Origin: Candidatus Didemnitutus sp.
GTDB lineage: Bacteria; Verrucomicrobiota; Verrucomicrobiia; Opitutales; Opitutaceae
Assembly: GCA_030681265.1 (NCBI GenBank)
Contig: JAUXXD010000064.1
Span: forward strand, 1 to 32,781
Reading direction: 5' to 3'
Length of the DNA stretch: 32,781 nucleotides
Part shown: positions 1-32,781 of the stretch, in pieces
How the letters are laid out: each line of letters opens with the position of its first letter
How positions within the stretch are numbered: the first letter of the stretch is position 1
Notes under the pieces: generated by a model
Seen by the model: the letters and a program-made list of their open reading frames with translations, nothing else
What the model was told of the DNA's origin: nothing
Databases searched by the model: none
Translations under genes and position numbers: made by a program

Positions 1-2630
1 ACACGCCGCCGGTGATCCAGCGCAACCTGTTCGAAAATCCCGGCTGGTATACCGCCTACACGCCCTACCAATCCGAGATCTCGCAAGGCCGCCTCGAAGC
101 GCTGCTCAATTTCCAAACGCTCGTCACCGAACTCACCGGCATGGAAATCGCCGGCGCGTCGATGCTCGACGAAGGCACCGCCGCCGCCGAAGCCATGATG
201 CTCGCGCATCGCGTGAAGCTCGGCGAATCCGCTGCCGCCAGCACGTTTTTCGTCTCCGAGCGTTGCCACCCGCAAACGATCGATATCGTCCGCACGCGCG
301 CGTTGCCGCTCAACGTCACCGTCGTCGTCGGCGATCATCAATCCTTCGAGTTCAGCACCGGCGTCTTCGGCGTGCTCGTGCAATACCCCGACACTACCGG
401 CAGCGTGCACGACTATGCGGCGTTTTTTGAACGCGCCCACGCGGCGGGTGCGTTGTGCGTCGTCGCCACGGATTTACTCGCGCTCACGCTCCTCCGCGCG
501 CCCGGCGAATTTGGGGCCGATGTCGCCGTCGGTTCCGCGCAACGCTTCGGCGTGCCGATGGGTTTTGGTGGACCGCACGCCGGTTTCCTCGCGACGAAAG
601 ACGCCTACAAACGCCAGATGCCCGGCCGCCTCGTCGGTGTTTCCAAAGACGCGCAAGGCAACCCCGCGATGCGTCTCGCTCTCGGCACGCGCGAGCAACA
701 CATCCGCCGCGACAAGGCCACGTCGAACATCTGCACCGCGCAAGTGTTGCTCGCCGTCATGGCGTCGATGTATGCGGTTTACCACGGCCCCGACGGCCTT
801 CGCGCCATCGCCCGTCGCACGCGTCTGCTCACGCAATTGCTCGCCGCCGCGCTCGAACGCACCGGCGCCACGGTCAACGCTGAGCCGGTGTTCGACACGT
901 TGACCGTCTCCGGCATCGAAGCCGGCGCAGTCCACGCCGCCGCCGCGAAACAGAAAATTAATCTGCGTCCGGTGAACAGTAGCAGCTTTGCGCTCTCGCT
1001 CGACGAAACGACGAGCATCGCAGAAATCGAAACGCTCGTTGCCCTCTTCCGTAGCAGCGAGCACCAGCGAACCGACGAACTTCCACTCGCTAGCGCTCGC
1101 GGCCACGAGGAATACCCCGCGCCGCACGCCCGCACCTCGGCGTTTCTCACCGCGAAAGCGTTCAACAGCTACCACACCGAACACGAGATGCTGCGCTACA
1201 TCCGTCGCCTCGAAGCGAAGGATCTTTCGCTCGTGCATTCGATGATTTCCCTCGGCTCGTGCACGATGAAACTCAACGCCACGAGCGAGATGTTTCCCGT
1301 CACGTGGCCGGAGTTCGGCGCGCTACATCCGTTCGCACCGAGCGACCAGACGAAGGGTTACACGAAGCTGTTCGCGCAATTGGAAAAGTGGCTCGGTGAA
1401 ATCACGGGCTTCGCTGGCGTCTCGCTGCAACCCAACGCCGGCTCGCAAGGCGAATACGCGGGCCTGCTCGTGATTCGCGCCTACCACGAGTCGCGCGGCG
1501 AAGGTCATCGCAACATCTGCCTCATCCCCACTAGCGCGCACGGCACGAATCCCGCCAGCGCCGCGATGTGCGGCATGCAAGTCGTCGCCGTCGCCTGCGA
1601 TGCCAACGGCAACATCGACCTCGCCGACCTCAAGGCCAAAGCCGCGCTCCACGCCGCCAATCTCGCGGCGTTGATGGTCACTTATCCGTCCACGCACGGC
1701 GTGTTCGAAACCGGCATCCGCAGCATCTGCAAAACGATCCACGCGCACGGTGGCCAAGTCTACATGGACGGCGCCAACATGAACGCGCAAGTCGGTCTCA
1801 CCTCGCCGGGCTTCATCGGAGCCGACGTCTGCCATCTCAATCTCCACAAAACTTTCTGCATCCCGCACGGCGGTGGCGGCCCCGGCATGGGCCCGATCGG
1901 CGTCGCGAAACACTTGGTGCCGTTCCTCCCGAGTCACGCCGTCGTGCCTTTGCACAACGACAGCGGCGGCCACCACATGGGCGCGGTTTCCTCCGCACCG
2001 TGGGGCAGCGCGAGCATCCTCGTGATTACGTGGATGTATATTCGCATGATGGGTCCCGACGGACTCACGCGCGCCACACAATTCGCCATTCTCAACGCCA
2101 ACTACATCGCCAAGCGCCTCGCGCAGCATTTCCCCGTGCTTTATAAAGGCGGCAGTGGTCTCGTCGCACACGAGTGCATCCTCGAATTCCGTCCGTGGAA
2201 AAAACACGGCCTCGAAGTCGAAGATGTGGCGAAGCGTCTGATCGATTACGGTTACCACGCACCGACGATGTCGTTCCCCGTGCCCGGCACGCTCATGATC
2301 GAGCCGACCGAAAGCGAAACGCGCACCGAACTCGATCGCTTCTGCGATGCGCTCATTTCCATTCACGGCGAAATGGCAGCCGTCGCCAACGGTGTGAGCG
2401 ACAAACTCAACAACCCGCTCAAACACGCCCCGCACACCGCGGCCGTGGTCTGCGGCACCGAGTGGAACCGCCCCTACTCGCGCGAGACGGCGGCGTTCCC
2501 CGACCAGTGGACGCGCGCCGCGAAGTTCTGGCCCGCCGTCGGACGCGTCGACAACGTCTACGGCGACCGCAATCTCGTGTGCTCCTGCGTCGGGATGGAA
2601 GCCTACGCGCAGCAGCCGGCGCAGACGTAA
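1..2630 (+). CDS. gcvP: Glycine dehydrogenase (decarboxylating), P-protein, 5'-truncated
   Basis: This is the P-protein of the glycine cleavage system, the PLP enzyme that decarboxylates glycine and passes the aminomethyl group to lipoyl-GcvH. The frame is open from the first bases of the window (T-P-P-V-I-Q-R-N-L), so the N-terminus, roughly 90 residues judged from the usual length near 950, lies outside; the GTG at position 12 is internal. Both homologous halves are present in one chain. The motif [12 protein letters not shown] opens the visible part, GSCTMKLN starts the C-terminal half, and the PLP lysine is in NLHKTFC (codon 1848-1850), followed by a glycine-rich loop. The C-terminus has GDRNLVCSC. 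The linker between the two halves (about 1050-1110) contains a REP-like inverted pair, described separately. gcvT and gcvH are presumably upstream, outside the window. Confidence 0.97.
1051..1106. repeat. Degenerate REP-like inverted pair inside gcvP
   Basis: Positions 1051-1076 match the local REP core at about 22 of 26 bases in the forward direction. Positions 1087-1106 match its reverse complement at about 16 of 20. Together they form a head-to-head pair. The forward copy is translated as RSSEHQRTD, close to RSGERQRPD encoded by the REP copies in recD2 and in the transposase. It lies in the linker between the N- and C-terminal halves of GcvP. The matches were counted by eye; the copy is diverged, so chance similarity cannot be fully excluded. 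Confidence 0.55.
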
Positions 2631-2642
2631 TCCCATTTCCAA

Positions 2643-2832
2643 TCGGCTCGCTCCGCGCTCGCCGCTACGGCTGCTCGATATCAACCCGCCCTACGATGAC
2701 TCACGACTCACCCCGTAGCGGGGAGCGCCAGCCTGACTCCTCCGATCGTAGCGGGGAGCGCCAGCGACCCGACTCCTCTGATCGTAGCGGGGAGCGCCAG
2801 CGACCCGACTCACCCACCCGCCAGCGACCCGA
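2643..2832. repeat. REP cluster upstream of and inside the RAYT gene start
   Basis: An inverted-orientation REP variant lies at 2643-2668 (GGCTCGCTCCGCGCTCGCCG core). Direct copies with core GTAGCGGGGAGCGCC start at 2715, 2748 and 2784, and a truncated copy (CGCCAGCGACCCGA) is at 2819-2832. Spacings are 33 and 36 bases, both multiples of three, so the copies stay in one reading frame if translated. The inverted copy next to direct copies can fold into a long imperfect hairpin, as in BIME-type REP pairs. Confidence 0.85.
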
Positions 2833-3379
2833 TCAATTCGCATCCAAAGGCCACCTCCCGCGCCTCGCGCCCGAATTCTACCGCGGCCACGCCTTCGTGC
2901 ACTGGACGCTCACGGTCGATCACCGCGCCACCGGCTGGCTCGATCCCTCATTCCACCACACATGGCGCCACCTGCTGCTGCACACGTGCGCCCGCTACGA
3001 GTTGCTGTGCCCGGCCTACGTCTTGATGCCGGATCACCTGCATCTGCTCGCCGCCGGCATCTCGGACGACGCCGATCAGCGCCTCGCCATCGAGTTCCTC
3101 CGTCAGCACCTTGCGCCGGCGCTCGCGCCCGTCCGCTGGCAAAAACAAGCGCACGACCACGTGCTCCGCGAGGAAGAGAGGGCGGCGGACGCATTGCCGG
3201 CCGTGGTTTACTACATCTTCGAGAATCCAGTGCGCGCAGGTTTGGTCGAACGCTGGCAGGATTACCCTTTTGCCGGTTGCTGCGTGGCGGGTTATCCGGA
3301 AATTGACCCGCGCGCCGAAGACTACTGGCTGCGGTTGTGGCGGGTTTATCATTACCTCGTGCGCACGAACGCCTCGTGA
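2696..3379 (+). CDS. REP-associated tyrosine transposase (RAYT), Y1/IS200-like fold
   Basis: This is a single-domain Y1 transposase of the RAYT group, single-strand nucleases thought to mobilise REP sequences. The HUH-type pair is visible as H114-L-H116 in the motif LMPDHLHLL. The candidate catalytic tyrosines are Y172/Y173 just before the family motif ENPVRAGLV. From the ATG at 2696 the product is 227 residues, but residues 5 to about 45 are low-complexity repeats (SGERQRPD units) encoded by REP copies. The conserved domain starts only near HLPRLAPEFYRGHAF. The true start could therefore be internal, and translation of the REP segment is not proven. REP arrays flank the gene on both sides, the classic RAYT arrangement. 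It follows gcvP by 65 bases and is convergent with the GreA-like gene. Confidence 0.85.
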   Translation: MTHDSPRSGERQPDSSDRSGERQRPDSSDRSGERQRPDSPTRQRPDQFASKGHLPRLAPEFYRGHAFVHWTLTVDHRATGWLDPSFHHTWRHLLLHTCARYELLCPAYVLMPDHLHLLAAGISDDADQRLAIEFLRQHLAPALAPVRWQKQAHDHVLREEERAADALPAVVYYIFENPVRAGLVERWQDYPFAGCCVAGYPEIDPRAEDYWLRLWRVYHYLVRTNAS

Positions 3380-3381
3380 CA

Positions 3382-3520
3382 TCGGCTCGCTCCGCGCTCG
3401 CCGCTACTCCCGCCCCGTAGCGGGGAGCGCCAGCGACCCATTTCTTCTTCCCAGATGTAGCGGGGAGCGCCAGCGACCCGTTTCTTCTTCCCAGATGTAG
3501 CGGGGAGCGCCAGCGACCCG
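3382..3520. repeat. REP array with 40-bp tandem period downstream of RAYT
   Basis: An inverted REP variant at 3382-3407 is followed by three direct copies beginning at 3417, 3457 and 3497. The exact 40-base period consists of the REP core plus a shared spacer TTTCTTCTTCCCAGAT. The inverted copy and the first direct copy are separated by 9 bases and are nearly complementary, so a strong hairpin or cruciform is expected. The array lies between the convergent RAYT and GreA-like genes, where it could also help end transcription from both sides (inference). Confidence 0.9.
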
Positions 3521-3527
3521 TTGTTCA

Positions 3528-3565
3528 ACCCTACTCTGACCCGTTACTCCACCCTACTCTGACCC
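3528..3565. repeat. 15-bp direct repeat at the 3' end of the GreA-like gene
   Basis: ACCCTACTCTGACCC occurs at 3528-3542 and again at 3551-3565, a 23-base period. The second copy contains the stop codon and last residues (G-S-E) of the minus-strand gene, so the gene tail appears duplicated next to the REP array. Confidence 0.8.
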
Positions 3566-4174
3566 ATCCATCTCCGGGAACTTGATCGGCGCAAGCAATC
3601 GGTCGAGCTCAGCTTGCGTCGGGTTTCGGATCGACAGCACCGTCAACACCGCCGGCCCCGCGGGGAGCTGCACCGGCGCGGGATTGCCCGCGGCGAGTCC
3701 AAGCAGCACGGCGGCGAGCGGTGAGTTGTGCGGCAGGCACTCGAGGTCGCTCTCCGTATCCACCGCCGTCTCACCGCAGGTCGCGACGAGAAACGTGAAC
3801 CGATGCTTCCGCTTCGCGCCGGGATCCTCCTTCTCGATCCGGATGACGTGCCCGAGTTGCACGAAATCGGTCGGCTTGGTCAGCCAAATTGCGGGATCAA
3901 TCTCGATAAACGTATTGCGACGATAGAAACGGTCGAGCTCGTCCATCTTGCGGTCCACGGCGCGGATCGCGTCCTTCGCGGCCTTGAAGCCGAAATTCTC
4001 GCGCAAGTCGCCCTGGCTGTGCGCCTCGATCTTGTCCTCGACCAGCGCAGCGCGCTTGCCCTTGAGCGCCTCGAACTCCGCCTTGAGTCCAGCGAGGAAA
4101 CCACGCCGCACGTAGATCGTCGCGGACGGCGGAGCAGCGAGGCGGAAGAGGTTCTTGCGGCGCGGTGGAGCCAT
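3554..4174 (-). CDS. GreA/GreB-family transcription elongation factor-like protein
   Basis: The 206-residue product resembles a Gre factor, which enters the RNA polymerase secondary channel and stimulates cleavage of backtracked RNA. Residues about 25-90 form the predicted N-terminal coiled coil, including the tip motif QGDLREN, which retains the Asp and Glu that in GreA/GreB act at the polymerase active site. The C-terminal part has the FKBP-like Gre signature HNSPLAAVLLGLAAG. It is longer than GreA (about 158 residues), with an extra basic N-terminus (MAPPRRKNLF) and a C-terminal tail. The ATG at 4174 is chosen because the frame further upstream runs antisense through the CHRD gene. It is divergent from that gene, sharing a 129-base intergenic region. 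A polymerase-binding non-cleaving Gre-like protein remains possible. Confidence 0.8.
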   Translation of the reverse strand: MAPPRRKNLFRLAAPPSATIYVRRGFLAGLKAEFEALKGKRAALVEDKIEAHSQGDLRENFGFKAAKDAIRAVDRKMDELDRFYRRNTFIEIDPAIWLTKPTDFVQLGHVIRIEKEDPGAKRKHRFTFLVATCGETAVDTESDLECLPHNSPLAAVLLGLAAGNPAPVQLPAGPAVLTVLSIRNPTQAELDRLLAPIKFPEMDGSE

Positions 4175-4232
4175 GCCTTCGAGTGAGCGAACCGCGGCGC
4201 CAAACGCAAGCCGCCCAGCCGCGCCCGTGTCG

Positions 4233-4248
4233 GTAACAACCTTGTTAC
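4233..4248. promoter_or_regulatory. Perfect palindrome in divergent intergenic region, candidate operator
   Basis: GTAACAA and TTGTTAC are perfect inverted arms separated by CC, in the 129 bases between the divergent GreA-like and CHRD genes. The right arm runs into TACAAT (4246-4251), which could be a -10 element for the plus-strand gene, although no good -35 is seen. The bound regulator is unknown. Confidence 0.4.
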
Positions 4249-4303
4249 AATAATCACCGGCTCCCACCTTGCCTCGCAAATGCCGGCGGGTAGCGTTTGG
4301 GGC

Positions 4304-4894
4304 ATGAAAAGGATTCTCCCCGCCCTCGCGCTTTTCGCAGCGTCCGCTGCTTTTGTATCCGCCCAAATCACCCCCTTTGATCTCGCGGGCAATGCTGGCA
4401 TCGGCCTGCTGGCCGGCAATGAGAACCATGTGGTCAACGGCTCGTTCGGCTCCGGTGGCGAAGTCGGTGCCGGTATCAGTTACGACAGCAACACCATGCT
4501 CCTCACGATCAACATCGGCTGGGGCTCCGGCAACGGCTTCGCCGACCTGACAGGAGCCGCCACCGCCGGTCACATCCACGGCATCACGACCAGCAACGCC
4601 CCTGCTTCCTATCTCGAAAACGCCGGCGTGCAGATCGGTTTGAACGCCCTCGGCGGCTGGAGCAGCAGCGCCACCAACGGTGGCTTCTCCGGCACAGTCT
4701 CGCTCAACGGCACGCAGGCCACGGCGCTGATGAATGGACAACTCTACATCAACGTGCACACGGCCACCAATAGCGGCGGCGAAATTCGCGGCCAGCTCAT
4801 CGCCGTGCCCGAACCGTCCACCTACGCGTTGATCTTCGCCGCCGTCGCTCTCGTCGGCGTCATCTGGCAACGCCGACACCGCGCCGCCGCCTGA
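4304..4894 (+). CDS. CHRD-domain protein with PEP-CTERM sorting signal
   Basis: A 196-residue exported protein. Residues 1-22 (MKRILPALALFAASAAFVSA) form a signal peptide with an A-Q cleavage context. The central region is a CHRD (chordin-type) domain, recognised by GHIHG, the FSGTVSLN stretch and the ending YINVHTATNSGGEIRGQL. The C-terminus carries VPEPSTYAL, then a hydrophobic helix and basic WQRRHR, the tripartite PEP-CTERM signal processed by exosortase/archaeosortase-type enzymes in exopolysaccharide-producing bacteria. The ATG at 4304 is preferred over an in-frame ATG at 4280 because it places the signal peptide at the N-terminus. No exosortase gene is in the window. A rho-independent terminator follows. 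The substrate or ligand is unknown. Confidence 0.9.
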   Translation: MKRILPALALFAASAAFVSAQITPFDLAGNAGIGLLAGNENHVVNGSFGSGGEVGAGISYDSNTMLLTINIGWGSGNGFADLTGAATAGHIHGITTSNAPASYLENAGVQIGLNALGGWSSSATNGGFSGTVSLNGTQATALMNGQLYINVHTATNSGGEIRGQLIAVPEPSTYALIFAAVALVGVIWQRRHRAAA

Positions 4895-4916
4895 GTTCAG
4901 GCCCGTCCTTTTCGGC

Positions 4917-4950
4917 AAAGCCGCGTTGCACTGCACGCGGCTTTATTTTT
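4917..4950 (+). terminator. Rho-independent terminator after CHRD gene
   Basis: A perfect 10-bp stem (AAAGCCGCGT at 4917-4926 with ACGCGGCTTT at 4935-4944) and an 8-base loop are followed by ATTTTT. It lies 22 bases after the CHRD stop codon and ends 12 bases before the next gene. Confidence 0.88.
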
Positions 4951-4961
4951 ACTCGGTGGCG

Positions 4962-5753
4962 ATGAAGCTCCTGCGCCACCTCAGCCCCACCGGCCCGGCC
5001 TATGCCGCGTTGCAACCCGACGGCACCGCCCGCGCCATCACCGGCGATATTCTCGGCGCGTGGCGCGTCACGGACGAAGTCGTGACTCTTGGCCAGCGGC
5101 TCGCGCCGATCGCCCCGACCACGATCATGTGCATCGGCCTCAACTACGCCAAACACGCGGCCGAGGGCGGCAAGCCACCACCGGAGCGTCCGCTATGGTT
5201 CATGAAATTGCCCGGTGCCGTGCAACACCCCGGCGAACCGATCCACATTCCGCAAAAGCAGCGTAGCACGCGCGTGGATTACGAGGCCGAACTCGCCATC
5301 GTCCTCCGCCGCACCGCGCACAACGTCCCGCGCGCCGCGGCCTTCGACTACCTCCTCGGCTACACCTGCGCCAACGACGTCAGCGCGCGAGATTGGCAAC
5401 GCGACTTCGGCGGCGGCCAGTGGAATCACGCCAAGAGCTTCGATACGTTTTGCCCGCTCGGCCCCGTGCTCGTGACGCCCGATGAAATTCCAAATCCGAA
5501 TGCGCTCCGCATCCGCTCCGTGCTCAACGGCACCGTCATGCAGGACTCGAACACCGCCGACATGATCTTTGATGTGCCGACGCTGATCGAATTTCTCACC
5601 GCTGATAAAACCCTCCCCGCCGGCACCCTCATTCTCACCGGCACACCCGAAGGCGTCGGCTTCGCCCGCAAGCCTCCGGTTTGGTTGCAAGCGGGCGACA
5701 CCATCGCGGTGGAGATCGAAGGCATCGGCACGCTCTCTAATCCGGTGGTTTAA
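4962..5753 (+). CDS. Fumarylacetoacetate hydrolase (FAH) family protein
   Basis: A 263-residue protein of the FAH superfamily, metal-dependent enzymes that hydrolyse, decarboxylate or isomerise beta-diketo acids. The fold signatures are CIGLNYAKHAAE, the metal-ligand motif DYEAELAIVL (E-x-E), the third acidic ligand region CANDVSARD, KSFDTFCPLGP and LTGTPEGVGF. The length and motif set fit the FAHD1/ureidoglycolate lyase-like branch (2-hydroxyhepta-2,4-diene-1,7-dioate isomerase type). The exact substrate cannot be read from sequence. The ATG at 4962 directly follows the terminator of the CHRD gene, and an in-frame upstream ATG at 4926 would lie inside that terminator stem. The gene stands alone, 109 bases before nrfH. 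Confidence 0.92.
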   Translation: MKLLRHLSPTGPAYAALQPDGTARAITGDILGAWRVTDEVVTLGQRLAPIAPTTIMCIGLNYAKHAAEGGKPPPERPLWFMKLPGAVQHPGEPIHIPQKQRSTRVDYEAELAIVLRRTAHNVPRAAAFDYLLGYTCANDVSARDWQRDFGGGQWNHAKSFDTFCPLGPVLVTPDEIPNPNALRIRSVLNGTVMQDSNTADMIFDVPTLIEFLTADKTLPAGTLILTGTPEGVGFARKPPVWLQAGDTIAVEIEGIGTLSNPVV

Positions 5754-5862
5754 GGAAATCGATTGCCGCCGACCCCGGACTGCGCATTTCTTGGTATTAG
5801 TTCAGCCACTTAGCCAACCTTGCCGCCTGAGTTTACCGCGCCTTAACCACGAAGTGCATGCC

Positions 5863-6336
5863 ATGTCGTCACTCAGCAAAAAACACGGACTGCTCGCGAT
5901 TCTCCTCTGCGGAGTGATCGGCATGTTTGCCGGGCTTGGCACGCACACCTTCACCTACGCGCAAGGGCTTTCCTATTTTTCGAACGACCCGCTGGCCTGC
6001 GTCAATTGCCACGTCATGCGCGAGCATTTCGACGGCTGGCTCAAGTCCCCGCATCACGCCGTCGCCACCTGCAACGATTGCCACACGCCGACCGGCTTTT
6101 TTGCCAAATACTACAGCAAAGCCGAAAACGGATTCTGGCACTCGAAAGGCTTTACGCTGCAGGACTATCACGAGCCCATCATGATCCGCCAAGTCAACTC
6201 GGCCGTTCTCCAACAGAACTGCGTCAACTGCCACCACCAAATCATCGACGGCATCAATACCCACGCCGGCAACGCCCGCCAGATGCTCGATTGCGTGCAC
6301 TGCCACCGCGAAGTCGGCCACGGTCCCGTGCGCTAA
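5863..6336 (+). CDS. nrfH: Cytochrome c nitrite reductase small subunit NrfH
   Basis: NrfH is the membrane-anchored tetraheme quinol dehydrogenase that feeds electrons to NrfA. The 157-residue product has an N-terminal transmembrane anchor (about residues 9-28, GLLAILLCGVIGMFAGLGTH) and four CxxCH heme motifs: CVNCH at 46, CNDCH at 70, CVNCH at 120 and CVHCH at 144. This matches the NapC/NirT-type NrfH family in length and heme number. The first motif is followed by MREHFDGW, consistent with the Met-containing first-heme region of NrfH. The ATG at 5863 is chosen because it puts the anchor at the N-terminus. nrfA follows after 22 bases, so they form an operon for periplasmic ammonification of nitrite. 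Confidence 0.96.
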   Translation: MSSLSKKHGLLAILLCGVIGMFAGLGTHTFTYAQGLSYFSNDPLACVNCHVMREHFDGWLKSPHHAVATCNDCHTPTGFFAKYYSKAENGFWHSKGFTLQDYHEPIMIRQVNSAVLQQNCVNCHHQIIDGINTHAGNARQMLDCVHCHREVGHGPVR

Positions 6337-6358
6337 CCCACTCACCTCCCTCTCTGCC

Positions 6359-7813
6359 ATGAAAAACCCCTCCCTTACCTCCGCTCGCGGCCTCACCACG
6401 CTCGGTTACCTCGGGCTCATCGCCGTCTTCGCGCTCGCCACTTTCGCGGTGCTCTTCCTTTACCAGAACATCATCACGCGCAAAGCGGAAGCCACCCAGC
6501 ACGTCTTCCGCGTCGTCGACGTCAACGAAGACACCGTCGATCCCGTGCTATGGGGCAAAAACTATCCGCGGCAATACGACTCCTATCGCCGCACAGTCGA
6601 CACCGAGCGCACCACCCACGGTGGCAGCGAAGCGTTCCAACGTCTCGATGAATTCCCCGTCTATCGCACGCTCTTCGCCGGCTACGGTTTTGCCGCCGAC
6701 TACCGCGAGGATCGCGGCCACGCCTACATGTTACACGACCAAGACATGACCGAACGCGTCAACCGCTTCAAGCAACCCGGCGCGTGCCTCCACTGCCACT
6801 CGTCCGTTCTTCCTGCTTACATTGCGGCCGGTCTCAAAGCCGGTGCCCCCGCCGGACCCGAACACCGCGAAGCACAAATCCAAAAGGGCTTTGAGCACCT
6901 TTCCCCGATGCCGTTTCACGAGGCGCGCCAACACGTTTCGCACCCCATCAGTTGCATCGACTGCCACGACGCCGAAACGATGAATCTCCGCGTCAGTCGC
7001 CCTGCATTCCTCAACGGCATCCGCGATCTCGCGGAATCCAACTACGCCACCCCGCACCTTCCCAGCATCGAACGCTGGCGCAAGGAAGGCCGCAAGGCAC
7101 CCTACCAGCCCAACACCGAAGCCTCGCGTCAGGAAATGCGCTCGCTCGTCTGCGCGCAGTGCCACGTGGAATACTACTTCAAGGGCGACAAGAAGCTTGT
7201 GACCTATCCATGGAGCAAGGGTCTCCGCGCCGAGCAAATAGAGGAATACTACGACGAAATCGGTTTCTCCGATTGGAAGCACACCGAGAGTGGCGCGAAA
7301 GTGCTCAAGGCCCAGCACCCGGAATTTGAACTGTGGAGCCAGGGCATCCACGCGCGCAGCGGCGTCTCCTGCTCCGACTGCCACATGCCCTACCAACGCG
7401 AAGGCGCGATCAAGGTCAGTAATCACCACGTGCGCAGCCCGCTGCTCAATGTCGCGGCTTCCTGCCAAGGTTGCCACCGTGTGCCGGAAAAAGAAATCAT
7501 GGACCGGGCGCTCATCGCACAGAATCGCAACGCCGCACTCCTGACTCGCGCCGAGGAAGCCACCGTCGCCTTGATTCACGCCATCAGCGCCGCCGCCAAG
7601 GCCGGTGCCACCGATGCGCAGTTGGAAGCCGCCCGCGCCCTCCAGCGCAAAGCACAGTGGCGGATGGATTTTGTCGCCGCCGAAAATTCGATGGGCTTCC
7701 ACGCTCCCCAGGAAGCCGCCCGCATTCTCGCCGAGTCGATCGACTACGCCCGCCAAGGTGAACTCGATCTCGCGCGCCGCCCCGCCGCGCCCAGCCAGCC
7801 CGCGCTTCGCTAA
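6359..7813 (+). CDS. nrfA: Ammonia-forming cytochrome c nitrite reductase NrfA (all-CxxCH type)
   Basis: The catalytic subunit reduces nitrite to ammonium with six electrons in the periplasm. The 484-residue product has an uncleaved-looking N-terminal hydrophobic segment (about 15-36) and five heme motifs: CLHCH at 143, CIDCH at 199, CAQCH at 265, CSDCH at 338 and CQGCH at 369. In the Escherichia coli enzyme the first (catalytic) heme is CxxCK; here it is CxxCH, a known variant of NrfA. Other family signatures are QCHVEYYF (calcium and catalytic Tyr region), QGIHARSGVSC (catalytic His region) and the C-terminal helix with AQWRMDF. It is co-transcribed with nrfH. A plus-strand terminator is not obvious, but the strong hairpin at 7950-7967 may serve here too. 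Confidence 0.96.
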   Translation: MKNPSLTSARGLTTLGYLGLIAVFALATFAVLFLYQNIITRKAEATQHVFRVVDVNEDTVDPVLWGKNYPRQYDSYRRTVDTERTTHGGSEAFQRLDEFPVYRTLFAGYGFAADYREDRGHAYMLHDQDMTERVNRFKQPGACLHCHSSVLPAYIAAGLKAGAPAGPEHREAQIQKGFEHLSPMPFHEARQHVSHPISCIDCHDAETMNLRVSRPAFLNGIRDLAESNYATPHLPSIERWRKEGRKAPYQPNTEASRQEMRSLVCAQCHVEYYFKGDKKLVTYPWSKGLRAEQIEEYYDEIGFSDWKHTESGAKVLKAQHPEFELWSQGIHARSGVSCSDCHMPYQREGAIKVSNHHVRSPLLNVAASCQGCHRVPEKEIMDRALIAQNRNAALLTRAEEATVALIHAISAAAKAGATDAQLEAARALQRKAQWRMDFVAAENSMGFHAPQEAARILAESIDYARQGELDLARRPAAPSQPALR

Positions 7814-7942
7814 AGTGCTGCCTAGTTCGCGTCACACCCCGCCGTTACTGCTCGCAGCGACCAGACCCATTTCACCAACCGCAAGACTTCGTCGCGGGAG
7901 TTGAGTTGGTGCAGCAGGCTTAGTTTACCGGCAATGAGTGAC

Positions 7943-7967
7943 AAAAAAACCGGGCCCGTAGGCCCGG
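7943..7967 (-). terminator. Rho-independent terminator for the OPT transporter
   Basis: Read on the minus strand, CCGGGCC and GGCCCGG form a 7-bp perfect stem with a 4-base loop, followed by seven T residues. It lies about 25 bases downstream of the OPT stop codon. Confidence 0.9.
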
Positions 7968-7992
7968 CTCGAAATTGCGATTTGCGCGTGTG

Positions 7993-10275
7993 TTACTTTT
8001 TCACCGCGAGCAGCTTTTCACGAGCGACGAAGTAGAGCAGACCGCACAGCGCACCAAAGGGAATCAGCGCAAGCAAGTCGGCATGCGGGCCTTCGAAGAA
8101 CGGATTGTGCTCCACCGACCACGTCGTGATCGACGCGTCGAAATCACTGAGAATGCCCGCGAGGAACGCGATGATGATGCCCGCGATCGCCCCACCAGCG
8201 ATGTAACCGGACGCCAACAGCACGCCGGGGCTCTTGTCGCTCTCGGCCACGAATTGTGCTTCGCTCATCGTGGCGTAGGCCGCCTTACGGCGCGTGCGTT
8301 TATCGACGAAGTGGCGGATCATTCCGCCGACAAAAATCGGGGCCGACGACGCCAGCGGCAAATACACGCCCACGGCAAAGGCGAGTGCAGGCGCGAACGT
8401 CATCTGCAGCGTCAATGCGATCATCACGCCGAGCAGCACCAACGCCCACGGCAATTGTTGATCAAGAATACCCTTGATGATGTAGGACATCAGCGTCGCC
8501 TTCGGTGCATCGAATTTGCGCACCGTCGTCCCGTCCGGACGCTCGGAAAACGCGCCATTGATCCCCGGATCGACGAACCACACGGCTTCACCGCGATCAG
8601 TCATCAGGTATTTGCCCGCGGGACCGCCCACCGTCTCCATTTTGTGCCAGGTGTAGTATTGCCCCTTGTCGTCCTTGGCCTGCGGCCCGACCAAACCTTC
8701 GCGCTTCGTGCCGAGATCCTTCACGTCGGCCACCAATCCCGGAGCGACTTGCGCGGCCGGCATGTAGACCACCGCGGTTTCATTTAACTGCAGCAAGATC
8801 GGTCCGAGAATCACCGCCGACGAAAAGGAGCCGATCAGAATCGCGTATTGCTGCAACTTCGGCGTGCCGCCGACGAGGAAACCCGTTTTCAAATCCTGCG
8901 AAGTCGTGCCACCATTCGACGCCGCGATGCAGACGATCGCCCCGACGGACAACGCTGTCACGTAATGCGTGCCGCCCTTCCACCCCACGAGCAGGAAGAC
9001 CAAGCAGGTGAACAGCAACGTTGCCACCGTCATGCCCGAGATGGGATTCGAGGAGGAACCGATTTCGCCGGTCAGACGCGACGACACCGTGACAAAAATA
9101 AAACCGAAGACCACAATCAGCACTGCCCCGAGGACGTTCATGTGCAGCGTGGGCGAGAGCATGATGCCCGCCATCAGCACCACGATACCGCCCGCCACAA
9201 ATTTCAACGAGAGGTCTTGATCCGTGCGCGGCGTATCTTCGCCGCCATTAATTTTAGAAATCCCCACATCCTTCATGCCGCCGACGATACCGTGCCAAAT
9301 CGTGGGCAACGCTTGGATGAGACTGATCACGCCACCCGCCGCGACCGCGCCCGCCCCGATGTAGAGAATGTAGGCGCCGCGAATGCCGTTGGGCGACATT
9401 TCGGAAATCGGCACCGTGCCGGGCGCGAGTGCCCCGGGCAATCCGTCACCGAAAAATTTGATTAACGGAATCAATAGCAAATACGACATGACGCCACCCG
9501 CGCACATGATCGACGCGATGCGCGGACCGATCACATAACCGACGCCGAGTAATTCCGGCGACACTTCCACGCCGACCGAACCGCCTTTCAGCGGCGCACC
9601 AAAAACTTTTTCGGCAACATCCTTCCAGCCCTTGAACGCGACGTTGAGCGTCTTGTAGGCGAGGCCGACCAGGAAGCCGGTAAACACCACTTTGGCGCCC
9701 GGCGATTTGCCGAGCCCCGCCGCTTCCGCCGCCGCCATTTCCGCTTTGGCCGACGGTGACGCCGCCGCGCGCGAAACATCGTCCACCCCCGCCTTCAACA
9801 CCGCCGCGCAAGCCGTGCCTTCCGGATATTTCAACACGCCGTGCTATTTCACGATCAAGGCGCGCCGCAGCGGGATCATCATCAAAATACCGAGCAAGCC
9901 ACCGAGCAAGCCGACGAGCAGCACGCGCGTCAGTTCGAGATCAAAACCGAGAATCAGAATCGCCGGCATCGTCACGCCCACGCCGAAGGCAATCGATTCA
10001 CCCGCCGAGCCCGCGGTCTGCGAGATGTTGTTCTCCAAAATCGTGGCGTCGCGCCCACCCGCCTTCGACCACAAGCGAAACAACGCGAGTGAGATGACCG
10101 CAACGGGGATCGACGCGCTCACCGTCAGACCGACCTTGAGCACGAGATAGAGCGACGAAGCGCCGAAGACCATGCCCAGGATGGCACCCGTCAACACGGC
10201 GCGGATCGTAAATTCAGGAAGCGTAGTCGAAGCCGGAATGAATGGCTCGAATTTCGGGGTATGATTTTGCGACAT
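7993..10275 (-). pseudogene. OPT family oligopeptide transporter, interrupted by an in-frame amber codon
   Basis: This is a bacterial OPT (oligopeptide transporter) family permease, a polytopic inner-membrane protein for peptides or metal chelates. From ATG 10275 the frame gives 143 residues ([20 protein letters not shown], then [14 protein letters not shown]), then TAG at 9846-9844, and then continues without a shift to 7993 with HGVLKYPEGTACAAVL. Family members normally read (K/E)EHGxLxYPEGTACAEVL, so TAG replaces a conserved Glu and could arise from GAG by a single change. The downstream frame is 615 codons of clean membrane protein, including NPISGMTVATLL and a large hydrophilic loop. It could be a recent pseudogene, a base-calling error or a readthrough gene. 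It carries its own terminator and lies 181 bases after panE. Confidence 0.88.
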
Positions 10276-10456
10276 TGATTCGGTGGAGTGTGGCCGCGAA
10301 GCGTGCCGACTCCGCCCGCCACGCGCAACGGTTGATTCGAAGCAATTCAAACACGCGGTGCTCTGCGTGTCGGCGGCACACTCGTCGCGTCACGTTGCGC
10401 GGGAAAACGTGCCGCCTTAACCCGATCCAGTTAACCGGCGCCGCGGACCGACGCCC

Positions 10457-11422
10457 TCAGCACTGCTTCACTTTCTTGCGCGCCGCGAGCAAACGCCGCA
10501 GCAGCCAGTAGAGCATTTCCAAACGCGGCACCGAGGCCCCGATCGCCCGCGCACGGCGCACCGGCTCGCCCCAGATTTCCTCCAACTCCACGGCGCGGCC
10601 TTCCTGAAAATCAATCAAACTCGACGGGCGATACTTGCCGATCTTCGCCGTGCGCTCGAACTGTAGCTCCATGAACGCGCGCGGCATTTTGTGCCCGAAC
10701 TCCGCCGCCGTGCTCATGATTTCCTCCATCAATTTTTGCGCCAGCGTGCGCAGCCCCTCGTCGGCCAGAATGACATCCGTCGTGATGCCACCCGCGGCAA
10801 TCGCGATGCCATTGAACGGCACGTTCCACACCAGCTTCTGCCAGCGTTGACCATCAAGATCGTCCTGCGCTTCGCATTTGAGTCCGGCCTTGTTGAACAG
10901 CGTCGCCAGCGCCCGCGTGCGTCCATTCGCCGGGCGACCCAGTTCGCCAATCATCAGCAACCCCGGAAACGAACACTCCACAACGCCGGGCTTCGGCCGC
11001 GTAGCGCCGATATAGCAGATCGCCCCGGCCGTGCGGTGCGCCCCGACGATTTCCGCCACCGGCTCCTCGACACCGAGTCCATTCTGCAAGGTCAACACCA
11101 CCGTGTCGTCGTGCAAAAGCGGCGTGAGCAGTTTTTTCAAGTCACGATTTGCCGTCGCTTTCACCGCCACGATCACGAGATCACACGGCCCGATCTCCGC
11201 AGTCGTGGCGTAGCCTTGAATGCGTTTCACGTGCAGTCGCTCCGTCGGTAATTTGATACGAACGCCACGCGCGAGGAGCGTGGCGAGTCCGGTGCGCACG
11301 AGAAAATGCACGTCGTGGCCGGCCTTGACGAGGCGCGCGCCGTAGTAAGTTCCCAAGGCGCCAGTGCCGACGATGGCGATGCGGGGTTTAGCGGGGAAAG
11401 ACGGATTCACGCTCCGAGACAT
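10457..11422 (-). CDS. panE: 2-dehydropantoate 2-reductase (ketopantoate reductase)
   Basis: This enzyme reduces ketopantoate to pantoate with NADPH, the second step of pantothenate and CoA synthesis. The 321-residue product opens with the Rossmann motif IVGTGALGTYYGARL, has the VIVAVKA segment with the conserved lysine, LTLQNGLGVEE, and the C-terminal ApbA_C domain with SSLIDFQEGRAVELEEIWG, which matches the family substrate-binding motif. The ATG at 11422 is preferred over a TTG six codons upstream. It lies 49 bases after panC on the same strand, so the two probably form a panC-panE unit that makes pantothenate. A YbbP/PanE paralogue of other specificity is less likely given this context. 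Confidence 0.92.
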   Translation of the reverse strand: MSRSVNPSFPAKPRIAIVGTGALGTYYGARLVKAGHDVHFLVRTGLATLLARGVRIKLPTERLHVKRIQGYATTAEIGPCDLVIVAVKATANRDLKKLLTPLLHDDTVVLTLQNGLGVEEPVAEIVGAHRTAGAICYIGATRPKPGVVECSFPGLLMIGELGRPANGRTRALATLFNKAGLKCEAQDDLDGQRWQKLVWNVPFNGIAIAAGGITTDVILADEGLRTLAQKLMEEIMSTAAEFGHKMPRAFMELQFERTAKIGKYRPSSLIDFQEGRAVELEEIWGEPVRRARAIGASVPRLEMLYWLLRRLLAARKKVKQC

Positions 11423-11471
11423 CACACGTTGCCCGCGCAAAATTCAACTCCGGACGCGCCGTCCGGCACAC

Positions 11472-12314
11472 TCACAGCATAATATTATCGGTCAGACGCA
11501 CTTCATCGACCCAGAACGCCACCGCCATCCACGATTGACCGGGGGTCACTTCGCGCACCGCTTCCATCGTCTGGCGATCGACGACTCCGATGTAGATCGC
11601 TCGCACGCGGCGCTTTTCCCCGATGATGTGCGTCGCTTCCGCCATCACCCGATCAGGGCTGCGCACGCCGCCCGCGACCATTTCCTTTGCCCGCTTCAAC
11701 GCTTGATACACCACGAGGGCCTCCTCCCGTTGCACCGGCGTCAGGTAACTATTGCGCGCACTCACTGCCATCCCGTCCGCCTCGCGCACGGTTGGTCCGG
11801 TGAGAATTGCCATCGGCAGCGAAAGGTCTTCCAACGCCTTTTGCACTACCGCGATTTGCTGCAGATCTTTTTCGCCCATCACGAGCACCGTCGGCTGCAC
11901 GATGTGCAACAGCTTCAACCAGCACGTCAGCACGCCGCGAAACAACGCCGGCCGTGAGACGCCGCACAGGGGTTTGCTCACCCGCTCTTCGGCCACGCTG
12001 GTCGAAAAATGTTTCGGAAACATCTCCTCGGCGGTCGGCGTGAACAACACCGCAACCCCCTCGCGCTCACACCACGCCACATCCGCTGCCTCATGCCGCG
12101 GATAACGGGCAAAATCTTCGCTCGCGCCAAATTGCAACGGATTGACGAACGCCGACACCACCACGGCATCGCCGCGTGCCCGCGCCAGCCGGATCAAGCT
12201 CGCGTGCCCCGCGTGGAGCGCGCCCAACGTCGGGAGCAACGCCACGCGTTGCCCGGATTTTGTGAGTTCGGTCGCCGCCGCCCGCATCGCCGCAATGGAG
12301 TCAATTTTTTGCAT
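11472..12314 (-). CDS. panC: Pantothenate synthetase (pantoate-beta-alanine ligase)
   Basis: This cytosolic enzyme condenses pantoate and beta-alanine with ATP to give pantothenate. The 280-residue length is typical. Signatures are PTLGALHAGHASL (ATP-binding HxGH-like motif, usually PTMGALHEGH), VSAFVNPLQFG, GVLTCWLKLLHIVQP, VMGEKDLQQIAVV and the KMSKS-like SARNSYL. Small substitutions against the consensus (L for M, A for E in the first motif) are conservative, except Glu to Ala, which still leaves both histidines. The ATG at 12314 is the natural start. panE follows on the same strand. Confidence 0.95.
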   Translation of the reverse strand: MQKIDSIAAMRAAATELTKSGQRVALLPTLGALHAGHASLIRLARARGDAVVVSAFVNPLQFGASEDFARYPRHEAADVAWCEREGVAVLFTPTAEEMFPKHFSTSVAEERVSKPLCGVSRPALFRGVLTCWLKLLHIVQPTVLVMGEKDLQQIAVVQKALEDLSLPMAILTGPTVREADGMAVSARNSYLTPVQREEALVVYQALKRAKEMVAGGVRSPDRVMAEATHIIGEKRRVRAIYIGVVDRQTMEAVREVTPGQSWMAVAFWVDEVRLTDNIML

Positions 12315-12394
12315 ACTGGGAACGGACTTGAACTAACCCGCCGCGACTCACTTTATCAAGCCTCGCATTCGCTCGGGCAGTGGTAGAGATGCCA

Positions 12395-12417
12395 GTAGCG
12401 GGTAGCGAGCATCACGA
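12395..12417 (+). repeat. Possible degenerate REP upstream of dapL
   Basis: GTAGCGGGTAGCGAGCATCA shares its first eight bases and the following AGCG with the REP core, then diverges. It lies in the 167-base region between panC and dapL. The similarity is weak and could be chance. Confidence 0.3.
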
Positions 12418-12481
12418 TTTACCAGTATGCCGCCCCTCGCGCTCGCCTCCCCACGACCCGCTCTTCACTCTTTCTCCTCCC

Positions 12482-13705
12482 ATGATCCGCATCAACGAAC
12501 ACTACACCAAGCTCAAGGCTTCCTACCTTTTCGCCGACATCGCCCGGCGCGTTAACGCCTTCGTCGCCTCCCACCCCGACAAGCCCATCATCCGCCTCGG
12601 CATCGGCGACGTCACCGAGCCGCTCCCGCCCGTCTGTATCTCCGCGCTCCACGCCGCGACCGACGAGATGGCCGACCGCGCCACGTTCAAAGGCTACGGC
12701 CCCGAGCAAGGCTACGCCTTCCTCCGCGAAGCGATTGCGCAACACGATTTCCAAGCCCTCGGTGCAAAGATCGCAGCTGACGAGGTTTTCGTTTCCGACG
12801 GCTCCAAGTGCGACGTGGCCAACATTCAGGAAATTTTCGCCCACGACCTGCGCCTCGCGATTCCCGATCCCGTTTACCCCGTTTACATCGACACCAACGT
12901 CATGGCCGGCCGCACCGGAGCCAGCACCGACGGGCGCTACAGCGGCATCGTCTATCTCGATTCCAACGCGGCCAACGGCTACGTCCCCGCGCCGCCCGCC
13001 GCAGCCGTTGACCTGATCTACCTCTGCTTCCCCAACAACCCCACCGGTGCCGTCGCCACCCGCGCGCAACTCGAAGCCTGGGTCGCCTACGCCAAGCAAC
13101 ACGGCGCGCTCATCCTCTTCGACGCCGCCTACGAAGCCTACATCCGCACGCCCGGCATCCCGCGCTCCATTTACGAGATCGAGGGCGCGCGTGACGTCGC
13201 CATCGAATTCCGCAGCTACTCCAAACTCGCCGGCTTCACCGGCCTGCGTTGCGCCTACACCGTCGTGCCGAAAAACCTCAAGGCACGCGACAGCTCCGGC
13301 AACGAGCACAGCGTGCACGCCCTCTGGAATCGCCGCCACACGACCAAGTTCAACGGCGTATCCTATCCCGTGCAAAAAGCGGCCGCGTCCGTTTACACTC
13401 CGGAAGGCCGCGCTCAAGCGCACGCGCTCACCGAATTTTATCTCGGCAACGCGAAGCTCATCCGCGACGCCATGGGCAAGCTCAACTTCCCCTGCATCGG
13501 CGGCGACAATGCGCCTTACATCTGGATCAACACCGGGCGCGATTCGTGGGAGTTTTTCGATCTCTTGCTCAACCAGGCGCAAGTGGTCTGCACGCCCGGG
13601 GCCGGTTTCGGCAAGTGCGGCGAAGGTCACGTCCGCATCAGCGCGTTCAACTCCCGCGCCAACGTCGAGACCGCCCTCGCCCGCATCGCCGCCACCCTGC
13701 GATAA
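12482..13705 (+). CDS. dapL: LL-diaminopimelate aminotransferase
   Basis: DapL converts tetrahydrodipicolinate directly to LL-diaminopimelate, a one-step bypass of the dapD/C/E route for lysine and cell-wall synthesis. The 407-residue product is a class I/II aminotransferase: the start [17 protein letters not shown] and [10 protein letters not shown] are characteristic of DapL. The PLP-binding lysine is K248 in [12 protein letters not shown], preceded by FPNNPTGA and FDAAYEAYI. The Arg of HVRISAF binds the substrate carboxylate. DapL is known from plants, Chlamydiae and Verrucomicrobia, which supports the taxonomic guess. The ATG at 12482 is chosen from the conserved N-terminus; the frame is open further upstream but without family similarity. 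It stands alone and is divergent from panC. Confidence 0.96.
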
Positions 13706-13716
13706 CACCGCGTCGC

Positions 13717-14037
13717 CTACGGCAGTTGTTGGCGGTGACTGACATTTTCGTGCACCCACAAGCGGTGCACCGTCAGTGGGCCGATGCGCAAATCGTAGCC
13801 CCACTCCGTATCAATCACGGTAGGCTCGCGCGTCGTCGGCAGCGACTGCAAGTGGTCGCGCAAATCATGGGCGCGGCATTTCGCGTCCTCGAAAGCCGCT
13901 TCCACCGACCGGTAGGAACCCCACTTCGTCGATCGCTGCGTCGGCTGCTGGTCGGGCCCGGTCTCCAGCGAAAACTGGAGCACCGTGTAGTTGGAGGAAT
14001 TTTCTCCCGACTCGGCCATGCCTGAACGTGATTTCAT
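13717..14037 (-). CDS. Small conserved-looking hypothetical protein
   Basis: A 106-residue soluble, polar protein that I do not recognise. It contains YTVLQFSLETGPDQQP, KWGSYRSVEAAFEDAKCRAHD and GPLTVHRLWVHENV, with no signal peptide or membrane segment. ATGs at 14037 and 14019 are both possible; no Shine-Dalgarno separates them. It lies 68 bases downstream of the lipoprotein gene of the lipid-transport operon on the same strand, so it may be its last gene. No function is assigned. Confidence 0.55.
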   Translation of the reverse strand: MKSRSGMAESGENSSNYTVLQFSLETGPDQQPTQRSTKWGSYRSVEAAFEDAKCRAHDLRDHLQSLPTTREPTVIDTEWGYDLRIGPLTVHRLWVHENVSHRQQLP

Positions 14038-14105
14038 TTCAGCGCGCGCGCGAGCGGAATATCTCGCTGTGCAACGTTCACCGCTACCGCGCGCCCTCCC
14101 CTCAA

Positions 14106-14699
14106 TCACTTGGCCGGGATCGCCAGCAGCACTTCGTCCGCGAGACCAGCCACGGCCGCACTCAACCCTGCGGCCAGTTCCGCATAATCACCACGCCACA
14201 CCCGTGGCGGCGCGGTGAACACACGCCGCTCAACCTGCGTGGCGGTGTCACCCACGCGCGTAATCACCACGACCGCCGTGAACCGCACCCCTCCGTCGGT
14301 GCCTTCGGCATTCAACACGCGGATCGTGACATCGTAGTCGCGCTCAAGATTGGCGGGAAAAGGATAAGCTACCACTTGCGCGCGCGTCGCCAACGCGGCC
14401 CGCAATAAACGCGTCAACCCCGCATCCAGTGGCTCAGCCCAACGGGCGCTATCGACGTAGCGAATTTCATTCCCACCGTTGCGCACCACCATCGACTTCG
14501 TCTTCAGGTAAGCGGGAATCTCCACCGGGCGGAGACCAAGTCGCACCGAACCCGTCGGCGCCGACGCACCGGGCACGCCACCTTCGAGCACGAAGTAGCG
14601 CGTCAGGTCCGGCTTGGGTTCGGGCAGCAAATTGCAACCCGCCACCAAACCGAGCGCGACAAGACCAAAAGCAAGACGGAGGAGAAGCGAAATTTTCAT
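14106..14699 (-). CDS. PqiC/ABC_trans_aux-type lipoprotein of MCE transport operon
   Basis: A 197-residue lipoprotein with signal peptide and lipobox LVAGC (Cys at about residue 22). The body resembles the ABC-type transport auxiliary lipoprotein family (DUF330/PqiC): RYFVLEGG, then VRLGLRPVEIPAYL and WAEPLDAGLTRLLRAAL, followed by the C-terminal stretch in which WRGDYAELAAGLSAAVAGLADEV is typical. In PqiABC, PqiC is an outer-membrane lipoprotein bridging the MCE protein to the outer membrane. It lies 17 bases downstream of mlaD and is the fourth gene of mlaE-mlaF-mlaD-pqiC-like, so it should act as the outer-membrane end of the same lipid pathway. Confidence 0.85.
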   Translation of the reverse strand: MKISLLLRLAFGLVALGLVAGCNLLPEPKPDLTRYFVLEGGVPGASAPTGSVRLGLRPVEIPAYLKTKSMVVRNGGNEIRYVDSARWAEPLDAGLTRLLRAALATRAQVVAYPFPANLERDYDVTIRVLNAEGTDGGVRFTAVVVITRVGDTATQVERRVFTAPPRVWRGDYAELAAGLSAAVAGLADEVLLAIPAK

Positions 14700-14716
14700 G
14701 GCGACACGGGAAGCGT

Positions 14717-15718
14717 TCAGGGCTGCGGGGGCTGGCGGCCGAGCAGGAGCGCATTCGGTTTGCGTTCGAGATACTCGGCGAGGCGTTGAATCGCGTCGGC
14801 CGCTTCGGTGATTTGATGGAGTGCACGGGACGCGTCCTCGCCGAGGTGCCCCTGCGCTTGCACAAAACGCCGCGTCGCCGCCGCCGCCCCGTCGATCGTG
14901 TCGAGAGCTTGCTGCGCGCGGACGAGGGTGCCCTTGAATTCTGCGCTCACCGGTCCGACTTCCCCATCGATGCGCGCTAGCATCCCGCGCAATTCTGTCA
15001 GCGTGGCGTTCAGATTCACAAAAGCATGCTTGGCCTCGGGCGAATCGACAAAATTTTCCACCGCTGCCGCCGCCCCCGCGATGCGGTCGGACAATAATTT
15101 CACATCGAACTCCGCCAAACGTTTGTTCGCCGTGCCGACCATGGTGCGCAGGTCTTTGCTCAGTTCGGCAATTTTGGCGTTCTTCAGGTCGGCCACGATC
15201 TCCACGATGCTGTTTTGCACCTCCGAAATGGGTGAGCGAACGGCCGGAACCACCGGATAACGCTCATCGCGCAACCGCACGTCGCCGGGATACTCGCGCG
15301 GATCCTCGAAGCTCAACTCGACAAAAAGCAGCCCGGTAATACCTTGCAGGTTGAGCTTCGCCCGTAGTCCGCGGTCGATCAGGTTCTGCAGCTCGGCGGT
15401 ATCGGTAAGGTCGATCGTGTTGCCATCGCGGTCGATCAGCACGTTGCGGTCGATCTGACAGATCGTCTGCACTTGGGCGGAGCGGCTGGCCGTGTCGTAG
15501 CGGACATTGATCGCCGCCACCCGACCCACGCGCACGCCGTTGACTTTCACCGAGGCGCCCGGATCAAGCCCGCTGACCGATTCATCGAAATACACCATGA
15601 AGCGCGTCGGCTTGGAAAAGAAGTTCGTGCCGCCAAACGAAATGAAGGCCACCATCGCCAGCAAGACGGCTCCCAGGACAAACATGCCGACGGCGGCGGG
15701 ACTAAATCGAGTTTTCAC
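14717..15718 (-). CDS. mlaD: MlaD/MCE-domain lipid-binding protein
   Basis: This is the periplasmic substrate-binding subunit of an MCE-type lipid transporter, anchored in the inner membrane. The 333-residue product has one N-terminal transmembrane helix (about 8-28). The MCE domain follows (FMVYFDESVSGLDPGASVKVNGVRVGRV to about residue 150), with GITGLLFVEL. A long C-terminal helical part contains repeated Ala/Glu-rich segments. The start is GTG at 15718, giving a GTGA overlap with the mlaF stop, which indicates translational coupling. It is longer than E. coli MlaD (about 183 residues) and more like the YebT/PqiB-derived or plant TGD2-like long form, with a single MCE domain. Confidence 0.92.
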   Translation of the reverse strand: MKTRFSPAAVGMFVLGAVLLAMVAFISFGGTNFFSKPTRFMVYFDESVSGLDPGASVKVNGVRVGRVAAINVRYDTASRSAQVQTICQIDRNVLIDRDGNTIDLTDTAELQNLIDRGLRAKLNLQGITGLLFVELSFEDPREYPGDVRLRDERYPVVPAVRSPISEVQNSIVEIVADLKNAKIAELSKDLRTMVGTANKRLAEFDVKLLSDRIAGAAAAVENFVDSPEAKHAFVNLNATLTELRGMLARIDGEVGPVSAEFKGTLVRAQQALDTIDGAAAATRRFVQAQGHLGEDASRALHQITEAADAIQRLAEYLERKPNALLLGRQPPQP

Positions 15719-16521
15719 ACTTCGGTGGCTCCTTTCTGCCCGATGGGCTCCGGACGTCTATTCAAAAACTCGCGCACCCGTGAATCTTCACTGCGGTCGC
15801 GCAAATTATTCGGGTCGCCTTCGGCAATAATGCCGCGTGTATCGCGGTCGAGCATCACTAGGCGATCCGCGATGGAAAATATGCTGGCGAGCTCGTGCGA
15901 CACGACGACGATAGTCGTGCCAAGCGTGTCGCGTAGATGAAGAATGAGCTCATCGAGCCGCAAAGATGTAATCGGGTCGAGTCCGGCCGATGGTTCGTCG
16001 AAGAAGACAATCTCCGGATCCAACGCGAGCGCGCGAGCCAGTCCGGCCCGCTTGCGCATGCCGCCGGAAATCTCCGCCGGAAAATAATCCTCGTAACCAG
16101 TCAGGCCGACTTGCGCGAGCTTGAGCGCGACGACCTCGTGCCGCTCCTTGCGCGTGAGATCGGTGAAGATCTCTAGCGGCAATGCGACGTTCTCCCGCAA
16201 CGTCATCGAACTCCACAACGCGCCCGCCTGATAAAGCACACCGAAGCTGCGCAATAATTTTTTGCGCTCCGCCAGGCTCGCCGTGACAAAGTCGTGGCCA
16301 AAATACCGCACCGCTCCCTTCGTCGGTAAGTGCAAACCGATCATGTTGCGCAGCAGCGTGCTCTTGCCGCAACCGCTGCCACCGATGACGAAAAAAATCT
16401 CCGCCCGCTTGACCGCAAATGACACGTTTTCGAGAATGACACGTTCATCGTAACGGCACTCCAAACCATCGACCTCGATGGCAAACTTGCCGGCAGTGCT
16501 AAGTGGTGAAGTCAGATTCAT
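15715..16521 (-). CDS. mlaF: MlaF-type ABC transporter ATP-binding protein
   Basis: This is the ATPase of the MCE lipid transporter. The 268-residue product has Walker A GGSGCGKST (47-55), Q-loop in VLYQAGALWSSMTLRENV, signature ISGGMRKRAGLARAL (a MlaF-type variant of LSGGQ), Walker B IVFFDEPSAGLDP and switch VVVSHEL. The ATG at 16521 starts just one base after the mlaE stop; a TTG at 16533 is also possible. It is coupled to mlaD by a GTGA overlap. It should work in the cytoplasm with the MlaE permease to power phospholipid movement between the membranes. Confidence 0.95.
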   Translation of the reverse strand: MNLTSPLSTAGKFAIEVDGLECRYDERVILENVSFAVKRAEIFFVIGGSGCGKSTLLRNMIGLHLPTKGAVRYFGHDFVTASLAERKKLLRSFGVLYQAGALWSSMTLRENVALPLEIFTDLTRKERHEVVALKLAQVGLTGYEDYFPAEISGGMRKRAGLARALALDPEIVFFDEPSAGLDPITSLRLDELILHLRDTLGTTIVVVSHELASIFSIADRLVMLDRDTRGIIAEGDPNNLRDRSEDSRVREFLNRRPEPIGQKGATEV

Positions 16522-16522
16522 G

Positions 16523-17668
16523 TTACCAGCCAAGCATGTTGAAGAGCACGGCGTAGAAGGCTTTGGCCACCACGAGCAAGAAGATGGACGTCACGACCGC
16601 CGAAGTTGCCGCCGCGCCGACACCGGCCGCGCTGCGATCAGCCTGCAACCCGCGCAAACAACCCGTCACCCCAATCAATGCGCCATAGGTCGCCGCCTTG
16701 ATCAGACCGGTGAACAAATCGGAGAGATCGAGGAATGATTTTGTTTCGGTCCAGTAAAGCGTCGCGGGAATATCGAGCGTGCTGACGGCGATCAGCATGC
16801 CACCCAAAATCCCGATGGCATTGGCGAACAACACCAACAGCGGCAGCATGAAAAACAGCGCCGTGATCCGTGGCATGACGAGGAAATCCACCGGCGATAC
16901 GCCAAGCGTCTGCAGCGCGTCGATTTCCTCGTTCGATTTCATGCTGCCGAGCGTCGCCGCAAACGCCGCGCCCGTGCGCCCCGCCAGCACCACCGCCGTC
17001 ATCAGCGGCCCCATCTCGCGCACCATCGCGATGCCCACCATGTCCGCCACATAAATATCCGCGCCGAACTGCCGGAGTTGCGCCGCCGCTTGATAGGCGA
17101 GAATGATGCCTGTGAGCAGCGCGATCACACTGACGATCGGCAACGCCTGCACGCCGCAAAGCTGCATCTCGGTGATGCTGTCGCGCCAGCGGAATTGCGC
17201 CTGCCCGCGCACGAATCGGCCCATGCTGAACAAACACTCACCGACCAACCGCGAAATATCGCGCGCCTCGTCCACGAGCTGAGTCGTCGCTTCACCCACA
17301 GCCGAAAACAAATCCGGCACCGCGGCCGCTTGCGGCGGTTTGCCCGTTTCCTGCGCCAACAAAGTCGCCAGCTCTTCGACTCCCTTCGGCAAGTCCGCCG
17401 TTTCAAATTTTGCGTTGATCGCCTCTGCGCCCAGACGCGCCTGACGCACAAACAACGGCAGCGAACTATCCCAGTCCGCGACTCCGCTCCCCTCAATCCG
17501 CACCGTGCGGGGCAGCGCCTCACCTTTGCGCGCTCTCATCGTCGTGCTCACCAAATTGTGCCAAGTCACGCGCTCGCCCGTGAGTTCCCACGTTCCGCCC
17601 AACCGAACCAGCAAAACGCCGTCCTTCACGCTCGCTTCAGCTCGTGCAGGAGTCTCCGTTTCAGTCAT
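16523..17668 (-). CDS. mlaE: MlaE-type permease with N-terminal STAS-like domain
   Basis: This is the inner-membrane permease of an MCE lipid transporter. Residues about 160-381 form the MlaE domain, with IVSVIALLTGIILAYQAA, MVREMGPLMTAVVLAGRTGAAFAATLGSMK and EEIDALQTLGVSP. Residues 1 to about 110 are soluble and look like a STAS domain (LLVRLGGTWELTGERVTW, then RIEGSGVADWDSSLPLFV), the fold of MlaB, so MlaB and MlaE functions appear fused. This explains why no separate mlaB is present. No mlaC follows either. It is the first gene of the operon, divergent from the Gph-like gene across 133 bases. Confidence 0.94.
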   Translation of the reverse strand: MTETETPARAEASVKDGVLLVRLGGTWELTGERVTWHNLVSTTMRARKGEALPRTVRIEGSGVADWDSSLPLFVRQARLGAEAINAKFETADLPKGVEELATLLAQETGKPPQAAAVPDLFSAVGEATTQLVDEARDISRLVGECLFSMGRFVRGQAQFRWRDSITEMQLCGVQALPIVSVIALLTGIILAYQAAAQLRQFGADIYVADMVGIAMVREMGPLMTAVVLAGRTGAAFAATLGSMKSNEEIDALQTLGVSPVDFLVMPRITALFFMLPLLVLFANAIGILGGMLIAVSTLDIPATLYWTETKSFLDLSDLFTGLIKAATYGALIGVTGCLRGLQADRSAAGVGAAATSAVVTSIFLLVVAKAFYAVLFNMLGW

Positions 17669-17801
17669 TCGTCGCAGTCTCGCGAGACAACGCGCGCGGC
17701 TCCAGAACTTTCTGTGCTCATTTCGTTACTGATTACCGCTTTGGCATAACGCATTTCCCCCTCGCGCCGCAGGCAGTCACCGTGCTTCGCTGCCGTTTCG
17801 C

Positions 17802-18461
17802 ATGTTCCCTCGCACCGTTCTCTTCGACCTCGACGGCACGCTACTCGATCATTTCCGCGCGATTTACCGCTGCCACGTTTACGCGATGCGCCAACTCGGC
17901 ATGCCGGAACCGACCTACGCGCAAGTGCACGCCGCCGTCGGTCGCGGACTCGACGAAGCCATCGCCACCCTCGCCGGCCCGGAAAACGTCGCGCGGATTC
18001 TGCCGATCTACATGGAGCACTGGCACGCCACCAACCTCGACGATGTCGTCCTCTTGCCCGGCGCGCTGGAACTCCTCCAAGCCTTGCGCGACCGCGGGGT
18101 GCCCAGCGCGGTTCTGACCAACAAGCGCGCCGATGCCTCCCAAGCCGTGTGCGCGCACCTCGGACTGACGCCGCTGCTCGCTGAAATTTTCGGCGCGCAC
18201 GACACCCCGTGGCTCAAACCCGACTCGCGCTTCGCTGCCCACGCGCTAAGCAAACTCGGCGCGGCAGCGAACACCACTGTGCTCGTCGGTGATTCCATCT
18301 TCGATCTCGCGGCGGCACAAAACGCCGGACTGCGCTTTCTCGGTGTCACCACCGGCACGCACACCGCCGCCGAGTTACGCGAACGCGGGGCCACGGAAAT
18401 TTTCGCGTCGCTCGCTGAAGTGCACGCCGCGCTCTTCGCCGACGCCCCGTCCCGCAATTAA
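17802..18461 (+). CDS. HAD-superfamily phosphatase, phosphoglycolate phosphatase-like
   Basis: A 219-residue HAD hydrolase. The nucleophile motif I is FDLDGTLLDH, motif II is VLTNKR, and the motif III/IV region is KPDSRF followed by VLVGDSIFDLAAAQNAG. The cap region and length fit the Gph/PGP and pyrophosphatase PpaX type. The substrate cannot be fixed from sequence; removal of 2-phosphoglycolate is the usual annotation. It ends in a four-base TTAA that it shares with the stop codon of the convergent MaoC-like gene. Confidence 0.88.
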   Translation: MFPRTVLFDLDGTLLDHFRAIYRCHVYAMRQLGMPEPTYAQVHAAVGRGLDEAIATLAGPENVARILPIYMEHWHATNLDDVVLLPGALELLQALRDRGVPSAVLTNKRADASQAVCAHLGLTPLLAEIFGAHDTPWLKPDSRFAAHALSKLGAAANTTVLVGDSIFDLAAAQNAGLRFLGVTTGTHTAAELRERGATEIFASLAEVHAALFADAPSRN

Positions 18462-18916
18462 GTCGCGGCGACGATCGGTCGGCGTTGCACGAGGATTGTC
18501 GCCACCATCGTCTGCACGATTTCGTCGTGTTGATTGCGTGTCGTCGTGCGCAGCTTGATGACGCCATGCGTCGTGCGCGATTTCAGGGCGCGCGTCTCGA
18601 TCACCTCATTCTCCGCGCGCAATGCATCACCCGCCTTCACCGGACGCGGCCATTCGATATTGTCCACGCCGCGTCCCACCGCGCCTCCGGCGAATTGCAA
18701 TTCACCACCGATTATTAACCGCATCGTCAATGACGCCGTGTGCCAGCCGCTCGCCACCAACTCGCCAAACGGTCCGTTGCGCGCCGCCTCCACGTCGGTG
18801 TGGAACGGCTGCGGATCAAATTGCCGCCCGAACGCCATGATTTCCTCTGCGCTCACGCTCACCGAGGTCGTCGCGTAGGTTTGCCCAACGGCAAGATCTT
18901 CAAAATAGAGAATCAT
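18458..18916 (-). CDS. MaoC-like (R)-specific dehydratase
   Basis: A 152-residue hot-dog fold protein of the MaoC family, usually an enoyl-CoA hydratase or dehydratase. The start MILYFEDLAVGQTY is typical of the family. The motif AFGRQFDPQPFHTD carries the catalytic Asp and His of hydratase 2. ASGWHTASLTMRL and GRGVDNIEWPRPVKAGD follow the family pattern. The substrate is unknown. The stop overlaps that of the convergent phosphatase (TTAA at 18458-18461). Immediately upstream on the same strand is a 369-base region with no certain gene. Confidence 0.92.
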   Translation of the reverse strand: MILYFEDLAVGQTYATTSVSVSAEEIMAFGRQFDPQPFHTDVEAARNGPFGELVASGWHTASLTMRLIIGGELQFAGGAVGRGVDNIEWPRPVKAGDALRAENEVIETRALKSRTTHGVIKLRTTTRNQHDEIVQTMVATILVQRRPIVAAT

Positions 18917-19285
18917 CGTGGTGGGTGAATGGTTGCGGTTACCTGCGCATGCTCAAATCTTCCACCGGCATTCGGGGCCTTTGCCAAGGCTGGATCTCGG
19001 CGGTTTTTCTGCGCGCGGCGCAAACAGACTGTGCGGCCGGATGTGCCGCACCTCGCGGTAACAGTGGCGACACGCCGGCTCGTCCGTCGCTTGATCCACC
19101 ACCGCCAGAAAATCGGGTGACATACCGACTGAAACGCCTGCGCCAGCAGCGACGGGCAAAGCGCGCGCCGTTGGCCGATCGACTGAAAAAGAGGTGACAT
19201 ACCGGGTTAACCAAAATGTTGCCAGAACTCGGACCCACCGCAACCCGAAGCCAGCCGTCAGTGCCGCGATACCCAGCAGCCCCTT
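18917..19285. other. 369-bp gap with direct repeat and a doubtful small reading frame
   Basis: No certain gene. GGTGACATACCG occurs twice, at 19116-19127 and 19193-19204 (77-base period), and on the minus strand each copy holds an ATG followed by Ser-Pro codons. From the lower copy, a 56-codon minus-strand frame (19123-18953) starts MSPDFLAVVDQATDEPAC and has a CRHC pair; its third positions are GC-rich, but I recognise no family. Another minus-strand frame of 95 codons starts at 19200 and ends in an ATGA overlap with the MaoC-like start; its composition looks random. A 7-bp hairpin GTGCGGC/GCCGCAC lies at about 19031-19051. Confidence 0.35.
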
Positions 19286-19654
19286 TTACCGCGCCAGCCA
19301 CACCAGCCACACCAGCCCCAACGCCACCGCGCCGGGCAGCGCCTGCACCCACAGAATTTTTTTACTCGCCGTCGCCGCGCCGAACACCCCCGCCACCACC
19401 ACGCACGACAGGAAAAACACTTTCAGCGCAAATCCGTCCGCCCCCGCACCGATTCCCCAGACGAGCCCCGCGGCGAGAAAACCATTGTAGAGTCCCTGGT
19501 TGGCCGCGAGCGATTGGGTCATCGCCGCCTTTTCCGCCGTCAGCCCGAACACCCGCCGGCCATACGGCTTGGTCCACAGAAACATTTCCAACACGAGAAA
19601 GTAAACATGCAGCACGGCGACGAGGCCGGTGAGGATTTGCGCGGCGGTATTCAT
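19286..19654 (-). CDS. DUF1304 family membrane protein
   Basis: A 122-residue protein with about four transmembrane helices. It matches the DUF1304 family by VAVLHVYFLVLEMFLW near the N-terminus, RRVFGL, and the conserved NQGLYNGFLAAGLVWG. The function is unknown in the family. The ATG at 19654 forms an ATGA overlap with the stop codon of the upstream amino acid permease gene, so the two are probably translationally coupled. Confidence 0.9.
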   Translation of the reverse strand: MNTAAQILTGLVAVLHVYFLVLEMFLWTKPYGRRVFGLTAEKAAMTQSLAANQGLYNGFLAAGLVWGIGAGADGFALKVFFLSCVVVAGVFGAATASKKILWVQALPGAVALGLVWLVWLAR

Positions 19655-21024
19655 AAAGGAGGTTGACGCACGTTGGCGGAACGCACCCGTCGCCACACTT
19701 CAAACAACAGCGCGCCCGCGCCGATGATGATGAGCGAGGCGATTGCCGCCACGTAGTCGCCGAGGAAGCCGCTGCCGATGCCGATCAGCACAAACGCCAA
19801 CAGCAACACGACGGGCAACGGATAGAGCGGCATCCGGAATTGTCCCGCCCCCAACGGCTGCCGCCGCCGCGCCAACACAGCCGCCACCGCCACCAATCCG
19901 TAGAACGGCAGGTAACCGAGTATCATGTAGCGCGTGAGTTGTTCGAAGCCGCGCCCCGACGCGAGGTAGAGCATCGTCATGCCGCCATAGATGCCAATCG
20001 CCACGACCGGCGTTTTCCAACGCGGATGCACGCGCGCCACAATCGGGAAAAATTCCCCTTCCTCGGCCAGCGCGAAAAGATTGCGCGGATTGCACAGCAG
20101 CGACCCAAACACCGTCGTCGCCGCACTGAGTGCGACAAACACCGTCACAAAACGCCCGGCATTCTCGCCGATCACGCGTCCCACCGCCGTCGCCGCCAGC
20201 GCGGGCGTCGAGCCGACTTCCGCAAACGTCAGCGCGTGAAAAAAGCCCGTGTTGACCGCCAGATACACCACAAGAATCAACCCCAGCCCGAGCAACGTCG
20301 CGCGCGGCAACGTGCGGGCCGGCTCGCGCACTTCGCCCGCCACCAACGCCAACCCATCCCAACCATCGTAGGCAAACATGGTCGCAATCACCGCCAGTGA
20401 AAATCCCACCAGCGTCGGATTCAGTGCCGGCGCGCTCGCGTCGACCGCGGCCGTAGCCGCCGCCGGTTCACCCGCAAAGCACAGCAACACCACCGTCGCG
20501 AGCGCACTGATCTTGAACACCCCCACGCCACCGACGATGCGCGCCACCACTTTGCTCGAACGCATATTCAGCAACATGATGCCGCCCACCCAACCGAGCC
20601 CGAGCAGCGTCTGCACACTTTGCCCGAAGCCGAGGATCGCGCCGAGATTCGTCATGCACACCAACGTGATCGCCGCCGCCGCGACGGGATTGAGCAACAT
20701 CGACGTCCACCCATACATGAACGCCACGCGCGGCCCGTAAGCCTGCCGCAGAAAAACCGTCGTGCCGCCCGAACGCGGCGTGCGCACCGCCAGCTCCGTC
20801 ATCACCAGCGCGCCACACACCGCGGCAATCGCTCCCGTGATCCACGCGGCGTAAGCGAGCCCGATGCTCCCTGTGTGTGCCGCGACGACGCCGGGCGATT
20901 GCAAAATGCCGACGCCAATCGTAAACGTCACGAGCAGCAACGCGGCGTTCCACGTGCCGAGATGCCGCGGCAACCGGCTCGGGTCGGCGGCACTCACGCC
21001 GGAGCTAACTGGAGTCTCGTTCAT
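19651..21024 (-). CDS. APC superfamily amino acid permease
   Basis: A 457-residue inner-membrane transporter of the amino acid-polyamine-organocation family with about 12 hydrophobic helices. The first helix contains TFTIGVGILQSPG, the unwound substrate-binding GxGI motif of APC proteins. MTELAVRTPRSGG follows TM2, and AYDGWDGLALVAGEVREPARTLPRA is the TM6 region with the characteristic loop. The substrate is unknown. The ATG at 21024 is chosen by homology because the open frame extends far upstream as the antisense of recD2. It overlaps the DUF1304 gene at its end and is divergent from recD2, with only about 80 bases between. Confidence 0.92.
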   Translation of the reverse strand: MNETPVSSGVSAADPSRLPRHLGTWNAALLLVTFTIGVGILQSPGVVAAHTGSIGLAYAAWITGAIAAVCGALVMTELAVRTPRSGGTTVFLRQAYGPRVAFMYGWTSMLLNPVAAAAITLVCMTNLGAILGFGQSVQTLLGLGWVGGIMLLNMRSSKVVARIVGGVGVFKISALATVVLLCFAGEPAAATAAVDASAPALNPTLVGFSLAVIATMFAYDGWDGLALVAGEVREPARTLPRATLLGLGLILVVYLAVNTGFFHALTFAEVGSTPALAATAVGRVIGENAGRFVTVFVALSAATTVFGSLLCNPRNLFALAEEGEFFPIVARVHPRWKTPVVAIGIYGGMTMLYLASGRGFEQLTRYMILGYLPFYGLVAVAAVLARRRQPLGAGQFRMPLYPLPVVLLLAFVLIGIGSGFLGDYVAAIASLIIIGAGALLFEVWRRVRSANVRQPPL

Positions 21025-21105
21025 GCGCGGGGGGAAACGGTCAAGCGACCGGGGGCAGGCATGCGGGCGAGCAAACCGACCGCACGTGCCGACGCAAGCC
21101 CGCGC

Positions 21106-23427
21106 ATGCCGACGCGCCACCGCGCGCTGCGACGGGGTTGCATTGCGTCCGCGCATGGCTTTCCATCGCCGCTCGTGGCGGCTTCCCCTCCAGCACCTCT
21201 GACCGGCGTTCTCGAACGCATCATTTTCTTCAACGAAGAAAATCATTACACCATCGCGGAGTTGCGCCCCGAGTCCGCCAAGACCGCCGAGGATCGCGTC
21301 ACCGTCGTCGGCGCATTGCCGGGCGTGCAATGCGGCGAAACCTTGCAACTCACCGGTGAATGGACGCGCCACTCGCAACACGGCGCGCAGTTCAAAGTCC
21401 TCACCTGCCGCAGCGAACTCCCCTCCTCCGTCTACGGCATCCGCAAATATCTCGGCAGCGGACTCGTCCCCGGCATCGGCAAAGTTTACGCCAACAAAAT
21501 CGTCGATGCGTTCGGCACCGACACGTTTCGCATTCTCAGCGAGGAATCCGGCCGCCTCCGCAAAGTTCCCGGCATCGGCAAAGTCCGCGCCACCGCCATC
21601 AAGTCCGCCTGGGAGGAACAAAAGACGCTGCGCGAGGTGCACATCTACCTGCAAACTTACGGCGTCACCACGTCGCAATGCGTGCGCATCGTCGATAAAT
21701 TCGGCCCCGCCGCCCGCGAGATCATCACCAACGAACCCTACCGCGTCGCCCGCGAGATCGACGGCATCGGTTTCAAAACCGCCGACCAGATCGCGCGCAA
21801 TCTCGGCTACGCCAACGACGCCGCGCCGCGCCTCGACGCCGGCCTCATCTACGCGCTGGAGACGTTGCAGGAAGAAGGCCACACCGCCTACCCGCGCGAC
21901 GAACTCGTCACCTACACCGCCACGCTCCTCGAAACTTCCGCCGAACGCGTCGAGTTGCGCATCGACGCCTTGATCAAAGCCGTCGCCCTCATCTCACACC
22001 GTAGCGGGGAGCGCCAGCGACCCGACGCACACCGTAGCGGGGAGCACCAGCGACCCGATGCTTCCCCCCACGACTTCCTGCAACTCCCACTCAACTCCCG
22101 CGCGGAAACGCGCATCGCCGACGTCGTGCCGCGCCTCGCGTCCGTGCCGTCCGGTTTGCCCGCGATCAAAATCGACGCCGCCATCGCGTGGGCGCAGGAC
22201 AAAGCCGGCTTCGCTTTCCACGAGTTGCAAAAATCCGCACTGCAGAACGCCCTCGCCAACAAGTTCAGTATTCTCACGGGAGGGCCGGGAACCGGGAAAA
22301 CCACGATCCTCCGCGCGCTCGTGGAAATCCTCAAAGCCAAGAAAACGCGCGTCACGTTGGCCGCACCGACCGGCCGCGCTGCGCAACGGCTCGCGAGCAC
22401 CACGGGCGGTTTCGCCTCGACGATCCACCGGCTGCTCAAATTCGAAAACGGCTCCTTCACCGTCAACGAATCGCGTCCGCTCGCGACCGACTTCCTCATC
22501 GTGGACGAAGCCTCGATGCTCGACGTGCGACTCGCCGCCGCGCTCTTGCAAGCCGTGCCGACGCGCGCGCATTTGCTCCTCGTCGGCGACATCGATCAGT
22601 TGCCGAGCGTCGGCGCGGGCAACGTCCTCAAAGACCTCATCGGCACCGAACGCATTCCGGTCACGCGTCTGTCGTTCGTTTACCGCCAGCAGAAGGAAAG
22701 TCTCATCGTCACCACCGCGCACGCCATCAACGAAGGCATCGCCTCGCCGCCGCCCGTCGTCAGCGAAACCGCCAAGGCGCAGGCGTGGAGCGATCTCAAT
22801 TTCATCGCCGCGCACAGCGCCGAGGACTGCCTCGCCAAGATCATCGAACTGTGCACGCAGTTCATTCCCGCGCATTTCAAGTGGTTCGATCCGGTCACCG
22901 ACGTGCAGGTGCTGGCCCCCATGCACAAGGGCGTGGCCGGCGTCTCCAATCTCAACGTCCAACTGCAAGCCGCCCTCAACCCGCACCAAAAGGGCCTGCG
23001 GGCCATCAGCGGCGAATACCGGCCGGGCGACAAACTCATCCAACTGCGCAACAACTACGACAAAAACCTCTTCAACGGCGACATCGGCCGCGTCGTCAGC
23101 GTCGATCTTACCAAAGGCACGCTCATCGCCGATTTCGACGGCGACCACCACGTGTTCGAGCGCAGCGAGTTCAACGAAGTCGCCCTCGCCTACGCCATCA
23201 GCATTCACAAAAGCCAGGGCAGCGAATATCCCGTCGTGATCATTCCGCTGTTGAAGGGCCATTTCATGATGTTGCAGCGCAACCTCGTTTACACCGCCCT
23301 CACGCGCGGGAAGAAAAAAGTTTTCATCGTCGGTGAACCCGCCGCCTACGGCATGGCCGTGCGCAACGCCGAATCCAAACTCCGCTGCACCCACCTGCGC
23401 GAAAAAATTCTCTCTCTCCTCCCATGA
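21106..23427 (+). CDS. recD2: RecD2/TraA-type SF1B DNA helicase with in-frame REP insertion
   Basis: RecD2 is a 5'-3' SF1B helicase of organisms lacking RecBC, involved in DNA repair and replication fork maintenance. The 773-residue product has an N-terminal OB-like domain and tandem helix-hairpin-helix motifs (LVPGIGKVYANKI, VPGIGKVRATAI, IDGIGFKTADQI). The helicase core follows, with Walker A GGPGTGKTT (392-400), APTGRAAQRL, Walker B FLIVDEASMLD, GDIDQLPSVGAG and, near the end, AISIHKSQGSEYP and VYTALTRGKKKV. Residues about 298-320 contain two REP-encoded units, RSGERQRPD and RSGEHQRPD, just before LPLNSRAETRIAD. The start is uncertain: ATGs at 21061 and 21106 and a GTG at 21175 are possible, and the family alignment only begins near PLTGVLERIIFF. 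chaN overlaps the stop. Confidence 0.94.
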   Translation: MPTRHRALRRGCIASAHGFPSPLVAASPPAPLTGVLERIIFFNEENHYTIAELRPESAKTAEDRVTVVGALPGVQCGETLQLTGEWTRHSQHGAQFKVLTCRSELPSSVYGIRKYLGSGLVPGIGKVYANKIVDAFGTDTFRILSEESGRLRKVPGIGKVRATAIKSAWEEQKTLREVHIYLQTYGVTTSQCVRIVDKFGPAAREIITNEPYRVAREIDGIGFKTADQIARNLGYANDAAPRLDAGLIYALETLQEEGHTAYPRDELVTYTATLLETSAERVELRIDALIKAVALISHRSGERQRPDAHRSGEHQRPDASPHDFLQLPLNSRAETRIADVVPRLASVPSGLPAIKIDAAIAWAQDKAGFAFHELQKSALQNALANKFSILTGGPGTGKTTILRALVEILKAKKTRVTLAAPTGRAAQRLASTTGGFASTIHRLLKFENGSFTVNESRPLATDFLIVDEASMLDVRLAAALLQAVPTRAHLLLVGDIDQLPSVGAGNVLKDLIGTERIPVTRLSFVYRQQKESLIVTTAHAINEGIASPPPVVSETAKAQAWSDLNFIAAHSAEDCLAKIIELCTQFIPAHFKWFDPVTDVQVLAPMHKGVAGVSNLNVQLQAALNPHQKGLRAISGEYRPGDKLIQLRNNYDKNLFNGDIGRVVSVDLTKGTLIADFDGDHHVFERSEFNEVALAYAISIHKSQGSEYPVVIIPLLKGHFMMLQRNLVYTALTRGKKKVFIVGEPAAYGMAVRNAESKLRCTHLREKILSLLP
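22001..22058 (+). repeat. Two tandem REP copies inside the recD2 coding sequence
   Basis: Copies of the REP core lie at 22001-22026 and 22034-22058, 33 bases (11 codons) apart, so they keep the reading frame. The second has one G-to-A change in the core. They are translated in the same frame as the copies at the transposase N-terminus and in gcvP. Confidence 0.92.
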
Positions 23428-24377
23428 TTAAAATCCGTCCGTTCCTCCTCCTCTGCGCTCTGTTACTTGCCACCGCCGCGCCCGCCCTCGCGCGCGGCGG
23501 CGATCTCTGGCTCGACCTCATCGAAGGCGAGGAAACCAACGAGGCCGCCGTGCTCATTGATCTCGCCACCGCCGGCGTCATCTACGTCGGCGAAGCCCAC
23601 ACCATCGACCGCCACCACGCGATCCAACTGCACTTGTTCCAAGCCCTCGCCGCCCGCGGGGTCTCGCTCGCGCTCTGCCTCGAACAACTCGAAGCGCGCG
23701 ACCAACCGGCCCTCGATCGCTTCAATCGCGGCGAGTTGTCCTTCGACGAGTTTGCCACCGAAATCACGTGGGCGAAGAAATGGAAAAACTTCGCCGACTA
23801 CCGCGCGCTCTGTGAATTCGCGCAGCAAAACGGCATTCCCGTTCGTGCCCTCAATGCGCCCTCCGCTACGATTCGCGCCGTCAGTCGCGGCGGTGGCTTG
23901 GACAAACTCCCCGCCGACCAACGGGCGTTGCTCGCCGACGAAATCGTGACCGACGATCCCGTTTACGAACGCCTCATGAACCAGACGCTCGCCGTGCACA
24001 TGGCGATGGACCCCGCGAAGTTGCGCCCCGTGTTTGAAGCGCAAGTCTCCCGCGACGAAACCATGGCCGCCAACATCATCGCCGCCCGCCACACCGACGC
24101 CGCCAACGGACTGCGCACCGCCTTCGTCATCGTCGGTTCCGGCCACGTGCGCTACGGCCTTGGCACCGCCGATCGCGTCCGCCGTCGCGAACCCGGCATC
24201 GCCGAACGCATCGTGCTCATGACCGAAAGCGGACAACTCGTCCTCACCGAATCCGACAAAGCCGCCGCGCGCGAAATCACGATTTCCCACGCCGATCTCC
24301 GCGCGATTGGCCGCCCGCCCGGCGACTACCTCCTCATCCTCCCGCTCTCCCGCGCCGAAAAACCCGCTGCGAAGTAG
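23424..24377 (+). CDS. ChaN-family (haem-binding uptake, Tiki-like) exported protein
   Basis: A 317-residue exported protein. The N-terminus is a signal peptide (FLLLCALLLATAAPALA, cleavage near ARG). The body matches the Cofac_haem_bdg/ChaN family: VIYVGEAHTIDRHHAIQLHLFQAL carries the GE-x-H...H motif, followed by LALCLEQLE. Further on are FVIVGSGHVRYGLG, and MTESGQL near the C-terminus. ChaN of Campylobacter-type binds haem; the family also includes TIKI-like putative metallopeptidases, so the exact role is open. There is no lipobox cysteine at the processing site. The ATG overlaps the recD2 stop as ATGA, indicating co-translation, although no functional link is known. Confidence 0.88.
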   Translation: MIKIRPFLLLCALLLATAAPALARGGDLWLDLIEGEETNEAAVLIDLATAGVIYVGEAHTIDRHHAIQLHLFQALAARGVSLALCLEQLEARDQPALDRFNRGELSFDEFATEITWAKKWKNFADYRALCEFAQQNGIPVRALNAPSATIRAVSRGGGLDKLPADQRALLADEIVTDDPVYERLMNQTLAVHMAMDPAKLRPVFEAQVSRDETMAANIIAARHTDAANGLRTAFVIVGSGHVRYGLGTADRVRRREPGIAERIVLMTESGQLVLTESDKAAAREITISHADLRAIGRPPGDYLLILPLSRAEKPAAK

Positions 24378-24443
24378 GCGACCCTCGCCCATCTCCGGGA
24401 ATAGCCCTTGTCGCATCCGATCAGCCTGCCACAACTTGGCGTC

Positions 24444-27191
24444 ATGGCGCTGCACCCCCAATTCCCTTCATCGCCCTACGCCCCGCTCATTCCCGAGCAA
24501 CGTTGGTTTCCTGCTGCCGAAGAACTGCGCAGCACGGCCTACGAGAAGCTTCTCCCGCCACTCGTCGCCAAGGTCCGCGCCGAGATCCACACTTGGCGAA
24601 ACCAAGGCTATCCCGGCTCGTCGGCAACGTCCGTGGCTCTGCTCCGCCACTGGTTCGAGAGCGATCATCTGACAGAGAACTCCGACCACACGCTCACCCC
24701 GTTCCGCTATTATTTCGCCCAACGCGAAGCGGTCGAGACCGTCATTTGGCTCCACGAGGTCCGTCACGCCCGCGATAAATACGACCTGATTCGCTTCGAC
24801 GCTTCCGGCGCCGTTTCCAGTGGCATGTTTGAGGAGGACTGGCCGCGCTACGTTCTGAAAATGGCCACCGGCGCGGGCAAGACCAAGGTCCTCTCGCTCC
24901 TCATCGCATGGAGCTTCTTCCACAAACTTTACGAGACCGACTCGGCCCTTTCCCGCAACTTCCTCGTCATCGCGCCCAACATCATCGTGCTCGACCGCCT
25001 CCGCGCCGATTTTGACGGACTCAAGATTTTCTTCAACGACCCCGTCCTCCCGCCCAACGGTCACGAGGGTCGCAACTGGCGCGACGATTTCCAGCTTACG
25101 CTGCACATCCAGGACGACGTCCGCATCGTCCGCGACACCGGCAATTTTTTTCTTACGAACATCCACCGTGTCTTCCTCGGCGAGGTGCGCGACCCCTCGC
25201 TGGAGGATGATGACCTGCGCGACTACTTCCTCGCCGACGCTTTCGGCCAAAAGCCCGCCGGCAAGACGACCGACAGCAAAACCGACCTCGGTGAAATCGT
25301 CCGCGAGATCGAGGAGCTCGCAGTCTTCAACGACGAGGCGCACCACATCCATGATCCCCGCATGGCGTGGTTCAAATCCATCCAGGACATCCATCACAAG
25401 ATGCTCCAGAAGGACCGCCGCCTCGCGTTGCAGGTCGATGTGACCGCCACCCCCCGCCACGACAACGGCGCCATCTTCGTCCAGACCGTCTCCGATTACC
25501 CACTCGTCGAGGCCATCCACCAGAACGTCGTCAAGCATCCCGTCCTGCCCGATGTCGCCAGCCGCGCGAAGCTCAGCGAAAAAAAGAGTGCCCTCTTTAC
25601 CGAGAAATATGACGACTACCTGAAGCTCGGCATCGAGGAGTGGCGCAAGAGCTACGCCGAGCACAAAGCCCTCGGCAAAAAGGCCGTCCTCTTCGTCATG
25701 GTGGACGACACCCGCAACTGCGACGACGTCGGTGCCTTTCTCGAAAAAATCTGCCCCGAGCTGCAGGGTGCCGTCCTCGTCATTCACACGAAAAACAACG
25801 GCGAGATTTCCGAAGCCGCGTCCGGCAAAAACAAGGATGAACTCGAAAAGCTCCGCAAGGAGGCCAACGAGATCGACACCCTCAAGTCGCCGCACAAGGC
25901 CATCGTCTCCGTCCTCATGCTCAAGGAGGGCTGGGACGTTAAAAACGTCACCACCATCGTCGGTCTGCGGGCCTACGCCGCCAAGAGCAACATCCTCCCC
26001 GAGCAGACCCTTGGCCGCGGCCTGCGCCGGATGTATTTCGGCAATGACGTCGTCCGCGAGACGGTCTCCGTCTTGGGCACGCCCGCCTTCATGGATTTCG
26101 TCGAGTCCATCCAGAGCGAGGGCGTCACTTTCGAGCGTGTGCCCATGGGACCGGGCACCGACCGTCACGAGTCGCTCATCGTGGAGGTCGATGCCGAAAA
26201 CAAGGCCAAGGACCTCGACGCGCTGGACATCCCGCTGCCCCGGCTCACCCGCCGCTACCAACGGGAGTTCAAAAACCTTGCCGGCCTCGATCCCGCCGCC
26301 TTCGGCAATCGCACCCTGGAGCTGAAACCGTTCACGCCGGAGGAAACCCGCGAGATCGTTTTCAAGACCATGCTCGACGCCGAGGTGCACCACACCATCT
26401 CGCTCGATGGCACCGGCGTGGCCGATTACCGTTCCGTCGTCGCTTTCTTCGCCCGGCAGTTGCTCAAGGACCTCCGTCTCGTCGGCGGCTACGAGGTGCT
26501 CTACCCGAAGGTGCGCGATTTCATGCGCGACCATCTGTTCACGCCGGCTCCTGTCAACCTCGAGGACCCCGTCGTCCTCCGCAATCTCTCCGAGCCCGAC
26601 GCCGGCAAGATTCTCTACGACGCCTTCCGCACCGCCATCAACGCCCTCACCGTCCGGGAAACCGGCACCACCCGCATCGAGGACCGCATCCGGCTCAAGG
26701 AAACCCGCCCCTTCCGCACCGACTACCGCCAAAATCTCCCGGCGACCAAAAGCGTGTTCAACACCATCGTCGGCGAGCCCCACTCAGGCAATTTCGAACT
26801 GCGGTTCGCCTCCTTCCTTGAAGCCGCCCCCGACGTTGCGGCCTTCGCCAAGAACTACCTGGCCGTCGGTTTCAAGCTCGACTACGTGAAAGCCAACGGC
26901 GATCTCGCCAACTATCACCCCGATTTCATCGTCCGCACTGCCGACGGCACCGTCTGGCTCGTCGAAACCAAGGGCCGTGCCGAGCTCGACCTGCCGCAGA
27001 AAATGGCCCGCCTCCGCCAATGGTGCGCCGACGCCACCGCAGCGGAGGCCGAAGCGGACGAGGACATGTTTCCACTCGCCGAACGCCCCTCGCGCTACGA
27101 CTTCGTTTACGTGGACCAGCCCGGCTTCGAGGAGCACCGTCCCGTCGCATTCGCGGCCCTCGCTGCGAGCTTCACTGAATATAAAACCTGA
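24444..27191 (+). CDS. Type III restriction Res-like helicase-nuclease
   Basis: A 915-residue SF2 helicase with a C-terminal nuclease domain, resembling type III restriction Res subunits and the wider DEAD/DEAH restriction endonuclease group (from memory, the BPTD_3080-like family). Motif I is MATGAGKTK (GKT at about 145-147), motif II DEAH (297-300), motif III VTATP (333-337), and motif VI QTLGRGLRR (from 521). A PD-(D/E)xK nuclease site is likely at PDFIV (D827) and VETKG (E841, K843). The ATG at 24444 follows a TTG at 24408 in the same frame. It would translocate and cut DNA lacking the partner modification. The AlbA_2 gene follows after 9 bases and Mod is downstream, an unusual Res-AlbA_2-Mod order. 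Confidence 0.92.
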   Translation: MALHPQFPSSPYAPLIPEQRWFPAAEELRSTAYEKLLPPLVAKVRAEIHTWRNQGYPGSSATSVALLRHWFESDHLTENSDHTLTPFRYYFAQREAVETVIWLHEVRHARDKYDLIRFDASGAVSSGMFEEDWPRYVLKMATGAGKTKVLSLLIAWSFFHKLYETDSALSRNFLVIAPNIIVLDRLRADFDGLKIFFNDPVLPPNGHEGRNWRDDFQLTLHIQDDVRIVRDTGNFFLTNIHRVFLGEVRDPSLEDDDLRDYFLADAFGQKPAGKTTDSKTDLGEIVREIEELAVFNDEAHHIHDPRMAWFKSIQDIHHKMLQKDRRLALQVDVTATPRHDNGAIFVQTVSDYPLVEAIHQNVVKHPVLPDVASRAKLSEKKSALFTEKYDDYLKLGIEEWRKSYAEHKALGKKAVLFVMVDDTRNCDDVGAFLEKICPELQGAVLVIHTKNNGEISEAASGKNKDELEKLRKEANEIDTLKSPHKAIVSVLMLKEGWDVKNVTTIVGLRAYAAKSNILPEQTLGRGLRRMYFGNDVVRETVSVLGTPAFMDFVESIQSEGVTFERVPMGPGTDRHESLIVEVDAENKAKDLDALDIPLPRLTRRYQREFKNLAGLDPAAFGNRTLELKPFTPEETREIVFKTMLDAEVHHTISLDGTGVADYRSVVAFFARQLLKDLRLVGGYEVLYPKVRDFMRDHLFTPAPVNLEDPVVLRNLSEPDAGKILYDAFRTAINALTVRETGTTRIEDRIRLKETRPFRTDYRQNLPATKSVFNTIVGEPHSGNFELRFASFLEAAPDVAAFAKNYLAVGFKLDYVKANGDLANYHPDFIVRTADGTVWLVETKGRAELDLPQKMARLRQWCADATAAEAEADEDMFPLAERPSRYDFVYVDQPGFEEHRPVAFAALAASFTEYKT

Positions 27192-27200
27192 GCCGCCCTC

Positions 27201-28859
27201 ATGTCGCCGGAAGAACTCCAATCCCAGCTTTCCGCCCTGCTCACCACGTGGGAAAGCGAATGCGTGGAGTTCAAGGACGCCAACGACAACTTCTCCACCT
27301 CCGACATCGGCAAATATTTCTCCGCCCTCGCCAACGAGGCCAATCTTCGCGGGCTCGCCTCCGCCTGGCTTGTGTTTGGGGTGGACAACAAAACCCGCGC
27401 CATCATCGGCACCGCCTACCGGCCCGAGCACGCACGCCTGCACAGCCTCAAGCACCAGATCGCCCAAGGCACGGACCCCGCCACCAGTTTTCGCGAAATT
27501 CACGAGCTCGCCACTCCCTCCGGCCGCGTCGTTCTTTTTGAGATCCCCGCTGCACCTCGCGGCCTGCCCATCGCGTGGCAGACCCATTTCTATGCCCGCG
27601 CCGGCGAATCCCTCACCGGCCTGAGCATCGCCAAGCAGGATGAAATCCGCGCCCAGGGCCTGGCCGACGACTGGTCCGCCATCGTCGTCAAGGAAGCCGC
27701 GCCGGCCGACCTTGATCCCGCCGCGCTGGCCAAGGCCCGCGAGGTGTTTCTCGCCCGCTACCGCGCCCGCCTCCCCGAGACCACCATCCGCGCCTGGGAC
27801 GACGCGACCTTTCTCGAGCAGGCCAAGCTCACCGTGCGTGGCGGCATCACCCGCGCCTGCCTGCTCCTGCTCGGTCGTGACACCGCCACCGCACTGCTCA
27901 ACCCCTATGTCGCCGAACTGTCGTGGAAACTCGAGGGCCCGGAGCGCGGCTACGAGCACTTTCACCCCCCCTTTCTCCTTACCACTTCGCTGCTCTTTCA
28001 GCGCATCCGTCCGCTCCGGCTCAGCTTTTTGCCTCCCGGCCAGCTCATCCCCGTCGAGGTTTCCAAATACGACCAGCGCATCGTCCTCGAAGCCCTCCAC
28101 AACTGCATCGCCCATCAGGACTACACCCGCTGCGAACGCGTGCTGGTGGTCGAACGCGTCGGCGAACTCGAATTTCAAAACGCCGGTGATTTCTTCGACG
28201 GCGCGCCCGACGATTATGTGCGCGGCACCCGTTCCCCCCGGCGCTACCGCAACCGCCTGCTCGCCGAGGCCATGATGCGTCTCGGCATGATCGACACCAT
28301 GGGCTTCGGCATCCGCGAAGTCATGTGGAAGGGGCAGGCCAGCCGCTATCTGCCACTGCCCGACTTCGACCTCACCGAACCCGACCACGTCAAGCTCCGC
28401 CTCCAGGGCCGGTTTCTGGACGAGAATTACAGCCGCACCCTCCTCGCCCACGCCGATCTCCCGTGGCCCGATGTGCTCGCGTTGGACATCATCCAAAAAG
28501 GCGGCTCACCCGATGACGACTCGGTCAAGGACCTTCGTCACCGGGGCCTGATCGAGGGTCGCAAGCCCAAGCTCCATGTCGCCGCCGACATCGCCGCCGC
28601 CACCGATACCGAAGCTGAATATATCCGCCATCGAGCTTTCGATGACCGCTACTTCTGCGACCTGATCCTCGATTACCTGAAAACCTTCAAGGAAGGACAG
28701 CGGGCGGATTTTGAACGATTGCTGGATGGAAAGCTCTCGGACTTGCTCAACGCGCGGCAAAAACAAATCAAAATCCGGAATCTGCTCCAAAGACTCCGAC
28801 GGGAGGGCAAAATTCGCCCTAACGGAAAAACCAGATCGGCCACATGGATACTCGCCTGA
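27201..28859 (+). CDS. Schlafen AlbA_2 domain / HATPase_c_4 protein
   Basis: A 552-residue protein with an N-terminal AlbA_2 (Schlafen-type) domain: ESECVEFKDA (E20, E23, K25) is the family signature, followed by FSALANEANLRG and LVFGVDN. Residues about 290-350 match the HATPase_c_4 pattern (VLEALHNCIAHQDYTR, then GELEFQNAGDFF), and a winged-helix-rich C-terminus ends in IRNLLQRLRREGKIRPNG. Such proteins are often annotated as RNA-binding ATPases or RecG-like; some AlbA_2 proteins are nucleases or transcription regulators. It is 9 bases after the Res gene and precedes Mod, so it is likely part of the cassette. It may act as a sensor, effector or regulator; none is proven. Confidence 0.9.
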   Translation: MSPEELQSQLSALLTTWESECVEFKDANDNFSTSDIGKYFSALANEANLRGLASAWLVFGVDNKTRAIIGTAYRPEHARLHSLKHQIAQGTDPATSFREIHELATPSGRVVLFEIPAAPRGLPIAWQTHFYARAGESLTGLSIAKQDEIRAQGLADDWSAIVVKEAAPADLDPAALAKAREVFLARYRARLPETTIRAWDDATFLEQAKLTVRGGITRACLLLLGRDTATALLNPYVAELSWKLEGPERGYEHFHPPFLLTTSLLFQRIRPLRLSFLPPGQLIPVEVSKYDQRIVLEALHNCIAHQDYTRCERVLVVERVGELEFQNAGDFFDGAPDDYVRGTRSPRRYRNRLLAEAMMRLGMIDTMGFGIREVMWKGQASRYLPLPDFDLTEPDHVKLRLQGRFLDENYSRTLLAHADLPWPDVLALDIIQKGGSPDDDSVKDLRHRGLIEGRKPKLHVAADIAAATDTEAEYIRHRAFDDRYFCDLILDYLKTFKEGQRADFERLLDGKLSDLLNARQKQIKIRNLLQRLRREGKIRPNGKTRSATWILA

Positions 28860-28894
28860 CCTCCATCGCTTGGCTTCGCCACAGACTCGTGAGC

Positions 28895-28945
28895 GATTGT
28901 CTCCGATTGTCTCCGATTGTCTCCGATTGTGCGCCATTGTGCGCG
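28895..28945. repeat. 10-11-bp tandem repeat tract upstream of mod
   Basis: GATTGTCTCC is repeated three times from 28895 (10-base period), then two degenerate 11-base units GATTGTGCGCC and ATTGTGCGCGG follow. It lies in the 247-base region between the AlbA_2 and methyltransferase genes. Confidence 0.9.
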
Positions 28946-28956
28946 GATGATATTAT
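28927..28956 (+). promoter_or_regulatory. Weak candidate promoter for the methyltransferase gene
   Basis: TTGTGC (28927-28932) at the end of the tandem repeats and TATTAT (28951-28956) are 18 bases apart, a possible -35/-10 pair. The region up to the ATG at 29107 is clearly AT-richer than its surroundings and also holds an 11-base direct repeat CCTTATTTGAT (28971-28981 and 29038-29048). The promoter is a guess from spacing alone. Confidence 0.25.
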
Positions 28957-29106
28957 GAGTAGTCACCAAACCTTATTTGATTGGAGACCCGACCAGACGT
29001 TGGCCCGGTGCCTCAAAGCCCTGTTTTTCAGCACTTTCCTTATTTGATGGCTAATTGATTCCAGCCCCCACGCTTCGCCTATCAACCCTTCAGCCTTTTC
29101 ATCGCC

Positions 29107-31506
29107 ATGCCCCGCCCGCACGACACCGACCGCTACGAGTTCTCCGACGCCGAGAAGCGCGACCTCATCAAGCTCATCGAGCAGGGCAAGCCGCTCCCGG
29201 AGAAATACCGCTTCCTCCTCTTCGCCGACAAACGCGAGGTCGAACTCGTCTGGAACGGCAAGACCCGCGAAGTCTGCACCGCCATCCTCCCCTTCCAGAC
29301 CCTCGAACACATCGACGAGCCGCGCAAGGAGTCTGCTCCGGGGAGCGCACGCGGCTCGCGTGCCGGCTCGGGCGTCCCGCCCGAGCCATCCGAGTTTCAG
29401 CCCGACCTCATCGACATGTCCGGCAGGCAGGTCAAGGGCTGGACCAACAAACTCATCTGGGGCGACAACAAGCTCATCCTCGCCTCCCTCAAGAGCGGCG
29501 CGCTCCGCCGCCAGATCGAGGACGCTGGCGGCCTAAAGCTCATCTACATTGACCCGCCCTTCGACGTGGGCGCGGACTTCAGCATGGACATCGAGATTGG
29601 CGGCGAGACCTTCCACAAAGAGCCGAACCTCCTCGAACAAATCGCCTATCGCGACACCTGGGGGCGCGGCGCGGATTCCTTCATCGCCATGATTTACGAA
29701 CGCCTCATCCTCATGCGCGATTTGATGCACAGCGACGGCAGCATCTACGTGCATATGGGTCCGAACGTCTCGCCCGCGATTGAAACAGTGATTCGTGAGC
29801 TGTTTGGCTCAACCGGACCGAGCGCGATGATTACTTGGAAAAGAGTAACTGCTCACGGCGACAGCCAACGCTGGGGTGTGATTCACGACTCGATTCTTTG
29901 GAGGACGAAAGGCGAGAGCTATATTTGGAATCCGCAGTATGAGCCTTACGACGAAAGTTATCTCGGCTCGAAATACACGAACACGACGGCGGACGGTCGC
30001 CGCTACCGGCTCGACAATCTCACGAGTCCGAATCCGCGTCCGAACATGATGTATGAATGGCGCGGCTGCTCTCCGCCAGCGATGGGTTGGCGTTACGAGT
30101 TGGCGACGATGGAGAAGCTTTTCGCCGAAGGCCGAATTGAGCTGCCGAAAAAAGAAGGTGGACGCCCGCAGTTGCGGCGTTTTTTAGACGAAGGCAAAGG
30201 CGTGCCCGTCGGAACAGTGTGGGCCGACCTTTCGCCCGTAAATTCACAAGCGAAGGAAGACACTGGCTACTCGACGCAGAAGCCGGAGTTACTTGTTGAA
30301 CGCATTCTCAAAGCCAGCAGCAACGAAGGCGATTTGGTGGCGGACTTTTTCTGCGGGAGCGGCACGACCGCCGCCGTGGCCGAAAAGCTCGGGCGCAAAT
30401 GGATCGCCACCGACCTCGGCAAGTTCGGCATCCACACCACGCGCAAGCGGCTCATCCAGGTGCAGCGCGAGTTGAAGGCCGGCGGCAAACCGTTCCGCGC
30501 CTTCGAGGTGCTCAACCTCGGCCGCTACGAGCGCCAGGCCTATCTCAACGTCGCCGGGCGGCTCACCGGCAAAAAGAAGGAGCAGGCCCTCGCCCGCAAG
30601 GAACAGGAGTTCCGCGAGCTGATCCTGAAAGCCTACCGCGCCGAGCCGTTGTCGGGTGCGAGCCGCACGGGCGACGACGGATTCTTCCACGGCAAGAACG
30701 GCGGGCGGCTCGTGGTCGTCGGCCCGATCAACCTGCCCGTGGGGCGGCTGTTCATTGAGGAAGTCATCACGGAATGCCGCAAGCGCGGCGCCTCACGTGT
30801 GGACGTGCTCGCGTTCGAGTTCGAGATGGGTCTGTTCCCAGCCGTGCTGGACGAGGCGAAGCAGAAGGGCATCGACCTCGCGCCCAAGACTATCCCGCCC
30901 GAAGTCTTCGACAAGCGCGCCGTGGAGAAAGGCCAGGTGCGTTTCGCCGACGTGGCTTACATCGAAGTCACACCGCGTTTCGACAAGAAACATCCGCTCG
31001 CCATCGCAGTCGAGCTGACGGATTTCTCCGTCTATTACTCGCAGGGCATCGCCGATGCGATTGCGGCGGACCTGAAAGCCGGCAAGAGCGAAGTCGTGTG
31101 CGAGGCCGGCAAGCTGGTGAAGTTCAGCAAAGACAAGAACGGCGTCCTCACCCGCGACGTGCTCACGAAGCAATGGACCGACTGGGTGGATTACTGGGCC
31201 GTGGATTTCGACTACGAGAGCCGCAAGGAAATCATCAAAGTGCCGAAGCGCATGGGCGTGGAGGGTGAGTTGGTCGGTGTGGTGAAGGCGGACTCGGGCG
31301 AGTTCGTGGATTTCGAAGAACGCTGGACCGGCGCCTACATCTTCGAGAACGAATGGCAGAGCTTCCGCACCCGCCAGAGCCGGGACCTGGAACTGACGAG
31401 CGTGAGTCACGCCTACGCCAAACCGGGCCGCTACACCATCGCCGTGAAGGTCATCGACATCTTCGGCAACGACACGATGACGCTGGTGCCGGTGACCGCG
31501 GGGTGA
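29107..31506 (+). CDS. Beta-class N6-adenine DNA methyltransferase (type III Mod-like)
   Basis: A 799-residue site-specific DNA methyltransferase. The catalytic motif IV is YIDPPF (D149-F152), and the SAM motif I is FFCGSGTT (from F414). This order, IV before I, is the beta class with the target recognition domain between them. The N-terminus is FSDAEKRDLIKLIEQGK-like, followed by a Gly/Ser/Pro-rich linker (about residues 75-95) encoded by hairpin repeats. The C-terminal 300 residues include an Ig/PKD-like end (SHAYAKPGRYTIAVKVIDIFG). The region of about 29765-30345 is AT-richer than the rest, consistent with a replaced recognition domain. It should protect host DNA from the Res-like protein of the cassette. 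The specificity is unknown. Confidence 0.93.
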   Translation: MPRPHDTDRYEFSDAEKRDLIKLIEQGKPLPEKYRFLLFADKREVELVWNGKTREVCTAILPFQTLEHIDEPRKESAPGSARGSRAGSGVPPEPSEFQPDLIDMSGRQVKGWTNKLIWGDNKLILASLKSGALRRQIEDAGGLKLIYIDPPFDVGADFSMDIEIGGETFHKEPNLLEQIAYRDTWGRGADSFIAMIYERLILMRDLMHSDGSIYVHMGPNVSPAIETVIRELFGSTGPSAMITWKRVTAHGDSQRWGVIHDSILWRTKGESYIWNPQYEPYDESYLGSKYTNTTADGRRYRLDNLTSPNPRPNMMYEWRGCSPPAMGWRYELATMEKLFAEGRIELPKKEGGRPQLRRFLDEGKGVPVGTVWADLSPVNSQAKEDTGYSTQKPELLVERILKASSNEGDLVADFFCGSGTTAAVAEKLGRKWIATDLGKFGIHTTRKRLIQVQRELKAGGKPFRAFEVLNLGRYERQAYLNVAGRLTGKKKEQALARKEQEFRELILKAYRAEPLSGASRTGDDGFFHGKNGGRLVVVGPINLPVGRLFIEEVITECRKRGASRVDVLAFEFEMGLFPAVLDEAKQKGIDLAPKTIPPEVFDKRAVEKGQVRFADVAYIEVTPRFDKKHPLAIAVELTDFSVYYSQGIADAIAADLKAGKSEVVCEAGKLVKFSKDKNGVLTRDVLTKQWTDWVDYWAVDFDYESRKEIIKVPKRMGVEGELVGVVKADSGEFVDFEERWTGAYIFENEWQSFRTRQSRDLELTSVSHAYAKPGRYTIAVKVIDIFGNDTMTLVPVTAG
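29348..29387. repeat. Two adjacent hairpin-forming repeats inside mod
   Basis: CACGCG-GCT-CGCGTG (29348-29362) and GGCTCGGGCG-TCC-CGCCCGAGCC (stems 29365-29374 and 29378-29387) are perfect inverted repeats in the linker-encoding part of the methyltransferase gene. They are translated in frame as a Gly/Ser/Pro/Arg-rich stretch. Confidence 0.85.
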
Positions 31507-31513
31507 TGCCCCC

Positions 31514-31652
31514 TCACGGCGTCCACTCTTCCATCGCTTCGGCGCCCATCGGGGTGGCATGGCCTTCGCGGAGCAGGGCGTTGTTGAGGAAAAGCGTTTC
31601 GCCGGAGCGCGTCGTGAGGTGCACGTCGGCGAGGTAATACCAACGCCCCGTA
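31514..31652 (-). pseudogene. 3' fragment of a small reading frame split by the IS630 element
   Basis: On the minus strand a frame ends GRWYYLADVHLTTRSGETLF, with the C-terminus GAEAMEEWTP and TGA at 31516-31514. It is cut by the left end of the IS element at 31651. Joining it to the bases beyond the right end (32766-32781), with one TA retained, continues the frame as M-S-A-T-G-R-W-Y-Y, with an ATG only four codons upstream. The intact frame would be about 48 residues from that ATG, or longer if the true start lies outside the window. No family is recognised. The gene is tail-to-tail with mod. Confidence 0.55.
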
Positions 31653-32765
31653 GCTTTTAGACTTCCCATGGCGGGAAGAACAGGGCAAGTTTGGGCATGG
31701 CAAGAACACTTCCTGAATTGGGTGCAACGGTGGTGGCGGAGATCGAGGCGGCGTGGGCCGAGCCGCAGCCGGACTGGGCCCGCCGCCGGCTGCTGGTGGT
31801 GAGGTTGATCGCGCAGCACGAGCTGACGGCCGCCGAGATCATGCGGGTGGCGGACGTGAGCCGGCAAACGGTCTTCACTTATCGGGACAAGGTGGTGGCC
31901 GAGGGTGTGGCCGGCTTGCTGCGGCGCGACTGGAAGGGGGCGCGCAAGCCGGTGGTGCGCGGGGCCGTGGCCGTCGAGTTTATCCGGCGTCTGGAGACCG
32001 GCCAGTTCCGGCAGGCGCGCGACGCTCAGGCGTGGATCAAGAAGCGCACCCGGCGGAGCCTGAGCGAGAGCGGCGTGCGCAAAATTTTGCGCCGGCTGGG
32101 CGGCAAGCTCAAGGTGCCGCGCAAGAGTCACGCCAAAAAGGATCCGGCCAAGGCCGCCCAGTTCAAGGCGGAGCTGCCCGCGCGGCTGACGGCCGTGGTG
32201 GGCTCCGCGCCCGGCCAGCCGGTGCGACTGTGGGTGCTCGACGAACACCGTTATGGCCTGTTGCCGGTGATCCGCCGGGTCTGGGCGCGGCGCGGCGTGC
32301 GGGTGCATGCGCCCTACGCCACCAAATACCAATGGGGTTACCTCCATGAAGCGCTGGAAGTCGACGGCGAGCATCGCACCGAGCTGCTCTTCACCCCGGC
32401 GATCGACCGGGACATCCACGCCGTCTTACTCCAACAAATCGCCGCCGCCGATCCCCAAGCGCTGCACGTGGTCATCCAGGACCAAGCCGGCTTTCACCTG
32501 CCGAGCGACGATCCGCGGCTGCCGAAAAACCTCCGGCTGCTGCCCTTGCCGCCCTACAGTCCGGAACTCAATCCGGTCGAGCGCTTCGGCGGCCTGCTCA
32601 AAGCCCGCGTGACCAACCGGCTCTATCCCAGCTTGCGCCGGTTGGAAGATCACCTCTTCGCCGCTTCCCGGGAATGGACCCAACCGGCCAAAGTCGCCGG
32701 CCTGATCCACCGCTGGCTCGCCGATCAGGTAAACTCTGGCGCTCCAATCTAAAGTCTATTAGCTA
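31651..32765 (+). mobile_element. IS630-family insertion sequence
   Basis: A complete element of about 1.1 kb. The terminal inverted repeats read TAGCTTTTAGACTT at the left (31651-31664) and TAGCTAATAGACTT at the right, on the complement of 32752-32765, 12 of 14 bases alike. The outer TA on both sides fits the TA target duplication typical of IS630/Tc1-mariner elements. A subterminal hairpin CTTCCC/GGGAAG lies at 31662-31678. The single gene is a transposase. It interrupts a small minus-strand frame. Confidence 0.88.
31697..32752 (+). CDS. IS630-family transposase
   Basis: A 351-residue DDE transposase. The N-terminal third is a helix-turn-helix DNA-binding region (AEIMRVADVSRQTVFTYRDKVV). 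A basic linker then leads to the catalytic domain with the first Asp in WVLDEHRYGL, the second in VVIQDQAGFH and the final Glu in YSPELNPVERFGGLLK, the IS630/Tc1 arrangement. It is one uninterrupted frame, so the element may be active. The ATG at 31697 is chosen over a TTG two codons upstream. The stop codon TAA (32750-32752) touches the right inverted repeat. A fragment of the target gene lies outside the element on the left. Confidence 0.95.
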   Translation: MARTLPELGATVVAEIEAAWAEPQPDWARRRLLVVRLIAQHELTAAEIMRVADVSRQTVFTYRDKVVAEGVAGLLRRDWKGARKPVVRGAVAVEFIRRLETGQFRQARDAQAWIKKRTRRSLSESGVRKILRRLGGKLKVPRKSHAKKDPAKAAQFKAELPARLTAVVGSAPGQPVRLWVLDEHRYGLLPVIRRVWARRGVRVHAPYATKYQWGYLHEALEVDGEHRTELLFTPAIDRDIHAVLLQQIAAADPQALHVVIQDQAGFHLPSDDPRLPKNLRLLPLPPYSPELNPVERFGGLLKARVTNRLYPSLRRLEDHLFAASREWTQPAKVAGLIHRWLADQVNSGAPI

Positions 32766-32781
32766 GCGGACATTGGTATAA

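Follow-up and report, generated by a model that had tools for sequence, protein, structure and literature searches.

The REP-associated tyrosine transposase (RAYT) encoded downstream of gcvP in Candidatus Didemnitutus sp. very probably has an N-terminus coded by REP elements, and on comparative grounds this appears to be a conserved trait of one gcvP-linked RAYT lineage. In the reading that we favor, with a probability of about 0.8, translation in this lineage would start in the spacer of the REP pair at the 5' end of the gene, and the enzyme would thus bear a disordered, REP-coded tail that is a tolerated passenger. The window, that is the whole stretch of DNA analyzed (32,781 nucleotides), is one entire contig (C83) of a 3.56-Mb assembly in 220 contigs, with relatives in the Opitutaceae; the layout of the locus is given in Table 1.

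Table 1. Features of the gcvP-RAYT region of the window, in positions of the window.
Feature	Position	Strand	Remarks
gcvP (glycine dehydrogenase)	12..2630	+	5' end near contig edge; stop ends at 2630; upstream and co-directional in 14/14 tested clade members
Inverted REP, 5' arm of REP/REP hairpin	2644..2668	-	
ATG, proposed start codon	2696..2698	+	65 nt past gcvP stop, 19 nt ahead of first direct REP
Direct REP 1, in frame	2715..2738	+	degenerate tail
Direct REP 2, in frame	2748..2771	+	reads RSGERQRP
Direct REP 3, in frame	2784..2807	+	reads RSGERQRP
Partial REP (3' half), in frame	2819..2832	+	reads RQRPD
RAYT coding sequence, including putative REP-coded N-terminal tail	2696..3379	+	227 aa
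Conserved RAYT core	2849..3376	+	HxH (HLH), catalytic-type Tyr, NPVRAG
Inverted REP right after RAYT stop codon	3383..3407	-	
Downstream direct REP	3417..3440	+	spacing 40, not divisible by 3
Downstream direct REP	3457..3480	+	
Downstream direct REP	3497..3520	+	

The window protein matches the NCBIfam model for REP-associated tyrosine transposases (NF047646) with E = 6.3e-16 and 58.6 bits, under the curated cut-off of 80, and the Pfam Y1_Tnp model (PF01797) with E = 0.22 and 12.1 bits, under the cut-off of 23; since Pfam did not recognize it above cut-off, the protein itself was taken as the search query. The two histidines of the HUH motif (H114 and H116) are invariant and Y173 is nearly invariant in an alignment of 54 rows (54 of 59 listed sequences); in 27 rows all three are invariant, as are N177, P178 and R180 of the motif beside the tyrosine, which reads NPVRAG in the window. 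RAYTs are defined by an NP(L/V)(R/K)xG motif adjoining the tyrosine, according to the relevant section of PMC2817692. The window core is intact, with every motif residue present. The structure of a RAYT on a REP hairpin (4er8) is both the closest structural match in the PDB (E = 1.5e-8) and the sole profile match (E = 6.2e-8). In the AlphaFold2 model the pLDDT is >90 in the core and about 51-57 in residues 1-50, which are presumably disordered. The gene is flanked by REPs in inverted orientation, direct at the 5' end and inverted past the stop.

Read in the RAYT frame, the REPs yield RSGERQRPD-like repeats. The initial annotation had described in-frame REPs at spacings of 33 and 36 bases, and three REPs at these spacings are indeed present, followed by a partial fourth. 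It had also put the start of the frame within a REP cluster and counted about 45 REP-encoded residues: the ATG does lie in the cluster, though not inside a REP but in the spacer that separates the inverted REP from the first direct one, and the tail from ATG to core amounts to 51 residues. The direct REPs downstream of the gene differ from the in-frame 5' ones in being spaced by 40 and 40 bases. The REP 20-mer (up to 3 mismatches) has 43 sites in the 3.56-Mb assembly, where the reversed control has 1; in the window two more direct REPs, 33 bases apart, are present at 22001-22053, and the end of the downstream cluster (3515-3560) contains a 23-base repeat (GACCCGTT...CTACTCT) twice. Because the REP is free of stops in two of its three forward frames, with a TAG in the third, an open frame by itself comes cheap. 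The bare open frame runs 234 codons above the core, and we discarded it as evidence for that reason.

Among the codons ATG, GTG, TTG, CTG, ATT, ATC and ATA (table 11), none is found in frame from 2699 to 2848 of the window; the first later in-frame start is a GTG at core residue 17, whose use would remove invariant core residues. The ATG at 2696 is thus the only plausible start codon of the window RAYT, although no Shine-Dalgarno stretch is obvious by eye ahead of it. A start after about position 2830, which the initial annotation had offered as one of two readings, fails on this count unless initiation is non-canonical.

What goes beyond chance comes from the comparison with relatives. Searches with the core covered 252 genomes of the family, 156 of which gave a match at E <=0.001 (most of them distant), and 372 genomes of the order, 36 of which gave one at E <=1e-30; genome contigs were also searched with the core (best 80 of 389). 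After removal of duplicates 96 cores were anchored, L096 and L097 not being anchored. The layout of start codon, in-frame REP and core is recognized in 14 anchored cores and in L097, which is truncated at a contig edge, from nine Opitutaceae genera in all; L097 was counted for phase, start codon and spacer and left out of the tree, gcvP and folding counts. In a tree of 85 of the 96 unique cores, one change suffices for the 14 members; support is weak for the whole group (41/79) and good for 11 of the 14 (98/90), so that a single origin of the REP-in-frame state is weakly supported. Within the available upstream sequence gcvP precedes the RAYT on the same strand in 14/14 clade members vs 0/82 of the others. 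The gap from gcvP stop to RAYT start is 27-172 nt in 11 members, 701 nt in L021 and 1358 nt in L022; in L012 the two genes overlap. Nine congeners with readable flanks (L209-L217) hold neither a RAYT nor convincing REPs downstream of gcvP, and L218 is cut at a contig end; REPs at gcvP in other genera and not in congeners suggest several losses, or a transfer together with gcvP.

The last REP lies at one of five distances from the core (29, 38, 41, 44 or 65 nt), and its phase relative to the core is nevertheless the same in 15/15 clade members. The extra REPs of L009, L015, L018 and L019 are also in the core frame, and REPs that lie upstream of the start codon take other phases in L012, L015 and L017. 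Given a single origin of the layout, the five distances require a minimum of four changes in length, each by a multiple of 3; we estimate that chance would produce this with a probability of about 0.01. This case is made stronger by the REP-REP spacings inside the tails (multiples of 3 in 5/5), but 8 of 19 spacings elsewhere are multiples of 3 as well, and taken as sole evidence such spacing was rejected as weak. In the 82 relatives outside the clade, for which the ATG nearest upstream of the core, or failing that the nearest GTG/TTG, was taken as the predicted start, REPs lie ahead of the start, and 66 have a GTRG hairpin nearby. Phases 1/0/2 are there distributed as 12/22/32, the clade's phase being the rarest, and the predicted start lies beyond the end of the hairpin except in three loci (end-to-start 1, 19 and 34). 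As to the exceptions at 19 and 34, the L151 hairpin contains the ATG and does not look REP-like, and L027 has no ATG. The start region of L027 shows ATA where its sister L035 has ATG, and upstream its frame passes through a different REP type; ATA can serve as a start, and L027 is a possible second, younger REP-coded N-terminus.

The initial annotation had proposed a comparison of RAYT starts in relatives. In this comparison a start codon precedes the in-frame REP in 15/15 clade members (by our chosen reading, 13 ATG, 1 GTG and 1 TTG), the exceptions being L016, which requires GTG, and L013, which requires TTG or a far ATG. In 10 members, the window included, the ATG stands exactly 19 nt before the GTAG of the REP; its columns are identical in 10/10, and mean identity is 61% in the remaining 16 spacer columns and 52% in the 21 bases ahead of the ATG. 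One may ask instead whether the ancestral start was the GTG that closes the last REP (GCGA-GTG-G), with the REP as an untranslated 5' leader and an incidental ATG upstream. Such a GTG, a potential second start, is present shortly before the core in 11/15 members, where the REP would then go mostly untranslated; moreover, in other relatives REPs precede the start, and Di Nocera et al. (PMC3733652) considered many N-terminal REPs extragenic. The window, L011, L015 and L019, however, lack this GTG, and the latter three have no other ATG, GTG, TTG or CTG in frame between the start ATG and the core, yet the core is constrained. Nor does a GTG start account for an ATG kept at fixed spacing while neighboring spacer bases vary, or for the fact that the extra REPs upstream of the last are also in frame. 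We therefore consider it unlikely, even if it is the strongest competitor of a start in the spacer.

Apart from these counts, the 5' and 3' REP pairs of L017 are near copies whose spacer holds ATG in the 5' pair and ACG in the 3' pair; the 3' copy of L018 retains its ATG, which cautions against over-reading that contrast. Upstream of its start, L019 has about 3 tandem copies of a unit made of the inverted REP and the ATGAATCC... start region.

Judging from substitution patterns, the RAYT core is under purifying selection. With a Nei-Gojobori script, dN/dS of the core is 0.225 for the window vs its sister L011 and 0.12-0.25 over seven pairs, one of which (L027/L035) lies outside the clade; core substitutions favor third codon positions (40/30/79 for L009-L011). 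The REPs behave differently. Over 14 last copies, differences at codon positions 1/2/3 number 169/117/117, and the stems covary: 93.8% of cells are paired, 12 cells are double-changed, and none of 500 shuffles, which ignore relatedness, scores as high. Differences at all codon positions together with stem covariation indicate that the hairpin, and not the peptide, explains the REP sequence. The REP-coded peptide is thus most likely a tolerated passenger, and the N-terminus probably has no function of its own as a protein.

These data also bear on the idea that the tail is a functional arginine-rich domain, for nucleic-acid binding or oligomerization, whose amino acids are selected. An SxERxR-type peptide can be recognized in 15/15 last copies, with single-residue departures (e.g. 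ECER in L097), and the window has up to 3 REP copies, as might be expected of such a domain; but a selected peptide is hard to reconcile with substitutions that follow stem pairing when those of the core favor third positions, or with a tail that is predicted to be disordered and is missing from distant relatives. We regard it as improbable, more so than a GTG start. Where the initial annotation suggested that the enzyme carries its recognition element as a protein extension, the extension itself is favored by the lack of a later start, the conserved ATG and the constrained core; a function of the peptide is unsupported, because the tail tracks hairpin base pairing rather than the genetic code and is predicted to be disordered. 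Finally, the window gene could be a decaying transposase that has lost its true start and whose frame through the REPs is accidental, as the internal stop of clade member L020 (inside the core), the congeners lacking the whole unit at gcvP and the REP frames often open by chance might suggest, but its intact core with complete motif residues, its dN/dS of 0.225 vs L011 and an ATG at the same position as in nine other members make this very improbable.

Whether the REPs at the locus also shape the mRNA was studied by folding with RNAfold the stretch from 60 nt before the start to 12 nt into the core in 14 members. In about 10 of the 14, by reading of the structures, the start codon falls in or at the edge of a loop closed by the inverted and direct REPs; it does not in L012, L014, L021 and L022, the first two of which have no inverted REP directly before the start. 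These predicted folds suggest self-limited translation and a low output of transposase. They also count against a start at the ATG, where the hairpin could impede initiation. A more speculative extension, which we rate as rather doubtful though less so than any of the rival readings above, is that the REP has been made part of the RAYT initiation region, and that ribosomes terminating on gcvP, or RAYT binding the hairpin, set the output, so that the enzyme would be autoregulated and coupled to its host. If the start is coupled to the hairpin in this manner, the RAYT cannot freely lose the 5' REP pair without losing its start.

According to the reading with a start in the REP spacer, then, the RAYT would be held at a fixed site past gcvP, with one copy of a REP pair on either side; the ribosome would start at the ATG in the spacer of the 5' pair, translate the one to three REPs of its 3' arm and proceed into the catalytic core, giving an enzyme with a disordered, REP-coded tail. 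Frame and start codon would be under selection because the core is, while the sequence of the tail would be dictated by the DNA/RNA hairpin and carried along as a passenger. Transposase output would be held low by the mRNA hairpin, whose loop contains the start codon, and the enzyme and its flanking REPs would be cognate. On this last point the abundance of REPs is supportive at most: the REP pattern is found in 15/15 genomes with the clade's RAYT and in 91/237 without it, but four of the 15 hold 2-3 copies, perhaps just those at the locus, and genomes without the clade's RAYT can be rich in copies (e.g. G239 with 165, G075 with 134 and G098 with 121).

These results can be compared with known systems, as far as the texts cited here describe them. 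RAYT/TnpA-REP systems or REPtrons (Nunvar 2010, PMC2817692; PMC8266576; PMC6006769) share with the window the HxH-Tyr core, NPVRAG, inverted flanking REPs, GTAG-tagged hairpins and the 4er8 fold; in these systems, however, REPs flank the gene, whereas in the window one to three of them would be in the coding frame, with the start codon between two REPs. REPs inside ORFs, most of the GTAG ones in Opitutus terrae, have been reported, also at N-termini, and a figure legend records REPs overlapping transposase 5' ends (5'ov), but the N-terminal ones were mostly judged untranslated or misannotated (Di Nocera 2013, PMC3733652). In contrast to those cases, phase, start codon and locus are here conserved over nine genera. 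The Rickettsia palindromic elements (RPEs; PMC10969869, PMC3733652) are likewise palindromic repeats read in frame within proteins, though in unrelated host genes, whereas the gene in the window codes for a member of the very enzyme family that acts on the repeat; for a REP palindrome as a putatively translated part of a protein, in the manner of RPEs, the comparative case is strong. The tnp mRNA of ISPpu9 (PMC8450116) is also that of a transposase with translation limited by 5' mRNA structure, but its structure lies in an untranslated leader and is opened by an antisense RNA, whereas in the window the coding sequence would include one hairpin arm. Among the titles and abstract openings that our searches of the open-licence literature listed, none describes a RAYT whose N-terminus is REP-coded.

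A RAYT lineage that draws its start codon and N-terminus from a REP pair would tie enzyme and substrate together in one frame, and would provide a counter-example where REPs at the N-termini of ORFs are usually put down to annotation errors. It bears on the long-term association of RAYTs with REPs, a question treated in PMC8049555, and touches in our framing on a second one, namely how RAYT output stays low.

Two further observations concern the ends of the RAYT gene. In L017, L013, L018, L019 and L020 the 5' REP pair closely resembles the 3' one, so that the core looks as though it were framed by a duplicated pair. In L012 (1468-2133, minus strand) the C-terminus of the RAYT, RSLTLAAT, is apparently coded by an inverted REP after the core, so that both ends of this protein may be REP-coded.

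Follow-up and report, generated by a model that had tools for sequence, protein, structure and literature searches.

REPs carrying a GTAG tag have been found in frame within genes, and their highest number was reported in Opitutus terrae (Di Nocera et al. 2013, PMC3733652). According to the main text of that paper, more than half of the intragenic inserts are dimers or groups, which encode 20-30 residues, and the hosts include repair genes (uvrA, DNA ligase and recBCD proteins). Its authors compared the intragenic REPs with the Rickettsia palindromic elements (RPEs), proposed flexible linkers to account for their tolerance and speculated that REPs located in repair genes modify the activity of these genes. 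They also classed RPE-4 and RPE-6 as CGTC repeats without a dedicated transposase. On this account, in-frame REPs have been known in Opitutaceae since 2013 (PMC3733652).

Here we analysed a stretch of DNA of 32,781 nucleotides (the window) with a REP pair inside recD2, which encodes the SF1B helicase RecD2 (Table 1). The encoded protein is full-length, matches its profile with 802 bits against a cut-off of 500 and presents the domain order OB_YrrC, HHH_RecD2, AAA_30, SH3_13 and UvrD_C_2. A preliminary description made from the sequence had claimed two REP copies 33 bp apart in this gene, and we recovered both, an exact core at 22001 and a core with one mismatch at 22034; the encoded peptides, RSGERQRPD and RSGEHQRPD, were also as it had read them. 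The two units form a direct tandem with a 33-bp period (window 21995-22060, a 66-bp array), and the G>A change in the second unit is non-synonymous, replacing R with H. The recD2 ORF stays open through the insert, and both flanks of the insert have positive hexamer coding scores. When up to three mismatches were allowed, the window contained seven REP copies, compared to none in 100 dinucleotide shuffles. All strict copies start with GTAG. The predicted stem, CGGG-ga-GC-GCCA-GC-ga-CCCG, includes an internal GA/GA mismatch and the fold is weak, with an energy within the shuffle range (z -0.8 to -1.3 for the recD2 pair).

The preliminary description had further linked these in-frame copies to a RAYT (REP-associated tyrosine transposase), and this link was confirmed, since five exact copies of the same REP flank the RAYT gene of the window (2696-3379). 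The RAYT translation, read by eye, shows HUH and Tyr motifs, with the sequences DHLHLL (HUH) and YYIFENPVRAG. The genome that carries the window (G000; 3.56 Mb, 220 contigs) holds a modest number of copies, 11 strict and 24 relaxed (up to three mismatches), distributed over several contigs, and the reversed-sequence control of the same genome gave none. Because of its tag, copy number and RAYT association, the element is a GTAG-type REP. Of the 24 copies, three are intragenic with sound coding sequence on either side, namely the recD2 pair and a single copy in sucA. Another candidate, at C93:41325, was not counted as intragenic because its coding flanks were weak (0.25 and 0.13). Two other observations concern the RAYT surroundings. 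The 25-base inverted REP found on one side of the gene is external to the direct REPs, and that on the other side adjoins them. In addition, the RAYT ORF is open from its ATG at 2696 through its own 5′ REPs (window 2696-2850), in the RSGERQRPD frame, and hexamer scores in this region are not those of coding sequence.

Table 1. Positions of the recD2, REP and RAYT features within the window.
Feature	Position	Strand	Remarks
Degenerate inverted REP GTAGCGGCGAGCGCGGAGCGAGCCG	2644..2668	-	Same 25 bases as 3383-3407; read directly
RAYT (REP-associated tyrosine transposase)	2696..3379	+	NF047646 1.4e-15, 57 bits, below the cut-off of 80
Two exact REP cores 5′ of RAYT	2748..2805	+	2748-2769 and 2784-2805; partial copy before them at 2715
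Degenerate inverted REP, other RAYT flank	3383..3407	-	Read directly
Three exact REP cores 3′ of RAYT	3417..3518	+	Starts at 3417, 3457 and 3497; 40-bp period
recD2 (SF1B helicase RecD2)	21106..23427	+	TIGR01448 5.5e-241; start uncertain, in-frame ATG 21106 or GTG 21175
REP unit 1	21995..22027	+	Core GTAGCGGGGAGCGCCAGCGACC at 22001-22022, exact; read HRSGERQRPDA
recD2 site A, hypervariable turn of winged-helix β hairpin	21997..22074	+	Residues 268-293 of window:21196-23424; alignment of 120 distinct RecD2
REP unit 2	22028..22060	+	Core GTAGCGGGGAGCACCAGCGACC at 22034-22055, one mismatch (G>A); read HRSGEHQRPDA
recD2 site B, second loop, REPs in relatives	22645..22650	+	Empty in the window: 2 residues, TE

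In order to compare the RecD2 linker, 120 distinct sequences were taken from related genomes, and none of them contained RSGERQRPD. In G009, the closest relative, the segment is IIS-QGEGKGA-FLQLP, as opposed to LIS-HRSGERQRPDAHRSGEHQRPDASPHD-FLQLP in the window protein, so that site A comprises 7 and 26 residues, respectively. The net gain of 57 bp is smaller than the 66-bp array, indicating that the previous linker also underwent the loss or change of a few codons. The recD2 pair is thus located inside a real gene, in frame, and is missing from the orthologues. The idea that relatives would lack these residues was therefore correct as far as the REP is concerned, but many of them have repeats of other, unrelated types in this position. 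For this reason, the alignment suggests that site A, rather than the window REP itself, is the unusual element. Apart from this, the RecD2 ORF of G009 (L053, 94-4995) presented two intein-like inserts, one at Walker A and one at a helicase motif before SQGSE, with profile matches to LAGLIDADG_3 (2e-35), Hint_2 and Intein_splicing (1.4e-8, just under the cut-off). Match coordinates suggest that a Walker-A insert is also present in RecD2 of G012, G050, G051, G071, G078, G138 and G166.

The position initially assigned to the REPs, between the helix-hairpin-helix part and the helicase, was supported by both the domain search and an AlphaFold model of the window RecD2. This model, built from 47 window and locus sequences, had a mean pLDDT of 88.5, with values below 50 only at residues 274-289. 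This single disordered stretch, in which the model places the REP residues, is flanked by strands 266-269 and 293-296, and the REP array is thus predicted to lengthen a β-hairpin turn that separates the helix-hairpin-helix part from helicase domain 1A. The closest solved structure was that of D. radiodurans RecD2 (3e1s).

When the length of site A was determined in 118 RecD2 sequences, 89 presented 12-26 residues, with exactly 22 residues in 32 of the 118. Another 18 presented 31-92 residues encoding REPs or other palindromes, all of them in frame; this number includes L032 (G003) and L052 (G014), both without GTAG, and becomes 16 if they are omitted. Many inserts are perfect TGTAG...CTACA doublets of REP families other than that of the window, and the site is also filled by heptamer arrays (CTCAACT and similar) and by sequence of no known repeat. 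Site A is a recurrent hot spot in Opitutaceae, where six or more further fillers (REP families, palindromes or heptamer arrays) were identified. We searched for 17 inserts in their 16 source genomes, scoring 25 candidates per genome, and found site-A inserts to be dispersed repeats of their own genomes. Among the matches listed, further copies were present in the own genome for G001, G135, G169, G015, G171, G174 and G006, and the L109-type element was seen in sister genomes; the G005 site-A element was found again at site B. For the remaining inserts of the 17, no further copies were visible among the matches listed. As a separate observation, 7-bp tandem arrays with CTCAACT, ATGGGCG or AATCCGC units, some of them as inverted pairs, are read in frame at RecD2 sites A or B, for example in L125, L136, L142, L052, L130 and L161.

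Site B lies between IGT and ERIPVTRL and consists of two residues in 81 out of 121 RecD2. It carries REP doublets, again in frame, in G001, G002, G004, G005, G151 and L120. The doublet of G002 (C76:9861-9907) accounts for two of the three exact GTAGCCGGG cores of that genome, as if recD2 were a refuge for a nearly lost REP family. On a RecD2 tree, built by a quick method with the linker columns excluded, the presence of site-A palindromes changes at least 13 times among 118 rows, counting gains and losses alike and including the two of 18 palindromes without GTAG, and that of site-B REPs at least five times. Adjacent rows of the tree hold different repeat families, and the sister species G001 and G007 differ.

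The preliminary description had also stated that the window REP is read in one frame only, which turned out to be incorrect. In sucA of the window genome (L064, C100:3502-3523), a copy with two mismatches is read VAGSTRDP, and an exact copy at the same sucA site of G003 (L099, C140:3186-3205) is read VAGSASDP; nine other members of the genus have other short sequence at this position. Because the recD2 copies give a different peptide (RSGERQRP), one REP family is read in two frames. A window-type REP with one mismatch was also found in frame in a gene adjoining sucA (L093, G007:C1:1166261), where it encodes VAASASE in an alanine/proline-rich linker.

Intragenic REPs of a different family were then surveyed in G001 by a census of all exact GTAGCCGGG... 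cores. We counted 70 exact cores at 50 loci; exact cores of this family numbered one in G007 and none in G000. According to the hexamer test, 27 of the 50 loci are located inside genes, all of them in the GTA frame. This bias (27/27, binomial p 1.5e-8) was not read as a sign of selection on the peptide, since stops interrupt most of the alternatives: among the 27 loci, none is open in the TAG frame and 9 are open in the AGC frame, and stop codons are thus sufficient to account for the use of the GTA frame. The host genes belong to every function (among them lpd, purK, purL, nuoM, nuoG, sucB, pdhC, ileS, murF, idh, rlmB, uup, uvrA and recD2). In G007, the orthologues lacked the REP at 10 out of 10 host sites compared, which were the first ten of the 27, and several held other variable sequence there. 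Doublets inside genes mostly measure 47-51 bp and those between genes mostly 77 bp (Fisher p 1e-4), a length with which the frame would be preserved as well. Two REP loci each are present in four genes (recD2, purL, idh and a cobW-like gene); under assumed gene lengths, chance would give about 0.1 such genes, or about 1.0 if the permissive genes numbered only 450. It is conceivable, albeit doubtful, that in some Opitutaceae (G001, perhaps G008 and G015) the compact 47-51-bp doublet is a gene-adapted form, distinct from the 77-bp intergenic one, which moves between genes in a single frame and provides them with a ready-made linker peptide (VAGVADPGPGSTSPAT), recD2 being a preferred target.

The reading that we favour, with a probability of around 0.78, is that RAYT-spread GTAG REPs entered a permissive turn of RecD2 and have been tolerated there, being translated into a loop that is probably disordered and has no role of its own under selection. 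GTAG-type REPs, presumably spread by the RAYT, have inserted into recD2 at a surface β-hairpin turn. In most cases, a gene hit by an insertion would be disrupted and the insertion lost, and those surviving would be the ones that keep the length modulo three, hold no stop in that frame and fall in a loop unimportant to the protein. The two-unit array of recD2 keeps the frame and has no stop, and would persist in a turn free in length and sequence, which in other Opitutaceae is refilled repeatedly by whichever repeats each genome spreads. The resulting protein would be made and remain functional. The G001 census, in which two of about 24 REP-bearing genes act in repair, and the mixed fillers of site A favour tolerance rather than benefit. 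Two features of G001 are not predicted by spread followed by such a filter, namely the presence of two REP loci in each of four genes and the two doublet lengths; because the genes with two loci exceed the chance expectation, tolerance may be complemented by local spread or targeting.

Alternatively, the insert could be useful, either because an mRNA hairpin at the domain border slows ribosomes and allows RecD2 to fold in two steps, or because a longer linker tunes the helicase. The location of site A at a domain border, its many independent fillings and the strong fold of GTAG doublets such as that of G001 (z -5.3) are in line with this proposal, which we nevertheless regard as improbable: the fold of the window pair does not surpass that of shuffles, the same site is occupied by heptamer arrays and by fillers that are not palindromic, 32 of the 118 RecD2 keep exactly 22 residues and G007 has none of the insert. 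A role specific to repair is further disfavoured by the absence of a repair-gene bias in G001, where only recD2 and uvrA were of this kind. It is similarly hard to credit that REPs are targeted to such places, either because the RAYT prefers certain sequences or through homing beside existing repeats, instead of being filtered afterwards. Double insertions in single G001 genes beyond chance, the recD2 doublet that retains most of the exact GTAGCCGGG cores of G002 and the fact that windows with REPs often have more would fit targeting, but inspection by eye revealed no common target sequence among sites A and B, the sucA site and the ten G001 sites that were compared, and unrelated repeat types use the same sites. 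Finally, chance resemblance or an assembly artefact is very unlikely even in a draft genome of 220 contigs, as shuffles gave no matches, misassembly is at odds with both recD2 halves lying intact, ordered and oriented on one 32.8-kb contig, and the same phenomenon is present in the single-contig genome G015 and in G001.

Tolerated insertion of this kind serves as a natural experiment on the conversion of short mobile repeats into protein, in which one turn of an enzyme has been filled independently by many families and close relatives provide empty controls. It also makes testable the question left open in 2013 of whether repair genes carry REPs fortuitously or for a function (PMC3733652). In addition, annotators and structural biologists should be aware that such linkers are repeat-derived.

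With respect to known systems, the Rickettsia RPEs are similarly palindromic repeats that have entered numerous protein-coding genes in frame and persist in the products as peptides. The likeness to RPEs drawn in the preliminary description is fair as an analogy, but it is not new, as the main text of PMC3733652 already makes this comparison for GTAG REPs. The two differ in lineage and sequence: RPEs belong to Rickettsia and are classed as CGTC repeats in PMC3733652 (RPE-4 and RPE-6), whereas the window element, which falls outside the RPE sequence family, carries GTAG, is accompanied by a RAYT and resides in an Opitutaceae-like genome. The REP/RAYT systems of enterobacteria and Pseudomonas (REPtrons, REPINs) share with it the GTAG tag and a REP-flanked RAYT and have an imperfect stem-loop, which in the window element is weakly predicted; most of their copies are intergenic, whereas about half of the G001 loci (27/50) lie in genes. 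The closest system is that of the intragenic GTAG REPs of Opitutus terrae, from the same family, which are also GTAG-tagged, often dimeric, associated with RAYTs and in frame in known genes including repair genes; the main text of PMC3733652 names recBCD proteins and does not name recD2. What that main text does not describe is that many repeat families have repeatedly filled a single turn of RecD2, that a second site exists, that empty orthologues can be paired with the occupied genes and that one REP family is read in two frames.
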